From the NCBI RefSeq assembly GCF_003417465.1, contig NZ_QVMV01000052.1, forward strand, positions 1 to 64,000: a stretch of DNA of 64,000 nucleotides, read 5' to 3'. A program made the position numbers and the translations under genes. Of this stretch, positions 1-64,000 are shown piece by piece. A model generated the notes under the pieces. It made no database searches. It saw only the letters and a program-made list of their open reading frames with translations, and was not told where the DNA came from. The DNA comes from Wenzhouxiangella sp. 15190. GTDB taxonomy: Bacteria; Pseudomonadota; Gammaproteobacteria; Xanthomonadales; Wenzhouxiangellaceae. Numbering within the stretch: position 1 is the stretch's first letter; the number at the start of each line of letters is the position of its first letter.

Positions 1-70
1 CCTGCGTTTCGCGATTCGCGAAGGTGGCCGCACCGTGGGCGCCGGCGTGGTGTCGAAGATTATCGAGTAA
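1..70 (+). CDS. tuf: Elongation factor Tu, C-terminal end (partial)
   Basis: The window opens inside a reading frame (first full codon at 2) whose last 22 residues begin LRFAIREGGRTVGAG and end SKIIE before a TAA stop. This is the highly conserved end of EF-Tu domain III, the GTPase that carries aminoacyl-tRNA to the ribosome. A tuf gene directly ahead of rpsJ is the usual str/S10 junction in proteobacteria. The rest of the gene lies upstream of the window. Confidence 0.93.
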   Translation, partial: LRFAIREGGRTVGAGVVSKIIE

Positions 71-166
71 GCCCCACCGGGGCCGGCGATTCGAAAGAAT
101 CGCAAACGTGTTCGCCGAAAGGCGGGCTGAAGAATTTGATCTTTAACAGACTGAAGGCGTACGGCA
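71..166 (+). promoter_or_regulatory. tuf-rpsJ spacer with short hairpins, S10 operon leader
   Basis: This 96-bp spacer holds three small hairpins in a row: GCCCC/GGGGC (71-83), GCGATTC-GAAA-GAATCGC (86-103) and CGCC-GAAA-GGCG (113-124). The last two have GAAA tetraloops. No U-tract follows, so they are not convincing terminators. They could be 5' leader elements or processing sites of the S10 message; E. coli regulates this operon through an L4-binding leader, but I cannot align this one to that structure. Confidence 0.4.
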
Positions 167-478
167 ATGGCCGAACAGAAAATCCGTATTCGTTTGAAGG
201 GTTTCGATCATCGTTTGATTGATCGATCGACCCAGGAAATCGTGGATACCGCCAAGCGCACGGGTGCGCAGGTTCGCGGTCCTATTCCGCTGCCCACGCG
301 CAAGGAGCGCTATACCTTGCTGATTTCACCACATGTCAACAAGGACGCGCGTGATCAGTACGAAATCCGCACCCACAAGCGGTTGCTGGATATCGTCGAT
401 CCCAACGACAAGACGGTCGATGCCCTGATGAAGCTGGATCTGGCTGCGGGCGTTGACGTGCAGATCAAGCTGTATTGA
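167..478 (+). CDS. rpsJ: 30S ribosomal protein S10 (NusE)
   Basis: The 103-residue protein starts [15 protein letters not shown] and carries the S10 block [13 protein letters not shown] and the [14 protein letters not shown] loop. Length is standard for the family. S10 is part of the 30S head and also acts as NusE, binding NusB during antitermination; nusB lies in this window at 40531. It is the first gene of the S10 operon. Confidence 0.98.
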
Positions 479-492
479 GGCGAGTAAGAGCA

Positions 493-1131
493 ATGGCTAT
501 CGGATTGGTAGGACGCAAACGCGGCATGACACGGATCTTCACCGAGGAGGGCAACTCCGTTCCGGTGACGGTCATCGAGGTCAGCCCGAACCGGATCACG
601 CAGATCCGTGAACAGGATAAGGACGGATATGCCGCCATTCAGGTGACATGCGGCAACAAGCGTACGTCTTTGGTCTCCCGCCCGCTGGCCGGGCACTTCG
701 CGAAGGCGGGTGTCGAGGCCGGTGAAGGCCTGTGGGAATTCCGCCTCAACGGCGACGACAGCGACGGTCTCGAGATCGGCGCCGAGTTGACCGTCGAGCG
801 CTTTGAACCGGGCCAGAAAGTCGACGTGACCGGAACCACCAAGGGCAAGGGTTTTGCCGGGGTGATCAAGCGTCACAATTTTCGTATGCAGGATGCCACC
901 CACGGCAACTCGCTGGCGCACCGTGCACCGGGCTCGATTGGCCAGTGCCAGACGCCGGGCCGAGTGTTCAAGGGCAAGAAGATGGCCGGTCACATGGGTG
1001 ACGAGCGCCAGACCACGCTGAACCTGCGGGTCGTCCGCGTGGACGCAGAACGCAACCTGCTGTTGATTCGCGGTGCCGTTCCGGGCGCGACCGGCGGTCA
1101 CGTCATGATTCGTCCGTCGACCAAGGCCTGA
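493..1131 (+). CDS. rplC: 50S ribosomal protein L3
   Basis: L3 is an early-assembly 23S rRNA-binding protein near the peptidyl transferase centre. The start is ATG 493 ([16 protein letters not shown], 212 aa); an in-frame upstream ATG at 475 overlaps the rpsJ stop and adds six residues unlike the family. The loop with [14 protein letters not shown] and [18 protein letters not shown] is typical; its GSIGQ glutamine corresponds to the residue methylated by PrmB in E. coli. Confidence 0.97.
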
Positions 1132-1142
1132 AGGAGAGAGTG

Positions 1143-1745
1143 ATGGAACTCGCAATGACAGGCGGCAGCAAGATCAAGGTATCCGACGAGGTCTTCGGCC
1201 GTGATTTTTCGCAAAGCCTGGTGCACCAGGTGGTTACCGCCTATCTGGCCGGTGGCCGTTCAGGCACCAAGGCCCAGAAGAACCGTTCGGCGGTTTCGGG
1301 TGGCGGCCGCAAGCCGTGGCGCCAGAAGGGTACCGGCAATGCGCGCGCCGGCACGATCCGAAGCCCGTTGTGGCGGAGCGGTGGTGTGACCTTCGCTGCG
1401 CAGCCGCGCGACTTTACGCAGAAGGTCAACCGCAAGCAGTACCGGGCAGCGATCAAGTCGATCCTGTCGGAACTGGTGCGCCAGGAGCGATTGGTGGTTG
1501 TCGAGAAATTCGAGTTCGCCGAGCCGAGGACGCGTCTGGTACGCGAGAAGCTCGCGGAGCTGGGTGTCGTCTCCGGCGTGCTGATTGACGTCGAACTTGA
1601 TGACAATCTCTACCTCGGCAGTCGCAATATTCCGGGTATTCAGGCGTTGACCGTCGAAGGTCTCAATCCGGTCAGCCTGGTAGGCGCGGACAAGGTGGTC
1701 GTGAGCAAGGCGGCCGTCAACAAGATCGAGGAGTGGCTGGCATGA
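1143..1745 (+). CDS. rplD: 50S ribosomal protein L4
   Basis: The protein is 200 aa from ATG 1143 (MELAMTGGSKIKV), preceded by AAGGAGAG; a GTG at 1140 is the alternative. The exit-tunnel loop is visible as the basic stretch KNRSAVSGGGRKPWRQKGTG. L4 binds 23S rRNA and in E. coli represses its own S10 operon. The stop overlaps the rplW start by 4 bp (ATGA), which suggests translational coupling. Confidence 0.97.
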   Translation: MELAMTGGSKIKVSDEVFGRDFSQSLVHQVVTAYLAGGRSGTKAQKNRSAVSGGGRKPWRQKGTGNARAGTIRSPLWRSGGVTFAAQPRDFTQKVNRKQYRAAIKSILSELVRQERLVVVEKFEFAEPRTRLVREKLAELGVVSGVLIDVELDDNLYLGSRNIPGIQALTVEGLNPVSLVGADKVVVSKAAVNKIEEWLA

Positions 1746-2038
1746 AGACCGAACGCATGTACCAGATTGTCCGCAGGCCGCACGTTTCGGAAAAGACGGC
1801 GCTACTGCAGGCGGACAGCAATCAGTACGTTTTTGAGGTGCGCCGTGACGCCAGCAAGGGTGATATCAAGCGCGCCGTGGAAGGTCTGTTCGAAGTCGAC
1901 GTGGAGCAGGTGCAGGTCCTCAACGTGAAGGGCAAGCAAAAGAGCTTCCGCTTCGTGCCGGGTCGCCAGAAGGGCTGGAAGAAAGCCTATGTGCGAGTCA
2001 AGAGCGGCCAGACCATCGAAGAAGTGCAGGCAGACTGA
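1742..2038 (+). CDS. rplW: 50S ribosomal protein L23
   Basis: L23 lies at the tunnel exit and docks trigger factor and SRP. The chosen start is ATG 1742 within the ATGA overlap with rplD, giving 98 aa beginning MKTERMYQIVRRPHVSEKT. The RPHVSEK motif and the C-terminal VKGKQKSFRFVPGRQKGWKKAYV strand region are family-typical. An in-frame start at 1733 exists but would overlap rplD further. Confidence 0.96.
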   Translation: MKTERMYQIVRRPHVSEKTALLQADSNQYVFEVRRDASKGDIKRAVEGLFEVDVEQVQVLNVKGKQKSFRFVPGRQKGWKKAYVRVKSGQTIEEVQAD

Positions 2039-2063
2039 ATAACCGCGAGCCGGGAATAGAATC

Positions 2064-2891
2064 ATGGCAATCGTCAAATCAAAACCAACATCTCCGGGCC
2101 GTCGAGGTCGCGTAGAGATTCGGCACCCCCATCTCTGGAAGGGCGAGCCGCATGCGCCGTTGCTCGAGCCACAGGGCAAGACCGGCGGTCGCAACAATGC
2201 AGGCCGAATCACGACGCGGCATCGCGGCGGTGGTCACAAGCACCACTATCGGCGCATTGACTTCCGTCGCGACAAGGACGGCATTCGGGGTGCGGTCGAG
2301 CGGATCGAATACGATCCCAATCGCAGCGCACACATCGCCCTGGTCAAGTACCTGGACGGCGAGTGGCGCTACATCCTGGCGCCGCGTCACGTACGCGCCG
2401 GCGACGAGATCCTCAGTGGATCGGAAGCCCCGATCAAGCCGGGCAACGCAATGCAGCTGCGCTCGATTCCGGTCGGTACCCAGTTGCATGCCGTCGAGCT
2501 CAAGCCCGGCAAGGGTGCCCAGCTCGCACGCAGTGCCGGTGCTTCGGTTCAGCTGGTGGCGCGTGAAGGTCAGTATGCGACCGTGCTGCTTCGCTCCGGC
2601 GAAATGCGCAAGGTGCATTCGAATTGCCGAGCGACCATCGGCCAGGTGGCCAACGTCGAGCACAATCTGGAAAAGATGGGCAAGGCGGGCGCCAAGCGCT
2701 GGCGTGGGGTGCGGCCGACCGTTCGCGGTGTGGCCATGAACCCCGTCGATCACCCGCATGGTGGCGGTGAAGGCCGGACTTCGGGTGGCCGTCATCCGGT
2801 CACGCCGTGGGGCAAGTCGACCAAGGGCAAGCGCACCCGCAAGAACAAGCGCACTAATCAGTACATTACGCGTTCACGCAAGCGCAAGTAA
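2064..2891 (+). CDS. rplB: 50S ribosomal protein L2
   Basis: The protein has 275 aa, standard length. L2 is needed for subunit joining and peptidyl transferase function. The C-terminal [22 protein letters not shown] stretch contains the conserved histidine of the HPHGGGEG motif, and the N-terminal half shows [12 protein letters not shown]. It sits between rplW and rpsS in canonical order. Confidence 0.98.
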
Positions 2892-2903
2892 CAGGAATTC
2901 GTT

Positions 2904-3176
2904 ATGCCACGTTCGATCAAGAAAGGGCCGTTTATCGATCATCACCTTCAGGTGAAGGTGGAAGCGGCCGTCGAAGCCAACAACCGGCGCCCGATCAAGA
3001 CCTGGTCGCGTCGCTCGATGATCATGCCGGAAATGGTCGGTCTGACCATTGCCGTGCACAACGGTCGGCAGCACATGCCGATTCTGATCAACGAGAACAT
3101 GGTTGGTCACAAGCTCGGCGAATTCGCGCCGACGAGAACATTCAAGGGTCACAGCGGTGACCGCAGGTCCAAGTAA
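2904..3176 (+). CDS. rpsS: 30S ribosomal protein S19
   Basis: The 90-aa protein begins [15 protein letters not shown] and ends [17 protein letters not shown], both diagnostic of S19. It sits in the head of the 30S subunit near the A-site finger and binds together with S13. It is followed 19 bp later by rplV. Confidence 0.98.
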
Positions 3177-3195
3177 CCAAGGGTTCGAGACGGTG

Positions 3196-3528
3196 ATGGA
3201 ATCTACAGCAAAGCTCCGGGGCGCGCGCATATCGCCGCAGAAAGCCCGGCTGGTCGCGGACCAGATTCGCGGTTTGCCGGTCGAGCGGGCGGACGAGATG
3301 CTGACGTTCAGCAACAAGAAGGCCGCGCAGATCGTGCGCAAGGTCCTGATGTCCGCTATTGCCAATGCCGAGCACAACAGCGGTGCCGACATCGACGAGT
3401 TGAAGGTCAGCACGATCTTCGTCGACGAGGGTCCGACCTTCAAGCGTGGCATGCCGCGGGCAAAGGGTCGCTTCACGCGCATTCTCAAGCGCACCAGTCA
3501 CATCACCATTGTCGTGGCAGAGGACTAA
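3196..3528 (+). CDS. rplV: 50S ribosomal protein L22
   Basis: L22 lines the narrow part of the exit tunnel through its beta hairpin. ATG 3196 ([20 protein letters not shown]) gives 110 aa, the E. coli length; the longer open frame back to 3103 overlaps rpsS and is not L22-like. The hairpin tip region contains [18 protein letters not shown]. Confidence 0.97.
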
Positions 3529-3530
3529 TC

Positions 3531-4220
3531 ATGGGTCACAAGGTACATCCAACCGGTTTTCGTCTCGGGATCGCCAAGGACTGGGGCGCCAAGTGGTATG
3601 CGGAGTCGCGCGATTTCGCGGACCAGCTCAACACTGACCTCAAGGCTCGGGCGTTCCTGCAGAAGGCGCTTTCGCATGCTGCGGTCAGTCGCATCGAGAT
3701 CGAGCGTCCGGCCAAATCGGCCGAGATCACCGTGCATACGGCGCGTCCGGGCATCGTCATCGGCAAGAAGGGCGAGGACATCGAGAAACTGCGTCGTGAA
3801 GTGGGCAAGATCATGGGTGTGCCGACCCATATTCGCGTCAACGAGATTCGCAAGCCGGAACTCGATGCGCGACTGGTGGCCGAAAGCATTGCCCAGCAGC
3901 TCGAGCGTCGCGTAATGTTCCGCCGCGCAATGAAGCGTTCGGTGGGGAACGCCATGCGACTCGGCGCCCAGGGCATCAAGGTACAGGTGGGTGGTCGCCT
4001 CAACGGTGCCGACATCGCTCGCAGCGAGTGGTATCGCGAAGGTCGCGTGCCGCTTCACACGCTGCGCGCCGATATCGACTACGGCACGGCCGAGGCCGCA
4101 ACGACGTACGGCGTCATTGGTATCAAGGTCTGGGTGTACAAGGGCGAGGTTTTCGACCTGTACGCCGAGAAGAGTTCGGAAAATGCACCGGCCAAAAGCG
4201 GTGCACGCAAGGAGAACTGA
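3531..4220 (+). CDS. rpsC: 30S ribosomal protein S3
   Basis: The protein has 229 aa. It has the N-terminal [14 protein letters not shown] signature and a type II KH domain with the [17 protein letters not shown] loop. S3 forms part of the mRNA entry tunnel and helicase of the 30S subunit. It starts 2 bp after the rplV stop. The C-terminal tail ([16 protein letters not shown]) is basic and low in complexity, as is usual. Confidence 0.98.
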
Positions 4221-4223
4221 ATC

Positions 4224-4634
4224 ATGCTGCAGCCGAAACGCACCAAGTTCAGAAAGCAGCAGAAAGGACGCAATCGCGGCCTGGCTCACGTGGGCAATCG
4301 CGTCAGCTTTGGCGAGTACGGCCTTCAGGCGACCACGCGCGGTTTCATCACCGCACGCCAGATCGAGTCGGCCCGTCGTGCCATTACGCGCCACGTCAAG
4401 CGTGGCGGGAAGCTCTGGATTCGCGTGTTCCCCGACAAGCCGGTGAGCAAGAAGCCGGTTGAAGTCCGCATGGGCAAGGGTAAGGGTAACGTCGAGTTCT
4501 GGGTGGCCCCGATCCAGCCCGGGCGAGTGATTTACGAGATTCAGGGCGTCAGCGAAGACGTGGCGCGCGAAGCGTTCCGCCGCGCCTCGGCCAAGCTGAG
4601 CGTCCGCACCACCTTTGTAGCGAGGACGCTGTAA
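4224..4634 (+). CDS. rplP: 50S ribosomal protein L16
   Basis: The 136-aa protein starts [20 protein letters not shown]16 helps position A-site tRNA. It contains the [20 protein letters not shown] and [17 protein letters not shown] blocks; the arginine in the latter region (VRMGKG) corresponds to the residue hydroxylated in E. coli L16. The stop shares one base with the rpmC start (TAATG). Confidence 0.98.
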
Positions 4635-4834
4635 TGAAAGCGAGTGAACTGCGTGACAAGAATTCCAGCGAGCTCAACAGCATGCTCCTGGATCTGCGCA
4701 AGGAGCAGTTCTCCCTGCGTATGCAGCACGGTACCGGCCAGTTGGGCACACCCCATGATATGCGCCGTGTCCGCAAGGAGATTGCACGGGTCAAGACCGT
4801 GCTCAACCAGAAGCAGGATGAGAAGCAGGCATGA
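4634..4834 (+). CDS. rpmC: 50S ribosomal protein L29
   Basis: The short 66-aa helical protein starts [15 protein letters not shown] and has the [16 protein letters not shown] and [14 protein letters not shown] helices of L29. It sits at the tunnel exit next to L23. It overlaps rplP by 1 bp and rpsQ by 4 bp. Confidence 0.97.
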
Positions 4835-5091
4835 GTAGCGAAGAACGCAAGCAACGCAGTGTCGTCGGACGCGTCGTGAGTAGCAGGATGGACAAGACCG
4901 TGACGGTTCGTCTCGAGCGGTTGGTCAAGCATCCGCTGTACGGCAAGTACGTTCGCCGTTCGAGCAAGGTGCATGCTCATGATGCCGACAACGACTGCAA
5001 TGAAGGCGATACCGTGCGTATCGAGCAGACCCGGCCGATCTCCAAGACCAAGGCCTGGCAAGTAATTGAAGTGGTCGAACGGGCCCAGTAA
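4831..5091 (+). CDS. rpsQ: 30S ribosomal protein S17
   Basis: The 86-aa OB-fold protein contains [32 protein letters not shown], the S17 signature. It binds 16S rRNA helices 7 and 11 early in assembly. The ATGA overlap with rpmC implies coupled translation. It is the last gene of the S10 block. Confidence 0.97.
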
Positions 5092-5105
5092 GCGGAGCGA
5101 ATGAG

Positions 5106-5474
5106 ATGATTCAGATGCAGTCCAGATTGTCGGCAGCCGACAACAGCGGAGCACGCGAGGTCCAGTGCATCAAGGTGCTCGGTGGCTCCAAGCGCCGCTA
5201 CGCCAATATTGGTGATGTCATCAAGGTGACCGTCAAGGACGCAATTCCGCGCGGCAAGGTGAAGAAAGGCGAGGTCTATAACGCCGTGGTGGTGCGTTCC
5301 GCAAAGGGTGTGCGTCGCCGTGACGGTTCGCTCATCCGTTTCGATGGTAACGCGGCGGTCCTGCTCAACAGCAAACTCGAGCCGATCGGTACCCGCATTT
5401 TCGGTCCGGTCACGCGCGAGCTGCGTACGAGTCAGTTTATGAAGATCGTGTCGCTCGCACCGGAAGTGTTGTAA
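5106..5474 (+). CDS. rplN: 50S ribosomal protein L14
   Basis: The 122-aa protein begins [20 protein letters not shown] and has the conserved stretch [17 protein letters not shown]14 forms intersubunit bridges and is the docking site of RsfS. It opens the spc-type block; only 14 bp separate it from rpsQ, so no clear separate promoter is visible. Confidence 0.98.
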
Positions 5475-5484
5475 GGAGTTCAAG

Positions 5485-5802
5485 ATGGAACGTATACGCA
5501 AGGGCGACGAAGTGATCGTGACGACCGGCCGCAGCAAGGGCCAGCGCGGTCATGTGCTCAAGGTGCTCAAGGACCAGCGGTTTCTGGTCGAGAACGTCAA
5601 CATGGTCAAGCGCCACCAGAAGCCCGATCCGCAGAGTCAGAAGCCTGGCGGCATTATCGAGCGCGAAGCGCCTATTGACGCTTCGAACGTGATGCTGTTC
5701 AACCCGGCCACCGGCAAGGGTGACCGCGTGGGCTTCAAGTTTCTGGAGGACGGCCGCAAGGTTCGTTTCTATCGTTCGACCGGCGAAGTGGTCGATATCT
5801 GA
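5485..5802 (+). CDS. rplX: 50S ribosomal protein L24
   Basis: The 105-aa KOW-domain protein starts [22 protein letters not shown], in which the KOW motif is the GDEVIV...GKSKG-like stretch. L24 is an assembly initiator that binds the 5' end of 23S rRNA. The distance to the preferred rplE start is 56 bp. Confidence 0.97.
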
Positions 5803-5858
5803 GGTCGGTGCAGTCCGTCGGCAGCAAGCTGAAAATCGAAAATTTTCTGGAAAAGACA

Positions 5859-6401
5859 ATGGCAAGGCTAAGAGAATTCTACAAGGACGAAGTCGTCGGA
5901 AAGCTGACCGAGAAGTTCGGTTATTCCAACGTGATGGAAGTCCCGCGTATCGAGAAGGTCACGGTCAATATGGGCGTTGGCGAGGCGGTCGGTGACAAGA
6001 AGGTCATCGAGAATGCCATTTCCGACATGGCCAAGATTGTTGGACAGCAGCCGGTGATTACCAAGGCCCGCAAGTCGGTTGCCAGCTTCAAGATCCGCGA
6101 CGGCTATCCGATTGGCTGCATGGTTACGTTGCGACGGGAACGGATGTACGAGTTCCTCGATCGATTGGTTAACGTTGCCTTGCCGCGCGTGCGCGACTTT
6201 CGCGGTGTTCCGCGCAAGGCTTTCGACGGCCGCGGCAATTACAACCTGGGTGTGAAGGAACAGATCATCTTTCCCGAGATCAACTACGACCAGGTCGACA
6301 CGCTGCGCGGTATGGATATCGCCATCACGACCTCGGCGTCTACGGATGAAGAAGGCCTGGCCCTGCTGGAAGCGTTCGGCTTCCCGTTTCGGGCCAAGTA
6401 A
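5859..6401 (+). CDS. rplE: 50S ribosomal protein L5
   Basis: L5 binds 5S rRNA and contacts P-site tRNA. ATG 5859 gives 180 aa beginning [16 protein letters not shown], matching family length; a GTG at 5808 would add 17 residues of non-family sequence. The blocks [34 protein letters not shown] and RDFRGVP are diagnostic. The ribosome-binding site ahead of 5859 is weak. Confidence 0.95.
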
Positions 6402-6415
6402 GGAGTAAAGAAGGT

Positions 6416-6721
6416 ATGGCTAAAGTTTCCATGGTAGAACGCGACGTGCGCCGGGCCAAGCTGGCCGCGAAGTACGCCAAGAAGCGCACCGAGCTCAAGC
6501 GCATCATCGCCGATCCCGAAGTGGATTTCGAGGAAAAGCAGGATGCGATGCACAAGCTCAACAAGCTGCCGCGCGACTCCTCGCCTGTGCGAGGACGCAA
6601 CCGCTGTCGACAGACGGGCCGGCCGCGTGGTTACTACCGCAAGTTCGGACTGGGTCGCAACAAGCTGCGTGAGGCGGCGATGCGTGGTGATATTCCGGGT
6701 CTGCGCAAGGCTAGCTGGTAA
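6416..6721 (+). CDS. rpsN: 30S ribosomal protein S14, zinc-free type
   Basis: The 101-aa long form of S14 lacks the CxxC pairs of the zinc-ribbon form; only one cysteine is present, in [19 protein letters not shown]. It ends in [20 protein letters not shown]14 sits in the 30S head. The preference is the reverse of the neighbouring L36 gene, which keeps its zinc ligands. Confidence 0.97.
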
Positions 6722-6736
6722 GGAGAGATAAGAGCA

Positions 6737-7132
6737 ATGAGCATGAGTGATCCCATTGCCGACATGCTGGCACGCATCAAGAACGCGCAGGCGGTCAACA
6801 AGCGCAGCGTGAGCATGCCGGCCTCGAAGGCCAAGATTGCCATTTCCGGCGTCCTCAAGGACGAGGGCTACATCCGCGACTTCCACGTCGAGGAGGACGG
6901 CCCCAAGCGGGAATTGACGATCGAGTTGAAGTATGTCGAGGGCCGCGGTGTCATCGATCGTCTCGATCGTTACAGCCTGCCGAGCCGGCGCCGGTATTTC
7001 AGCAAGGATGAACTGCCGAGCGTTTTGAACGGCCTCGGTGTTGCAATCGTGAGCACCTCGCACGGCGTCATGTCGGACCGTCAGGCCCGATCGGAAGGCC
7101 ACGGCGGTGAAGTGCTCTGCATGGTCGCCTGA
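6737..7132 (+). CDS. rpsH: 30S ribosomal protein S8
   Basis: The 131-aa protein begins [18 protein letters not shown] and ends [26 protein letters not shown], the S8 C-terminal signature. S8 is a central 16S rRNA binder and, in E. coli, the translational repressor of the spc operon at the rplE site. An alternative ATG lies at 6743; AAGGAGAGAT upstream suits either. Confidence 0.97.
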
Positions 7133-7155
7133 TTGAGTTTTCGGAGAGACTAGAA

Positions 7156-7683
7156 ATGTCGAGAATTGCCAAGGCCCCGATCGAACTGCCCAAGGGCGTC
7201 GAATTCAACCATGCTGGCGGTGTGGTCAAGGTCAAGGGCACCAAGGGTGAGCTGGAAATGGAAATGCACCCCACGGTGAACTTGAGCGTCGAAGACGGCG
7301 TGGTGTCTGTCGCTCCGGGAAAGTCCGGGACGATGGCCATGGCCGGAACGATGCGCGCACTGATCGCCAACATGGTGCAAGGCGTCACTGACGGATTCGA
7401 GAAGAAACTCGAGCTCCGCGGTGTCGGTTATCGCGCGCAGGTTCAGGGCAAGAAACTGAATCTGCAGTTGGGTTTCAGCCATCCGGTCGATTTCGAGATT
7501 CCCGATGGGGTCACGATCGAGACGCCCAGCCAGACCGAAGTCGTTATCAAGGGCAGCAGCAAGCAGCTCGTTGGTCAGGTGGCGGCCGAGATTCGCGGCC
7601 ACCGTCCGCCGGAGCCCTACAAGGGCAAGGGTGTGCGCTACGCCGGCGAGCGCGTCGTGATGAAGGAAGCCAAGAAGGCCTGA
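7156..7683 (+). CDS. rplF: 50S ribosomal protein L6
   Basis: The protein has 175 aa, two short of E. coli. It is a tandem two-domain protein starting [17 protein letters not shown], with the C-terminal motif [19 protein letters not shown]6 lies near the factor-binding site by the sarcin-ricin loop. Confidence 0.98.
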
Positions 7684-7693
7684 GGAAACGATC

Positions 7694-8050
7694 ATGAAGG
7701 ACAAGAATCAATCAAGACTGCGTCGTGCGCGCAAGAACCGCGCTCGCATCACGCGTTCGAGCCAGGCGCGCCTGAGCGTGCACCGCTCGGGTCAGCACAT
7801 TTATGCACAGATCATCGCATCGGGCGGTCAGCACACCATCGCTTCGGCGTCGACACTGCAAAAGGATGTGGCCGAAGGCCTGAAAAGCACCTGCAGTGTG
7901 GAAGCGGCCCAGGCCGTGGGCAAGAAGGTCGCCGAGCGCGGCCTCGAAGCCGGCGTCGAAGGCGTGGCGTTCGATCGCTCCGGTTTCAGATACCACGGAC
8001 GGGTCAAGGCGCTGGCGGATGCCGCGCGTGAAGCCGGTCTGAAGTTTTAA
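7694..8050 (+). CDS. rplR: 50S ribosomal protein L18
   Basis: The 118-aa protein is one of the three 5S rRNA binders (with L5 and L25). Its basic N-terminus ([12 protein letters not shown]) is followed by [16 protein letters not shown] and a C-terminal [25 protein letters not shown]. It is in canonical position between rplF and rpsE. Confidence 0.98.
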
Positions 8051-8067
8051 CGCTAACGGAATTCATC

Positions 8068-8574
8068 ATGGCTAGAGAAAACAGCACCGACGATCTCATC
8101 GAGAAACTGGTCGCGATCAACCGTGTGGTCAAAGTGGTCAAGGGTGGCCGCCAGTTCAGCTTTACGGCGCTCGCGGTGGTCGGCGACGGTGACGGCAAGG
8201 TCGGCTTCGGCTACGGCAAGGCACGTGAAGTGCCGCTCGCCATCCAGAAGGCGATGGAACGTGCCCGTCGCGACATGGTGCGGATCTCCCTCAACGAAGG
8301 GACGCTCTGGCATCCGGTCAAGGCGCGTCACAGCGGATCGCGTATCTACATGCAGCCGGCGTCGGAAGGTACCGGTGTCATTGCCGGCGGCCCGATGCGT
8401 GCCGTGTTCGAGGCGGTCGGGGTGCACGATGTTCTGGCCAAGAGCCTGGGTTCAAACAACCCCATCAACCTGGTGCGCGCCACGATGAAGGGCCTGCAGG
8501 CCATGGCGTCGCCCGAAAAGGTCGCCATCAAGCGCGGCAAGTCGATCGAGGAGGTCCTGGAATACCATGGCTAA
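8068..8574 (+). CDS. rpsE: 30S ribosomal protein S5
   Basis: The 168-aa protein contains an N-terminal dsRBD-like domain with [19 protein letters not shown] and [16 protein letters not shown], and a C-terminal domain with [21 protein letters not shown]5 lies near the mRNA entry and affects decoding accuracy. The end overlaps rpmD by 8 bp. Confidence 0.98.
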
Positions 8575-8761
8575 GAAGAATGCCGGAAAGCTGCGCGTGA
8601 AGCTTGTCCGCTCGATCAACAACACGATCGGCAAGCATCGCGAAACCGTGCGCGGCCTTGGGCTGCGCCGCATGCACCAGACCGTCGAACTGGAAGACAC
8701 GCCGGCCATTCGCGGCATGATCCGCAAGGTCGACTACCTGGTGCAGGTCGAAGAAGCCTGA
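8567..8761 (+). CDS. rpmD: 50S ribosomal protein L30
   Basis: The short 64-aa protein has the L30 core [24 protein letters not shown] followed by [20 protein letters not shown]. It starts inside the 3' end of rpsE, an arrangement common in this operon. Confidence 0.96.
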
Positions 8762-8783
8762 TTTCAACTTTTTGGACGGTGAC

Positions 8784-9215
8784 ATGAAACTCAATTCGAT
8801 TCAGCCCGTAGAAGGCAGCCGCAGCGAACGCAAGCGCGTCGGACGCGGTATCGGTTCCGGTCTGGGAAAGACCGGGGGCCGGGGTCACAAGGGTCAGAAG
8901 GCGCGTTCGGGCGGCTATCACAAGGTCGGTTTCGAAGGCGGCCAGATGCCGCTCCAGCGGCGTGTGCCCAAGGTCGGATTCCGCTCCGCGGTCAACCGCC
9001 ACACAGCCGAGTTGCGTCTGTACCAGATCAACGTAATCGATGCTGATGTCATCGATCTCGACTCGCTCAAGTCAGCCGGTCTGATCGCTGATGTTACCCG
9101 CAAGGTTCGATTGGTCAATACCGGCGCCATCGAGCGGGCGGTGACCGTCCGCGGTATTCACGTGACCGCCGGTGCGGCCAAGGCCATCGAAGCCGCAGGC
9201 GGCAAGGTCGAATAA
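8784..9215 (+). CDS. rplO: 50S ribosomal protein L15
   Basis: L15 is a late-assembly 50S protein. ATG 8784 ([20 protein letters not shown]) gives 143 aa. The glycine/arginine-rich [20 protein letters not shown] stretch and [15 protein letters not shown] are hallmarks. A TTG at 8772 in frame would add four residues. The TAATG junction links it to secY. Confidence 0.97.
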
Positions 9216-10573
9216 TGGCACGCAACCCATCGGAAATGGCCGGCATGCTCGGCGGAATCGGTCGGCTCAAGGAGCTGCGCCAGCGCCTGTTCGTGGTGTT
9301 GGTCGCTCTGCTGATCTTCCGTTTCGGTACGTTCATTCCGGTGCCGGGCATCAACCCGATCGCCCTGGTGGAGCTGATGGACCAGTCGAGCGGCACCATC
9401 GTGGACGTGTTCAACATGTTCTCCGGTGGTGCGCTGGGCCGTTTCTCGATCTTCGCGCTCGGCGTGATGCCCTATATTTCGGCGGCCATTATCATCCAGT
9501 TGATGAGCCATGCCATCCCGCAACTTCAGCAGTTGCGCAAGGAAGGCGAGTCGGGTCGCCGCAAGATTACCCAGTACACGCGTTACTTCACGGTCGTGCT
9601 GGCGTCCTTCCAATCCTTCGGTGTAGCGATGGCGCTGCAGAGCCAGAGTGCCGGTTCCAATCTGCCCGTTGTGATATCGCCTGGACCCGGCTTCGTAATG
9701 GCGGCGGTCATCACGCTGACGGCAGGGACGGTTTTCCTGATGTGGCTGGGTGAGCAAATCACCGAGCGTGGTATTGGCAACGGCATCTCGATTCTGATTT
9801 TCGCCGGTATCGTCGCTGAACTGCCGCGAGCCATCGGTTCGACCCTGGAACTGGTGCGGACGGGTCAGCTCGGCATACTGACGGCAACCTTCCTGCTGGT
9901 ACTCGCGCTGGCGGTGACCGCTTTCGTGGTCTTCGTCGAGCGGGGGCAGCGGCGCATTACGGTCAACTACGCACAGCGCCAGGGCCGGCAGGCCTATCGC
10001 AGCCAATCAACCCATCTGCCGTTGAAGGTCAACATGGCCGGCGTGATTCCGGCGATTTTCGCGTCCAGCCTGGTGCTGTTCCCGGCGACGATCTCGACCT
10101 GGTTCGGCGAGGCGGGGCAGTCCGGAATCCTTCAGACGATCTCGCAACAGCTGAGTCCGGGGCAACCGATTTATATCGCCATCTTCGGCGGCATGGTGAT
10201 GTTCTTTTGCTTCTTCTACACGGCCATTGTCTTCAATTCGAAGGAAACGGCCGACAACCTGAAGAAGTCCGGGGCATTCATTCCGGGCATTCGTCCGGGA
10301 CGCCAGACCGCGGAATACATCGATTACGTGTTGACCCGGCTGACGCTGGTCGGGGCGTTCTACCTGGCGGCGGTCTGTCTGCTGCCGGAGTTCCTGATCA
10401 TGCAGTGGAACGTACCGTTCTATTTCGGCGGTACATCCCTCTTGATCATTGTGATCGTCACCATGGATTTCATGGCCCAGTTGCAGGCGCATCTAATGTC
10501 GCATCAGTACGACAGCCTGCTCAAGAAATCCAACCTGAAGGGTTATGGCCGAAGCGGCGTGGTTCGCCGCTGA
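9215..10573 (+). CDS. secY: Preprotein translocase channel subunit SecY
   Basis: The 452-aa inner-membrane protein has ten hydrophobic segments and forms the SecYEG channel for secretion and membrane insertion. The signature regions [15 protein letters not shown] and the basic cytoplasmic loop [18 protein letters not shown], followed by [16 protein letters not shown], are clear. It starts on the last base of the rplO stop, as in other spc operons. Confidence 0.98.
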
Positions 10574-10613
10574 CAAGGGGCCGAGTCGCGGCCGGAATGA
10601 TTGGAGAGCAGTA

Positions 10614-10727
10614 ATGAAGGTTCAGGCATCAGTCAAGAAGATCTGCCGCCACTGCAAGGTAGTGCGCCGCAAGGGCGTGGTCTACGTCATTTGCAGTGAT
10701 CCCAAGCATAAGCAGCGGCAGGGATGA
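10614..10727 (+). CDS. rpmJ: 50S ribosomal protein L36, zinc-binding type
   Basis: The 37-aa protein [17 protein letters not shown]... is preceded by GGAGAGCAGTA. Its zinc ligands are intact (C11, C14, C27, H32), so this is the Zn form; many gammaproteobacteria also have a zinc-free paralogue elsewhere. A longer frame from 10545 overlaps secY and is rejected. Confidence 0.96.
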
Positions 10728-10747
10728 AACAGCACCGTCCGACGGGC

Positions 10748-10776
10748 TTGGCAAAGGCCGGAAAACCCGGTAGAAT
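10748..10776 (+). promoter_or_regulatory. Sigma-70 promoter of the alpha operon (rpsM-rplQ)
   Basis: TTGGCA (10748-10753), a 17-bp spacer and TAGAAT (10771-10776) lie in the 94-bp gap between rpmJ and rpsM, where E. coli has the alpha-operon control region. Each box differs from consensus at one position (TTGACA, TATAAT). Expected transcription start is about 10783, giving a ~40-nt leader. Confidence 0.6.
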
Positions 10777-10821
10777 TGCTGGTTTGCGTCGAGCGGGCGT
10801 ATTGGTTTACGGAGCAAGCAA

Positions 10822-11175
10822 ATGGCACGTATAGCAGGCGTCAATCTGCCCGTCCAGAAGCACACCTGGGTGGCATTGACTCACATTTACGGCATCGGTC
10901 GAACCCGGGCCTACGAGATTTGCGCGGCCACCGGTGTGGCCCCCGACACGAAAGTGCGCGACCTGACCGAAGCGGAGCAGGAAAAGCTTCGCCAGACGAT
11001 CGGTCAGATGAGCGTCGAGGGCGATCTGCGCCGTGAGGTGTCGATGAACATCAAGCGCCTGATGGACCTGGGCTGCTATCGCGGTCTGCGTCATCGTCGT
11101 GGCTTGCCGGTTCGCGGCCAGCGCACGCGTACCAACGCCCGTACCCGCAAGGGTCCGCGTCGCCCGATTCGTTGA
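10822..11175 (+). CDS. rpsM: 30S ribosomal protein S13
   Basis: The 117-aa protein starts [19 protein letters not shown] and contains the helix-two-turn-helix ending in [21 protein letters not shown]13 contacts P-site tRNA and bridges to the 50S subunit. It is the first gene of the alpha block, behind the promoter at 10748. Confidence 0.98.
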
Positions 11176-11186
11176 GGTAGGAACAG

Positions 11187-11579
11187 ATGGCCAATCAGCA
11201 GAGCGCAAAAAGCAGAAAGAAGGTCAAGAAGACCGTGGTCGACGGCATTGCTCACGTGCATGCCTCGTTCAACAACACCATCATCACGATCACCGACCGT
11301 CAGGGCAACACGGTCTCCTGGGCCACCTCCGGTGGTTCCGGTTTCCGCGGATCGCGCAAGTCGACCCCGTTCGCGGCCCAGGTGGCGGCGGACAGCGCCG
11401 GCCGGACGGCCCAGGAATTCGGCATGAAGAACCTCGAAGTCCGCGTCAACGGCCCCGGGCCGGGTCGCGAGTCTTCGGTTCGCTCGCTCAATGCGGCCGG
11501 ATTCAAGATCACCAACATCACGGACGTCACGCCGATTCCGCACAACGGCTGCCGTCCACCCAAGAAACGTCGCGTGTAA
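11187..11579 (+). CDS. rpsK: 30S ribosomal protein S11
   Basis: The 130-aa protein includes [24 protein letters not shown] and the C-terminal [18 protein letters not shown] signature. S11 lies in the 30S platform near the E site. It is preceded by GAGGTAGGAAC. Confidence 0.98.
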
Positions 11580-11605
11580 GTCACCGGCAGGCAGACTGAA
11601 GAGAT

Positions 11606-12232
11606 ATGGCTAGATATATTGGACCAACCTGCAAGCTCGCACGCCGCGAGGGCGTTGACCTCAACCTCAAGAGCCCCGCGCGCGGACTCGAGTCGAAGTG
11701 CAAACTGAACCAGCCGCCGGGCCAGCATGGCGACAGCCGTCGTCAGCGCCTGTCGGACTATGCGTTGCAGTTGCGCGAAAAGCAGAAGGTGCGCCGGATG
11801 TACGGCGTGCTCGAGAAGCAGTTCCGTAACTATTACAAAGAAGCGGCACGACGTAAGGGTGCGACCGGCGAGAACCTGTTGCAGCTTCTCGAGGGCCGCC
11901 TGGACAACGTCGTCTACCGGCTCGGTTTCGCGGTGACCCGGGCGCAGGCGCGTCAGATGGTCAGCCACAAGTCGGTCGAGATCAACGGCAAGGTGGTCAA
12001 TATTCCCTCCTACCAGGTGCAGCCGGAAGACCGCGTCTCGATCCGGGAAAAGGCCAGGAAGCAGCTGCGCATCCAGGAAGCCATCAATGTGGCGCGCGAA
12101 CTGGATCTGGTTCCGACATGGATCGACGTGGACTTCGACAAGATGGAAGGTGTTTTCAAGGGCGCTCCGGATCGCGATGATCTGCCGCCGGATATCAACG
12201 AAAACCTCATCGTCGAGCTGTACTCGAAGTAA
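11606..12232 (+). CDS. rpsD: 30S ribosomal protein S4
   Basis: The 208-aa protein starts [19 protein letters not shown] and carries an S4 RNA-binding domain ([24 protein letters not shown]). S4 is an assembly initiator of the 30S body. In E. coli it represses the alpha operon. No N-terminal zinc knuckle is present. Confidence 0.98.
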
Positions 12233-12289
12233 GCCGCAGGCCTTCAAGCGCCTGCGCTGCAAACGAAAACCGATTTTGGAGAGGCAAAC

Positions 12290-13294
12290 ATGTCAGGCCA
12301 GATAAGCGAACTTATCGGCACGATGCTCAAGCCCAAGGGCCTGGTTGTCGACGAGATCTCGTCGCGACGAGCCCGCATTACGCTCGAGCCGCTGGAACGC
12401 GGCTTCGGGCACACACTGGGCAATGCCCTGCGGCGCATACTGCTGTCGTCGATTCCCGGTAGTGCGATCACCGAAGCCGAGATCGACGGCGTGCTTCATG
12501 AGTACACGTCTGTCGAAGGCTTGCAGGAAGATATCGTCGAGGTCATGCTCAACCTCAAGGATGTCGCCATTCGCATGCACAGTCGCGATGAGGCCACCCT
12601 GACCCTGAGCAAGGACAAGGCCGGACCGGTCACCGCGGGCGACATCCAGCTCGATCACGACATTGACGTGCTCAACCCCGAACACGTGATCTGCAACCTG
12701 ACGAAGGCCAGCAAGCTGCGCATGCAGCTCAAGGTGACCCGGGGCGTCGGCTACCAGCCGGCTGCGGCTCTGAAGTTCAACGAGGAGGAGACGCGCACGA
12801 TCGGTCGTCTGCAGCTCGACGCTTCCTACTGCCCGGTCCATCGCGTGGCCTACAGCGTCGAGAGCGCTCGCGTTGGCCAGCGCACCGACCTGGACAAGCT
12901 GGTTCTGGACATCGAGACCAACGGCACGATGAGCTGCGAGGACGCCGTGAAGCTGGCTGCCGGCATTCTGGTCGACCAGATGTCGGTGTTTGTCGACTTC
13001 GTCGCCCGGGAAAAGGACGAGACGGAAACGACGACCGAGAGTTTCGATCCCATCCTGCTACGCCCGATCGACGATCTGGAGTTGACGGTACGTTCGGCCA
13101 ACTGCCTGAAGGCCGAGCACATCCAGTATGTCGGTGACCTGGTGCAGCGGACGGAGACCGAGCTGCTCAAGACACCCAACCTGGGCAAGAAGTCCCTGAC
13201 CGAGATCAAGACGGTGCTGGCGACCCACGATCTGTCGCTGGGTACCCGCCTGGAGAACTGGCCGCCGCCGTCGCTGGCGCGCACCGAGCACTGA
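12290..13294 (+). CDS. rpoA: RNA polymerase alpha subunit
   Basis: The 334-aa protein has an N-terminal dimerisation domain with [16 protein letters not shown] and a C-terminal domain (about 245-325) with [26 protein letters not shown], which contacts UP elements and activators. The family is usually ~329 aa. SD GGAGAGGC precedes ATG 12290. Confidence 0.98.
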
Positions 13295-13304
13295 GGAGAA
13301 AACG

Positions 13305-13691
13305 ATGCGTCACCGTAAAGCAGGTCGCAAGCTCAACCGGAATTCGCCACATCGCCGAGCGATGTTCCGTAACATGACTGCCAGCCTGATCGAGCACGAG
13401 CTCATCAAGACCACGCTGCCCAAGGCCAAGGAGCTGAGGCGCGTGGCCGAACCGCTGATTACGCTGGCCAAGGAAGACAACGTTTCCGCCCGTCGCCTGG
13501 CATTCAATCGCCTGCGTGATCGCGACGCCGTGGGCAAGCTCTTTTCGGAGCTCGGTCCGCGGTACCGCGAACGCCCCGGCGGCTATCTCCGCATTCTCAA
13601 GTGCGGTTTCCGGCCCGGCGACAATGCGCCGATGGCGTATGTGGAATTGGTCGACCGCCCGGACGCGCCGAGCGCGGAGACAGCTGAATAG
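13305..13691 (+). CDS. rplQ: 50S ribosomal protein L17
   Basis: The 128-aa protein begins [21 protein letters not shown], the L17 signature. It is the last gene of the ribosomal superoperon, 10 bp behind rpoA. The conserved [26 protein letters not shown] block closes the domain. Confidence 0.98.
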
Positions 13692-13718
13692 CATCCGGAT
13701 CGAGACCGGAGGTTCAGG

Positions 13719-13749
13719 AAGCCCGGCCCTCGTTGCCGGGCTTTTTTTG
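13719..13749 (+). terminator. Intrinsic terminator of the alpha operon
   Basis: A perfect 9-bp stem AAGCCCGGC / GCCGGGCTT with a 7-nt loop is followed directly by a run of seven T (13742-13748). It begins 28 bp after the rplQ stop. It is the clearest rho-independent terminator in the window. Confidence 0.93.
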
Positions 13750-13857
13750 TTCAGAGACTTCTTCGCATGAATCCGAGATCACGGTTGGACGTGGGCTACA
13801 ATGTGCGACTGCGGGTCGTTGTTTCCCGCCTCACCGTTGAATGACCCGGATTCTCGG

Positions 13858-15444
13858 ATGCGCCGAACGATCATTCTTTCCGCCGCCCTCGCGATCATCG
13901 TGCTCGGCCTGTGGGGTACGGCCGCCATCTATTTTGACGAAGCCCGAATGAAAGGGATTGTTTCCGATCGGCTCAGCGAGCAGGTCGGCCGGCGAGTCGA
14001 GATCGTCGGAGCGCTTCGGTTCAGCCTGTTTCCCCGGCCCGAAGTCAATGCCGAGGACGTGATCATTGCCGGGCCGGGGGGCCATGACGGTCCCGCAACC
14101 ATGCGAGCACAACGCGTCAGCATGAACCTGCGATTCCTTCCCCTGTTGCAGGGAGAACTGGCTCCGGCGCAGATGCAGCTCAGCGGCGCAGTCATCAATG
14201 TTGCAAGCGTCGACCCGGACGGTGCATCTTCCGACCCCCTGAGTGCCATCCGTTCCAGTGCCAGGTTGCTGTCGGGGCGCGCCTTGCACTTGCGGGACGT
14301 GACCCTCGTGTTGCCGGGCGGGAGCGACGGTGCTCCCCGAACCGTCACAATCGATTTTATCGAGTTTGACCGTTTCAGCCTGGACCGGACGGTGGCCTTT
14401 CAGTTCAGCGGCGACCTGGGTGACCCGCCCATTCTTGATGACGTCAGCGTCGAGGGGAAACTGCATATCCCGGCTTCGCCGGACTACCCGGTTCGTCTTC
14501 GCGACATGCTGCTCGAGGGACGCCTGGTCGCACTCGACGAGAAGGTCGCATTGGTCGGGGACCTGACCGCTTCGCCGGACGATCCATTCCGCGTCGCGCT
14601 GGCCGGCGGGCGCCTGCGCCTCGGGGAAGAAACTTTCGACCTGTCACTCAATTATCACGGCGGCTCATCGCCGTCTTCCGACCTGCTCCTTTCCGGGGGT
14701 AAACTTGATTGGCTGGCGGTCAGGAGGGTAGTTGCCCAGAGTATCGGAACGGATCTGGAAGCGGGTCTGGCGGCACTCTCGGCACACGTGGATCTGCGCT
14801 CCCAGCTGCAATTCGATCGATTGAAGATCGGCCCGGCTGAACTCTCCAACGCCCGTATCGATCTTCGTTCCCGGTCAGCCGGCATGGGAGTGAACCTGGC
14901 TGCCGTCTTTCCCGGCGGCCTGGTCGATGCAAGCGGTGTTCTGACGGGACAGGTCCCGGAATCACTGGCTCTCGACGTAAGCCTGGCTGACCTCGATCAG
15001 TTGCTCGAGTGGTGGAAGCTGCCGGCGGTCGTCGACGGCAGCGGCGAGTCCATGCTCACCCTGAACTGGCCGATTGAGGGCCGTAACGGCTATCGCCTCG
15101 AAGGTCGATACGAACTCTGGGACGGTTACTGGCGCGTCGCACGTGAAAACGGCGAGCCCGCCGTCCATGAATTCGATCAATTCAACGGAGAGCTCCGGAT
15201 AACGCCCAGATTCGTGGAGATTCCCGGCTTTGAGCTCATCGGCGGCGAACTGTCCGGTAGCGGATGGGCGGCCATCGAGCTGCCAGACGGCACACTCGGC
15301 GGTGAACTCATGGGCACGGGGGCAGAAGCGTCGTACCTGGCGCTCTCGGGTAGCCTGGCCCGGCCGCAGCTCGCCTCACTGACGCCCGAGATGTCCGGAC
15401 AGCACGGTGAAGCAGCGGGACTGGATGAAGAGACCGGTCAGTGA
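13858..15444 (+). CDS. AsmA family protein
   Basis: The 528-aa protein has one N-terminal membrane anchor (about residues 4-24) followed by the AsmA-type start VSDRLSEQVGRRVEIVGALRFSLFPRPEV and a long beta-rich periplasmic body. AsmA-like proteins are long periplasmic proteins linked to phospholipid transport and outer-membrane homeostasis. ATG 13858 is chosen because the signal anchor follows at once; an upstream ATG at 13801 adds 19 non-family residues. It overlaps rarD by 4 bp (GTGA). The exact role is not known. Confidence 0.8.
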   Translation: MRRTIILSAALAIIVLGLWGTAAIYFDEARMKGIVSDRLSEQVGRRVEIVGALRFSLFPRPEVNAEDVIIAGPGGHDGPATMRAQRVSMNLRFLPLLQGELAPAQMQLSGAVINVASVDPDGASSDPLSAIRSSARLLSGRALHLRDVTLVLPGGSDGAPRTVTIDFIEFDRFSLDRTVAFQFSGDLGDPPILDDVSVEGKLHIPASPDYPVRLRDMLLEGRLVALDEKVALVGDLTASPDDPFRVALAGGRLRLGEETFDLSLNYHGGSSPSSDLLLSGGKLDWLAVRRVVAQSIGTDLEAGLAALSAHVDLRSQLQFDRLKIGPAELSNARIDLRSRSAGMGVNLAAVFPGGLVDASGVLTGQVPESLALDVSLADLDQLLEWWKLPAVVDGSGESMLTLNWPIEGRNGYRLEGRYELWDGYWRVARENGEPAVHEFDQFNGELRITPRFVEIPGFELIGGELSGSGWAAIELPDGTLGGELMGTGAEASYLALSGSLARPQLASLTPEMSGQHGEAAGLDEETGQ

Positions 15445-16352
15445 CATCCGATCAGGATCGTATCGCAGGCCTGGCAGCCGCGCTGGGCGCTTTCTGCATC
15501 TGGGGTCTGGCGCCGCTGTATTTCAAATTGCTGGGACATGTCGGCGCCGACGAGATCATCGCTCATCGCGTGATCTGGTCTATGGTCTTCCTCGGCATCG
15601 TCCTCGTCGCCCGCGAGCGGCGAGGGCTGATTGCGCGCATTCGCGTCGATCGCCGGGTGCTCGCAGCGTTGATGATCAGTGCGATACTCATTGCCGTCAA
15701 TTGGCTGGTCTTCGTTTACGCAATCAATACCAATCGAGTACTGTCGACGAGCTTGGGCTATTTCATCAATCCACTGGTCAACGTTTTACTCGGCATGCTG
15801 ATCTTTCGCGAGCGGCTTGGAAGGCTGCAGACCATCGCTGTGGTGCTGGCTTTCATCGGCACCGCCTGGATGACGGTGCGCGTCGGCCGGTTCCCATGGA
15901 TCGCCTTGATGCTGGCGTTCAGCTTTGCCCTGTATGGTGTCGTGCGCAAGAAGACCGACGTCGGCCCGCTGATCGGTCTGTTCTGGGAAACCCTGCTGAT
16001 GACGCCCCTGGCGCTGTTGTGGCTGTTCTGGCTGGATCGTCGCGGTATTCTGGCCTTCGATTTCGGTTCCGCGGGTGAAGCGGCCTTGCTTGCCGGCACT
16101 GGGCTGGTGACGCTGGTACCGCTCGTCCTTTTCGCGACCGGCGTACGCCGTCTCAATCTGAGCACGATCGGACTCATGCAGTATCTTGCGCCGAGCATGA
16201 CCTTCGTGCTGGCCGTGTTCCTTTTCGATGAGCCCTTCACACTCGATCATGCCGTGACTTTCGCCTGTGTCTGGACCGCCTTGATCCTGTTTACCATCGC
16301 CGGTTGGCGACACTACCGGCGAGCCCGTATTCCCACCCGGGAGGTTGCATGA
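15441..16352 (+). CDS. rarD: RarD-type EamA permease
   Basis: The 303-aa protein has about ten hydrophobic segments and the RarD hallmarks FCIWGLAPLYFKLL, ADEIIAHRVIWSMVF, NTNRVLSTSLGYFINPLVNVLLG and LNLSTIGLMQYLAPS. RarD was named for chloramphenicol sensitivity in E. coli, but the transported substrate is not settled. It starts with GTG inside the AsmA stop and overlaps the downstream ABC gene (ATGA), so the three genes look like one operon. Confidence 0.9.
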   Translation: MTSDQDRIAGLAAALGAFCIWGLAPLYFKLLGHVGADEIIAHRVIWSMVFLGIVLVARERRGLIARIRVDRRVLAALMISAILIAVNWLVFVYAINTNRVLSTSLGYFINPLVNVLLGMLIFRERLGRLQTIAVVLAFIGTAWMTVRVGRFPWIALMLAFSFALYGVVRKKTDVGPLIGLFWETLLMTPLALLWLFWLDRRGILAFDFGSAGEAALLAGTGLVTLVPLVLFATGVRRLNLSTIGLMQYLAPSMTFVLAVFLFDEPFTLDHAVTFACVWTALILFTIAGWRHYRRARIPTREVA

Positions 16353-18148
16353 ACGAAACCGACGCTACCCAGCGGCCAACCAGCCGGCGGTTGGGTTCAC
16401 TGCGTGCTCTCAGGCCCTTCATCCGGCGCTACCGTCTCCAGATCGCATTCGCGTTGCTGTTTCTGGCGGTTTCCGCGGCCGGCGCGCTGGCCATTCCGGC
16501 AGCGGTGGGCCAGGTCATCGACCGCGGCTTCATGGCCGAGAACATCGGCAATATCAATCGCTGGTTCTGGCTATTGTTCGCCGCCGCCACGATGATGGCG
16601 ATCGGGGGCGGTCTGCGGTTCTATTGGGTGAGCTGGCTGGGGCAGCGTGTTGTCGCCGACATTCGAACATCCGTCTATGAGCGGGTGCTGGCGATGAGTC
16701 CGGAGTTTTTCGGCACCACCCGCACGGGTGAGGTGCTATCGCGACTGAACACCGACACGACCCTGGTCGAGACCCTGGTTGGTTCGACCGTGTCTTTCGG
16801 TATTCGCAATCTGCTGATGCTGGTCGCGAGCTCGGTGGCGCTGGTGTTCACCGCTCCGTCGCTGGCCGGTGTGATCGGCATGTTGATCGTGCTGATCATC
16901 GTACCGGTCGTGTTGCTCGGTCGCTGGGTGCGTCGACTTTCGCGCAATGCCCAGGACCGCGTGGCCGATTTCAGCGCGCACGGCGACGAGACCATCAATG
17001 CCGTCCAGACTGTCCAGACTTTCGCCCAGGAAATGCGCGAGCGAGAGCGCTTTTCCGCCGCCGTCGAGTCGGCCTTCGTTGCCGCGCGCGACCGGATTCG
17101 TGCCAGCACCCTTCTGATCGTGCTGATCATCCTGATGACCTTCGGAGCCATCACCTTCGTGCTCTGGCTTGGCGCACGCTCGGTGCTGACCGGGGACATG
17201 ACCCCGGGGCAACTCGGCCAGTTCGTGCTCTATGCCGCCATTGCTGCGGGCTCGACCGCCAGCCTCAGCGAAATCTGGAGCCAGTTGCAGCGGGCCGCGG
17301 GTGCCATGGAGCGGCTGGCCGAACTGCTCGAAGCCAGGCCGTCGATCGTCAGCCCGGCATCGCCCCGGAGCCTGCCGGAAGGGCCGCTGTCGGTAGAATT
17401 CGACGCGGTTGACTTCGCGTATCCTTCACGTCCCGACGAGGCCGTGCTTCGTGGCCTGAGCTTCAAGGTAGAAGCGGGTGAGACGGTCGCTATTGTCGGG
17501 CCGTCCGGCGCGGGCAAGTCGACCCTGTTTCAGCTGCTGTTGCGCTTCTACGACCCCGCGGCTGGCTGCATTCGCCTGGGCGGCGTCGACGTGCGCGAGC
17601 TGGATCTGGCCGAGCTTCGCCGCCGACTGGGTGTCGTGCCGCAGGATGTGACGATGTTCTCCGGTAGCGCAGCCGATAACATCGCCTACGGCAGCCCCGG
17701 TGCGCAACCGGACGTCATTGCCCGGGCCGCGCGATCAGCCCACGCCGACGAGTTTCTGGAACGCTGGCCAGACCGCTACGAGACCTTTCTGGGCGAGCGT
17801 GGTATGCGGTTGTCCGGTGGCCAGCGGCAGCGCATTGCGATCGCCCGCGCACTGATCAAGCAACCGCCGCTTTTGTTGCTTGACGAAGCCACGGCCAGCC
17901 TGGACGCGGAGAGCGAGCGCCTGGTCCAGGACGCACTCAACGACATCAGCACCGACCGGACGGTGCTCGTGATCGCGCACCGGCTGGCAACGGTCAGGCG
18001 TGCTGACCGAATCGTGGTGCTCGACCAGGGGCGGGCAGTGGCCCAGGGCAGTCACCAGCGCCTGGTGGCCGAAAGCCCCCTTTATGCCCGCCTGGCGCGC
18101 TTGCAATTCCTTGCCGATGAGGCGGTTGAGGATCGTTCGGACGATTAA
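16349..18148 (+). CDS. ABC exporter, fused permease-ATPase (MsbA/BmrA type)
   Basis: The half-transporter has 599 aa from ATG 16349 (SD GGGAGG); a frame from 16304 runs into rarD and is rejected. Residues ~20-315 hold six membrane segments of an ABC type-1 exporter. The ATPase domain shows Walker A GPSGAGKST, signature LSGGQRQRIAIARAL, Walker B LLLLDEATASLDAES and H-loop IAHRLATV. It would act as a homodimer exporting a lipid or drug; the sequence does not fix the substrate. The neighbouring AsmA gene hints at an envelope lipid role (inference). It converges on the SYLF gene with a 4-bp overlap. Confidence 0.9.
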   Translation: MNETDATQRPTSRRLGSLRALRPFIRRYRLQIAFALLFLAVSAAGALAIPAAVGQVIDRGFMAENIGNINRWFWLLFAAATMMAIGGGLRFYWVSWLGQRVVADIRTSVYERVLAMSPEFFGTTRTGEVLSRLNTDTTLVETLVGSTVSFGIRNLLMLVASSVALVFTAPSLAGVIGMLIVLIIVPVVLLGRWVRRLSRNAQDRVADFSAHGDETINAVQTVQTFAQEMRERERFSAAVESAFVAARDRIRASTLLIVLIILMTFGAITFVLWLGARSVLTGDMTPGQLGQFVLYAAIAAGSTASLSEIWSQLQRAAGAMERLAELLEARPSIVSPASPRSLPEGPLSVEFDAVDFAYPSRPDEAVLRGLSFKVEAGETVAIVGPSGAGKSTLFQLLLRFYDPAAGCIRLGGVDVRELDLAELRRRLGVVPQDVTMFSGSAADNIAYGSPGAQPDVIARAARSAHADEFLERWPDRYETFLGERGMRLSGGQRQRIAIARALIKQPPLLLLDEATASLDAESERLVQDALNDISTDRTVLVIAHRLATVRRADRIVVLDQGRAVAQGSHQRLVAESPLYARLARLQFLADEAVEDRSDD

Positions 18149-18687
18149 AGCGACCAGTAGCGGAATTTCTGCCCGCCGACGGAGGCTTCGGCCATCAGAC
18201 CACCACGGGCATGATTGAATACCGCCACGCCCCGCTCGTAGCTGGTGGTTGCCGAGCGCCCTTCGGTGGCGGCCACAGCGGTGGCCTGGGCGGAAAATTC
18301 GAAACTTTCCCGCTGGAAGCGGCGCAGGGCGGCCTCGTCGCGGAAAAAGATCACCTGGCTGTAGGACTGGGCGCCGATTTGCGGACCGATAGTGGCCTGT
18401 GAGGCCGAGGCGCGGCCGACCGGCCGTCCCTCCTCGAAAACGATGCCGCGGCCGAAGCCACCGCCGACCCAGAAGCCCCCCTTGCCGATATTGGGAAACA
18501 CGGCGTAACCGTAGGCTTGGTCAACCCAGCGCTGCAAGCCGGGATCCTTGTCGATGAAGGTGGCCAGGGCCGAACGTGATTCGCTGATGAGCGCATCGTC
18601 CGAAGGTGCCGAGGCGCAGCCGCTCAATACCGCGACAAGCAGGATCAATCCCGGTAGAAATGCGTAATTTCGGACATTGGCTGACAT
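18145..18687 (-). CDS. SYLF-domain (Ysc84-like) lipoprotein
   Basis: The 180-aa protein begins MSANVRNYAF and has a lipoprotein signal ending LSGC (C24). The rest matches the SYLF/Ysc84 domain seen in bacterial lipoproteins: QAYGYAVFPNIGKGGFWVGG, GRASASQATIGPQIGAQSYSQVIFF and a closing GLMAEASVGGQKFRY. The start at 18687 is favoured by GGAG at the right spacing; the ATG at 18699 lies inside that SD. The bacterial role is unclear, probably lipid- or envelope-associated. Confidence 0.85.
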   Translation of the reverse strand: MSANVRNYAFLPGLILLVAVLSGCASAPSDDALISESRSALATFIDKDPGLQRWVDQAYGYAVFPNIGKGGFWVGGGFGRGIVFEEGRPVGRASASQATIGPQIGAQSYSQVIFFRDEAALRRFQRESFEFSAQATAVAATEGRSATTSYERGVAVFNHARGGLMAEASVGGQKFRYWSL

Positions 18688-18830
18688 GGGGGACTCCATT
18701 GTCTGATTTTTCGAAAGACCGGTGAACACCGGCGTTTCAGGGTTTCGACGCTTTCGTAGTATAGTTGGTTCCCGGCCGGGAATCGCCTGCGAAATCACGT
18801 CGCATTCCTGTCCGGAAGGGAGGGTGGTCC

Positions 18831-20759
18831 ATGAAGCTCACTGGCAGCTATGCGCTTAAGGTCGCCTTGATCTATGCGGCAGCGGGTGCGTTGTGGATTT
18901 TCCTCTCCGATTCGGCCGTCGAACAGCTGGCCGGAGACACTGCCCTGCTCACGACTTTTCAGACCTACAAGGGCTGGCTGTTCGTACTGGCCAGTGCGAT
19001 TCTGGTGTTCTGGTTGAGTTGGCGCGCGCTGGGTGATCAGGCCGGCCTGATTCGTGAACTGCGTCAGACGGCCGTAATTTTCGAACGCACCCACGAAGGT
19101 GTGGTGCTGACCGATCAGCGCAAGCGGATTGTTGCGGCCAATCCGGCCTTCGAGCGCATGGCCGGCATCTCCCAGGATCGCCTGATCGGCCGTGATCTGG
19201 CCACCCTTCATTCATCCCGACACGACGAACGCTTCTTCTCGGAGCTGGAACACTCCATGGCCCAACGGGGCTACTGGAACGGCGAAATCTGGAACCGAAG
19301 TGCGGATGGCTCCGAGCGGCCGTTCCTGGCCACCGTGACCGACATCGGCGCCGATCGAGGCGGCAACGAGCAGTATGCCTGGATCTTCACCGATATCAGC
19401 GACCTGAAGCAGGCCCAGAAGCGGCTTGAACAACTGGCCTACTACGACCCGCTCACCGGCTTGCCCAATCGATTGCTGCTGCAGGACCAGTTGCGCCGGC
19501 TTCTCGCTGGTGCCAGGACGGGCGAGGAGCGCATTGCTGTCCTGTACATCGACCTTGACCATTTCAGAAACGTCAACGACAGCTTCGGTCACCCGATCGG
19601 TGATGATTTGCTGGTCATGGTGGCGCGCCGGCTACGCGGTGGACTGCCCCCCGGTGCCGGGCTCTCACATCTGGGCGGCGACGAGTTCGTCATCGATCTG
19701 AGCGGGACGGATGCGCATGATGCCGCGACGGCCTGTGCCCGGAAGACGCTGGAAGCCATCGCCGAGCCCTTCATGCTCGCCAACCGCAGTGAAGTTTACG
19801 TCAGTGCCAGCATCGGCATCTGTGTCTCGCCCGACGATGCACGGACGGTGACCGAGCTGCTTCAATTCGCCAATGCCGCCATGTATCAGGCCAAGCGCCG
19901 CGGCAGGAATACCTGGCAACATTTCAATGAATCGATGGTGCAGTCGGCCAGCAAGCGGCTGCAGCTCGACGCGCGCCTGCGCCACGCCCTCGACGCCCGG
20001 GAATTCGAGCTGCATTACCAGCCCATTGTCGCTGCCAGCCCTCAATACCATGTCTGTGGTGCCGAAGCGCTGGTCCGCTGGCGCGCTCCCGACGGGCGAC
20101 TGGTCATGCCGGCCGAATTCATTCGTGCCACGGAAGAGAGCGGCCTGATCGTGCCGCTGGGCGACTGGGTGCTCGAGCGGGCCTGCGAACAGGCCGCCGA
20201 ATGGTACCGGCAGGGTATCGAAGGGCTACCGATATCGGTCAACCTTTCGGCGAGACAGTTCCAGACCGGCCGCCTTGCCGAGACCGTCGAGCGGATGCTC
20301 GAGCGCACCGACCTGCCGCCCGGACTGCTGACCCTGGAGATCACCGAATCGATGCTGATGGAACAGGTGCAGGCCGGTCAGGACGTGCTGCGACGCTTGC
20401 GGGCCATGGGCGTGCATATTTCGCTCGACGATTTCGGTACGGGATACTCATCCCTGTCCTATGTCAAGGAGTTCGATCTCGATACCCTCAAGATCGATCG
20501 GTCTTTCATTCTCGATTTGGCTGCCAGAGATTCTGATCGTGACCTGGTTGCCGCCATCATCAGCATGGCGCGCTGCCTGCATCTGAAGGTCGTGGCGGAG
20601 GGTGTCGAGAAAATCGAACAGCTCGACATCCTCACGCAGATGGAATGCGACAGCTTTCAGGGCTACTTCTTCAGCCGTGCGATCTCGGCGGGTGAAGTGC
20701 CAGGCATTGTCGAGGCCTTGGGGAATCTCAGGCCGGATGCGCAATCATCTGGACAGTGA
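18831..20759 (+). CDS. Membrane PAS-GGDEF-EAL c-di-GMP protein
   Basis: The 642-aa protein has two N-terminal membrane segments (about 10-27 and 48-65), a PAS domain (80-190, with FERTHEGVVLTDQRKRIVAANPAF), a GGDEF domain with intact GGDEF at 282-286, and an EAL domain with EAL at 412-414, ITESMLMEQ and DDFGTGYSSLSYVK. Both catalytic motifs look intact, so it could make or degrade c-di-GMP; no RxxD inhibitory site precedes GGDEF. ATG 18831 is preceded by GGAAGGGAGG. Its 3' end overlaps the convergent HlyIII gene by 32 bp. Confidence 0.92.
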   Translation: MKLTGSYALKVALIYAAAGALWIFLSDSAVEQLAGDTALLTTFQTYKGWLFVLASAILVFWLSWRALGDQAGLIRELRQTAVIFERTHEGVVLTDQRKRIVAANPAFERMAGISQDRLIGRDLATLHSSRHDERFFSELEHSMAQRGYWNGEIWNRSADGSERPFLATVTDIGADRGGNEQYAWIFTDISDLKQAQKRLEQLAYYDPLTGLPNRLLLQDQLRRLLAGARTGEERIAVLYIDLDHFRNVNDSFGHPIGDDLLVMVARRLRGGLPPGAGLSHLGGDEFVIDLSGTDAHDAATACARKTLEAIAEPFMLANRSEVYVSASIGICVSPDDARTVTELLQFANAAMYQAKRRGRNTWQHFNESMVQSASKRLQLDARLRHALDAREFELHYQPIVAASPQYHVCGAEALVRWRAPDGRLVMPAEFIRATEESGLIVPLGDWVLERACEQAAEWYRQGIEGLPISVNLSARQFQTGRLAETVERMLERTDLPPGLLTLEITESMLMEQVQAGQDVLRRLRAMGVHISLDDFGTGYSSLSYVKEFDLDTLKIDRSFILDLAARDSDRDLVAAIISMARCLHLKVVAEGVEKIEQLDILTQMECDSFQGYFFSRAISAGEVPGIVEALGNLRPDAQSSGQ

Positions 20760-21372
20760 CTGCGATGAAATGGCAGATACTGCCCGCCAGAACAAAAAGA
20801 TGCCAGACGGCGTGTGCGTAGGGGAGGCGTTCGACGTGGTAGAAAAGTGTACCCGCGGTATAGAGAATGCCACCAAGAACCAGCCAGAGCATGGCCGTTG
20901 GCGCGACGACCTGACTCAACGGCACGAGTGCGACGACCACCAGCCAGCCCATTCCCAGATACGTGGCCGTCGACAGTTTCCGAAAACGGCCGGTGAAAAA
21001 GACCTTGAAGATCACGCCGATGACGGCCAGACCCCAGATGACGCCGAACAGGGACCAGCCCCAGCTTCCTTTGAGCGTGGCGATGGTAAATGGCGTGTAT
21101 GTGCCGGCAATCAGCAGGAAGATGGCGCAGTGGTCGAGTACCTTCAGACGCGCCTTCCATACCGGGTGACGAGCGGCGTGGTAGAGGGTCGATGCCGTAT
21201 AAAGCAGCGTCAGCGAGGCAACGAATACCGAGACACTCACGATCTCGCGTGCCCCGGCATGAATGGCGGCCAGGGTGATCAGTACGGCGCCGGCGCCAAC
21301 GCTGAGAATCGCACCCAGGCCGTGCGTCAGCGAATTGAGCAATTCTTCGCGATGTTCGGAGTTGTGGTTCAT
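20728..21372 (-). CDS. Haemolysin III / YqfA family membrane protein
   Basis: The 214-aa protein has seven hydrophobic segments. Family motifs are visible: EELLNSLTHGLGAI at the N-terminus, TLLYTASTLYHA, LDHCAIFLLIAGTYTPF, and a C-terminal WHLFVLAGSICHFIAV with the paired histidines proposed to bind metal in the PAQR superfamily. No SD precedes the ATG. A TATAGT hexamer (minus strand, 21385-21380) lies only 7 bp upstream, so the mRNA may be leaderless; that hexamer uses the edge of the repeat at 21384. Confidence 0.9.
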   Translation of the reverse strand: MNHNSEHREELLNSLTHGLGAILSVGAGAVLITLAAIHAGAREIVSVSVFVASLTLLYTASTLYHAARHPVWKARLKVLDHCAIFLLIAGTYTPFTIATLKGSWGWSLFGVIWGLAVIGVIFKVFFTGRFRKLSTATYLGMGWLVVVALVPLSQVVAPTAMLWLVLGGILYTAGTLFYHVERLPYAHAVWHLFVLAGSICHFIAVTVQMIAHPA

Positions 21373-21383
21373 GCGGTTGACTA

Positions 21384-21652
21384 TACTAATGCAGCCGGAA
21401 GTATTGCCACAATCAGCTTGCCTCTCGGCGCTCGTGGCAAGGCGTCGGCGTGCTGGGTGTAGCCCGGGCCTACATCAAGCGCCGACAACGCAGTCCAGGA
21501 TCGCCGAGAGGCAAGCCCTGCGGGGGCTCCGGACGAATCCGCCTGTGGCGTTAAAGTGGCTCGACGTAGAATGACTATGCCTTCGCCACTTTGCCTTGCA
21601 GGCGAATCCGTCCGGAGCCCTGAATGAGGCAATACTTTCGGTTGCATTAGTA
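21384..21652. repeat. Cloverleaf-type structured repeat, copy A
   Basis: This 269-bp element fills the gap between HlyIII and the DUF885 gene. The outer stem pairs 21384-21408 with 21628-21652 (25 bp, two G-T pairs). Hairpin 1 pairs 21416-21430 with 21502-21516 (15 bp perfect) and contains inner stems GTCGGCG/CGCCGAC (21444-21450, 21480-21486) and TGTAG/CTACA (21458-21462, 21470-21474). Hairpin 2 pairs 21524-21545 with 21599-21620 (20 of 22) and contains AAAGTGGC/GCCACTTT (21553-21560, 21585-21592). Copy B at 44700 has the same plan and nearly the same length. Open frames running through it are not credible genes. Confidence 0.9.
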
Positions 21653-21746
21653 GGACCGGGCACGCCGGGCTGCAACCGACAAGCCCTGCGACACCCTCGC
21701 AGAATACGGTACGATCACAGGGTTGCACACATCCGGAATTCGCGCC

Positions 21747-23585
21747 ATGACCGTCATCAACCGCTTTTTTGCGCTATCACTTCTCCTTGTCCTGTGCGCG
21801 TGCGCCGATCAATCGGAGCCGGATCGAGCCGGCGCCGGCGACGAATCGGCCCAGGCAACCGCCGGGCAGGGCACCAGTGACTCGTCCGAGCCAGCGGCTG
21901 CCGAGACGGACGTGGCCGCCTTCGATGCCTTTGCCGACCAGTTGATTGATGAGATGCTTCAGCGCTCGCCCGAGTGGGCGATTTACCAGGGGCGCTACGA
22001 GAATGCCGGTGAAGTTTCGATTCCGGACGCAGCGCACCGTCGCGACGAACTGGCATTCGTCGCCGACGCCCTGGAGCGGCTCGGTGAATTCGACCGTGAG
22101 GCACTGCCAGTCGACCAGCGCACCGACTACGATCTGCTGGAGAACCGGCTCGAGTCGGCCCGCTTCTATACCCGGACGCTGAGATCGTGGGAGTGGCAGC
22201 CATCCAACTACAACGTCGCCGGTCCCCTGAATATCTTGCTCAACACCGAGTTTGCCCCGCTGCCGGAGCGGTTGGCCCTGATTCGCGACCGCCTCGAGCA
22301 TGTGCCGGCCTACTATGAGGCGGCGCGCGAGAGCCTGGGCACGCCCACGCTGGAACACACTGAACTGGCCATCAGCCAGAACCGCGGAAGCCTGAGCGTT
22401 CTGGACGATATCCGCGAAAAGGCTGACGAAGCGCAACTCGACGCCGATCTGTCCGACTCGCTGTCCGATGCACTGGCTGGCGCCGAAGCCGCCATCGAGG
22501 ATTGGGTCGGCTGGCTCGAACAGCGCTTGGCAAAGCTCGAGGAATCCGGAAACGCACGTCCGTTCCGTCTGGGGGAAGCGCTCTACGAGGAGAAGTTTGC
22601 CTACGACATCCAGGCCGACTTCACCGCGGCGGAGTTGTACCGCCGCGCCCAGGCCGAAAAGGAGCGCCTGCTCGACGAGATGGACGGCTATACCAAGGAG
22701 CTCTGGCCGAAGTACTTCACCGGGGAGCCCATGCCCGAAGATCGCCTGGCGCGTATCGGGCAAATGATCGATCGTCTGTCGCAGGAACACGTGGCGGTGG
22801 AAGATTTCGTCGACGAAATCCGACAACAGATACCTGAGCTGGCCGAATTCGTGCGCGAAAACGACCTGCTCGACCAGGATCCGGACAAGCCGCTTATCGT
22901 GCGCGAGACGCCCGAGTACATGCGCGGCAGCGGTGCCATTGCCTCGGTCAGTGCACCGGGGCCGTTCAACCCCGACGCCGACACCTATTACAACGTCACG
23001 CCGCTGGAGACCTTTGGCGAGGAGCAGGCAGCCAGCTATCTGCGCGAGTACAACGACTGGATGCTGCAGATCCTCAACATCCACGAGGGTATTCCCGGGC
23101 ATTATACCCAGCTGCTGCATGCCAACAAGTCGCCCAGCCTGGTCAAGAGCCTGTTCGGCAACGGTGCGATGGTCGAGGGCTGGGCCGTCTATGCCGAGCG
23201 GATGATGCTCGAGCAGGGCTGGGGCGATCAGGCGCCGGAATTGTGGCTGATGCACGGCAAGTGGCTGCTGCGCGTTACGCACAACGCGATTCTCGATTAC
23301 GCCGTTCACGTACGCGGTATGGAGCGCGACGAGGCCGTGCGCATGATGCGGGAAGAGGCCTTCCAGGAAAAATCGGAAGCGACCCAGAAGTGGCGGCGGC
23401 TGACGCTCACGCAGGTCCAGCTGACCTCTTACTATGCCGGCTATTCAGCCATTTACGACCTGCGCGAGCGGCTCAAGGCCGAGCAGGGCGAGGACTTCGA
23501 TCTGAAGGCCTTTCACAACGAATTTCTGAGCTACGGTTCGGCTCCGGTCAACACGATCGCCGAACTGATGAGTGAAAGCGAATAA
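21747..23585 (+). CDS. DUF885 family lipoprotein, predicted metallopeptidase
   Basis: The 612-aa protein has a lipoprotein signal (MTVINRFFALSLLLVLCAC, lipid-accepting C19), then an acidic low-complexity linker, then a helical DUF885 domain. The motif NIHEGIPGHYTQ, with H446, is the metallopeptidase-like HExxxxH centre of this family. It is probably anchored in the periplasm, degrading peptides; the substrate is unknown. The start is ATG 21747, set by the signal peptide; the frame opens at 21723. It lies next to structured repeat A. Confidence 0.87.
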   Translation: MTVINRFFALSLLLVLCACADQSEPDRAGAGDESAQATAGQGTSDSSEPAAAETDVAAFDAFADQLIDEMLQRSPEWAIYQGRYENAGEVSIPDAAHRRDELAFVADALERLGEFDREALPVDQRTDYDLLENRLESARFYTRTLRSWEWQPSNYNVAGPLNILLNTEFAPLPERLALIRDRLEHVPAYYEAARESLGTPTLEHTELAISQNRGSLSVLDDIREKADEAQLDADLSDSLSDALAGAEAAIEDWVGWLEQRLAKLEESGNARPFRLGEALYEEKFAYDIQADFTAAELYRRAQAEKERLLDEMDGYTKELWPKYFTGEPMPEDRLARIGQMIDRLSQEHVAVEDFVDEIRQQIPELAEFVRENDLLDQDPDKPLIVRETPEYMRGSGAIASVSAPGPFNPDADTYYNVTPLETFGEEQAASYLREYNDWMLQILNIHEGIPGHYTQLLHANKSPSLVKSLFGNGAMVEGWAVYAERMMLEQGWGDQAPELWLMHGKWLLRVTHNAILDYAVHVRGMERDEAVRMMREEAFQEKSEATQKWRRLTLTQVQLTSYYAGYSAIYDLRERLKAEQGEDFDLKAFHNEFLSYGSAPVNTIAELMSESE

Positions 23586-23633
23586 ATGCTAGGATAAGCC
23601 GGAGTCAAACCAAGGGGGAGGGGACGGGCGCCG

Positions 23634-24827
23634 ATGCTGAACCTGGATGCCTTCACGCTGGCAGTCGTGTCGGCGCTGGCGGCGCTTTTCATGGCCGTCA
23701 CCATGGCCGGGATCTATTTGGCCGGCAACCGCGAGCGAGCGATCGCCGATTGGGCGCTGGCCGGGTTGCTGTTCGGTCTGGGCCACGGCTTGGGCAATCT
23801 GACCATGCTCGACATCGAGTGGCTGGATCGCCGCCTGTTACTGGCCCTGGTCAACGGCAGCGTCACCTTGGCCTACGGCATGTTGCTGCTGGGTGTTCAG
23901 CAGCACCTGGAACGGTCGCGCTGGACTTTGCCGGTGCTGGTTGCCGCACTGATGGTGCCGCTGGCGACCTGGCAGTTGCCCCTTATGTACCAGGAGCCGG
24001 TTGTCCGCATCGGAGTGCTCACCGCGCTATTCCTGGCCTTCTCCCTGGTTATCGCCACCGCTCTCTGGCGTGCCGGGGAGCAGCCGCTCAAGCCCTACCG
24101 ACTAGCCGTGGCCGTCGTGATCTTGATCAACGCCTGCTTTCTGGTGGTGCGCGCCTTCTATATCTCCATGGCGGACAACCTGCCCATTGACCCGAATGCC
24201 GAATCGGTCCTGGTACCGGTGTTCTTCACTTCGGTATTGTTCTTCATGGCGCTTACGATCTCACTGTCGCTGATGCTTTTCCGGCGCAAGGAAGTGCATC
24301 TGCAGTTTCTGGCCCGGCACGACGCCCTGACCGGCCTGCTCAATCGGTATTCGCTCGATGAGTTTGCCGGCCGCGAACTGTCGCGAGCCCAGCGTGGCGA
24401 GCACGATTTGTCGCTAATCCTGCTCGATCTCGATAATTTCAAGCAGGTCAACGACGAGCATGGTCACGCCGCCGGCGACCACGTACTGGCCGAGGCGGCC
24501 GCTCGCCTTCGAGAGGTGATTCGTGAGGGTGATGTCGCGTTTCGGGTCGGTGGGGAAGAGTTTCTGGTCCTGTTGCCGGGGGCGGGGCCGAAGCGGGCCA
24601 GCCAGGTGGGTGAAAGGCTGAGGCTGTCTCTGGCCGAGCGGCCGTTTGAATTTCGCGGGCGCAGGATCGAGGTTTCCACGAGCGTCGGAGTGGTCAGCTA
24701 CGATCCGCTTCGCGACGACTGGGAACGAATGTTGCGTCGTGCCGACCGGGCGCTTTACCGCGCCAAGAATGCCGGCCGGAATCGCGTCGAGATTGATTCG
24801 CTGGCGCAGCCTTCCCGGACTTTCTAG
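23634..24827 (+). CDS. Membrane diguanylate cyclase (GGDEF)
   Basis: The 397-aa protein has about seven N-terminal membrane segments (residues 7-215) followed by a GGDEF domain with LARHDALTGLLNR, the substrate loop and an intact GGEEF active site at 306-310. An inhibitory RxxD site (R297-D300) lies five residues before it, so product feedback inhibition is expected. It should synthesise c-di-GMP in response to an unknown membrane signal. It ends in a 4-bp convergent overlap with the phosphomannomutase gene. Confidence 0.92.
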   Translation: MLNLDAFTLAVVSALAALFMAVTMAGIYLAGNRERAIADWALAGLLFGLGHGLGNLTMLDIEWLDRRLLLALVNGSVTLAYGMLLLGVQQHLERSRWTLPVLVAALMVPLATWQLPLMYQEPVVRIGVLTALFLAFSLVIATALWRAGEQPLKPYRLAVAVVILINACFLVVRAFYISMADNLPIDPNAESVLVPVFFTSVLFFMALTISLSLMLFRRKEVHLQFLARHDALTGLLNRYSLDEFAGRELSRAQRGEHDLSLILLDLDNFKQVNDEHGHAAGDHVLAEAAARLREVIREGDVAFRVGGEEFLVLLPGAGPKRASQVGERLRLSLAERPFEFRGRRIEVSTSVGVVSYDPLRDDWERMLRRADRALYRAKNAGRNRVEIDSLAQPSRTF

Positions 24828-26182
24828 CCGATCAAGCTGCGCAAGAGCTCGGTTTTCTCCTTCAACAGCGCTTCATCGGCGCGAGTTTCCACGTTCAATC
24901 GGATGACCGGTTCGGTGTTCGACGCTCTCAGGTTGAAGCGCCAGGCGTCGAAGGACAGACTGATGCCGTCGGTGCGGTCGATGCGGGGCTCGTCGGGCGA
25001 AAAGTGATTCAGAATGCGGTCCATGACCGCCTGGGGATCATCGACGGTGAAGTTGATTTCGCCGCTGCAGGGGAAGGCGCGAATGCGTTCGTCGACCAGT
25101 TCGGCCAGAGACTTGCCGGTCAGGGCGATACGTTCGAGCAGAAGCAACCAGGGGATCATGCCCGAGTCGCAGTAGCTGAAATCGCGGAAGTAGTGATGCG
25201 CCGACATCTCTCCGCCGTAGAGCGCATTTTCCGAGCGCATGCGCTCCTTGATGAAGGCGTGCCCACTCTTGTTGACCAGGGCGGTGCCACCGGCGTCGGC
25301 GACTTCCGCCAGGGTGTTCCAGGTCAGCCTGGGATCGAGAACAATCTTCTCGCCCGGCGATTTCTCGAGCAGCTGGCGGGCAAACAGGCCAACCAGGTAA
25401 TAGCCCTCGATGAAGCGGCCGTTGTGGTCGAAAAAGAAGCAGCGGTCGAAGTCGCCGTCCCACGCGATACCGAAATCGGCGCCGGCGTCGATGACGGCCT
25501 GGGCCGTTTCCTCGCGGTTTTCCGGCAGCAGCGGGTTGGGAACGCCGTTGGGGAAATCGCCGTCGGGCTCGTGGTGGAGGCGAACCACTTCCAGCGGGAG
25601 GTTTTCGGCGAGCGCGTCAAAAGCCGGTCCGGCACAGCCGTTTCCCGGATTGACCACGACCTTTGCGGCACTCAATTGGCTGGTATCGATGAACGACTTG
25701 ATGCGTCGAACGTAGTCGTCGAATACCGACAGGCGACGGTGCCGGCCCGGCTTGTCGACCGTAATCGGCTCGAGGCCGTCGGCCAGCAGCGCTTCCATGT
25801 CTTTCAGGCCGGTATCGGCACTGATGGGGATGGCCTGTTCGCGGACCATCTTCATGCCGTTGTAATTGGCCGGGTTGTGACTGGCGGTGATCATGATGCC
25901 GCCGCCCACGCCGTCCATCGACGCGGCGTGGTAGACGACTTCCGTACCGCACAGCCCGATGTCGTACGTTTCGACGCCGGCGCGATTGAGGCCACGCGCC
26001 AGGGCGGCCGCCAGGGACTGGCTGGACCGGCGCATGTCGTAGCCGATGGCGACCGGTCCCGCAGGCCGTACCACGCGGGCATAGGCCTGGCCGATGAGAA
26101 AGGCGCGATCCTCGTCCAGCTGGTCGGGCACGCGCCCACGGATGTCATACGCCTTGAAGGGCGAGTTCTCGAGCGTGTTCAT
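24824..26182 (-). CDS. Phosphomannomutase / phosphoglucomutase
   Basis: The 452-aa protein of the alpha-D-phosphohexomutase family interconverts hexose 6- and 1-phosphates for sugar-nucleotide and polysaccharide synthesis. It has the phosphoserine loop TASHNP (99-104, S101), metal loop DGDFDR (242-247) and sugar-binding loop GEMSAHHYF; AlgC/ManB enzymes usually read GEMSGH. ATG 26182 (MNTLENSPFKAYDIRG) is preferred over a TTG at 26215. The gene stands alone, convergent with a cyclase. Confidence 0.92.
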   Translation of the reverse strand: MNTLENSPFKAYDIRGRVPDQLDEDRAFLIGQAYARVVRPAGPVAIGYDMRRSSQSLAAALARGLNRAGVETYDIGLCGTEVVYHAASMDGVGGGIMITASHNPANYNGMKMVREQAIPISADTGLKDMEALLADGLEPITVDKPGRHRRLSVFDDYVRRIKSFIDTSQLSAAKVVVNPGNGCAGPAFDALAENLPLEVVRLHHEPDGDFPNGVPNPLLPENREETAQAVIDAGADFGIAWDGDFDRCFFFDHNGRFIEGYYLVGLFARQLLEKSPGEKIVLDPRLTWNTLAEVADAGGTALVNKSGHAFIKERMRSENALYGGEMSAHHYFRDFSYCDSGMIPWLLLLERIALTGKSLAELVDERIRAFPCSGEINFTVDDPQAVMDRILNHFSPDEPRIDRTDGISLSFDAWRFNLRASNTEPVIRLNVETRADEALLKEKTELLRSLIG

Positions 26183-26385
26183 GCTTGCAAACTGCCGGGA
26201 TGAGCAAGGATGCAATCCTAACGCAATGCCGTGCCCAACGTGGAATATCCTGCAACCGGTCGTCGCCGTCGCCCTTTATGCGCAAACCGGGGTGGCCGGC
26301 CTGGCCTCGGGACTGGCGGTCAATACCGCGCAGTGGCTGAGTCGGCTGGCCGGTCGGAGAGTAGACAGTATGCAGAGACCCCTGT

Positions 26386-27012
26386 TTAACGACCTTCGAC
26401 CCAGTCGATCGCTGCCTGCAGCAAGTGACGGCTGTTTTCGAGATTCAGTTTTTGCTTGATGTTGTCCGCGTGCGCCTCGATGGTCTTGGTGCTGATGTTG
26501 AGCTTTTCGGCAATCTCCCTGTTGGTCCGCAACAGACCGATTTCCTCAAAAACTTCTGCTTCGCGCCGGGTCAGTAGCAGATCCCGGGGTTTCAGGCTCC
26601 CGGGTACCGGACATTTGTTGCATGCGTCTCGACCGAATGATCGCCGTGTGCAGTCGATTATGCGATCCAGGTAGTGTTTCAGTCTTGACTCGGGTGCACG
26701 TGCCGGGAAGAACCCGCAGGCATCACACTGGCGTATGGGCAAACGAATGCCGGCATGATTGCGTTCGGAGACCATCAGAATTCTGGGCTTGTTTTCCAGG
26801 GGGGGCAGGTGCGGAACGACCCGTGCGGAGAGTTCGCTGTCGAGCACCAGGATGTCGATGTCGCCACGTCCGATGGCGGCAACAGCCTCATCGATACTTT
26901 GAACGGCCAGTTCGACATCGTCATGTGCCAACTTCTGGAGCGTGTATTCGACACCCCGGGCGAAGATTTCGCTGTCGATGAGCAGGGATACCTTGATCGA
27001 TGCGTTCGGCAT
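26386..27012 (-). CDS. LuxR/FixJ-type regulator with five-cysteine linker
   Basis: The 208-aa protein begins MPNASIKVSLLIDSE. Residues ~5-115 resemble a receiver domain (IDILVLDSEL places an aspartate at 58, but the first acidic pocket is weak). Residues ~143-205 form a LuxR helix-turn-helix (LLTRREAEVFEEI, REIAEKLNISTKTIEAHADNIKQKL). Between them are five cysteines: C96-x2-C99, C121, C131-x2-C134, an unusual set that could bind an Fe-S cluster or zinc. The ORF opens further upstream, but ATG 27012 starts the domain. It is divergent from the GTPase/globin operon and may control it (inference). Confidence 0.82.
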   Translation of the reverse strand: MPNASIKVSLLIDSEIFARGVEYTLQKLAHDDVELAVQSIDEAVAAIGRGDIDILVLDSELSARVVPHLPPLENKPRILMVSERNHAGIRLPIRQCDACGFFPARAPESRLKHYLDRIIDCTRRSFGRDACNKCPVPGSLKPRDLLLTRREAEVFEEIGLLRTNREIAEKLNISTKTIEAHADNIKQKLNLENSRHLLQAAIDWVEGR

Positions 27013-27078
27013 ACGCGTGGTTCGGCATTGAATTAGAAAGAACGCATAGATTATGCCAGTTGCATCTGTCACATAAAT

Positions 27079-27097
27079 ATCGGGGAATCCCCGATAG
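27079..27097. promoter_or_regulatory. Perfect 8-bp inverted repeat, candidate operator
   Basis: TATCGGGG-AAT-CCCCGATA lies in the 295-bp gap between the divergent LuxR-type gene (start 27012) and the operon starting at 27308. It is 67 bp upstream of the regulator start, in a locally AT-rich stretch, and has no adjacent T-run. Symmetry and position fit a dimeric regulator site. Nothing else in the rest of the gap is recognisable to me except scattered short palindromes. Confidence 0.5.
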
Positions 27098-27307
27098 ACA
27101 GTGTCGGTTTCTTTTGTCAATGATGCAGGGCAGTTCAATTGAGCGTCTCACTGGCCGGTTCGCCGGTCCGCGCCATACATCGAGCCTGTGTCGAATTGTC
27201 GAACGCGTGCTCCATGCCCGGGGAGGCCTGGGTTGCGCGGAGAGATCACGGAGTGTCGGTTCCGACGGTGAGGTTAGTGGAGTGAAACGCCGGATTCGGG
27301 GGTACGG

Positions 27308-27994
27308 ATGCAGTCTTCCACTCACGATTGGTCAGGCAAGTTCGATGAAGCGAACGGGCATCGTTGTCCGGCCCCATCGATTCCCAGGTTTGCACCTTCC
27401 GACTGCATGCTGGGTGAAGTGCTCCGGGTTCTGGAGCACTCGCGCGATGGGGTCTGTGTATCGGTAGCCGAAGCCGGTCGAATCTGGATCGATCCAGAGC
27501 TTCGACAATATCGCGATGAAATCACATCGCCCGATGTGTTCTTCAAGGTGCCGGTCGGTGCGGCAGAGGTCGTTCATGAAACCGCTTCGGACGGAGCGGG
27601 TGCGCCCAGGCCGATCGATGAACTGCTCTATCGGACGGCCTACCACGGTGCGGATGGCGCCTTGCTGGATCGGTGCCAGCCCTACGACGTAATCGAACTC
27701 AAGTACTGGCCGAATTTCACGCGCCTCCCGCATACGCGTCACATGATCACGCTGTGTTCGCTGTTGTCGCGACGCCCCACCAGCCTTTCGTTTGCCTACC
27801 GGATGCTGAAGATTCCCGAGGCGGATGCATTGCGCTTCTGTAGCGCCGTCAATGCAGCCGGCTACACCAAGGTGGTGAGTTCGCAGCCGGCGAGCGATGC
27901 AGCCGGCCCCGGGAACCCGTCGGCCGATTTGAATGCTTCCGGAGCCTCGGGCAGCTTCTGGTCGAGATTGTTCGATCGGATCGCCGGGTTGTAG
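27308..27994 (+). CDS. Unrecognised protein, first gene of GTPase/globin cluster
   Basis: The 228-aa soluble protein has no signal peptide or membrane segment. I do not recognise a family. The middle part (about 95-130) is acidic and includes IDELLYRTAYHGADGALLDRCQPYDVIELKYWPNF. Residues ~135-190 (HMITLCSLLSRRPTSLSFAYRMLKIPEADALRF) look like a small helical or winged-helix domain. The tail is Ala/Ser/Gly-rich with an amphipathic end (FWSRLFDRIAGL). GGGGG lies before ATG 27308; an internal ATG at 27407 is an alternative. It is 2 bp from the GTPase gene, so it is probably a partner or effector; DUF742 proteins hold a similar place in Streptomyces conservons, but homology is not shown. Confidence 0.7.
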   Translation: MQSSTHDWSGKFDEANGHRCPAPSIPRFAPSDCMLGEVLRVLEHSRDGVCVSVAEAGRIWIDPELRQYRDEITSPDVFFKVPVGAAEVVHETASDGAGAPRPIDELLYRTAYHGADGALLDRCQPYDVIELKYWPNFTRLPHTRHMITLCSLLSRRPTSLSFAYRMLKIPEADALRFCSAVNAAGYTKVVSSQPASDAAGPGNPSADLNASGASGSFWSRLFDRIAGL

Positions 27995-27996
27995 TA

Positions 27997-28557
27997 ATGA
28001 ACGATCAGTTGCACAAGATTCTCTTTGCCGGGCCCGTCGGCGCGGGCAAGACCACCGCCATCACCTCGGTCAGCGATTCGCCGGTGATTGCAACCGATGC
28101 TCAGGCCAGCGATGAGGTCGTTGAACGCAAGCAGACCACGACCGTGGCGATGGATTACGGCACGCTGCAAATCGACCCACAGTTGAACATTCAGTTGGTC
28201 GGAACACCCGGGCAGGAACGATTCGGATTCATGTGGGAGATCCTGTCCCGGGGGGCGATCGGCGTTGTATTTCTGATCGACAATGCGCGTCCGGAGCCGT
28301 TGGCCGACATGGCGTTCTACATCGACGCCTTCCGTACCCTGGTCGACAGACAGGGGGGTGCGGCGGTGGTCGGCGTTACGCGTAGCGACCTGGCGCCCAG
28401 CCCGGGCCTCGACCGATATCGTGAAGAACTGATCCGGATGGGGTATCGACTACCCGTATTCGAAGTCGACGCGCGCAAGCGCGACGACGTCAAGGTCGCT
28501 TTGCTGGCACTGGCCTCGGAACTCAACCCCACCACCTATTGGCGCCAGCGAGCATGA
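27997..28557 (+). CDS. Small GTPase of the conservon CvnD / MglA type
   Basis: The 186-aa Ras-like GTPase has P-loop GPVGAGKTT (12-20), a switch I region KQTTTVAMDYG (45-55), a G3 motif VGTPGQERF (68-76) in which the usual DxxG aspartate is replaced as in the MglA/CvnD group, and a G4-like TRSD (128-131). Such GTPases work with roadblock/LC7 proteins that act as GAPs or regulators; two roadblock-type genes lie downstream. It overlaps the ABC-phosphatase gene by 4 bp (ATGA). It is likely cytoplasmic, with an unknown target. Confidence 0.87.
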   Translation: MNDQLHKILFAGPVGAGKTTAITSVSDSPVIATDAQASDEVVERKQTTTVAMDYGTLQIDPQLNIQLVGTPGQERFGFMWEILSRGAIGVVFLIDNARPEPLADMAFYIDAFRTLVDRQGGAAVVGVTRSDLAPSPGLDRYREELIRMGYRLPVFEVDARKRDDVKVALLALASELNPTTYWRQRA

Positions 28558-29909
28558 CGCCCGTGTCACAACATTTCACTACGCGCGATTCCGTGCTCCG
28601 GCTCGATGGTTTCGGGGCCGGTTTCGGCGATCGGGTCATACTCGCCGAAATCGATCTCGAAGTGCCCGATAACGGCTTGATGGCACTGATGGGTCCGACG
28701 GGTGTCGGCAAGTCGACCTTGCTCCGGACCGTCTGCGGCGCGGCACAGCAGAACGCCAGTTTCAAGAGCTGGGGCGAGATGCGCTACCTGGCGTTGGTGG
28801 CCGGTGAGGCTGGCTGGCCGAGGCTGGTCATGCAGGATGCGCGACTGCTTGTGTCGACGGTCTACGAAAACCTGGTCAGTGGCCTGTCCAATCGTTCCCG
28901 TCTGACGCTGCCCGAGCAGCGCAAGGCCCTGACGCGCGTCCTGGAAGAGTTGGACAGCGACCGGTTCATGGGCTGTCTGGAGCAGTCCGTCGTGGAACTG
29001 TCTCTGGCCGATCAGCGTCTGATCGCAATCTTGCGCCATGTGCTTTCCGAGCCGGGCTTGTTGTGCGTTGACGAGCCGACAGTCGGACTCGACGAAGCCG
29101 GTTCCAGGAGCGTGCTCACGCTTCTGGCCCGCTACGCCGAGCAACGGCCGGTTCTGATGGCCACGCACAACCTGGCGCAGGCTGGTGATTGGGCCGACTA
29201 CGTGGCCCTGCTTGTCAGCGGCCGCATCCGGGAACTCGCCCCGGCGGAAACGTTTTTCACTTGCCCGGAGACTGAGGCCGGCCGTGCATTCATTCGGCAG
29301 GGAACCTGTGCAAGCCCGAGCCCGGACATTACAGCGGAAGTGCTCGACGAAGACACACCGCCGCCACCGCCGCTACCTGAAAAGGCGCATCAGGCCATGA
29401 ACGCCTGGGCCGGACCACGTGGTTTCGTCTGGCTCGACCCCGGCGAACTCGCCGGCACGCCGCGGCCCGGCGTGATCCACAACGTGGAGCAGGATCTCGA
29501 TGCCCTGGCCCGCGTGGGCGTGACACGCCTGCTGACCTTGCTCGAAACACCGCTTGATTGTGATGCCGCCCTGGCCGAGCGCGGCATGCAATCAATGCAT
29601 ATCCCGGTCGACGACATGACAGCGCCGACGGTCACGCAAGCGGTGACTTTCTGTCGCCAGATCTGGCGCTGGATCCAACAGGGTGAGGTCGTCGCAGCGC
29701 ACTGTCACGCCGGCCATGGCCGAACGGGAACGGCACTTGCCGCCTACCGAATATGGCAAGGGCTTGCGGCCGTTGAAGCCATCGAAAGCCTTCGCGCAAT
29801 CGAACCACGCTGGATCCAGTCGCGCGAGCAGATCGAGTTTCTCGAACGATTCGAGAAGTTTACGCAATCGCCCGAGCATCGCCCCTCCGGCGAGCCCGGG
29901 TATGCGTGA
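28554..29909 (+). CDS. ABC ATPase fused to dual-specificity phosphatase
   Basis: The 451-aa protein starts at ATG 28554 (ATGA overlap with the GTPase). Residues ~15-245 are a soluble ABC ATPase: Walker A GPTGVGKST (47-55), Q-loop Q94, degenerate signature LSLAD (149-153, normally LSGGQ), Walker B LLCVDEP (169-175), H-loop H205. A proline-rich linker (269-274) leads to a Cys-phosphatase domain (~288-435) with the CX5R loop HCHAGHGRTG (C384, R390) and a candidate general acid in PVDDM (D353/D354). No permease partner is encoded nearby, so a signalling role is more likely than transport. A fusion of these two enzymes is unusual. Confidence 0.85.
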   Translation: MTPVSQHFTTRDSVLRLDGFGAGFGDRVILAEIDLEVPDNGLMALMGPTGVGKSTLLRTVCGAAQQNASFKSWGEMRYLALVAGEAGWPRLVMQDARLLVSTVYENLVSGLSNRSRLTLPEQRKALTRVLEELDSDRFMGCLEQSVVELSLADQRLIAILRHVLSEPGLLCVDEPTVGLDEAGSRSVLTLLARYAEQRPVLMATHNLAQAGDWADYVALLVSGRIRELAPAETFFTCPETEAGRAFIRQGTCASPSPDITAEVLDEDTPPPPPLPEKAHQAMNAWAGPRGFVWLDPGELAGTPRPGVIHNVEQDLDALARVGVTRLLTLLETPLDCDAALAERGMQSMHIPVDDMTAPTVTQAVTFCRQIWRWIQQGEVVAAHCHAGHGRTGTALAAYRIWQGLAAVEAIESLRAIEPRWIQSREQIEFLERFEKFTQSPEHRPSGEPGYA

Positions 29910-29922
29910 TCGGGTGTAATTC

Positions 29923-29950
29923 TTGCACCAGCACACACTACGACTACAAC
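29923..29950 (+). promoter_or_regulatory. Possible internal promoter before first roadblock gene
   Basis: TTGCAC (29923-29928), a 16-bp spacer and TACAAC (29945-29950) lie in the 59-bp gap after the ABC-phosphatase gene. The match is moderate. The very strong AGGAGG ribosome site that follows suggests that the next gene is expressed at a higher level than its neighbours. Confidence 0.28.
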
Positions 29951-29968
29951 TAATGAGGAGGATTACCA

Positions 29969-30376
29969 ATGTCCGATATTGATTCAGCCTTGCAACAGGC
30001 CATTCAGAGCATTCCCGAGTGCCTTGCCGCCGGCTATGTGGACCTCGAGTCGGGAATGCTGATCGGCATAAAGACAGTGGATTCGCATCCCGATGAAGTC
30101 ATGGACATGCTGGCAGCCGCGACTGCTGAAATGTTTCAAGGGTCGAACGTGGTTGCAATCGAACGCATCTTCAAAAAGGCGCGTGGCGTGGAAGACGACG
30201 GCTCGCACTATTTCCAGGAAATGATCGTAAACAGCGACAACCTGATTCATTTTTTCATGCGGGGCAAGAATGCGCCCGACCAGGTGGCGTGCTTCGTATG
30301 CCGTCGATCGGCCAATCTGGGCATGGTGGTTACAAAGGCGCGTCAGGCCATGACCACCGTCGAGGCCGCGGCCTGA
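29969..30376 (+). CDS. Roadblock/LC7-like protein 1
   Basis: The 135-aa cytoplasmic protein has a profilin-like roadblock pattern: IPECLAAGYVDLESGMLIG (two strands), a helix with DEVMDMLAAATAEMF, then strands EMIVNSDNLIHFFMR and VACFVCRRSANLGMVV and a final helix. The assignment rests on secondary-structure pattern and context rather than a strong motif. AGGAGG 5-8 bp ahead of ATG 29969 is the best ribosome site in the cluster. It is a candidate partner of the GTPase at 27997. Confidence 0.65.
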   Translation: MSDIDSALQQAIQSIPECLAAGYVDLESGMLIGIKTVDSHPDEVMDMLAAATAEMFQGSNVVAIERIFKKARGVEDDGSHYFQEMIVNSDNLIHFFMRGKNAPDQVACFVCRRSANLGMVVTKARQAMTTVEAAA

Positions 30377-30403
30377 GGGTTCATTTTTAACCGCACACCA
30401 GTC

Positions 30404-30421
30404 GGCCCGGACTACCGGGCC
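30404..30421 (+). other. Hairpin between the two roadblock genes
   Basis: GGCCCGG-ACTA-CCGGGCC (7 bp) lies in the 74-bp gap; the stem extends by three more pairs around a one-base bulge. No T-run follows. It may attenuate transcription or protect the upstream mRNA 3' end, separating the strongly translated first roadblock gene from the rest of the operon. Confidence 0.4.
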
Positions 30422-30450
30422 GGACGAACATTTCCCAGGGACTTTCAGCC

Positions 30451-30870
30451 GTGAACGATGGAACTGCCAGTCAGTCGCTCCGGGACGAGCACCCCAGAGG
30501 GTCGCGGGTCCGCTCGATTCTGCGCGGACTCATGGGGTCGACCGCCGGCAGCGTCAATGCCGCGGCCGCCATCACCAGTGACGGCATGATCATCGCCTCG
30601 GTGCTCCAGGACGGTGTCGATGCCGACCGCTTCGCCGCCATGTCGGCCTCGCTCCTGGCCCTGGCCGAGCGGGAAATCAACGAGATTCAACGCGGCCGGT
30701 TACGCCAGCTGTTGATCGAGGGCACGGAAGGTGCCGTGCTGCTGGTCCAGGCCGGCAGCGATGCCGTTCTGGCCGTCTCGGCCGAGCCGAATGCCCTCAT
30801 CGGCAAGGTATTCCTGGAGGCACGCCGCGCTGCCGGCAAGCTACAAGAGTGCTTGGCCGACGGGGAGTGA
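30451..30870 (+). CDS. Roadblock/LC7 domain protein 2 (MglB-like)
   Basis: The 139-aa protein starts with GTG 30451. After a basic N-terminus it shows a classic roadblock layout: NAAAAITSDGMIIASVLQ, the central helix RFAAMSASLLALAEREINEI, then GTEGAVLLVQAGSDAVLAVSAEP and a final helix LEARRAAGKLQECL. Family members form dimers that bind Ras-like GTPases, as MglB does with MglA. It ends 8 bp before the ferredoxin-globin gene. Confidence 0.82.
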   Translation: MNDGTASQSLRDEHPRGSRVRSILRGLMGSTAGSVNAAAAITSDGMIIASVLQDGVDADRFAAMSASLLALAEREINEIQRGRLRQLLIEGTEGAVLLVQAGSDAVLAVSAEPNALIGKVFLEARRAAGKLQECLADGE

Positions 30871-30878
30871 GGCAGACC

Positions 30879-32456
30879 ATGCAAGTGCGATATCAGCAGC
30901 ATCGTATCGAGGTGCGTGATGATGAGAGCCTGCTGTCGGCATTGTTGCGTCATGGTCTGCCGGTTCGCTATTCCTGTCGTGCCGGTACCTGCCAGACCTG
31001 CTTGATGCGTGCCACGAGCGGACGGCCGCCGGATGCGGCCCGACACGGCCTTCGTCCCGAGTTGGTCGAGCAGGGTTATTTCCTGCCCTGCAAGTGTCGG
31101 CCGACCGAACCACTGGAGGTGGAGCAGCCTTCGGTTTCGAAACTGTCGGCGGGCTGTAAGGTGACCGAGGCGAAGATGCTGGCCCCGGATATCCGCTGCC
31201 TGCGGCTGCGCTCGCACCCCGGAATCGATCCGCTGCCCGGTCAGCATATCCGGGTGATGCACCCCGATGGCCTGATGCGCTGCTATTCCGTGGCCAGCTT
31301 GCCACGCCGGGATGGTTATGTGGAACTCCATGTGCGCCGTATCGAGGGCGGCCGGGTCAGCCGCTGGTTGGTCGACGACGTGGCGGTGGGCGATTCCATT
31401 GATCTGCTGCCGGCGGCCGGCGAGCTGGTCAACCCGCAGCCCGAGGCGGACGGCGACCTGCTCCTGGTTGCCACGGGGACCGGGCTCGCGCCGCTGGCGG
31501 CCATACTGCGCGAGGCGCTCGATCGCTGCCGGGACGGGCGCATCCATTTGTTGCACGGGGTGCGACGGCGCGTGGATCTGTATGCCGATGCATGGCTGCG
31601 GGTATTGGAAGCCACTCACCGGAATTTTACCTATCTGCCCTGTTGCAGCGCCGAATCGGGCCGACAGGGCTGTTTCCACGGGCGCGTAACCGATTATCTG
31701 CGAGAAAGATTTCCCGCCGGGTTTCGGGGATGCGTTCTGCTTGCCGGGCGGCCGGATATGGTTGCCGAGGCTGCCGCCATTTGCCGTGAGCGTTGCAATT
31801 CGGTGGCGGTACGCAGTGACCCGTTTCATTTTGATCATGACGCTACGGTCGTCCCACCCTCCGGAGAAGACGAAAGGCGGGCGCCGCCACCGGATCCCGA
31901 GCTCTGGAGCAGACTGGGCAACGGCCAGGTTCTCCGCGAAGTGCTGCGCGATTTCTACGATATTGTCTTCGAGGATGAATACCTGGGGCCATACTTCGTC
32001 GGGGTGACCAGGCAACGACTCCGCGAGAAGCAGTACTCGTTTCTGCGCAGCCTGATGCTGGGAACGCGCGACTACATGGGCCAGCGGCCGCGCAATGCCC
32101 ACCACTGGATGGTGATCCCGAACTGGCTGTTCGACTATCGGCTCTCGTTGATGGAGCAATGTATGCGCGATCACGGGGTGAGCGAACCCTGGATCGAGCG
32201 TTGGCACGTTTTCGAGACCTTTTTTCGCAATGACATTGTCAAGGATGCTCCCTGGCCCAGAAGGGTTGGCCATAGCGAAGTCCTGCTGGACGGCCTTGAA
32301 CAAGCGAAACTGGAAGACGGCGGGCTGTGTGATTCCTGTGGGCGTGTTATCGAGCGGGGCGAGTCGGTCTGTTTCCACCTGCGCGAGGGCAGTCTCTACT
32401 GCGGTGACTGCAGTCAGACCGCCCCGGGTACCGAGTCATCCCGGACGGCCGTGTAA
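30879..32456 (+). CDS. Ferredoxin / ferredoxin-reductase / truncated globin fusion
   Basis: The 525-aa protein has four visible modules. (1) Residues 1-90 are a plant-type [2Fe-2S] ferredoxin with C33-x4-C38-x2-C41 and C71 or C73. (2) Residues 92-315 are an FAD/NAD(P)H reductase with RCYSVAS (134-140) and LLLVATGTGLAPL (195-207). (3) Residues ~340-460 are a truncated haemoglobin, with helix motif FYDIVFEDEYLGPYF and proximal histidine region NAHHW (H408/H409). (4) The C-terminus is a zinc-ribbon-like finger, C484-x2-C487 and C508-x2-C511. It should carry electrons from NAD(P)H to haem, as in flavohaemoglobin NO dioxygenases, but the domain order and globin type differ. ATG 30879 is chosen; a frame from 30849 overlaps the roadblock gene. 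Confidence 0.87.
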   Translation: MQVRYQQHRIEVRDDESLLSALLRHGLPVRYSCRAGTCQTCLMRATSGRPPDAARHGLRPELVEQGYFLPCKCRPTEPLEVEQPSVSKLSAGCKVTEAKMLAPDIRCLRLRSHPGIDPLPGQHIRVMHPDGLMRCYSVASLPRRDGYVELHVRRIEGGRVSRWLVDDVAVGDSIDLLPAAGELVNPQPEADGDLLLVATGTGLAPLAAILREALDRCRDGRIHLLHGVRRRVDLYADAWLRVLEATHRNFTYLPCCSAESGRQGCFHGRVTDYLRERFPAGFRGCVLLAGRPDMVAEAAAICRERCNSVAVRSDPFHFDHDATVVPPSGEDERRAPPPDPELWSRLGNGQVLREVLRDFYDIVFEDEYLGPYFVGVTRQRLREKQYSFLRSLMLGTRDYMGQRPRNAHHWMVIPNWLFDYRLSLMEQCMRDHGVSEPWIERWHVFETFFRNDIVKDAPWPRRVGHSEVLLDGLEQAKLEDGGLCDSCGRVIERGESVCFHLREGSLYCGDCSQTAPGTESSRTAV

Positions 32457-32461
32457 CCGCC

Positions 32462-34270
32462 ATGCAGTTCCGCAAGCTCGGGCTGGTCGATGGCGTATCC
32501 CACCGTGCCTGGCGAGCATTGACGCAGATCGACTCGGTGGCATTCCTGCATGTCGATCTGGAAGGGCGCATCCGCCACGTCAACGCGGGCGTTTCGCGAA
32601 TTTTCGGATATCGGCTCCAGGAACTGATCGGGCGTCCCATCGAGGTGCTGTTGCCGGAGGAGCTGAGGGAGCGGCACGCCCGGTATCTGGCTGACTATAT
32701 TACCCGTCGCGCCTCCGGGCGGATTCAGGCCTCACCGATCGTGCGTCGTACCCGTCATTTTCCGTGCGAATTGCAACAGCCGAACGGTGACTTCGTCCGT
32801 TTCACGACTGCGGATGCCGATGGTCGGGAGATTCCGATCTCTCTGACGGTCAACGAAGTTTATTCGGAGTCGGGCGAGCTAGACGGCTTCGTCGGCATGA
32901 TCGTCGATTGCTCGGAAGAACACGCACTGCACGAGCGGCTCCGGCATCAGGCGCTGCACGATCAAGCCACCGGCCTGCTCAACTGGCGGGGGTTGCACGA
33001 GGCCGTCGTCGGGCTGGAGCGCAAGAATCGGCAGGCCCATCGAGACGGGGGATACACCCTCCTGCACGTGGATATCGATCACTTCTCCGCGCTGGCCTTC
33101 GAGTGCAAGGCCGTGGCCGACCATGCCATCGTTCTGGCCGCCCGCTGGTTGAACGCTCGTGTCGAAGCGTTGACCCCACCGGGCCGGGGCCTGGTGGCGC
33201 GGAATTTCACCGCCACAGAGTTCCTGGTTCATCTCGCCGAAACGAACCTCGAAGATGCCCTTTCGCTTGCGGAGTCACTGAGAGAAGAATTCTGCACGCT
33301 CAATCTTGGCACGGACATCAACCCCTTCTACACCACCCTGAGCATCGGTGTGGCGCGAGTGGATGTCGGCATGACCCTCGATTATGTCCTTTCACGAGCG
33401 TCCAATGCTTGTTACATGGCCCAGACCCGGGGTCATGACCGGGTCGTTGCGGCTGCCGAGCGCGACATGGAGATCTACGCACTGGGACACGAGGTCCGGC
33501 AGGCATTGCGGGCGGGGCGCATCCACGTGCATGCCCAGCGGCTGGTTCCGCTGAGACGACAATCTTCCGGCAGCAAATCGGAGCCGCTGTGTTTCGAGGT
33601 GTTGTGCAGGCTGCATGACCGGCATGGCCGGGTGATCGAGCCCGGCCGGGTGTTTCCGGCAGCAGAAAAGCTGGGCCTGGCCGTCGCACTGGATCTGCAC
33701 ATGATCGCGCGCGTGCTGGAGACATTCGATCGCTATCCGGATTGCCTGGCATCGCTGGAGCGCTGTTCCATCAACCTCTCGGGTATCTCCCTGTCCAGTA
33801 TCCGCGCGATCGAAGAGATCCAGGGCCGGATCCGTAGCCACGGTGTCGATCCCGGGAGACTGTGCTTCGAGATAACCGAGAGTTCACGGATCCGCGACCG
33901 TCGTGTGGCGCTCAGCAATGTAGAGCAGCTACGGGCGATGGGTTGTCGCATCGCGCTCGATGACTTCGGCAGCGGTTACTCCAACTATCAGAGTCTCATC
34001 AAATGGCCGATCGACATCGTCAAGATCGATGGCAGCTATGTTCGCCAGATATTGAATGCCGGCCCGCTGAAGACGGACGTCGAGGGAATGATTGCTTCGG
34101 CAAAAGCCCGGGATATCGAGATCGTGGCCGAATACGTCGAGAACGAGCCGGTCGCCCAGATGCTTCGGCAGCTCGGCGTCGACTTCGCCCAGGGCTTTCG
34201 CTTTCACCGCGCCGAGCCACTGGAACAATTGTTGCGCAAGTTGGGTGATCGCCATGCCGGTTCGGTATGA
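32462..34270 (+). CDS. PAS-GGDEF-EAL protein, degenerate GGDEF
   Basis: The 602-aa soluble protein has an N-terminal PAS domain (~18-155), a GGDEF-like domain (~160-335) whose active site reads TATEF at 250-254, so it should not make c-di-GMP, and an EAL domain (~345-595). The EAL catalytic set is largely kept: E379 (EVL), N438, E470, DD500-501, K521, E557, Q577. It is therefore probably a c-di-GMP phosphodiesterase controlled by PAS and perhaps by GTP binding at the dead GGDEF site. It starts 5 bp after the globin fusion and is the last gene of the cluster. Confidence 0.88.
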   Translation: MQFRKLGLVDGVSHRAWRALTQIDSVAFLHVDLEGRIRHVNAGVSRIFGYRLQELIGRPIEVLLPEELRERHARYLADYITRRASGRIQASPIVRRTRHFPCELQQPNGDFVRFTTADADGREIPISLTVNEVYSESGELDGFVGMIVDCSEEHALHERLRHQALHDQATGLLNWRGLHEAVVGLERKNRQAHRDGGYTLLHVDIDHFSALAFECKAVADHAIVLAARWLNARVEALTPPGRGLVARNFTATEFLVHLAETNLEDALSLAESLREEFCTLNLGTDINPFYTTLSIGVARVDVGMTLDYVLSRASNACYMAQTRGHDRVVAAAERDMEIYALGHEVRQALRAGRIHVHAQRLVPLRRQSSGSKSEPLCFEVLCRLHDRHGRVIEPGRVFPAAEKLGLAVALDLHMIARVLETFDRYPDCLASLERCSINLSGISLSSIRAIEEIQGRIRSHGVDPGRLCFEITESSRIRDRRVALSNVEQLRAMGCRIALDDFGSGYSNYQSLIKWPIDIVKIDGSYVRQILNAGPLKTDVEGMIASAKARDIEIVAEYVENEPVAQMLRQLGVDFAQGFRFHRAEPLEQLLRKLGDRHAGSV

Positions 34271-34295
34271 CATTGCGGAATGTGGTGCCGGCGAG

Positions 34296-34326
34296 CTTCA
34301 TGCCGCGCCATGGGCGCGGCATGAAG
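34296..34326. terminator. Perfect 14-bp hairpin between convergent genes
   Basis: CTTCATGCCGCGCC-ATG-GGCGCGGCATGAAG is a perfect stem with a 3-nt loop, placed between the EAL gene and the convergent ompW gene. There is no T-run on either strand. It probably ends or stabilises both converging messages; intrinsic termination is not certain. Confidence 0.5.
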
Positions 34327-34347
34327 GGGACTTCGGCTGGTCGTGAA

Positions 34348-35082
34348 TCAGAAGCGCAGACCGATGGCGGTGGAGAATACCCACGGGTCGATGTCGGCCT
34401 GAATGCTGCTTTGCAGATCGACATCGAAACCGTCGCCGTCGACGGTGGTGGTGCTGAGCTCGGCGTCGGCCTCTATCTCGATCCAGCGCAGGTCGAAGTT
34501 GAGGAACCAGGCATCGTTGAGCGCGACGTCCGCACCCAGCTGCAGGGCCAACCCGAAGGAGTCATCGATCGTCATGTCGGTGCTGCCGCCGGCATAGTCG
34601 GTGCCCAGCGCGGCGTTGGAGGTGCCGATGATTCCTTGGTGCAGTGAATCGGTGGTCTTCTCGTCGAAGAACTTGGTGTAGTTCAGGCCCACCCCGGCAT
34701 AGGGGCGGAAGGTCTGGTCCGGCAGAAAGTGGTACTGCAGGCTCAAGGTGGGCGGCAGGTGCTTGGTGCTGCCGAGCTTGCCCAGGTCGGACAGGGCGCC
34801 GTCGCCCTCGACGCTGTGGTTGAACGGCCAGGCGGCGAGCAGTTCGACGCCGATGTGATCGGTGGCCATGTAGGTGAGATTGATGATCGGACGCGTGTTC
34901 TCGTCGACGTCGACCTGGTAGTTGTCGAGTTCGATGCCCTCGAAGACCAGGTTCTGACTTTCGACATCGGGCGATACGTATCCCAGCCCGAGACGAACCA
35001 GCCAATCGCCCTGGGACTGGGCCAGCGCGTTGAAGGAGAACAGGGCCAGGATAGCCGTGAGCAGGAGTTTCTTGGGGTTCAT
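34348..35082 (-). CDS. ompW: OmpW family outer membrane protein
   Basis: The 244-aa protein has a cleavable signal (MNPKKLLLTAILALFSFNALA) and an eight-stranded barrel pattern: GDWLVRLGLGYVSPD, LSLQYHFLPDQTFRPYAGVGLNYTKFF, and a C-terminus ending in F (FSTAIGLRF). OmpW is a small outer-membrane channel for hydrophobic molecules. GGAGG positions the start at ATG 35082 rather than the ATG two codons upstream, which would be only one base from the SD. Confidence 0.9.
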   Translation of the reverse strand: MNPKKLLLTAILALFSFNALAQSQGDWLVRLGLGYVSPDVESQNLVFEGIELDNYQVDVDENTRPIINLTYMATDHIGVELLAAWPFNHSVEGDGALSDLGKLGSTKHLPPTLSLQYHFLPDQTFRPYAGVGLNYTKFFDEKTTDSLHQGIIGTSNAALGTDYAGGSTDMTIDDSFGLALQLGADVALNDAWFLNFDLRWIEIEADAELSTTTVDGDGFDVDLQSSIQADIDPWVFSTAIGLRF

Positions 35083-35250
35083 TTGCATGCCTCCATCGGG
35101 GATACGGGTTGGTTTATGGAGGACAGTCTATGACTCCCCGCAGCTCGTGCAGTTGACCGGCATCAAGTTTGCGGAATTTGTCCCGTTCGGGCTGACGTAC
35201 ACCACTTGGTGATAACATTGATGAGCTTTCAAAGCCGGAATTGTTGACCC

Positions 35251-36507
<1,257 letters not shown>

Positions 36508-36513
36508 TTCAGT

Positions 36514-36637
36514 GTCAAGTGTTAAGTGTGAAGTGTTAAGTCCAGCTTTGATAAACGGGCAGTCGGAGTCATGCCTGCCTGGCTTCGTCGTTGGCACGCG
36601 ACACTTGCAACTTAAAACTTGCAACTGACAACTTGCC
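36514..36637. repeat. Inverted heptamer arrays, glyA-nrdR gap
   Basis: Four tandem heptamers of form GTNAAGT occupy 36514-36541. Five heptamers beginning ACTT or ACTG, the opposite orientation of the same core, occupy 36603-36637 and end 3 bp before the nrdR start. The 61 bp between them has no gene. The arrays could pair into an imperfect hairpin. The right array leaves no normal Shine-Dalgarno for nrdR. Confidence 0.75.
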
Positions 36638-36640
36638 AAC

Positions 36641-37147
36641 ATGTGGTGCCCATTCTGTAATCATACTGAAACCCGCGTGGTTGACTCGCGGCTGGCTTCC
36701 GATGGCTTCCAGATCCGGCGTCGGCGCGAGTGTGCCGATTGCGGAGCGCGTTTCAATACCATGGAAACGCCGGCGCTCAAGGCGCCCAATGTCATCAAGT
36801 CCGACGGTTCGCGCGAGGCTTTCGACGAGGACAAGCTCCGCCGCGGCATGCTCAAGGCACTGGAGAAGCGACCGGTGGAAACACAACTGGTCGAACGGGC
36901 CCTGCGCAAGCTGGTGCGCGAAATCCGCACGCTGGAGGAGGCCGAAATTTCCAGTCAGCGGCTGGGCGACTGGGTAGCCGCCGAGCTCTCTCATCTCGAC
37001 CAGGTCGCTTACGTGCGCTTCGCCTCGGTTTACCGGCGCTTCGAGGACGTACAGGCATTCCGCGAGGAAATCGAAAAGCTCGAACGCGAAAACCCCGGCG
37101 TCATAGACCGCCGCCAGATCTCCCTGCTCGGCGACCGCGAAGACTGA
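36641..37147 (+). CDS. nrdR: Transcriptional repressor NrdR
   Basis: The 168-aa protein has an N-terminal zinc ribbon (C3, C6, C31, C34; MWCPFCNHTETRVVDSR) and an ATP-cone domain (about 48-138, VIKSDGSREAFDEDKLRRGM). NrdR represses ribonucleotide reductase genes according to ATP/dATP binding. It is slightly longer than the usual 150-160 aa. No clear ribosome site precedes it because the heptamer array runs up to the start. Confidence 0.96.
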   Translation: MWCPFCNHTETRVVDSRLASDGFQIRRRRECADCGARFNTMETPALKAPNVIKSDGSREAFDEDKLRRGMLKALEKRPVETQLVERALRKLVREIRTLEEAEISSQRLGDWVAAELSHLDQVAYVRFASVYRRFEDVQAFREEIEKLERENPGVIDRRQISLLGDRED

Positions 37148-37157
37148 ACTGCTTCTC

Positions 37158-37246
37158 TTGGAACCACGGAATACACGGAATGACACGGAATTTGATTAAA
37201 AAAGTCATTTCAGTCTCCGTGTTTTCCGTGCCTTCCGTGGTTCCAA
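37158..37246. repeat. Inverted short-repeat array, nrdR-ribD gap
   Basis: The left arm (37158-37190) repeats CACGGAAT three times after TTGGAAC; the right arm (37214-37246) carries three TCCGTG units and ends GGTTCCAA, so the two arms are near reverse complements around an AT-rich centre with AAAAAA. It would form a long imperfect hairpin. No FMN riboswitch-like sequence is seen before ribD. Confidence 0.7.
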
Positions 37247-37267
37247 TGCTTTTGTAGCGAGCGCGCC

Positions 37268-38344
37268 ATGACCTTTACCTCAGACGATCATCGCTACATG
37301 GCCGAAGCCCTCCGTCTCGCGGAGAAGGGTCGGCTGACGGCCGATCCGAATCCGGCCGTCGGCTGCGTTATCGTCAGCGACGGCGAGATCGTCGGTCGGG
37401 GTTGGCACCGGGCGGCGGGCGAGCCGCATGCCGAGACCCTGGCGCTGCAGCAGGCCGGCGTCCGCGCCCGAGGCGCGAGCGCCTACGTCACGCTCGAGCC
37501 CTGCAGCCACCACGGCCGGACGCCACCGTGCGCGCAGAGTCTCGTCGAGGCCGGTGTCGCTTCGGTCATCTCGGCCATGCCCGATCCCGATGCAAGGGTG
37601 GCTGGCCGCGGCCACGATCGGCTCGCAAGGGCAGGAATCACGGTGCGTACCGGGCTGATGGAGCCCGCCGTACGCGAACTCAACCGCGGTTTTGTCAGCC
37701 GTCACGAGCGCGGCCGGCCCTGGGTTCGCGTCAAGCTCGCCGTCAGCCTCGATGGGTTCACGGCCGGGGGGGACGGCCACTCGCAATGGATCACCTCGAA
37801 TTCCGCCCGCGCCGACGTTCAGCAATGGCGTGCGCAGGCTTCCTGCATCCTGACCGGTATCGGCACAGTACTGGCCGATGATCCGCGGCTGAACGTGCGG
37901 CTCAGCGGCTTCGATCGACCCGTGCCGCGGGTGGTGGTGGACTCGGCCGCGCGCTTGCCCGACGGGCTGCGCCTGACCACATTGCCCGGGCCGGTGATCG
38001 CGGCAACCTGCGTCGAGCCGCGCGCCATCGAGGGGGTGACGTGGTGGCAGATGCCGGCGAACCACGCGGGACGGGTCAATCTGACGGCGCTGATGGCAAG
38101 GCTGGTCGAACGCGAAATGAATACCGTCCATGTCGAGGCCGGCCCGACCCTTTCCGGCGCCCTGATCCAGGCCGGCCTTGTTGACGAACTGCTGGTCTAC
38201 CAGGCGCCCTGCCTGATCGGGCAGGGCCGTCCGATGCTCGAATTGCCGGGGATGGAAAAATTCGCCGACCGCCTCCACCTAGAACGAATCGATCAGCGTC
38301 GTCTCGGCCCTGACTGGCGTTTTCTCTACCATCTCGCATCCTGA
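37268..38344 (+). CDS. ribD: Bifunctional riboflavin deaminase/reductase RibD
   Basis: The 358-aa protein performs the second and third steps of riboflavin synthesis. The N-terminal deaminase shows the zinc motif HAETLAL and EPCSHHGRTPPCAQS; the C-terminal reductase begins near residue 150 (RPWVRVKLAVSLDGFTA) and includes VEAGPTLSGALIQAGLVDEL. First gene of the ribD-ribE-ribB-ribH-nusB-thiL-pgpA operon. Confidence 0.97.
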   Translation: MTFTSDDHRYMAEALRLAEKGRLTADPNPAVGCVIVSDGEIVGRGWHRAAGEPHAETLALQQAGVRARGASAYVTLEPCSHHGRTPPCAQSLVEAGVASVISAMPDPDARVAGRGHDRLARAGITVRTGLMEPAVRELNRGFVSRHERGRPWVRVKLAVSLDGFTAGGDGHSQWITSNSARADVQQWRAQASCILTGIGTVLADDPRLNVRLSGFDRPVPRVVVDSAARLPDGLRLTTLPGPVIAATCVEPRAIEGVTWWQMPANHAGRVNLTALMARLVEREMNTVHVEAGPTLSGALIQAGLVDELLVYQAPCLIGQGRPMLELPGMEKFADRLHLERIDQRRLGPDWRFLYHLAS

Positions 38345-38354
38345 TAGCACAGTC

Positions 38355-38951
38355 ATGTTTACCGGAATCGTCCAGGCCGTCGGAACGGTCAACCGGATCA
38401 CGCCCGTCCAGGCGGGTTGCCGCATGCGTATCGATTGCCCGGAGCTCGAGCCTGCCGGCTGGCGGGAAGGCGATAGCGTGGCCGTGGCCGGCTGCTGCCT
38501 GACAGCACTGGACATCGACGATCGGGGATTTTCGGCGGATCTTTCGGCCGAGACCCTCGAGCGCACCACCCTGGGCGGCCTGGATGAAGGCAGCCCGGTC
38601 AATCTCGAGCCCGCATTGGCGCTCGGCGATCGTCTCGGCGGCCATCTCGTCAGCGGCCACGTCGACGGCCTGGCCGAACTCATCTCCGTTCATGCCGCCG
38701 GCGAAAGCCGGGTTTTCCGGTTCCGCGTGCCGGATACACTGGCGCGCTTCGTGGCCGAGAAGGGCTCGCTCACGCTCGATGGGGTCAGCCTGACCGTCAA
38801 TGCCGTCCACTTGAGCGAGTTCGAAGTCAACCTGATCCCCCACACCCTGGCCGTGACCACGCTGGGCCGGCTCGAGCCCGGCGATCGCGTCAACCTGGAG
38901 ATCGACCTCCTGGCGCGCTATCTTGAGCGGCTTACAGGAGTTCAAGCATGA
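38355..38951 (+). CDS. ribE: Riboflavin synthase alpha chain
   Basis: The 198-aa protein is built from two similar beta-barrel halves, each starting with a lumazine-binding repeat ([12 protein letters not shown] and [16 protein letters not shown]). It dismutates two molecules of dimethylribityllumazine to riboflavin. The end overlaps ribB by 4 bp. Some authors call this gene ribC. Confidence 0.96.
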
Positions 38952-40063
38952 GCTTTGATTCGATTGAATCCATCCTCGACGACATCCGCCAGGGCCGGAT
39001 GGTCGTCATGCTTGACGACGAGGACCGCGAGAACGAGGGCGACCTGATCATGGCCGCTCCGATGGTGCGCCCGGAGGACATCAACTTCATGGCCCGCTAT
39101 GGCCGCGGCCTGATCTGCCTGTCGCTCACCCGCGAGCGCTGTCGGCAGCTCGGGCTGCAGTTGATGGTGCGCGACACCGACCGTCATCACCAGACCAACT
39201 TCACCGTCTCCATCGAGGCGGCCACCGGCGTGACGACCGGCATTTCGGCCTATGATCGCGCCCACACCATCCGTGCCGCGGTGGCGCCCGATGCGAATCT
39301 GGACAGTCTCACCCAGCCGGGCCACGTCTTTCCGCTCATGGCCCAGCCCGGCGGCGTGCTGGCCCGGGCCGGGCATACCGAGGCGAGCATGGACCTGTCG
39401 CTGCTCGCTGGCCTGGAGCCAGCCGGGGTGTTGGTCGAGATTCTCAACGAGGACGGCACCATGGCACGGCGGCCGGAGCTGGAGTCGTTCGTCAAGACGC
39501 ACGGGCTCAAGATGGGTACGGTCGCCGACCTGATCCGCTACCGCATGAGCACCGAGCAGAACGTCGAGTGCGTGCACACCCAGACGGTGGGCACCGCGTA
39601 CGGCGAGTTCCGGCTCAAGGTCTTTCGCGACCGCATCACGCAGCGCCTGCACTGGGCCCTGATTCGCGGTGAGATCGATCCCGAAGCGCCCTTCCCGGTC
39701 CGCGTACACGTTCCGGAACTCCTGGGCGATGTCATGGGCATTACCGAGCCCGGTTTCGGCATGCCGCTCGATGCCGTGCTTTGCGACATCGCGCGTCGCG
39801 GGCGGGGCCTGGCCCTGGTGCTGGGCTATGATGAGGACGACGCCGACCGGCTCGCCGGCTTGCAGGAGGGCGGCACAGGCCCGGAAGGCGGCGACCGCGG
39901 CCAGGCGGCCAACGAACTGCGCAGTTACGGCATCGCCGCACAAATCATCGCAGAGCTTGGCATCCGCCGCATGCAGGTCTTCGGCGCGCCGAAGCGACTG
40001 CACGCACTCGACGGTTTCGGCCTCGAAATAACCGACTACGTCGTACCCGAAGATGAGGGCTGA
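38948..40063 (+). CDS. ribB: DHBP synthase with degenerate GCH II-like domain
   Basis: The 371-aa protein has an active-looking N-terminal 3,4-dihydroxy-2-butanone-4-phosphate synthase ([40 protein letters not shown]). The C-terminal half aligns with GTP cyclohydrolase II but has lost all three zinc cysteines: the region reads [20 protein letters not shown]. This RibBX arrangement is common in proteobacteria; a separate ribA should exist elsewhere. It overlaps ribE by 4 bp. Confidence 0.94.
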
Positions 40064-40072
40064 ACGAAAGTC

Positions 40073-40534
40073 ATGACCGACAAGCATCCCGCTGCCGCCG
40101 GCAGCCGCCTCGCCATCGCGGTTGCCCGCTTCAATCCCGACGTCACCAATCTGATGCTGGCCGGCTGCCGCCAGGCCTTGCTCGACGGTGGCCTTTCCGA
40201 GGACCGTCTCGAGGTTTTTGCCGTACCCGGTGCCTGGGAACTGCCGCTGGCCGCGCGCGAGCTGGCCGACAGCGGCCGTTTCGACGGTGTCATTGCGCTC
40301 GGTGCGGTGGTGCGCGGCGAGACAGCGCACTTCGACTTCATCTCGGCCGAATGCGCCCACGGGCTGCAGCAGACCCAGCTCGAGACCGGCGTGCCCGTGG
40401 GCTTTGGTGTGCTCACGCCCGAAAACGGCGAGCAGGCCATGGAGCGTGCCGACCCCGGGCGCAAGAACAAGGGGCGCGAGGCGGCGATGGCCGTACTCGA
40501 CATGATCGAATTCAAGCGCCGGGTGAAGGCATGA
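40073..40534 (+). CDS. ribH: 6,7-dimethyl-8-ribityllumazine synthase
   Basis: The 153-aa lumazine synthase condenses the ribB and ribD products. It has AVARFNPDVTNLMLAGC, FAVPGAWELPLAA, GAVVRGETAHFDFI and VPVGFGVLTPENGEQA. Such proteins assemble as pentamers or icosahedra. The stop overlaps nusB (ATGA). Confidence 0.97.
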   Translation: MTDKHPAAAGSRLAIAVARFNPDVTNLMLAGCRQALLDGGLSEDRLEVFAVPGAWELPLAARELADSGRFDGVIALGAVVRGETAHFDFISAECAHGLQQTQLETGVPVGFGVLTPENGEQAMERADPGRKNKGREAAMAVLDMIEFKRRVKA

Positions 40535-40992
40535 GCCGTCGCCGGACCGTCAGCCCCTTCGAACCCCGTCGCCGTGCGCGTCGCCGCGCCCTGCAGGCGC
40601 TCTACCAGTGGCAGATCAACGATGACTCGGCCGCGGCCATCATCGACCAGTTCCGCGAGGAACAGAATTTCGAGGGCGTCGACGAGGACTACTTCGAGAC
40701 CCTCGTGCGCGAGGTCGTGGCCAACCGAGAAGCGCTCGACGAGGCGCTCGGGCCACACGTAAGCCGTGTCGACGCCAGCCTCGACCAGATGGAACGCGTC
40801 ATCCTCAGGCTCGGTGCCTGCGAACTCCTTCATCATCCCGAAACACCCTACCGGGTGATCATCGACGAGGCCGTCGAACTGGCTCACCGTTTCGGCGCCG
40901 AGCAGGCGCATACTTTCGTCAACGGCGTCCTCGACCACCTCTCGCGTGATGCCCGCTCCACCGAGCGCGAGCGTGCCGGCGGGGATGGGTGA
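40531..40992 (+). CDS. nusB: Transcription antitermination factor NusB
   Basis: The 153-aa helical protein starts at ATG 40531 (MSRRRTVSPFEPRRRARRRA); a long frame upstream lies inside ribH and is rejected. Motifs ALQALYQWQIND and HPETPYRVIIDEAVELAHRFGAEQAHTFVNGVLD are typical. It partners S10 (rpsJ, 167) at boxA in rRNA antitermination. It overlaps thiL by 8 bp. Confidence 0.96.
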   Translation: MSRRRTVSPFEPRRRARRRALQALYQWQINDDSAAAIIDQFREEQNFEGVDEDYFETLVREVVANREALDEALGPHVSRVDASLDQMERVILRLGACELLHHPETPYRVIIDEAVELAHRFGAEQAHTFVNGVLDHLSRDARSTERERAGGDG

Positions 40993-41923
40993 ATTCGAGC
41001 TGATCGATCGCATCCGCGCGCGCTCGCGCGCTGGATCAGGCGTGGTTGTCGGCATCGGCGACGACGCAGCGGTGCTCGCCCCCACACCCGGCCATGAACT
41101 GGTGGTCACCACCGACACCATCGTTCTCGACCGTCACTTCACGCCAGACTGGCCGGCCGCCGACGTCGGCCACGTCGCCGCCCATGCCAACCTCAGCGAC
41201 CTGGCCGCCATGGGGGCAGTTCCACGCTGGGCCCTGCTGGCCCTGACCCTGCCCGAAATCGACGAGGCCTGGGTCGACGGCTTCCTCGACGGATTCCTGG
41301 CCGCGGCCGACTCGGCCGGGATGGCGCTGGTGGGGGGCAACCTGGCGCGCGGTCCGCTCAACATCGGTGTCCAGCTCATCGGCGAGGTGCCGTCGGGGCA
41401 GGCCGTCAGGCGCCGCGGAGCGCAGGTCGGCGACCGCATCGTGGCGACCGGCACCATAGGCGATGCTGCCGCGGCCCTGGCGTTGGGTGAAGGCGTGAGT
41501 TCCGGTCTTATGGCGCGCCTGCATCGTCCCGTGGCCCGCCTTCAGGCCGGTATGGCCCTGCGCGGGCAGGCCCGCGCCATGATCGATCTGTCCGACGGCC
41601 TGCTGGCCGACCTGGGGCATCTGCTCGAAGCGGGGCAGGGGGCCGAAGTGGACCTGGAAGCGCTGCCCGCCTCGCAAGCCCTCGAGGAGGCCGTCCCCGA
41701 CGAGGTCGAGCGATGGCGGCTTCAGACCGGCGGCGGCAGCGACTACGAATTGTTGGCCGCTGTAGCGCCCGATGCGGATCTGGCGGCCCTGTCCGAGGCC
41801 GGTGGAGTCGCCATGACGGAAATCGGGCGGATCACGAATCGTGGCCGCATCGAGTGTCGATCCACGCGGCATGAAGTGCCGGAAGACCTCGGGTGCGGCT
41901 GGGATCATTTCCGCGATGACTGA
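40985..41923 (+). CDS. thiL: Thiamine-monophosphate kinase
   Basis: The 312-aa protein is taken from ATG 40985 (MGEFELIDRIRAR), which starts the domain; an ATG at 40946 would overlap nusB by 47 bp. It phosphorylates thiamine monophosphate to the diphosphate. GIGDDAAVLAP (23-33) and LSDLAAMGAVPRWALL are typical, as is MIDLSDGLLADLGHLL. It overlaps pgpA by 8 bp. Confidence 0.95.
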   Translation: MGEFELIDRIRARSRAGSGVVVGIGDDAAVLAPTPGHELVVTTDTIVLDRHFTPDWPAADVGHVAAHANLSDLAAMGAVPRWALLALTLPEIDEAWVDGFLDGFLAAADSAGMALVGGNLARGPLNIGVQLIGEVPSGQAVRRRGAQVGDRIVATGTIGDAAAALALGEGVSSGLMARLHRPVARLQAGMALRGQARAMIDLSDGLLADLGHLLEAGQGAEVDLEALPASQALEEAVPDEVERWRLQTGGGSDYELLAAVAPDADLAALSEAGGVAMTEIGRITNRGRIECRSTRHEVPEDLGCGWDHFRDD

Positions 41924-42407
41924 TCCCACCCGCACGCGTGAAGTCGCGCTGAAGTCGGTCGACGGTTTCCTGGCCTTCGGTTTCGGCAGCGGGCTCGCTC
42001 CCTTCGCACCGGGGACGGCAGGCAGCCTGGTTGCGGTTCCGCTGGCACTTCCGCTGGTCTTCCTCCCTGTACCGGCCGCCCTCGGCCTTGTCTTTGCGGC
42101 CTTTGCCTTCGGCATCTGGCTGTGTGGTCGGGTCGGACGGCGCCTGGGCGTGCACGATCACAGCGGCATCGTCTTCGACGAGTTCGTCGGCTTGTGGCTG
42201 GTCCTGATCTTTGTGCCCCTGCATTGGGCCTGGTGGCTGGCGGCCTTCGTCCTTTTCCGGATCTTCGATGCCGCCAAGCCCTGGCCCATCGGCTGGTTCG
42301 ACCGCCGCATTCACGGTGGCCTGGGGGTGATGCTCGACGACCTGCTGGCAGCCGGCTTTGCGCTTGCCGGCCTGGCCTTAGCCGCGGCCTTGCTGGGGCG
42401 TCTCTGA
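41916..42407 (+). CDS. pgpA: Phosphatidylglycerophosphatase A
   Basis: The 163-aa membrane protein removes phosphate from phosphatidylglycerophosphate. Family motifs FGSGLAPFAPGTAGSL, IVFDEFVGLW and FRIFDAAKPWPIGWFDRR are visible, with about four hydrophobic segments. ATG 41916 is preferred (MTDPTRTREVA); the longer frame overlaps thiL. It is the last gene of the riboflavin operon and convergent with yraN. Confidence 0.95.
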   Translation: MTDPTRTREVALKSVDGFLAFGFGSGLAPFAPGTAGSLVAVPLALPLVFLPVPAALGLVFAAFAFGIWLCGRVGRRLGVHDHSGIVFDEFVGLWLVLIFVPLHWAWWLAAFVLFRIFDAAKPWPIGWFDRRIHGGLGVMLDDLLAAGFALAGLALAAALLGRL

Positions 42408-42414
42408 AGAGCGC

Positions 42415-42789
42415 TCAGCCCTGTAGTTCGAACGCACCCGGAATCCAGCGCAAGTGGCCCTCCTCGCCGTCAATGCCGACCACGTCGAAGCGGCAGGCAT
42501 GTTCCTGCCATTCGGGACGGCTCATCAGGAAGTGGCGCGCGGCGCTGATCAGGCGGCGCTGCTTGCGCTCGTCGATACTGTCGATGCTGCCGACCCGTGC
42601 GCCCGGCCCGCGCAAGCGTACCTCGATGAAGGCCAGTACCTCGGTATCGCGTGGATTGGGGTCGATCATGACCAGGTCGATTTCGCCGGCGCGGCACTGA
42701 TAGTTGCGTTCGACCAGTTTCAGTCCTCGATCCGCCAGCCAGCGCTCGGCGTGCTGTTCGCCTAGATTACCGCGGTGACGCTTGCTCAT
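42415..42789 (-). CDS. yraN: UPF0102 nuclease-like protein YraN
   Basis: The 124-aa protein starts MSKRHRGNLGEQHAERWL and has the restriction-endonuclease-like core GEIDLVMIDPN...LAFIEVRLR. The biochemical role is not settled. It overlaps the 3' end of lpoA by 23 bp, the usual lpoA-yraN order, so the two are co-transcribed. Confidence 0.93.
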   Translation of the reverse strand: MSKRHRGNLGEQHAERWLADRGLKLVERNYQCRAGEIDLVMIDPNPRDTEVLAFIEVRLRGPGARVGSIDSIDERKQRRLISAARHFLMSRPEWQEHACRFDVVGIDGEEGHLRWIPGAFELQG

Positions 42790-44641
42790 GCTCGAACCCC
42801 GCGGGGCTGGCCACCCCGCCGTCGATGCGGATCACGGGCAGGTCGCGCCGGATGATGTTGCCGTCGGGCAGGCTCAGCTCGCCCATCATGCCCGGCAGCG
42901 ACAGCGTGGGGTCGGCTCGCATCATCGAAAGCCAGGGCACCAGTGCGATGGCATCGCGTCCCAGCGCATGCAGCCGCGAGAGCGTGGCGTTGTCGAGGCC
43001 GGCATAGAGCGAGCGGGCGCGTTCACGCAGGGTGCCGGCGGTGGTGAAGTCGAGGAACCACGGCGGCATCGGTGTCGTCACGCCGTCGAGATCCCGGTCG
43101 CGGTCGGGCCGTGGTGCGCCGTCGACGATGTAGGAAGTGGCCATGAGTGTGAGGTCGCCGGCGTCGAAGAACGCCAGTTGAGGGCGCAGCAGGCGACCGT
43201 CGGCGGCGCGTGCGCCCAGGAAGATGACGTCGACGTCGGTGCGGCGCTGGGCCACCGATTCCACCTGGCCGTCGATAAGGCCGGAAATCCGGTCGATACG
43301 GGCCTGTGAGCGATCGACCTCGAGTATCTCGCGCAGCAGCGTGGAATGATCTGGCAGTTCGGGATCGTAGATGCGGTCGGCCAGAATCTGGCCGCCGCCG
43401 AGCGTGAAGGTTTCGGTGAAAGCCTCGGCGACGCGTCGGCCCCAGTCGGTGTACTGGGCAATGACCAGGGCACGACGGCGACCCGTTGCCAGGGCGTGAA
43501 TCGCGGCCAGCTCGGCTTCGGTTTCCGGTGGCAGCGCCAGGGCGGTGATTTCGCCGCCGGCCTCGGTCAGGCGATCGACGTCTTCGGGCAGGTTGAGCAG
43601 CAGCGTGGGGATGACGCCGGCATCGGGCAGTTCGGCCAGCGCTTGCGCCTTGCGCCGATCAAGCGGGCCGATCAGGAAATCGGTGTCGTTTTCCCGGGCC
43701 TCGAACCACGCCGACACCACGTCGCCGGTTTCCGGGCCGATGTAGCGAAAGGTCAATCGCGGGCGCTGATCCGGCGGCAGACGCAGCCAACCGGCCACCA
43801 GGCCTTCTCGCAGGGCCTCGCCCGGCCTGTGCAAGTCGGCATCCTTGGCCGGGAGGAGTACGGTGATGTGTTCCGGCAATGGGCGCGTCTGTCGCCAGGC
43901 GGCGATCCAGCGACGCGCCTCGTCGGCGCTGTATTCGAGTTCGGGCCAGCGCCGCTGCCACGCGGTCAGTGCCTCGTCCAGGGCCGCATCATCGAGCAGA
44001 TTCTCGCGTGCACTGATGACCAGATCCAGCCAGGGCAGCAGGTCTGGCTGGTCGCCGACCTCGTAGAGCACCCGTTCAATCTGTGCCAGGGGGAATTCCA
44101 GCAACAGCGCGAGCGCTGTCTCACCGCTGAAGTCCGGTTCGTCGATTGCCTGCTCAAGCGCAGCCAGGGCGCCGCGAACCGGTTGCGATTCGAGCTCGAA
44201 CAGACGGGCTTCGAGCTCGGCGTGACGCGTTTCCAGCTCATCCGGCAATCGATCGGCCGCACTTGCCAGCAACCATCCGGCATTGGCCAGGTCGCCACGG
44301 AGCATGGCCAGTTCGGCCTGTGCAAGGTCCAGCTGAACCAGGGCGCGATCCGGGAGGGTCGTGCTGTCGATCCGGGCGAGTACCCGTTGTGCCTCTTCGG
44401 GGCGATCGGCCTGAAGCCAGGCCTCGGCGGCGCGGATCAACAGGCGGTCGCCGGATTCGGGCCCTTCCAGCGCCTGTTGTTCGAAGGCGCGTGCGGCATC
44501 TTCGTAATCGCCGGCGGCCAGCATCTGCTCGATTCGGCCGATCTCGGCATCGTCGCCACCACCGGATCGGACGCCGGGGCCGGAAGGTGCGCAGGCCGCC
44601 AGCAGGACCACAGCGGCCAGGATCGGAATTAATCTTTTCAT
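42767..44641 (-). CDS. lpoA: Penicillin-binding protein activator LpoA
   Basis: The 624-aa lipoprotein has lipobox LAAC (C17) after MKRLIPILAAVVLL. The N-terminal half is TPR-like (helical, Glu/Ala-rich) and the C-terminal half resembles a periplasmic-binding fold (ITVLLPAKDADLHRPGEALREGLVAGWL). LpoA stimulates the transpeptidase PBP1A from the outer membrane. ATG 44641 follows from the signal peptide; the longer frame runs into repeat B. No SD is seen, and TATCAT lies 7 bp upstream, so a leaderless message is possible. rsmI, often its divergent neighbour, is absent here. Confidence 0.9.
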   Translation of the reverse strand: MKRLIPILAAVVLLAACAPSGPGVRSGGGDDAEIGRIEQMLAAGDYEDAARAFEQQALEGPESGDRLLIRAAEAWLQADRPEEAQRVLARIDSTTLPDRALVQLDLAQAELAMLRGDLANAGWLLASAADRLPDELETRHAELEARLFELESQPVRGALAALEQAIDEPDFSGETALALLLEFPLAQIERVLYEVGDQPDLLPWLDLVISARENLLDDAALDEALTAWQRRWPELEYSADEARRWIAAWRQTRPLPEHITVLLPAKDADLHRPGEALREGLVAGWLRLPPDQRPRLTFRYIGPETGDVVSAWFEARENDTDFLIGPLDRRKAQALAELPDAGVIPTLLLNLPEDVDRLTEAGGEITALALPPETEAELAAIHALATGRRRALVIAQYTDWGRRVAEAFTETFTLGGGQILADRIYDPELPDHSTLLREILEVDRSQARIDRISGLIDGQVESVAQRRTDVDVIFLGARAADGRLLRPQLAFFDAGDLTLMATSYIVDGAPRPDRDRDLDGVTTPMPPWFLDFTTAGTLRERARSLYAGLDNATLSRLHALGRDAIALVPWLSMMRADPTLSLPGMMGELSLPDGNIIRRDLPVIRIDGGVASPAGFEHEQASPR

Positions 44642-44699
44642 GGGCTGAATGATAAACCACGCCAGGCCAGCCCGGAGCATGACCCCTGGTACAGGCGAA

Positions 44700-44969
44700 T
44701 TACTAATGCGGTCACTAATCAGCAGACACTCAGCTGGCCTCTCAGCGTTTGTGGCAAGGCGTCGGTGCGCAGTTGTAGCGGGCTCTACATCAAGCACCGA
44801 CAACGCAGTCCACAAACGCTGAGAGGCCAGCCCTGAGGGCGCTCCGGAGCCGGTCACCGGCTGCGTTCCGCTCGCTTGACATAGGGCCCACTATGCCTGC
44901 GCTCGCGCGCCTTGCCGGTGACCGGCTCCGAAGCGCTGAGTGTTTGCTGATTAGTGACCGCATTAGTAA
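44700..44969. repeat. Cloverleaf-type structured repeat, copy B
   Basis: This 270-bp element lies between divergent lpoA and the oligopeptidase gene. The outer stem pairs 44700-44733 with 44936-44969 (34 bp, one G-T pair). Hairpin 1 pairs 44734-44754 with 44810-44830 (21 bp perfect), with inner stems GTCGGTGC/GCACCGAC (44761-44768, 44794-44801) and TGTAG/CTACA (44774-44778, 44785-44789). Hairpin 2 pairs 44839-44861 with 44914-44936 (22 of 23). The plan matches copy A at 21384, and several stem bases differ in compensated pairs. The rest of the 379-bp gap holds nothing else I recognise. Confidence 0.92.
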
Positions 44970-45020
44970 CAGTCAATCTGGCATCATGCCCGGTTTTCGG
45001 ACCCAACCTGGACATGAAGA

Positions 45021-47123
45021 ATGAAACAACTCCTCGCAGCAATCCTGATGGCCGGCATCGTGGCACCGGTGTCTACCATGGCGCATGACGATCCCTGGCT
45101 GTGGCTCGAAAACGTCGAGGGCGAGAACGCCCTCGCCTGGGCGCGTGGGCAGAACGAGCGTTCGCTCGACCATATCCAGGCCCATGAGCTGTTCGAGCCG
45201 ATTCATGAACGTGCGCTCGAAATCCTGACCTCGGACGATCGCATTGCCTACCCGGCGCTGAGGGGCGGCGAGGTGTACAACTTCTGGCGCGACGACGAGC
45301 ACGTTCGTGGTATCTGGCGCAAGACTTCGCTGGACAGCTATCGCGGTGAATCGCCCGACTGGGACGTGATACTCGACGTCGACGCCCTGGCCGAGCGCGA
45401 GGAGCGCAACTGGGTCTGGGCCGGGGCGGACTGCCGTTACCCGGACTATGATCGTTGCATTGTCGGCCTGTCGGTCGGCGGCGCCGATGCCGCCGTGCGG
45501 CGTGAATTCGATCTTCAAACGCGCGAGTTCGTCGAGGACGGGTTCCGGCTGGATGAATCGAAGAGTTCGATCACCTGGCGCGACCACGACAGCGTGTTCC
45601 TCGGCCCGGCCTTCACCGACGAGCAGATGACGGACTCGGGCTATCCGCGCACAGTCCGCCTGTGGCAGCGCGGCACCGACCTGGCCGAGGCGGAAACCAT
45701 CTTCGAAGGCGAGAAGGGCGATGTTGGCGTTTTCTCGGCGCGCATCCATGACGGTGACGATCACTACGATGTGATTACGCGTGCGCCGAGCTTCTTCAGT
45801 TACGAGTACTACCTGTTCGAAGACGGCCAGGTTAAGCGTCTCAACGTGCCCGAGGATGCCGATCTGGCAGGTGTGATCGACGGCCAGCTGCTGGTCGACC
45901 TCAAGTCCGACTGGACATTGGGCGGGCGCACGTTCAAACAAGGTGCGCTGGTCGCGGGGCCGGTCGGGAGCTTCCTGGAAGCGTCGCCGAGTCTCGAGTT
46001 GCTGATCCAGCCGGGCGAGCGCCAGTCGATCGACGGCGTGGACACCACCGAAAACGCGGTACTGGTCAATCTGCTCGACAACGTCAACGGCAAATTGCTG
46101 AGCTTCGCCCGCGAGGACGGCGGCTGGCGCCAGCGCGAGCTCGATGTGCCGGAAATGGGCACGATTTCGATTGTCGCGACCGATGACCGCTCGAACCGGT
46201 TTTTCTACGACTACACCGGTTTTCTGACGCCGTCGACCCTGTTCGAGGCCGATGCTCTGGCCGGTTCGCAGCGGGAAGTCCGTTCCGAGCCGGCCTGGTT
46301 CGACGCCGAGGGCATGGAAGTGGCGCAGTTCGAGGCCGAGTCGGCCGACGGCACGATGATTCCCTATTTCGTCGTCATGCCCCGCGAATACGAGGCCGAT
46401 GGTGCCAACCCGGCCCTGCTGTCGGCCTACGGCGGCTTCGAGGTTTCACGCACGCCGTCCTACTCGGGCGTGACCGGTTCGGCCTGGCTCGAGCGCGGCG
46501 GCGTTTACGTGTTGGCCAATATCCGTGGCGGCGGCGAGTTCGGCCCGAAGTGGCACCAGGCGGCCCTCAAGGAGAACCGTCAGCGTGCCTATGACGACCT
46601 GATCGCCGTGTCCGAGGACCTGATCGATCGCAACGTCACCTCGCCCGATCACCTGGGTATCCAGGGCGGCTCCAACGGCGGCCTGCTGGTCGGTGCGGTG
46701 ATGGTGCAGCGTCCCGATCTCTACAACGGCGTGGTCTGCCAGGTGCCGCTGCTCGACATGAAACGCTTCCACAAGCTGCTCGCCGGTGCCAGCTGGATGG
46801 GCGAATACGGCAATCCGGACGACCCGGAACAGTGGGCCTACATTTCCAGATACTCGCCGTACCAGAACGTGTCGGCCGAGGCCGACTACCCCAAGGCCTT
46901 TTTCACCACGTCCACGCGGGATGACCGTGTTCACCCGGGTCACGCGCGCAAGATGGTGGCGAGAATGCTCGATCAGGGCCACGACGTGCTCTACTACGAG
47001 AACATCGAGGGCGGCCATGGCGGCGCGGCCAACCTCAAGCAGCGCGCCTTCCTGTCGGGTCTGATCTACGCCTATCTCCACGACCGACTGGCTTCGGAGG
47101 ATGCCGGGGAGGACGAGGATTGA
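45021..47123 (+). CDS. Prolyl oligopeptidase family serine peptidase (S9)
   Basis: The 700-aa exported protein has a signal peptide (MKQLLAAILMAGIVAPVSTMA), a beta-propeller region from DDPWLWLENVEGENALAWA to about residue 420, and an alpha/beta hydrolase domain. Catalytic motifs are GGSNGG (S551), DDRVHP (634-639) and EGGHGG (H666). S9 enzymes cleave short peptides after proline or basic residues. The start is 51 bp beyond structured repeat B. Confidence 0.93.
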   Translation: MKQLLAAILMAGIVAPVSTMAHDDPWLWLENVEGENALAWARGQNERSLDHIQAHELFEPIHERALEILTSDDRIAYPALRGGEVYNFWRDDEHVRGIWRKTSLDSYRGESPDWDVILDVDALAEREERNWVWAGADCRYPDYDRCIVGLSVGGADAAVRREFDLQTREFVEDGFRLDESKSSITWRDHDSVFLGPAFTDEQMTDSGYPRTVRLWQRGTDLAEAETIFEGEKGDVGVFSARIHDGDDHYDVITRAPSFFSYEYYLFEDGQVKRLNVPEDADLAGVIDGQLLVDLKSDWTLGGRTFKQGALVAGPVGSFLEASPSLELLIQPGERQSIDGVDTTENAVLVNLLDNVNGKLLSFAREDGGWRQRELDVPEMGTISIVATDDRSNRFFYDYTGFLTPSTLFEADALAGSQREVRSEPAWFDAEGMEVAQFEAESADGTMIPYFVVMPREYEADGANPALLSAYGGFEVSRTPSYSGVTGSAWLERGGVYVLANIRGGGEFGPKWHQAALKENRQRAYDDLIAVSEDLIDRNVTSPDHLGIQGGSNGGLLVGAVMVQRPDLYNGVVCQVPLLDMKRFHKLLAGASWMGEYGNPDDPEQWAYISRYSPYQNVSAEADYPKAFFTTSTRDDRVHPGHARKMVARMLDQGHDVLYYENIEGGHGGAANLKQRAFLSGLIYAYLHDRLASEDAGEDED

Positions 47124-47128
47124 GGCGG

Positions 47129-47179
47129 ATTCAGGAGTCAGGGGTCATGGATCATGGATGACTCCTGAAGCCTGGCCCC
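47129..47179. repeat. Heptamer-like inverted repeat after the S9 peptidase gene
   Basis: Tandem units of form NNTCAGG/NNTCATG fill 47129-47156, followed by ACTCCTGAAGCCTGGCCCC in opposite sense. TCAGGAGTC (47131-47139) pairs with GACTCCTGA (47160-47168). It sits 6 bp after the stop and may act as a 3' hairpin. The rest of the gap to rpoH holds only the rpoH promoter region. Confidence 0.65.
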
Positions 47180-47274
47180 TTTGATAGTGCGCCCGCCGCC
47201 CCAAGGTCGGGAACTTCGGGGACCGGGCGCCGTCAAAACGTGCGACAGGCAAAAAAGTACCAGAATGATCCTGA

Positions 47275-47304
47275 TTCAATGGATGACGGCTGATTTGGTA
47301 TAAT
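47275..47304 (+). promoter_or_regulatory. Promoter of rpoH
   Basis: A perfect -10 box TATAAT (47299-47304) lies 25 bp before the rpoH start. The -35 box is weak (TTCAAT, 47275-47280, 18-bp spacer). AAGGAGG (47318-47324) is a full-strength ribosome site. The leader is only about 19 nt, so an E. coli-like 5' RNA thermometer reaching well upstream is unlikely from this promoter. Confidence 0.6.
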
Positions 47305-47329
47305 TTGCGCAGAATTGAAGGAGGATTGA

Positions 47330-48187
47330 ATGACCAAGGATCTCGTACCAAGTCATCTGCTCGCACCGGCCGGCACCGGCTCGCTGGATGCCTATATTCA
47401 GGAGGTCAACCGCATTCCGGTGCTGACGCTCGAAAGGGAGCAGAGTCTGGCGCGCCGGTATCGTGACGAGGAAGATCTCGACGCGGCGCGGCAGTTGGTC
47501 ATGTCGCACCTGCGTTTCGTGGTGCACGTCGCGCGCGGATACTCGGGCTACGGACTCCAGATCAGCGACCTGATCCAGGAGGGCAATATCGGTCTGATGA
47601 AGGCCGTCAAGCGCTTCGACCCGGATCAGGGCGTGCGCCTGGTTTCCTTCGCCGTGCACTGGATTCGGGCCGAAATTCACGAATTCATCCTGCGTAACTG
47701 GCGAATCGTCAAGGTGGCCACCACCAAGGCGCAGCGCAAGCTGTTCTTCAATCTGCGCAGGCAGAAGAAGCGCCTGGGCTGGCTTAACCAGAAGGAGGTC
47801 AATGCCGTGGCCGAGGACCTCGGCGTCAAGCCCGAGGTGGTCATGGAAATGGAGTCCCGCCTGTCGGGCCAGGATGTCGGCTTCGACCTGCGCAATGACG
47901 ACGACGAATCCACCTATGTGGCCCCTGCGGCCTACCTGGAAGGTTTGTCGGCGTCGCCCGACCAGGCGGCGGAAGCCGAGGACTGGGAACAGCATCACCA
48001 CAACCTGCTGTTCGACGGCATCGAGCACCTCGACGACCGGTCGCGAGACATCATCCAGTCGCGCTGGTTGATGGATCCCAAGACCACGCTGCAGACGCTG
48101 GCCGACAAGTACGATGTTTCGGCCGAGCGCATTCGCCAGCTCGAAGCTGCCGCCCTGAAGAAACTCAAGGCGCGCTTCGAGGCCTGA
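47330..48187 (+). CDS. rpoH: RNA polymerase sigma-32 factor RpoH
   Basis: The 285-aa heat-shock sigma factor shows region 2 ([39 protein letters not shown]), the RpoH box near [15 protein letters not shown], and region 4 helix-turn-helix [21 protein letters not shown]. It directs chaperone and protease genes and lies alone behind its own promoter, with a hairpin terminator at 48231. The usual ftsX neighbour is absent. Confidence 0.97.
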
Positions 48188-48230
48188 ACGAACCGCGATG
48201 ATTGATCGGGCTGCGAGGCCCGATGGAGTC

Positions 48231-48260
48231 AGAAGGGAGCTCAGACGCTCCCTTCTGCGT
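48231..48260 (+). terminator. Probable rpoH terminator
   Basis: A perfect 10-bp stem AGAAGGGAGC / GCTCCCTTCT with a 6-nt loop starts 44 bp after the rpoH stop, followed by GCGTTTC. The T-run is short, so efficiency is uncertain. Confidence 0.6.
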
Positions 48261-48353
48261 TTCAGGGGTTCAGGAGTAAGGGGCAGGAATCCTCATCCCG
48301 GCATGCTTGCCGAGCATGGACCGGCTGTCTAAGATGCTCGGGTGACTCCTGCC
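48261..48353. repeat. Heptamer-like array after rpoH, reaching into next gene
   Basis: Tandem 7-bp units TTCAGGG, GTTCAGG, AGTAAGG, GGCAGGA fill 48261-48288. GGCAGGA (48282-48288) is matched by TCCTGCC at 48347-48353, which lies inside the first codons of the following gene. This suggests that the repeat tract was captured as the 5' end of that coding sequence. Confidence 0.6.
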
Positions 48354-49439
48354 TCTAATCGCAGCAAAGCCGAGCGCGTCACCGATCGCGCTTCCGCCCA
48401 GGCCCGGATCGATCGTGTTCGGGCTTTCCGTGACGAATTGGCAGCGCTCGAGCGCGAGGGCGTCACGCTGCCCGACCCTGACACCCGCTCGTGCATGGAC
48501 GCCCATCACGAGGCACTGATAGCCGACTTGCGCGAGCGCTTCGACGTGGATATCGACGGCTCGCAGAAGCGGTTTTCGCTGGGCATGCGGATCGCTTCCC
48601 TGATCGGGGCGCTGGCCTTGTCGGCGGCGGTCTTCTTTTTCTTCTACCGGATCTGGGGCCTGCTGAATACGCCGGTCCAGGTGATCCTTCTCATCGTCGC
48701 GCCGATTGCCGCCACGTTTCTGGCCGGCTATGCACATCGGCGGGAGCGCACGGGGTACTTCACCGCTCTGGCCGCGCTGGTGGCGGTCGCCTGTTTCGTC
48801 CTCGATCTCAGCGTGCTGGGACAGACCTTCAATCTCGTGCCCAGCCGCAACGCATTTCTCGCGTGGGCCCTGTTCGCACTGATCCTGGCCTATTCGTGGG
48901 GACTGAAACTGGTGCTGACCGCCGGCCTGGTGAGTCTGATCGCTTACCTCTCGGCCACGGTGGGCGCATGGGGCGGCCTGTACTGGCTGTCGTTCGGGGA
49001 GCGCCCGGAAACCATCCTGATTGCTGGCCTCCTGATCACTTTGCCGGGATGGTTCGGGAATCTGCCGCGACCCGAATTCTCGAACGTGTATCGGGTATTC
49101 GGGTTTCTGGTGGCCTTCATCAGCGTCCTCGTTCTCTCTCATTGGGGCCGCGCGAGCTTTCTGCCCTTTTCGCCCTCGCTGGTGGAGGCGGGCTATCAGT
49201 TGGCGGGATTTGTGGGCAGCGCGGTGCTGATCGCCGTGGGTATCCGCCGCGGGGAAGGCAAGCTGTTCAATCTCGGGGCGACGTTCTTTCTGCTCTTTTT
49301 CTACACCAAGATCTTCGACTGGTGGTGGGACTGGATGCCGAAGTGGCTGTTCTTCCTGGTCGTCGGCCTGGTGGCGGTCGGCTTCCTTTTCATACTGGGG
49401 CGGTTGCGGCGTACCGGACACGCGGGAGACGGCTCGTGA
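48342..49439 (+). CDS. DUF2157 membrane protein
   Basis: The 365-aa protein has a cytoplasmic N-terminus (~1-85, helical, containing RVRAFRDELAALEREGVTLP) and about ten membrane segments. DUF2157 proteins are of unknown function and often pair with a DUF4401 or DUF4824 partner, as here. GTG 48342 lies within the heptamer repeat tract and has no SD, so the true start is uncertain. It overlaps the next gene by 4 bp. Confidence 0.78.
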   Translation: MTPASNRSKAERVTDRASAQARIDRVRAFRDELAALEREGVTLPDPDTRSCMDAHHEALIADLRERFDVDIDGSQKRFSLGMRIASLIGALALSAAVFFFFYRIWGLLNTPVQVILLIVAPIAATFLAGYAHRRERTGYFTALAALVAVACFVLDLSVLGQTFNLVPSRNAFLAWALFALILAYSWGLKLVLTAGLVSLIAYLSATVGAWGGLYWLSFGERPETILIAGLLITLPGWFGNLPRPEFSNVYRVFGFLVAFISVLVLSHWGRASFLPFSPSLVEAGYQLAGFVGSAVLIAVGIRRGEGKLFNLGATFFLLFFYTKIFDWWWDWMPKWLFFLVVGLVAVGFLFILGRLRRTGHAGDGS

Positions 49440-50257
49440 GAGTGCGGCTTTCCATATTCGCCATCGTGCTTGTCGTGGCCGTCAATGCCTTCGTGTTGGC
49501 CGGCGTTGCCTGGAATCGCTCCGGTGAACCCGCGGCGATACTCGAATTGACCGAGCGTGAGCTGGCGATGCCCTACAGCCGGTGGTCGGGCCGGGAAAGT
49601 ACCGGCGTGTCGCTATCGATTCGGCAGGCCGACCAGGATCACGAATGGCTGGGCCGCGACAAGCTCGCCGAACTCGGCTTCGATGTCGACCGTTATGAAG
49701 GCCGCCCACGTCATGACTGGCGTGCACTCGAGCGCCGGGTTTTCGTCGTGCTGGAGTTCGACGGTCCGGCGTTTCGCGCCTTGCGGGCCGAGCGGGAAGC
49801 GCGCTTGGCAAAAGCGCGCGAAGGCCTGGAATCCGGTGAAACGAACCGCAAGCAGGTTGAAGCCGCCGAGGCTGCCCTGGAGCGCTTCGAGACGGCCGAG
49901 TCGCGGCTCGTGGTGATTGATGCGGGAGAGGAGGCCTCTTCCCTGCGGCAACGCTATCCGGACCGGGAAAGATACGCGGTGATGCGGGCGCTCGTGCACA
50001 TGCACGCCACAAGCCGTCCGGGGCAGGAGTCGGAGCCGGTTGTGCGTGGCCGGGTAGGTCGCCTGTTGCCCGGTCGGGTGCACGTCCCGCGACGCTTCCA
50101 TGCGCCGCTGAGGCGCTCAACCGATGAAACGCGGAACGCCTATGACGCACCGCCGCGCTACCGCGCGGTCGTTAAGTTCGGCCGTCGTGCCGAGCCCTGG
50201 CTGGCGGGGATCGAGCCGATTCCGGCCGGCGCGGATTCAGAAACTGCCGCGGATTGA
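49436..50257 (+). CDS. DUF4824-like single-pass protein
   Basis: The 273-aa protein from GTG 49436 (GTGA overlap) has one N-terminal membrane anchor (about 4-24) followed by LTERELAMPYSRW and WLGRDKLAELGFDVDRYEGRP...RRVFVVLEFDGPAF, a pattern of DUF4824. It is probably periplasmic or extracytoplasmic and works with the DUF2157 protein. The frame opens far upstream at 48491 inside that gene; this part is a shadow. It overlaps the convergent cytochrome-like gene by 21 bp. Confidence 0.72.
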   Translation: MRVRLSIFAIVLVVAVNAFVLAGVAWNRSGEPAAILELTERELAMPYSRWSGRESTGVSLSIRQADQDHEWLGRDKLAELGFDVDRYEGRPRHDWRALERRVFVVLEFDGPAFRALRAEREARLAKAREGLESGETNRKQVEAAEAALERFETAESRLVVIDAGEEASSLRQRYPDRERYAVMRALVHMHATSRPGQESEPVVRGRVGRLLPGRVHVPRRFHAPLRRSTDETRNAYDAPPRYRAVVKFGRRAEPWLAGIEPIPAGADSETAAD

Positions 50258-50809
50258 ACCGTGCCGGCGCAGATGGATGCGGGCCAGCAGCATGAGTACC
50301 GCGACCAGAGATCCAAGGGACCAGGCGCTGCCAACCGGCACCGCGACCGCTTCCGACGGGCTCGCCGGTTCGACCGGCGCACCCTGGGCGATCCAGTCGC
50401 GAATCAATGCGCGTTCCTCGGGCGTCGTGCCGGGCATTCGGAAGCCGGGACCGTCCGGTGAATCGCAATTGACGGCCAGGAACAGGGCGCTGGTAGCCGG
50501 GTTGAAGGGGTCGACGCGCAGTCGGCTCGAGTTGGTCGTGCTGACGACCCCGACGAGATTGTCGTAGGCCTCGCCCGCGCGCAGGTCGAGGCCGGCGGGG
50601 CCGGATTCACCGTGGCAGGTCGCGCAGTCATCGAAAACGGGCTGGATCTGCGACTGGAAATCGACCCGTGGGGTTGTGGTAATACCACTCAGGTCGTCGC
50701 AGCCGGCTGCACCGAGGCCGGCCGCGGCCGGCGCGGCCATGAGTACGAATCCGGCACCGGCCAAGATGTTTCTGAGTATCGACATGGGGTTGAGTGACAC
50801 GGTTGTCAT
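50237..50809 (-). CDS. Monohaem cytochrome c-like protein with C-terminal anchor
   Basis: The 190-aa exported protein has a signal peptide, then QIQPVFDDCATCHGESGPAGLDLR, a single CxxCH haem site of the type found in planctomycete-type cytochrome domains. PGFRMPGTTPEERALIRDWIAQGAP closes the domain and its methionine may be the second haem ligand. The C-terminus is a tripartite tail: VPVGSAW, a hydrophobic stretch, then RIHLRRHG, resembling sorting signals of the CTERM kind. The start could be 50809 or 50785. It follows murB on the same strand by 18 bp. Confidence 0.72.
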   Translation of the reverse strand: MTTVSLNPMSILRNILAGAGFVLMAAPAAAGLGAAGCDDLSGITTTPRVDFQSQIQPVFDDCATCHGESGPAGLDLRAGEAYDNLVGVVSTTNSSRLRVDPFNPATSALFLAVNCDSPDGPGFRMPGTTPEERALIRDWIAQGAPVEPASPSEAVAVPVGSAWSLGSLVAVLMLLARIHLRRHGSIRGSF

Positions 50810-50827
50810 GTTGATGATCGCTTAATC

Positions 50828-51883
50828 CTAGTCGATTGCGGGCGAGCCCGTTCCGTCCGGTCGCCCGACCAGATTTGGTTCCGCTTCCAGGGAAAGTCCG
50901 TATTCCCGTTCGACCGATTCGGTGATGGCGGCGACCAGCTCGAGCAGTTCCGACGGGGCGGCGCCACCGCGGTTGACCAGTACCAGGGCGTGGTTTTCGT
51001 AGACACCCACCCGTCCAAGCGATCGCCCCTTCCAGCCGAGCCGCTCGATCATCCAGGCGGCGGCCAGCTTGGTGCGGTTCCCGGGTGCCGGCCAGTGCGG
51101 CAGGTGGGGGTGTTCGGCCAGGATTGCGGTGGCCGTTTCGTCATCCACGATGGGGTTCTTGAAGAAACTGCCGGCGTTCGGCAGCCGGTCCGGGTCGGGC
51201 AGGCGGTGTCGTCGCAGTCGCATGACGGCGGCGGCCAGCTGCCGCGGTGCCGGCCGGTCTACCTTCAGGCGGTCGAGTTCACCCGCCAGGCTGGCGTAGC
51301 CGGTGTTCGGCCGGAACCGTCGTGACAGTCTCAGCGTGACTTCGGCAATCAGGAAGCGGTCGCGTTCGCCCGACTTGAAGCGGCTGTCGCGGTAGTCGAA
51401 GCGACAGTCTTCCCGGTCGAGCCGAACCAGGCGGCCGGATTCCCGGTCCAGCGCGAGCAGGGACTCGAAGCGGTCGGCCAGTTCCACGCCGTAGGCGCCG
51501 ATGTTCTGCATCGGGGCAGCGCCCACGGAGCCGGGGATCATGATCAGGTTCTCGATGCCGTACAGGCCTTCGTCGAGGCAGTCGCGAACCAGGGCATGCC
51601 AGTTCTCCCCGGCCGCTGCGCTCACCAGCACATCATTGCCCTCGGTCTTCATGCCGATCCCGCGCATGCGGTTGATGACGACGCGGCCGGGGAAGTCGCC
51701 CACGAATACGGTGTTGGAGCCGCCGCCGAGAATGAGTTCCGGGCCTTCGAAAGATGGCAGTTCCCGAAGCTCCTCCGGCGTATCGAGCCGAACCAGTTCG
51801 GCGCCACGGGCGGGCAGACGGAATGTGCTCAGTTCCGTCAGATCGGCATTGCGGATGATCTCAGGTGCCTGACGCGCTGCCAT
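50828..51883 (-). CDS. murB: UDP-N-acetylenolpyruvoylglucosamine reductase
   Basis: The 351-aa FAD enzyme reduces UDP-GlcNAc-enolpyruvate to UDP-MurNAc in peptidoglycan synthesis. FAD-binding ELILGGGSNTVF and GIENLIMIPGSVGAAPMQNIGAYGVEL, and the catalytic-serine loop NAGSFFKNPIV, are visible. It is the long type I form. The start overlaps the end of pyrD by 23 bp. Confidence 0.96.
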   Translation of the reverse strand: MAARQAPEIIRNADLTELSTFRLPARGAELVRLDTPEELRELPSFEGPELILGGGSNTVFVGDFPGRVVINRMRGIGMKTEGNDVLVSAAAGENWHALVRDCLDEGLYGIENLIMIPGSVGAAPMQNIGAYGVELADRFESLLALDRESGRLVRLDREDCRFDYRDSRFKSGERDRFLIAEVTLRLSRRFRPNTGYASLAGELDRLKVDRPAPRQLAAAVMRLRRHRLPDPDRLPNAGSFFKNPIVDDETATAILAEHPHLPHWPAPGNRTKLAAAWMIERLGWKGRSLGRVGVYENHALVLVNRGGAAPSELLELVAAITESVEREYGLSLEAEPNLVGRPDGTGSPAID

Positions 51884-52895
51884 CGCCGTTCCAGGCGCGG
51901 ATGCACTCGCGGATCAGCGCGGGGCCGCGATAGATGAAGCCGGTGTAGATCTGCACCAGATCGGCGCCGGCGTCTTGCTTCTCGGCCGCGTCGGTGCCCT
52001 GCATGATGCCGCCCAGGCCGATAATCGGGAAGTCCTTGCCCAGCACGCGGCGGGCATGGCGCAATACGCGGTCGGCCTGCGGCTTGAGTGGGGCGCCGCT
52101 CAAGCCGCCCACCTCGTTGGCGTGCCGGTGCCCATTGACGGCCGTGCGCTCGAGCGTCGTGTTGGTGGCGAGCAGTCCGTCGATGCCCGACTCGCCCACC
52201 ACGTTCAGTGAGGCGGTCAGGGCCTCTTCCTCCCAGTCGGGCGCAATCTTGACCAGTAGCGGGCGGGATAGGCCGTGCTCGGCGGCCAGGCTGGCGTGCG
52301 CCCGCGTCAGTTCCACCAGGAGCTCGCGCAGGTGACCGGTATCCTGGAGCTCGCGCAGGTTGGCGGTATTGGGCGAGGAGATGTTGACCGCGATGTAGTC
52401 GCAGTGGGGATAGACCTTTTCCAGGCAGTGGCGATAGTCCTCGGCCGCGCGATCGACCGGCGTTGCCTTCTGCTTGCCGATATTGGCGCCGACAATGCCC
52501 TTGAAGCGTCGAGTGCGCAGGCGCGCGACGAGATGGTCGACGCCCTTGTTGTTGAAACCGAGACGATTGATCAGGGCCTGGTGTTCGGGCAGCCGGAACA
52601 GGCGCGGTTTCGGATTGCCGGGCTGCGGCTTCGGCGTGACCGTGCCGACCTCGATGAAGCCGAAACCGAGTTCACCCAGTGCGTCGATGTGATCGCCGTT
52701 CTTGTCCAGCCCGGCAGCCAGGCCGACCGGGTTGGGAAAGGTCAGTCCCATCAGTTCCACCGGCCTGGACTCGTCGCAGCTCCCCATCAGCCGCGGCAGG
52801 CCGACAAACCGGCCCGCAGACAGGGCATTCAGGGCCAGATCATGCGCCGTCTCCGGCGGGAGGAGGAACAGGCCGTTGCGGAGCCACTGGTACAT
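51861..52895 (-). CDS. pyrD: Dihydroorotate dehydrogenase, quinone-dependent (class 2)
   Basis: The 344-aa FMN enzyme oxidises dihydroorotate to orotate in pyrimidine synthesis at the inner membrane. The N-terminal helix MYQWLRNGLFLLPPETAHDLAL contacts the membrane and quinone. Motifs NPVGLAAGLDKNGDHI, INRLGFNNKG, NISSPNTANLREL (catalytic serine) and GLGGIMQGTDA follow. It is first in a pyrD-murB-cytochrome-like run. Confidence 0.97.
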   Translation of the reverse strand: MYQWLRNGLFLLPPETAHDLALNALSAGRFVGLPRLMGSCDESRPVELMGLTFPNPVGLAAGLDKNGDHIDALGELGFGFIEVGTVTPKPQPGNPKPRLFRLPEHQALINRLGFNNKGVDHLVARLRTRRFKGIVGANIGKQKATPVDRAAEDYRHCLEKVYPHCDYIAVNISSPNTANLRELQDTGHLRELLVELTRAHASLAAEHGLSRPLLVKIAPDWEEEALTASLNVVGESGIDGLLATNTTLERTAVNGHRHANEVGGLSGAPLKPQADRVLRHARRVLGKDFPIIGLGGIMQGTDAAEKQDAGADLVQIYTGFIYRGPALIRECIRAWNGDGSASGT

Positions 52896-52906
52896 GGTGG
52901 GTTTTA

Positions 52907-52978
52907 GGTGTCAGGTTTCAGGTTTCAGGAAAGAGCGACCGAAGTCGCTCCTGAACCCTGAACCCTGAACCCTGAAAC
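52907..52978. repeat. Inverted heptamer arrays around a hairpin, pyrD-ALDH gap
   Basis: Three heptamers (GGTGTCA, GGTTTCA, GGTTTCA, 52907-52927) precede a perfect 7-bp hairpin GAGCGAC-CGAA-GTCGCTC (52933-52950). Four heptamers (CTGAACC three times, then CTGAAAC, 52951-52978) follow in opposite orientation. The whole can fold into one long stem. This is the clearest of the five short-repeat sites; it fills the 90-bp gap between the two minus-strand genes. Confidence 0.85.
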
Positions 52979-52985
52979 CTTTCAA

Positions 52986-54515
52986 TCAAAGCTCGAACTT
53001 GATGCCCTGGGCCAGCGGCATCTCGGTCGACCAGTTGATGGTGTTGGTCTGCCGACGCATGTAGGCCTTCCAGGCGTCCGAGCCGGACTCGCGGCCGCCG
53101 CCGGTTTCCTTCTCGCCGCCGAAGGCGCCGCCGATCTCCGCGCCCGAGGTGCCGATGTTGACGTTGGAGATACCGCAGTCCGAACCCTGGTGAGACAGGT
53201 AATACTCGGCATTGCGCAGGTCGGTGGTGAAGATCGACGAGGACAGGCCCTGGCGCACGTCGTTCTGCATCGCCACGGCGTCCTCGATGTCGCTGAACCT
53301 GATCACATAGAGGATCGGCGCGAAAGTCTCTTCCTGGACGATGTCCCAGTGGTTCTCGGCCTCGATGATGGTCGGCTCGACGAAGTAGCCGTCGCGATCG
53401 ATGCGCTTGCCACCGGTGAGCACCTTGCCGCCGGCGTCACGGGCGCGTTCGACGGCCTGTTCAAAGCGCTCGACGGCCTTGGCATCGGTCAGCGGCCCCA
53501 TCAGCGTGTTCTCGTCGAGGGGGTCGCCGATGCGGACCTGGCCGTAAGCGTTGACCAGTGCCTCGACGGTCTGATCGTAGATCGAATCGTGCACGAACAG
53601 GCGGCGTGTGGTCGTGCAGCGCTGGCCGGCGGTGCCGACGGCGCCGAACACCACGGCCGGAATGGCCAGCTTGATATCGGCGGTTTCGTCCATGATGATC
53701 GCGTTGTTGCCGCCCAGTTCCAGCAGGCTCTTGCCCATGCGCGCGGCCACGCGTTCGCCGACCATGCGGCCGACCTGGCTGGAGCCGGTGAACGACAGCA
53801 GGTCGACGCGCTTGTCGTCGATGAAGCGACCGGCCAGATCGTTGCCTGGCTCCATGAACGAGGTGAACACCGGCGGATAGTCGGTATCGGCCAGCGCCTC
53901 GTTGATGATGTTCTGCACGGCGCTGCAGGCCAGCACGCCCTTGGGGCTGGGCTTCCATACCGTGGCGTTGCCGCAAATCGCCGAGATGAAGGCGTTCCAG
54001 GCGTAGACGGCGACGGGGAAGTTGAAGGCGGTGATCACGCCGACGACGCCCAGCGGGTGCCACTGTTCATACAGGCGGTGGCCCGGGCGTTCGGAGTGCA
54101 TGGTCTTGCCGTAGAGCATGCGTGACTGGCCCAGCGCGAAATCCCCGATATCGATCATTTCCTGGACTTCGCCGTCACCTTCGGGCTTGATCTTGCCCAT
54201 TTCCAGCGCAACCAGGGAGCCCAGGGCGTCCTTGTAATCGCGCAGCGCGTCATTGACCAGGCGCACGGCGTTGCCGCGTTCCGGTGCCGGCACCAGGCGC
54301 CAGGCAAGCGCGGCTTCCTGGGCCGTCTTGATCACCTTCTCGTAGTCGTCGACCGTCGCACCGCTGACGCGGGCGATGACGCTGCCGTCGGTGGGGTTGA
54401 TCGACTCGACCAGGTTGTCCTCGCGCATCGGCGCATAGTCACCGGGGCCGAAGCAGGCGCCGGGGTTGATGTCGTTGAGACCCAGACGTTCGAGAAGTTG
54501 CTTGTGATCGCTCAT
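52986..54515 (-). CDS. ALDH7-type aldehyde dehydrogenase (AmaB-like)
   Basis: The 509-aa NAD-dependent enzyme is similar to alpha-aminoadipate-semialdehyde (piperidine-6-carboxylate) dehydrogenases of lysine degradation. It has [29 protein letters not shown] (242-249), the general base in LLELGGNN (E266) and nucleophile C300 in [16 protein letters not shown] 54515 is favoured by CAGGAG upstream; an in-frame start at 54542 includes this SD. The lysine pathway assignment follows from the ALDH7 family and is not shown by neighbours. Confidence 0.88.
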
Positions 54516-54634
54516 TGCCGCATTCTCCTGGAGTTTGTTCACGTGTTTAACGCGGTATTATCGCATCCTGCGCCGGGCAGGTCAGAGGTCCGGCGTGATA
54601 TTCTCTGGGCCGAAGCACTCCCTTCGATTCAATG

Positions 54635-54660
54635 AAACTATCCGGCCGGGCCACGGTCTA
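54635..54660 (+). promoter_or_regulatory. Candidate sigma-E promoter of rpoE
   Basis: AAACTA (54635-54640), a 16-bp spacer and TCTA (54657-54660) resemble the sigma-E/AlgU pattern GAACTT-N16-TCTRA with four of six and four of five matches. It lies 47 bp before the rpoE start, where autoregulated sigma-E promoters are found in relatives. The match is moderate. Confidence 0.35.
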
Positions 54661-54707
54661 GTTACAGCGTGAGCCCGGTCGCCTTTACAAGGACAGGAAT
54701 TGCCCCG

Positions 54708-55289
54708 ATGGGCGAGCGGGAAGTCGATCAAGAACTGGTAGAGCGTGTACAAGGCGGTGACAAATCGGCTTTCGATTTGCTGGTTGGCAAGTACCAGCAC
54801 AAGATCATCAGCCTGATTTCCCGCTACGTGACCGACCACGCCGAAGCCATGGATGTGGCCCAGGAAGCATTCATCAAGGCTTATCGAGCCATCGGCCGCT
54901 TTCGGGGCGACAGCGCGTTCTACACCTGGCTGTACCGGATCGCCATCAATACGGCCAAGAATCATCTCGTCGCCCAGAGCCGACGGCCGCCGCAATCCGA
55001 TGTCGATGCACAGGATGCGGAACAATTTCAGGTTAATTCGCGTCTGAAGGAGCAGGATTCGCCTGAACACGATCTGTTGCGCGGCGAAATCGAGCGCACG
55101 ATCAACGAGGCGATTGCCGAGCTGCCCGACGACTTGCGGGTAGCCATCACACTGCGCGAGCTGGACGGTATGAGTTACGAAGATATCGCCAGAACCATGG
55201 ACTGCCCCATAGGAACGGTCCGGTCGAGAATTTTCAGGGCCCGCGAGGCCATCGATGCGCGGCTTCGACCGCTGCTGGACAATCAATAG
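54708..55289 (+). CDS. rpoE: Envelope-stress sigma factor RpoE (AlgU)
   Basis: The 193-aa ECF sigma factor starts MGEREVDQELVERVQGGDKSAF and has region 2 (AMDVAQEAFIKAYRAIGRFRG) and region 4 (LDGMSYEDIARTMDCPIGTVRSRIFRAREAI). It directs envelope-repair genes when freed from RseA. ATG 54708 gives the family length; the frame opens at 54669. First gene of rpoE-rseA-rseB-rseC-degP. Confidence 0.97.
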   Translation: MGEREVDQELVERVQGGDKSAFDLLVGKYQHKIISLISRYVTDHAEAMDVAQEAFIKAYRAIGRFRGDSAFYTWLYRIAINTAKNHLVAQSRRPPQSDVDAQDAEQFQVNSRLKEQDSPEHDLLRGEIERTINEAIAELPDDLRVAITLRELDGMSYEDIARTMDCPIGTVRSRIFRAREAIDARLRPLLDNQ

Positions 55290-55302
55290 GAAGTGCTGAT
55301 AC

Positions 55303-55905
55303 ATGACTGAATCGAGCCGGGAAAACCTGTCGAGCCTGATGGACGGCGAGCTGGATCGCAAAGGGCGAAAGTTTCTCTTGCGGCGTCTCGCCGGTGACGC
55401 CGAAATGAAGGCCAGCTGGTGTCGCATGCATACCGTGCGGGCCTGCCTGCACCAGGAACACCTGGCGACGGACAACCTGGTCGACCGGGTGGCCGCTGCC
55501 CTCGAGGCCGAACCGGCGCCCAGCCGGAGCCTGCCGGCGCGACTGTTGAGGCCCGTCGCCGGGGGCGCGATCGCGGCCAGCGTGGCGGTGATGGCCATCG
55601 TCGGCATCAATTCGAGCATGCTGCAACAGCAGGCTACCGAACCCGTCGATGAAACCGAGGCCGGTTTCGTCAGTCGCCCGACCGAACTCGACCGGCCGTT
55701 CACTCAGTCGGCGACCCCGGTGAATTACTCCGAAGACCGCCGCACCCAGCGGCAGCGTATCAGCGGCTACGTGATGCGCCATCACCAGGCTGCCGGCAGC
55801 ACCGGGTTCGTGTCCTGGGTGCCGATCGTCGCGGACATGAACGGGAACCAGCGTGAAGACGATGCGCGGTCCGACGAGGCCAATGCGCAAGTCGGCGAAC
55901 CCTGA
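55303..55905 (+). CDS. rseA: Anti-sigma-E factor RseA (MucA)
   Basis: The 200-aa protein has a cytoplasmic sigma-binding N-terminus (ENLSSLMDGELDRKGRKFLLRRLAGD), one membrane segment (~86-104) and a periplasmic tail with VSWVPIVADMNGNQ. Regulated proteolysis by DegS and RseP in relatives releases RpoE. It is 13 bp after rpoE and 5 bp before rseB. Confidence 0.93.
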   Translation: MTESSRENLSSLMDGELDRKGRKFLLRRLAGDAEMKASWCRMHTVRACLHQEHLATDNLVDRVAAALEAEPAPSRSLPARLLRPVAGGAIAASVAVMAIVGINSSMLQQQATEPVDETEAGFVSRPTELDRPFTQSATPVNYSEDRRTQRQRISGYVMRHHQAAGSTGFVSWVPIVADMNGNQREDDARSDEANAQVGEP

Positions 55906-55910
55906 ACGCC

Positions 55911-56906
55911 ATGCAGCTTTTCACCTCCCGCCGAATGCTGGCCGCGCTGTTCACCAGCCTGATGCTGGCGGCCATCGTTCCCGCCCGAGCCGAGGACAGT
56001 GTCCATGACTGGCTCGATCGCATGTCGCGGGCGGTCGAGACGCTCGACTACCGGGGCACCCTGGTCCAGGTGAGAAACGGCCAGGTGGATACGCTTCGTA
56101 TCATTCACCGTGCTGACGAGGAAGGAGTTCGCGAACGCATCTATTCGGTCGACGGCGTCCCGCGCGAGGTGATTCGGGAGGGCGACAGCGTTCGCTGCGT
56201 ACTGCCCGGTGATGAACCGACGATGCTGGAGAGTCAGCTTGGCGGACGGCTTCTGCCCTCGCTTCCAGTCAATCGGCTGCTCGGGCCGGAGTCGGGTTAC
56301 CTGATGTCGCTGGGCGGGCGCGAACGCGTAGCCGACATGATGGCGCGGGTCATCCAGATCCAGCCGCGCGATGCCTATCGCTACGGATCGCGACTGTGGC
56401 TGGAAGAGCGTACCGGCATGCTGCTTCGATATGCACTGATCGATCACGACGGCCGGCAGTTGCAGCAATTGTCATTCACCTCCCTGGATCTGGGTGCCAA
56501 CATTGCCGACTCGGAACTCGAGCCGGAACTCGTGGGCAGGCAGGTCGCTACCAAATCGATGGACGAGTCGCTGCAATCGGCCGGCTCCAGAATCGGGCCG
56601 GTATCGGTTCGCCCGCGAGTGCCCCGGGGCTTCCGCCTGGTCAACGCCGGTCGGGGAAGCGGGTCCGACGGCAGCGAATTCGAGCATCTGCTCTACAGCG
56701 ACGGCCTTTCGAGCTTTTCGATTTATGTCGAACGTGCCGGCAGCGAAACCATGGCCGGCCGGGTCGAGGCGATGGGGCCGGTTCATGTCTATACCATCCA
56801 GCGTGGTGGCCGGATGTTTACTGTTGTCGGCGAGGTTCCCGCCGCCACCGTGCAGTTCGTGGGCCGGCAGCTTCGGCGCAACAGCCATGTGCCGTCCCGT
56901 CGCTGA
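55911..56906 (+). CDS. rseB: Sigma-E regulatory protein RseB (MucB)
   Basis: The 331-aa periplasmic protein has a signal peptide (to about residue 25, MLAALFTSLMLAAIVPARA) and a LolA-like domain with HDWLDRMSRAVETLDYRGTLVQVRNGQVDTLRIIHR. The C-terminal domain begins near residue 215. RseB shields RseA from DegS until it senses lipopolysaccharide or lipoproteins. Confidence 0.95.
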   Translation: MQLFTSRRMLAALFTSLMLAAIVPARAEDSVHDWLDRMSRAVETLDYRGTLVQVRNGQVDTLRIIHRADEEGVRERIYSVDGVPREVIREGDSVRCVLPGDEPTMLESQLGGRLLPSLPVNRLLGPESGYLMSLGGRERVADMMARVIQIQPRDAYRYGSRLWLEERTGMLLRYALIDHDGRQLQQLSFTSLDLGANIADSELEPELVGRQVATKSMDESLQSAGSRIGPVSVRPRVPRGFRLVNAGRGSGSDGSEFEHLLYSDGLSSFSIYVERAGSETMAGRVEAMGPVHVYTIQRGGRMFTVVGEVPAATVQFVGRQLRRNSHVPSRR

Positions 56907-56915
56907 TCCGGCGGC

Positions 56916-57377
56916 ATGATCTGGCAACCGGCCCGCGTCATTGACCGTGATGCCGACCGATTGACGTTGTCGTTTTCCGCGCCCGAGACTTGCCAGCGCT
57001 GTGCGCGCGGTGAAGGCTGTGGCGCGGGTGTGTTCGGTCGGCTTTTTGCCCGGCGCGAAACCCGCGTGGCTCTGCCGGCACGCCTGGCCGTTAATGTTGG
57101 CGATCATGTTCGCGTGGGCCTCGAGCCCGCACACCTGGCTCTGGCCGCGGGGCTGCACTACGGACTACCCCTGATTGGTTTTCTGGTCGGCGCCGCGACG
57201 GGACATGCCGTTTTCTCCGACAGCGCGTTTCGCGACGCGGCAGCGCTCGCGGCCGGCCTTGTCGGGTTCCTTGTGATGGCGAAACTCGTCTCCCGGCGAT
57301 TTCGCCCGATGTTGAACCCTGTCGTGGAGCACTTGTCATGCCATCAAGACGACACCAATTCACTATTCAGCGAATAA
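56916..57377 (+). CDS. rseC: RseC/MucC family protein
   Basis: The 153-aa inner-membrane protein has an N-terminal cysteine cluster (C26-x2-C29-x5-C35, ETCQRCARGEGCGAGVF) and two membrane segments (about 70-90 and 98-115). RseC affects SoxR reduction and sigma-E activity in enterics. The order is that of the algU operon of pseudomonads. Confidence 0.92.
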   Translation: MIWQPARVIDRDADRLTLSFSAPETCQRCARGEGCGAGVFGRLFARRETRVALPARLAVNVGDHVRVGLEPAHLALAAGLHYGLPLIGFLVGAATGHAVFSDSAFRDAAALAAGLVGFLVMAKLVSRRFRPMLNPVVEHLSCHQDDTNSLFSE

Positions 57378-57398
57378 CTGCAAAAGGACCGCTCAATC

Positions 57399-58808
57399 AT
57401 GCACAGATTCCTTAATTCGACCGCGATTCTGCTTCTGCTGCTGTCCGCTCAGCCGGTTCTGGGCCAGCCGGATTTCACCGGCCTGGTCGAGGCCTCCAAT
57501 CCCGCGGTGGTCAACATCGAGACCACCCGCTTCGGAACCCGGCCGGACGAGACAGCCGAGGAAGGTAACCGGATGCCGGAAGACATGCCCGAGTTCTTTC
57601 GTCGCTTCTTCGATGAGCCCTTCGGTCGTGGCGGACAGCCTGATCGGATGGGCGGGGGCTCCGGGTTCATCATCGAGTCCGACGGCCTGATCGTGACCAA
57701 CCACCACGTCATCGACGGCGCCGATGAAATCATCGTGCGCCTGGCCGATCGGCGTGAATTCGAGGCCGAGCTGATCGGCTCCGACGCCGAGACCGATATT
57801 GCCGTGCTGCGCATCGATGCGGAAAACCTGCCCACGCTCGAGTTCGGTTCGACCGAGGATCTCGAGCCTGGCGAATGGGTCATCGCCATCGGTTCGCCAT
57901 TTCAGTTCGAGCAGTCGGTGACGGCCGGCATCGTCAGCGCCAAGGGCCGCAGCCAGGGCGCACGCCAGCAGTACGTTCCCTTCATCCAGACCGATGTGGC
58001 GATCAACCGCGGCAACTCCGGCGGCCCGCTGATCAGTACCGACGGTGAGGTGGTCGGCATCAACTCCTGGATCCTGAGTTCGCACGGCGGCAACATCGGC
58101 CTGTCGTTCTCGATTCCCAGCGAGGTTGCGCAGAACTCCATCGAGCAATTGCTCGAGACCGGCAGTGTGGCGCGTGGCTTCCTGGGCGTGCAGTTGCAGG
58201 CCGTCACACGTGAACAGGCCGATGCCCTCGGTCTGGAGCGACCCAAGGGTGCACTGATCAATAGCGTCGAGCCCGGCGGTCCCGCCGAGGAGGCTGGTAT
58301 CGAGGTCGGCGACGTCATTCTCGAGTTCAACGGCACACCCATTGACCAGCATTCCGAGCTGCCGCCGCTGGTCGGCATGGAGCGCCCAGGCACGGAGGCC
58401 GAAATGACCATCTGGCGCTGGGGTGAACGCCAGGAAATCGATGTGACCCTGGGTGAACGCGAAGGCGAGTCGGTCGAGCAGGGCATGGACGGCGACAGCG
58501 ACGCGGAGCCGTCCAACGCCTTGGGTCTGATCGTCGAGCCGCTGACTGGTGAACTGCGCCAGCGCTACGGCGATCCCGACGGTGGCGTGCTGATTGCCGA
58601 CGTTGAAAGCGACAACGCCTATCGCGCCGGTATTCGCAGTGGCCAGTTGATCCTGATGATCAACAACCAGCCGATTGAAGGCATGGACGACTTCAACCGT
58701 ATCGTCTCCGGGGTCGAGTCCGGTCGCAACGTGGCCCTGCTGGTTCAGCAGCCCAACGGTGTGACCGCATTCCTGGCCTATCGCCCCGAAACCGGCGCCG
58801 AAGAGTGA
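57399..58808 (+). CDS. degP: Periplasmic serine protease/chaperone DegP (MucD)
   Basis: The 469-aa protein has a signal peptide (MHRFLNSTAILLLLLSAQPVLG), a trypsin-like domain with catalytic H103 (TNHHVIDGADE), D133 (ETDIAVLRI) and S207 (RGNSGGPL), and two PDZ domains (~255-345 and ~370-465). It degrades misfolded envelope proteins. It lies in the operon whose sigma factor it helps to control. Confidence 0.96.
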   Translation: MHRFLNSTAILLLLLSAQPVLGQPDFTGLVEASNPAVVNIETTRFGTRPDETAEEGNRMPEDMPEFFRRFFDEPFGRGGQPDRMGGGSGFIIESDGLIVTNHHVIDGADEIIVRLADRREFEAELIGSDAETDIAVLRIDAENLPTLEFGSTEDLEPGEWVIAIGSPFQFEQSVTAGIVSAKGRSQGARQQYVPFIQTDVAINRGNSGGPLISTDGEVVGINSWILSSHGGNIGLSFSIPSEVAQNSIEQLLETGSVARGFLGVQLQAVTREQADALGLERPKGALINSVEPGGPAEEAGIEVGDVILEFNGTPIDQHSELPPLVGMERPGTEAEMTIWRWGERQEIDVTLGEREGESVEQGMDGDSDAEPSNALGLIVEPLTGELRQRYGDPDGGVLIADVESDNAYRAGIRSGQLILMINNQPIEGMDDFNRIVSGVESGRNVALLVQQPNGVTAFLAYRPETGAEE

Positions 58809-58813
58809 TGCGA

Positions 58814-58844
58814 TTGGTCGCCGGCCGCCCCGGGCCGGTATAAT
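58814..58844 (+). promoter_or_regulatory. Candidate promoter of lepA-lepB
   Basis: A perfect TATAAT (58839-58844) follows TTGGTC (58814-58819) with a long 19-bp spacer, directly after the degP stop. It lies 72 bp before the lepA start and would place the hairpin at 58863 in the mRNA leader. Confidence 0.5.
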
Positions 58845-58862
58845 CCACGCTCTTTACACCGT

Positions 58863-58891
58863 GATCGCCCCCGTGACTTGCGGGGGCGATC
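58863..58891 (+). other. Hairpin in the lepA leader
   Basis: GATCGCCCCC / GGGGGCGATC is a perfect 10-bp stem with a loop of about 9 nt between degP and lepA, downstream of the candidate promoter. There is no T-run, so it is more likely a leader structure or weak degP attenuator than a full terminator. Confidence 0.5.
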
Positions 58892-58915
58892 TGATTGCGC
58901 GCTGCTCAAGGATCC

Positions 58916-60721
58916 ATGACTGATACCCGCCATATCCGCAATTTCTCGATCATCGCCCATGTCGACCACGGCAAGTCGACACTGGCCGATCGATTCATCC
59001 AGGCCTGCGAGGGCCTGACCGAGCGGGAGATGGCCGAACAGGTGCTCGATTCGATGGATCTCGAGCGCGAGCGCGGCATTACGATCAAGGCCCAGAGCGT
59101 GACGCTCGACTATCACGCCGACAACGGCGAGGTCTACCAACTCAACTTCATCGACACCCCCGGTCATGTCGATTTCTCCTACGAGGTCTCCCGCTCCCTG
59201 ATGGCCTGCGAGGGCGCGCTGCTGGTCGTGGATGCCGCCCAGGGGGTGGAGGCCCAGAGCGTGGCCAACTGCTACACGGCGGTTGAGCAGGGACTGGAGG
59301 TCATCCCGGTCATCAACAAGATCGATCTGCCGGCAGCCGATCCCGAGCGCGTCAAGCACCAGATCGAGGACATCATCGGTATTGATGCCTCGGACGCGCT
59401 GCTGGTCAGCGCCAAGTCGGGCGATGGTGTGCGCGAGATCCTGGAAGCCCTGATACAAAGAATCCCGCCGCCGGCCGACAAGCCCGAGGCACCGCTGAAG
59501 GCCTTGATCATCGATTCCTGGTTCGACAATTACCTGGGTGTCAATTCCCTGGTTCGCATCAAGGAAGGCCGACTCAGGAAGGGCGAGAAGATTCGCGTCA
59601 TGTCCTCCGGTGATGAGCACCAGGCCGACCAGATCGGTATTTTCACGCCCAAGCGCAGCCCGCGCGACACACTGGGCTGCGGCCAGGTGGGTTTCATCGC
59701 CGCCGGCATCAAGGAAGTCCACGGTGCGCCGGTCGGTGACACCATCACGTCTGCCCGCCAGCCGGCCGAGGCGCCGCTGCCCGGTTTCAAGCCACTCAAG
59801 CCACGCGTGTTTGCCGGCATCTTTCCCATTGACGCTTCCGACTATCCCGATATGCGCGAAGCGCTGGAAAAACTGCAGCTCAACGACTCCGCCCTTCAGT
59901 TCGAGCCCGAAACCTCCATGGCGCTGGGCTTCGGTTTCCGCTGCGGCTTTCTCGGCATGCTGCACATGGAGATCGTGCAGGAGCGCCTCGAGCGCGAGTA
60001 CGATCTCGACCTGATCACCACCGCGCCGACGGTGATCTACGAACTCGAGATGAGCGACGGCGAAATCGTGTCGCTCGACAATCCGGCCGGCCTGCCGCCG
60101 GCCAACAAGATTTCCGAAATTCGCGAACCGGTGATCCTGGCCAACATCCTGGTGCCGCAGGACTACGTTGGCGGGGTCATCGGCCTGTGCGAGGAAAAGC
60201 GTGGCGAGCAGCGCGACATGCGCTTTCTCGGCGGGCAGGTGCAGTTGACCTACGCCTTGCCGATGTCGGAGGTGGTCATGGACTTTTTCGACCGCCTCAA
60301 GTCCGTCAGCCGCGGTTTCGCCTCTTTCGAGTATGATTTCCTGCGCTACGAGGCCGGGCCGTTCGTGCGCCTCGATTTGCTGATCAATGGCGAAAAAGTG
60401 GATGCGCTGTCGACGATCGTGCACCGTGACCAGGCCGAGCGGCGCGGACGTGAACTGGCCGATCGCATGCGTGAACTGATTCCGCGGCAGATGTTCGATG
60501 TCGCTATTCAGGCGGCCATCGGCTCGCATGTCATCGCCCGCTCGACCGTCAAGGCCTATCGCAAGAACGTGACCGCCAAGTGCTACGGCGGCGACGTCAC
60601 CCGCAAGCGCAAGCTGCTGGAAAAGCAGAAAGCCGGCAAGCGCCGCATGAAATCGGTCGGCAAGATCGACATTCCGCAGGAGGCCTTCCTGGCCGTGCTG
60701 CGAACCGACCAGGAGAAATAG
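58916..60721 (+). CDS. lepA: Elongation factor 4 (LepA)
   Basis: The 601-aa translational GTPase starts at ATG 58916 ([22 protein letters not shown]); a TTG at 58895 would add seven residues. G1 [10 protein letters not shown]3 DTPGH and G4 NKID are present, and the C-terminal domain ends [29 protein letters not shown]. It acts in ribosome back-translocation or initiation under stress. Standard partner of lepB. Confidence 0.98.
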
Positions 60722-60725
60722 AACG

Positions 60726-61526
60726 ATGAATCTGGATTTCGCGCTCATCCTGACTGTGCTGACGCTGGTTACGGCCGTATTCTGGCTGGCGGAACGGTAT
60801 TATTTCCGTCGACGCCATCGGCAGGAGCACCCCGGGGAAGACGAACCGCAGGGCGTCCACAAGACGGTCGAGGTGGTCGGCTCGCTCTTTCCGGTCCTGT
60901 TGCTGGTGCTGGTCTTCCGATCCTTTCTTTTCGAGCCGTTCAAGATTCCGTCCGGCTCGATGATTCCCACGCTGTGGATCGGTGATTTCATCGTCGTCAA
61001 CAAGTACGCCTACGGCCTGCGATTGCCCGTGCTCAACAGCAAGATCGTCGAGACCGGCGAGCCCGAGCGCGGCGACATCATCGTGTTCCGCTTTCCCGAG
61101 GACGAACGGGTCAACTACATCAAGCGTGTTGTCGGTTTGCCGGGCGACACCATCACCTATCGCAACAAGGTGCTCTACATCAACGGCGAGGCCGTCGAGC
61201 AGGAGCCGGCCGGGCGTTGGGAAGGCGTGGGTCTCAACCGCAACGTCCCGGGAACCCGCCCGGTCATGCGCCTGGAATATCTTACCGACGAACCGCACCC
61301 GATTGTCGTCTACCCGAGTCGCCCGAACAGGCGCGTCGATGCGGTGACGGTGCCGGAAGGGCACTACTTCGTCATGGGTGACAATCGGGATCAGTCGCTG
61401 GACAGCCGCGCCTGGGGATTCGTGCCGGAAGAGAACCTGGTGGGCAAGGCGGTCAGAATCTGGATGCACTGGGACTGCTCGCGCGGTTGTGTCGATTTCG
61501 AGCGAATCGGTGATAAAATCCAGTGA
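60726..61526 (+). CDS. lepB: Signal peptidase I
   Basis: The 266-aa inner-membrane protease has two membrane segments (about 4-22 and 52-68). The catalytic serine is S78 in FKIPSGSMIPTL and the lysine is K133 in YIKRVVGLPGD; VMGDNRDQSLDSRAWGFV is box E. It removes signal peptides from Sec and Tat substrates. It is 4 bp behind lepA. Confidence 0.97.
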   Translation: MNLDFALILTVLTLVTAVFWLAERYYFRRRHRQEHPGEDEPQGVHKTVEVVGSLFPVLLLVLVFRSFLFEPFKIPSGSMIPTLWIGDFIVVNKYAYGLRLPVLNSKIVETGEPERGDIIVFRFPEDERVNYIKRVVGLPGDTITYRNKVLYINGEAVEQEPAGRWEGVGLNRNVPGTRPVMRLEYLTDEPHPIVVYPSRPNRRVDAVTVPEGHYFVMGDNRDQSLDSRAWGFVPEENLVGKAVRIWMHWDCSRGCVDFERIGDKIQ

Positions 61527-61560
61527 ACCGGGGGGTGTGGAAACCTGAGGGACGCGAATA

Positions 61561-61929
61561 ATGCAATTGATACAAAACCAGCGTGGGTTGAGCCTGCTCG
61601 GCTTCATCATGATTCTTGTCCTGGTTCTGTTCTTTACCTATATCGGTATCAAACTGGTGCCCGTCTATCTCAATCACTTCTCGGTGATGAGCGAAGTCAA
61701 GGCCGTGGCGTCTGAACCGGGATCGGCCAACAAGCCGCCCAACACGATTCGTCGCGAGTTGATTCGGCGGCTGAATGTCAGCTATGTGGAACACGTCGAA
61801 CCGCAGCATATCGCCATCGAGCGCGGTGATGAGATTCGGCTGGTCGTGAAGTACGATGTCGAGCAGCACCTCATCGGCAACATCGACGCCATCATCCGTT
61901 TCAACAGTGCCGAAGCCCTCCGGAACTGA
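61561..61929 (+). CDS. DUF4845 protein
   Basis: The 122-aa protein has a short pilin-like N-terminus (QRGLSLLGFIMILVLVLFFTYIGIKLVPVYL) and one membrane segment, then a small periplasmic domain with LVVKYDVEQHLIGNIDAIIRF. DUF4845 genes lie between lepB and rnc in many gamma- and betaproteobacteria; the function is unknown. It overlaps the chosen rnc start by 23 bp. Confidence 0.87.
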   Translation: MQLIQNQRGLSLLGFIMILVLVLFFTYIGIKLVPVYLNHFSVMSEVKAVASEPGSANKPPNTIRRELIRRLNVSYVEHVEPQHIAIERGDEIRLVVKYDVEQHLIGNIDAIIRFNSAEALRN

Positions 61930-62647
61930 CCGTATCGATCGGATCCCCGGTATCGACTACCGGTTCGATGATGCGAGCCTGCTCGAGCAGGCGTGCACTC
62001 ATCGCAGCTTCGGCCCCCGTCACTACGAACGTCTGGAATTTCTCGGCGACAGCCTGTTGAGCATGGTGATCGCCGAGCAGCTCTTTTGCGACCGGCCCCA
62101 TGCCGCCGAAGGCGATCTGAGCCGGCTTCGATCCCGACTCGTGCGCGATGTCACCCTGGCCCGGCTGGCGGGCGAACTGAACCTGGGCGACCATCTCCGA
62201 CTGGGTCCGGGTGAACTCAAAAGCGGCGGTTTCCTGCGCGAGTCGATCCTGGCCGATGTGTTCGAGGCCATCATCGGGGCGATCTATCTCGACGGCGGCT
62301 TCGCCGAGGCGCGACGCGTGATCTGTGAATTGTTTGCCGGTCGTCTCGCCGACTTGCCGGATGCCGACAGTCTCAAGGATCCGAAGACCCGGCTGCAGGA
62401 ACTGTTGCAAGGTCGGGGTTACGAACTCCCCGAATACCGGGTGATTTCGGAGTCCGGCGCCGACCATGCCAAACAGTTCGAGGTGGAATGCCGGGCCGGT
62501 TCCCTGCTCGATCCCGTCCGGGCCGAAGCCGGCAGTCGCCGCAAGGCGGAACAGGCGGCTGCCCGGTTGATGCACGACCATCTCAAGGACTTGTTCGAAT
62601 CCGGAAGCGGCAAGGCTTCCGTGGGCCGGGCCGGGAAGTATTCATGA
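61907..62647 (+). CDS. rnc: Ribonuclease III
   Basis: The 246-aa dsRNA endonuclease has the catalytic RIII domain with ERLEFLGDSLLSMVIAEQLF and a second acidic cluster near SILADVFEAIIGAIYLD, then a C-terminal dsRBD (DPKTRLQELLQGRGYELPEY). GTG 61907 (MPKPSGTDRIDRIPG) is the best start close to the domain but has no SD; translation is probably coupled to DUF4845. The frame opens at 61856. Confidence 0.93.
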   Translation: MPKPSGTDRIDRIPGIDYRFDDASLLEQACTHRSFGPRHYERLEFLGDSLLSMVIAEQLFCDRPHAAEGDLSRLRSRLVRDVTLARLAGELNLGDHLRLGPGELKSGGFLRESILADVFEAIIGAIYLDGGFAEARRVICELFAGRLADLPDADSLKDPKTRLQELLQGRGYELPEYRVISESGADHAKQFEVECRAGSLLDPVRAEAGSRRKAEQAAARLMHDHLKDLFESGSGKASVGRAGKYS

Positions 62648-63540
62648 CTTCTCAGCGCAGTGGTTATGTCGCCTTACTGGGCCGTCCCAATGTCGGCAAG
62701 TCGACCCTGATCAACGCCCTCGTGGGCGAACGTGTGGCAATCGTCACGCACAAGCCGCAGACCACCCGACACCGAATTACGGGAATCGTCAACCGCGTGC
62801 AGGGTCAGGCGGTGTTCGTGGACACACCGGGCCTGCATCGCCGACGCGATCACGCGCTCAATCGCCGGCTCAACCGGATTGCTGCCGATACCCGCCAGGG
62901 TGTGGACCTGGTGGTCATGATGGTGGATGCCACGCGCTGGACTGACGAGGATCGCCGGGTGCTGGAAATGGTGGAGCAGCTCGATGGACCGAAGATGCTC
63001 GCTTTCAACAAGATCGACCTGCTCGATGATCGTACGAAGCTGCTCGAGAAAACCGCGGAACTGAGTTCGGAAGTCGATTTCGACGCCGTGGTCTACCTCT
63101 CGGCGGAGAAGTCGAAGGGGCTCGACGACCTGCTGGAGGAAGTCTTCCGGCATCTGCCCGAAGCCGAGCCCGTGTTCGATCCCGACCTGTTTACCGACAA
63201 GCCCGAGCGATTCCTGGTCGCCGAACTCATTCGTGAGCAGCTCATGCTGCAGTTGCACCAGGAAATCCCTTATGGCACGACGGTCGTCATCGAGCGTTTC
63301 GAGCGCACGGCAAAGCGTGTCGAGATCGATGCGCTGATCCTGGTCGCCAGCGATCGGCACAAGGGGATGGTCATCGGCAAAGGCGGCCAGGTACTCAAGC
63401 GCGTCGGCACGCGGGCGCGTCATCGTATCGCCGACCTGCTCGACGAGCGTGTTCATCTCGAGTTGCACGTCAAGACACGCGCCGACTGGATGGATGACGA
63501 AGCCGCGCTCGACGAGCTCGGCTACCGTCGCGATACCTGA
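62644..63540 (+). CDS. era: GTPase Era
   Basis: The 298-aa protein starts at ATG 62644 in the ATGA overlap with rnc; an upstream frame from 62488 lies in rnc. It has G1 GRPNVGKST, G3 DTPG, G4 NKID and a C-terminal KH domain with GMVIGKGGQVLKRVG. It binds 16S rRNA 3' end in 30S assembly. The rnc-era-recO order is classical. Confidence 0.97.
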   Translation: MTSQRSGYVALLGRPNVGKSTLINALVGERVAIVTHKPQTTRHRITGIVNRVQGQAVFVDTPGLHRRRDHALNRRLNRIAADTRQGVDLVVMMVDATRWTDEDRRVLEMVEQLDGPKMLAFNKIDLLDDRTKLLEKTAELSSEVDFDAVVYLSAEKSKGLDDLLEEVFRHLPEAEPVFDPDLFTDKPERFLVAELIREQLMLQLHQEIPYGTTVVIERFERTAKRVEIDALILVASDRHKGMVIGKGGQVLKRVGTRARHRIADLLDERVHLELHVKTRADWMDDEAALDELGYRRDT

Positions 63541-63549
63541 GGAACCCTG

Positions 63550-64000
63550 ATGCCCCGCGTCGAGGAGCAGCCGGGCTGGGTTGTCCATCGCCGACCCTGG
63601 CGTGAGTCCAGCCTGCTGATCGAGTTTTTCGCCCGCGAGTACGGGCGTGTCGGCCTCGTGGCGAAAGGTGCGCGATCGGCACGCTCGGCCTGGCGCGGCC
63701 TGGCCGAGCCGTTCGTCCCGTTGGCGGCTTCCTGGTCGAGACGCGGCGAGATGGGCACGCTGACTTCGCTGGATACAACCGGGCCGCGTTATCGACTGAC
63801 GGGTCGGGCGCTGTGGTGCGGTCTTTATGTCAATGAATTGCTGTTGCGCCTGCTTGAGCGTGACGACCCCCATCCACGGCTTTTCGATGCCTGCGATGTG
63901 GTCCTTTCCGGGTTGGCGTCAGGCGAAGTCCCGCAGTCGCTGCTGTTGCGCCGTTTCGAGCTGGTGCTTCTTCGGGATATGGGGGTTGCGCCGGATTTCC
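63550..64000 (+). CDS. recO: DNA repair protein RecO (partial)
   Basis: The frame runs from ATG 63550 to the window end without a stop (150 codons seen). It starts MPRVEEQPGWVVHRRPWRESSLLIEFF, the RecO OB-fold, and continues with REYGRVGLVAKGARS and the helical region GLYVNELLLRLLERDDPHPRLF. RecO loads RecA at gaps with RecF and RecR. It lies 9 bp after era. Confidence 0.93.
   Translation, partial: MPRVEEQPGWVVHRRPWRESSLLIEFFAREYGRVGLVAKGARSARSAWRGLAEPFVPLAASWSRRGEMGTLTSLDTTGPRYRLTGRALWCGLYVNELLLRLLERDDPHPRLFDACDVVLSGLASGEVPQSLLLRRFELVLLRDMGVAPDF

Follow-up and report, generated by a model that had tools for sequence, protein, structure and literature searches.

A Group 3 MglA-like gene trio shares an operon with an ABC-phosphatase, a predicted second roadblock-fold protein and a ferredoxin-globin in Wenzhouxiangella

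Do the seven closely spaced genes at 27308-34270 of a 64,000-nt window from Wenzhouxiangella sp. 15190 (the window being the whole stretch of DNA analyzed) form a unit, and if so, what would it sense and control? A preliminary description had read them as one-strand genes spaced by −4 to 74 bp. On the + strand, all seven reading frames (g1-g7) are open, and the computed intergenic gaps of 2, −4, 59, 74, 8 and 5 bp bear this out, assuming ATG starts at 28554 for g3 and 30879 for g6. The ORF list puts these two starts further upstream, at TTG 28539 and GTG 30849, respectively. The locus comprises the following features:

26386..27012, − strand: g0, LuxR/GerE-type regulator with a weak receiver-like part and four cysteines (GerE above cut-off)
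27078..27096, no strand assigned: perfect palindrome TATCGGGGAATCCCCGATA, then GACAGT, between g0 and g1
27308..27994, + strand: g1, partner protein resembling the uncharacterized Group 3 MglA partner
27997..28557, + strand: g2, small Ras-like GTPase of MglA type (Pfam ATP_bind_1/Ras; motifs)
28554..29909, + strand: g3, ABC ATPase fused to a tyrosine/dual-specificity phosphatase (Pfam ABC_tran and DSP-type PTP)
29969..30376, + strand: g4, predicted second roadblock-fold protein (no Pfam match; fold)
30451..30870, + strand: g5, Robl_LC7 (MglB-like) protein, GTG start (Pfam Robl_LC7)
30879..32456, + strand: g6, Fer2, FAD/NAD reductase, truncated-globin-like domain and C-terminal CxxC...CxxC (Pfam, motifs)
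32462..34270, + strand: g7, PAS-GGDEF(degenerate)-EAL protein (Pfam PAS, GGDEF, EAL)
34301..34321, no strand assigned: strong hairpin directly 3′ of g7 (z −4.62; no T run)

The operon is real. The terminator scan found no terminator-like site on the + strand inside 27308-34270 (3 found in all versus 6.7 expected), and the promoter scan found 1 site versus 2.1 expected. The hairpin 3′ of g7, which the terminator scan did not pick up, is a possible operon end. Among the best 80 of 190 relatives, no neighbor cluster besides g1-g6 appears in more than 9 of 82 loci, and we rejected chance adjacency on this ground. Pfam matches support the domain assignments made earlier for g2, g3, g5, g6 and g7, and g1, described there as unrecognized, indeed falls in no Pfam or NCBIfam family.

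Part of this set is known in kind, as g1, g2 and g5 resemble the Group 3 MglA systems described in beta/gamma-Proteobacteria (PMC4316618, accessible text). The preliminary description knew of no system with this set; that statement fails for these three genes and stands for the rest, which we did not find described. The g2 motifs GPVGAGKT, GTPGQ, G4 TRSD without Lys and G5 DAR uphold its reading as an MglA-type GTPase and agree with the Group 3 list, which comprises GxxxxGKT, GTPGQ and, as features given for both MglA Groups 2 and 3 in the part of PMC4316618 consulted, a G4 without Lys and G5 DAR. That list also names a partner with a receiver-like N-terminus and a winged-helix C-terminus and one or two coupled MglB-like proteins, of which the locus has g5 by Pfam and g4 by predicted fold. 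Among the best 80 of 190 relatives, the GTPases in g4 loci represent 13 named families and are not strictly one clade in a tree (3 changes); four GTPases next to more distant copies of g3-g4 (L084, L089, L100) branch apart from them.

In the ABC part of g3, Walker A/B, the Q-loop and the H-switch are kept; the signature LSLADQR replaces LSGGQ, which makes ATP turnover doubtful. The phosphatase part carries HCHAGHGRTG. As no permease domain is encoded among g0-g7, we rejected an ABC transporter. A sequence search of the PDB with g4 gave a best E of 0.13, and its AlphaFold2 model (pLDDT 89.5) matched known structures by Foldseek, best 3kye (E 6.9e-08), with MglB 6hjm at E 1.1e-07. On the basis of this model, g4 is predicted to have a roadblock/LC7-superfamily fold, as in MglB, and together with the Robl_LC7 match of g5 the earlier count of two roadblock-type proteins holds. 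Alignments covered the window and 71 of 83 g4 rows, the window and 21 g3 rows, and the window and 33 of 48 g1 rows.

The gene block is common to many water and soil bacteria. Among 370 genomes of the class, g3, scored by its phosphatase part in open frames 427-709 aa long, is found in the same 10 genomes as g4 and lies adjacent to it in all 10. Each of these holds an MglA-type GTPase, compared to 77 of 370 overall, a count that includes weak partial matches (E ≤0.001; P 9e-8); it lies within about 2 kb in 8 of the 10, and the best match in G296 reaches only 101 bits. The g6 globin family was found in 7 of the 370 genomes, all among the same 10 (P 7e-13), and 6 of the 7 have it no more than 3 kb from g4; in G053 and G044, g6 is on a different contig from g4 or a g4 relative. 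The distribution is thus nested, with g6 found within g3/g4 genomes and these within GTPase-bearing genomes. In one draft congener (G029, 85% complete), g1, g2 and g4 precede glyA but g3 is missing, and a search of its genome gave no phosphatase of the g3 family (best 72.9 bits). We therefore regard g3 and g4 as near-obligate, rather than obligate, partners of each other.

A wider collection scan drew on the most similar 80 of 190 confirmed relatives, so its locus counts lean to close relatives. It yielded 79 g4 loci, of which 61 have 5 kb visible on both sides; the other 18 were set aside. Among the 61 (all 79 in brackets), g3 is present in 59 (72), a GTPase in 40 (48), g1 in 39 (47), g5 in 39 (48), g6 in 28 (37) and an EAL gene in 4 (7). 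Seven of the 79 lack g3: L104, L114 and L136, and also L117, L161, L168 and L180, where g4 is close to a contig end. Standing alone, g4 occurs in 2 of the 61 loci (best 80 of 190 relatives), and both genomes hold a g3-g4 pair elsewhere. At least five of the genes, g4 counted, are found together in 40 of the 61 loci and in several genera (best 80 of 190 relatives), as the earlier view of a unit predicted. The module was seen in only 4 of the 29 congeners, a set that includes several incomplete drafts.

The remaining conserved component, the ferredoxin-globin-zinc-type protein g6, matches Fer2, FAD_binding_6, NAD_binding_1 and Bac_globin in Pfam. Flavohemoglobins begin with a 3/3 globin, and their FAD and NAD domains come after it. 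The globin of g6 is C-terminal and best matches group 1 truncated globins, for which reasons we rejected a flavohemoglobin. In an alignment of the window copy with 25 of 38 globins, the predicted heme-pocket residues, which we take to be Phe B9, Tyr B10, Phe CD1 and the proximal His, are invariant (26/26). Of the 38 proteins, 36 have the Fer2 motif and 37 the C-terminal CxxC pairs. Classed by linker length, 23 of the 38 lack the reductase, and Pfam agreed with this class in all six proteins checked, 4 without and 2 with the reductase.

At its two ends, the locus differs from this widely conserved unit. The g7 cyclase site reads FTATEF at position 249, in line with the dead site described earlier, given the residues that we presume to matter, and its EAL motifs are present. 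Within the genus, a g7-like gene stands beside the unit in the window and in three congeners. Among the best 80 of 190 relatives, only 4 of the 61 fully visible g4 loci have an EAL gene nearby, two of these being Wenzhouxiangella. We conclude that g7 is a local addition outside the widely conserved unit, reject it as module core and drop the phosphodiesterase from the module as first drawn.

Upstream, the interval 27308-34270 is right but too narrow, as within the genus Wenzhouxiangella g0 and the palindrome (26386-27096) accompany the unit. g0 is divergent to the operon and lies just upstream; we assume its ATG at 27012 (the ORF list extends it to 27138), and its Response_reg match of 15 bits is below cut-off. 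The palindrome has no second site in its own genome at ≤2 mismatches, and the pattern derived from it has 1 match in the window versus 0.02 expected. Judged by its sequence, it is a candidate operator. g0 and the palindrome are paired in the window, in the congeners L062, L064 and L065, and also in L066; L063 has g0 with a weak site, and L099 a g0 relative near GTPases. The likeness of the sites in L062, L064, L065 and L066, partly imperfect, was read from the alignment, and an automatic scan for palindromes with 8-bp arms and ≤1 mismatch passed over those of L062, L064 and L065. The four g0 cysteines are kept in 7 of 8 aligned sequences. The exception is L169, whose g0-like gene was suggested as a module member by score and rejected because it lacks them.

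Conserved gene order, the modeled g4 fold, kept active-site motifs and the nested distribution underlie our main, still tentative reading: the locus would be a Group 3 MglA-type G-protein system with a new regulatory arm that responds to gas or redox state. Here, g2 would alternate between GTP and GDP states, with g5 as its MglB-like GAP and g4 as a second roadblock dedicated to g3. Given the degenerate signature and an operon without a permease, the g3 ABC domain may not pump but act as a dimer clamp gated by ATP, recruiting the phosphatase and g4 to the GTPase complex or releasing them from it, such that ATP binding and dephosphorylation of a target by g3 would set the switch state. g6 would receive electrons through its 2Fe-2S domain, in one architecture through its own NAD(P)H reductase, and its globin would report oxygen, nitric oxide or redox state, possibly consuming NO meanwhile; the earlier picture of GTPase and roadblock proteins with an electron-fed globin as input is consistent with the data. 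g1 could be an effector or scaffold, and in Wenzhouxiangella g0 would govern the operon via the palindrome and g7 contribute c-di-GMP breakdown. The output would likely be type IV pilus activity.

Motility or type IV pili are perhaps what the module controls, as indirect evidence suggests. Mutating an orphan mglB in a Group 3 species changes how Snodgrassella colonies spread (PMC11112851, accessible part), and 5 of 79 loci, from two lineages, have pilT/pilU-like genes close to g3-g4 (best 80 of 190 relatives). T2SSE-type ATPases gave 9 matches in the organism's own genome, but the family also matches in 14 of 14 control genomes, so these matches say little on pili.

Other explanations divide the operon differently. 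If g6 were an NO dioxygenase supplied by an electron chain of its own, it would form an NO/oxygen detoxification island, and the GTPase, roadblock and ABC-phosphatase genes a separate signaling operon sharing a promoter with it in some lineages. Fer2-FAD-NAD-globin does read as a full NADH-to-heme chain; ferredoxin-reductase-like proteins have been proposed as electron donors to NO-acting truncated globins (PMC3820574, in the portion consulted); and g6 is missing from 33 of the 61 loci (best 80 of 190 relatives) and placed elsewhere in G053 and G044. This explanation is nonetheless unlikely: across the 370 genomes, every one with the globin family is a g3/g4 genome (7/7), which speaks against a free-standing detoxifier, and 23 of the 38 globin proteins have no reductase. 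We also doubt that g3-g4 is an independent ATP-dependent phosphatase complex with the roadblock as a dimer platform and the GTPase trio as a frequent, mechanistically uncoupled neighbor. In its favor, no GTPase is near g3-g4 in 19 of the 61 loci (best 80 of 190 relatives), and g6 is present in 5 of these 19. Such independence fits poorly with the GTPase encoded in 10/10 g4 genomes versus 77/370 overall, though weakly in G296, and with G029, where g4 remains beside the GTPase despite missing g3.

The output may also be questioned. DNA-binding winged-helix output has been proposed for Group 3 partners (accessible text of PMC4316618), so that g1 might make the module a regulator of transcription, not motility. 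The g1 model is confident, with a helical, HTH-like C-terminal part plus a short C-terminal helix (secondary structure as read by the analyst), longer homologs such as L105 have a weak receiver-like N-terminus (15.1 bits, below cut-off), and one weak fold match is the DNA-binding HTH protein 7bca (rank 25, E 2.2). We consider this improbable, since the window copy has no receiver and the g1 fold search returned nothing at E ≤0.001 (best 0.12); several of its top matches are GATOR1/SEA chains or FAM91A1. A c-di-GMP control operon with g7 as main output is very improbable, in view of the 4 of 61 fully visible loci with an EAL gene (best 80 of 190 relatives), even with g7 5 bp from its neighbor, its EAL motifs kept and its relatives beside the unit in three congeners.

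Returning to the G-protein reading, we did not find the gene combination in open-license literature; the ABC-phosphatase fusion may figure in phosphatase-family work. Group 3 MglA systems, including the Snodgrassella mgl locus, share with the operon GTPGQ, G4 without Lys, G5 DAR, a conserved partner protein, MglB-like proteins and taxa, but the accessible parts of their descriptions name partner, MglA and MglB genes only, with ABC-phosphatase and ferredoxin-globin unmentioned (PMC4316618, PMC11112851). These systems are spread across beta/gamma-Proteobacteria, and in the passages compared their inputs and regulators are unexplained. The near-obligate ABC-phosphatase/roadblock pair offers a concrete missing component and the ferredoxin-globin a concrete candidate signal input (oxygen, NO or redox), and the nested distribution makes clear predictions that can be tested in convenient laboratory bacteria, for example Marinobacter. 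The Myxococcus MglA/MglB/MglC polarity module, of a type in which GTP-dependent localization at the poles controls pili, likewise has a Ras-like GTPase and two roadblock paralogs, with the predicted g4 fold common to MglB. Unlike the operon's Group 3-like GTPase, M. xanthus MglA belongs to Group 1 (PMC4316618, accessible text), and the sources consulted in part report no ABC-phosphatase or globin as a component of the polarity module.

Taken this far, the operon looks like an undescribed route by which oxygen, nitric oxide or redox state controls cell behavior. It is conceivable, and we say so with more reserve, that g3 and g4 make a new signaling device, an ATP-gated phosphatase clamp on a roadblock platform that serves an MglA-type GTPase in cis or trans and is gated by the ferredoxin-fed globin. 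If true, this would be a Proteobacterial heme-to-G-protein relay distinct from conservons and MglA polarity modules; we know of none of such composition in Proteobacteria.

Actinobacterial G-protein systems, with their heme (P450) accessories, offer a parallel to the operon. Conservons/AGPS (CvnA-D, accessory CvnE P450) resemble it in joining a small GTPase to a roadblock protein and a partner that binds ATP, to which some of them add an accessory heme protein (PMC13343842, as far as accessible). g1-g7 have no histidine kinase or other CvnA/CvnC match, with ABC-phosphatase and globin instead, and we rejected conservon membership because no kinase domain occurs among g0-g7. Similarly, flavohemoglobins and truncated-globin/ferredoxin-reductase pairs feed a globin through an NAD(P)H-FAD chain (PMC3820574, consulted in part), whereas g6 has an N-terminal Fer2, a globin near the C-terminus and then the CxxC...CxxC tail. 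That a globin may act on a roadblock domain has been proposed before, for HGbRL of Methylacidiphilum, a single fused globin-Roadblock protein with another globin type, in contrast to the separate genes and the truncated-type globin with 2Fe-2S found here (PMC4476040, accessible sections).

Seven genes at 27308-34270 on the + strand of the window had been described as one set, and both this arrangement and the domain content claimed for the seven were borne out, the latter by domain searches. They encode a partner protein (g1), an MglA-type GTPase (g2), an ABC ATPase/phosphatase fusion (g3), a roadblock protein (g4), a Robl_LC7 protein (g5), a ferredoxin/reductase/globin/CxxC protein (g6) and a PAS-GGDEF-EAL protein (g7), with gaps of 2, -4, 59, 74, 8 and 5 bp. 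A scan of the window found no + strand terminator-like site inside the unit, and g7 is followed by a strong hairpin that lacks a T run. Downstream are an OmpW-family gene and genes that, by sequence, read as glyA, nrdR and ribD. The window belongs to contig C53, part of a 3.13 Mb genome; its closest named relatives are Wenzhouxiangella, with 93% identity in g4 to W. sediminis (L102).

Across an even draw of 370 genomes of the class (at least 90% completeness requested), the unit's families show a nested distribution. The tight g4 family is found in 10/370 genomes (>180 bits; next match 82), and the g3 phosphatase domain in exactly these ten (at least 128 bits; next 82), adjoining g4 in 10/10 as open frames of 427-709 aa, matched by the phosphatase domain. 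With a cutoff of E 0.001, the GTPase profile matches 77/370 genomes, among them all ten; the GTPase lies within ~2 kb of g4 in eight and is unlinked in G054 and G296, the latter having a weaker best match (101 bits). The g6 globin family occurs in 7/370 genomes (>150 bits; next 89), every one a g4 genome, and lies within 3 kb of g4 in six of the seven. In G053 it is on a separate contig, and in a relative, G044, globin and g4-like gene are likewise on different contigs. Hypergeometric P values are 7e-13 for globin within g4 genomes (2.5e-11 without the query genome) and 9e-8 for g4 within GTPase genomes (4.5e-7 without it); these ignore kinship, yet the ten g4 genomes bear ten different family labels. 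A further 17 genomes that lack the tight family have g4 relatives at 60-82 bits.

A g4 scan of GTDB genome contigs returned 190 relatives, and the best 80 of these lie in 79 loci, all of which we mapped. Counts rest on the 61 of these whose contig extends 5 kb or more to either side of g4. A g3 gene lies within 5 kb of g4, same strand, in 59 of them; the corresponding numbers are 40 for the GTPase, 39 each for g1 and g5, 28 for g6 (25 same-strand) and 4 for an EAL gene. The complete g1-g5 set is found in 38. The preliminary description held that conserved synteny of at least five genes in several genera would support a unit, and 40 of the 61 loci carry at least five of g1-g7. Two of the 61 have g4 alone (L114 and L136), as extra copies in genomes where g3 and g4 occur together at another locus (L120/L131 and L126). 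Neighbor clusters beyond the unit's own each occur in at most 9/82 loci; one, c10 (e.g., L106, L146, L168), encodes a PAS-containing protein reading like an Aer-type chemoreceptor and lies near the unit in 7/82. At L146, L178 and L135, g4 is duplicated, adjoining itself or flanking g3 on both sides.

Closer to the query, the order g0-g7, where g0 is a divergent regulator gene, is kept in W. sediminis (L062) and in G025 (L064), whose g6 is interrupted by a stop that separates the 2Fe-2S part from the reductase part (12189-13787). G026 (L065) keeps g0-g5, followed by genes reading as glyA-nrdR-ribD, and G045 (L066), from a different family, keeps g0-g6. On a short contig of G029 (L063), g0, g1, g2 and g4 are kept, again beside glyA, and g0 has a g7-like gene on its far side; g4 directly follows g2 (3773-4923), g3 being gone from between, and no g3-family phosphatase was found anywhere in this 85% complete draft. 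The module was seen in 4/29 congeners searched (L062, G025, G026, G029), several drafts being incomplete. Another congener, G021, has a distant GTPase (30%) accompanied by a Robl gene.

Two features lie upstream of g1:

26386-27012, − strand: g0, LuxR-type protein with four conserved Cys and a weak receiver-like part
27078-27096, between divergent g0 and g1: perfect palindrome with 9-bp arms, TATCGGGGAATCCCCGATA, candidate operator

The four cysteines are kept in 7/8 aligned sequences, and g0 is possibly a metal- or redox-sensing regulator. Related, partly imperfect palindromes occur in W. sediminis, G025, G026 and G045, with a weak site in G029. The query genome has no second TATCGGGGAATCCCCGATA site with up to two mismatches; a degenerate pattern, built from these same sites, matches once in the window versus 0.02 expected. 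The palindrome may be bound by g0.

The GTPase g2 carries a P-loop, GTPGQ, a G4 motif TRSD (no Lys) and DAR. A G4 without Lys and DAR are traits reported for MglA Groups 2 and 3 (PMC4316618), and the taxa point to Group 3. The GTPases of g4 loci (best 80 of 190 relatives) represent 13 named families and show strong clustering in a quick tree of 54 rows (3 changes vs 28.4 shuffled), without forming one strict clade; four adjoining more distant g3-g4 copies (L084, L089, L100) split off. Distant g4-like proteins (27-29% identity) adjoin other GTPase genes at L074 (9943-10359) and L089 (9717-10124).

The predicted structure of g1 (27308-27991) is confident (pLDDT 86.8), with a less certain short C-terminal helix, and we read its predicted secondary structure as containing an HTH-like helical part. 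Foldseek gave no significant match (best E 0.12); the weak matches, a lead only, include GATOR1/KICSTOR/SEA chains and FAM91A1, which we take to be eukaryotic GTPase-regulator or trafficking proteins. Longer g1 homologs in Thiobacillus-type loci have a weakly receiver-like N-terminus, and a receiver-like N-terminus is also reported for the Group 3 partner protein (PMC4316618).

The g4 protein has no Pfam match and, in its structural model, is a roadblock fold. Across 22 aligned g3 sequences, the positions we assign as Walker A, Q-loop, Walker B and H-switch are invariant, as are the phosphatase HCxxGxGRTG and one Asp; the ABC signature is degenerate. In g7, the cyclase motif is broken (FTATEF) and the EAL motifs are intact. 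The g6 globin, whose closest solved relatives are group 1 truncated globins, has FY, Phe and N-x-HHWM invariant in 26/26. Classed by linker length, 38 g6-family proteins comprise 15 with the reductase, 11 Fer2-globin proteins with a short and 11 with a middle linker, and one without Fer2; 37/38 have C-terminal CxxC pairs. By these counts, what stays constant is the 2Fe-2S, globin and CxxC tail, with the reductase an optional element. A Gallionella draft genome has a separate truncated-globin gene and an adjoining ferredoxin-reductase gene (L131, 14917-16245) ~2 kb from a g4-g3-g6 set.

The g1-g2-g5 set is known in kind; we found no description of the g3-g4 pair, the g6 family or their union in open-licence literature. 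The reading we favor is a G-protein switch responsive to gas or redox state, to which g3-g4 would add a new arm, based on Snodgrassella mglB, pilT/pilU-like neighbors and the CvnE and HGbRL precedents. In Snodgrassella, whose mglA is Group 3, an orphan mglB point mutation alters colony spreading, a change its authors tie to type IV pili (PMC11112851). P450-type CvnE is a heme accessory precedent for small-GTPase systems (PMC13343842), and signaling from globin to roadblock has been proposed for the globin-Roadblock fusion HGbRL (PMC4476040). Of such a switch, the gene unit, the fold of g4, the kept motifs and the nested distribution are observed here; every binding step, catalysis, signal and output is inferred. 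Genes resembling pilT and pilU share 20 kb with g3-g4 in 5/79 loci (best 80 of 190 relatives), in two lineages. These loci, L154, L174, L175, L177 (Stenotrophomonas) and L179 (Rhodoferax), have no nearby GTPase. The query genome has nine T2SSE-family matches, and the same family also matches in 14/14 control genomes.
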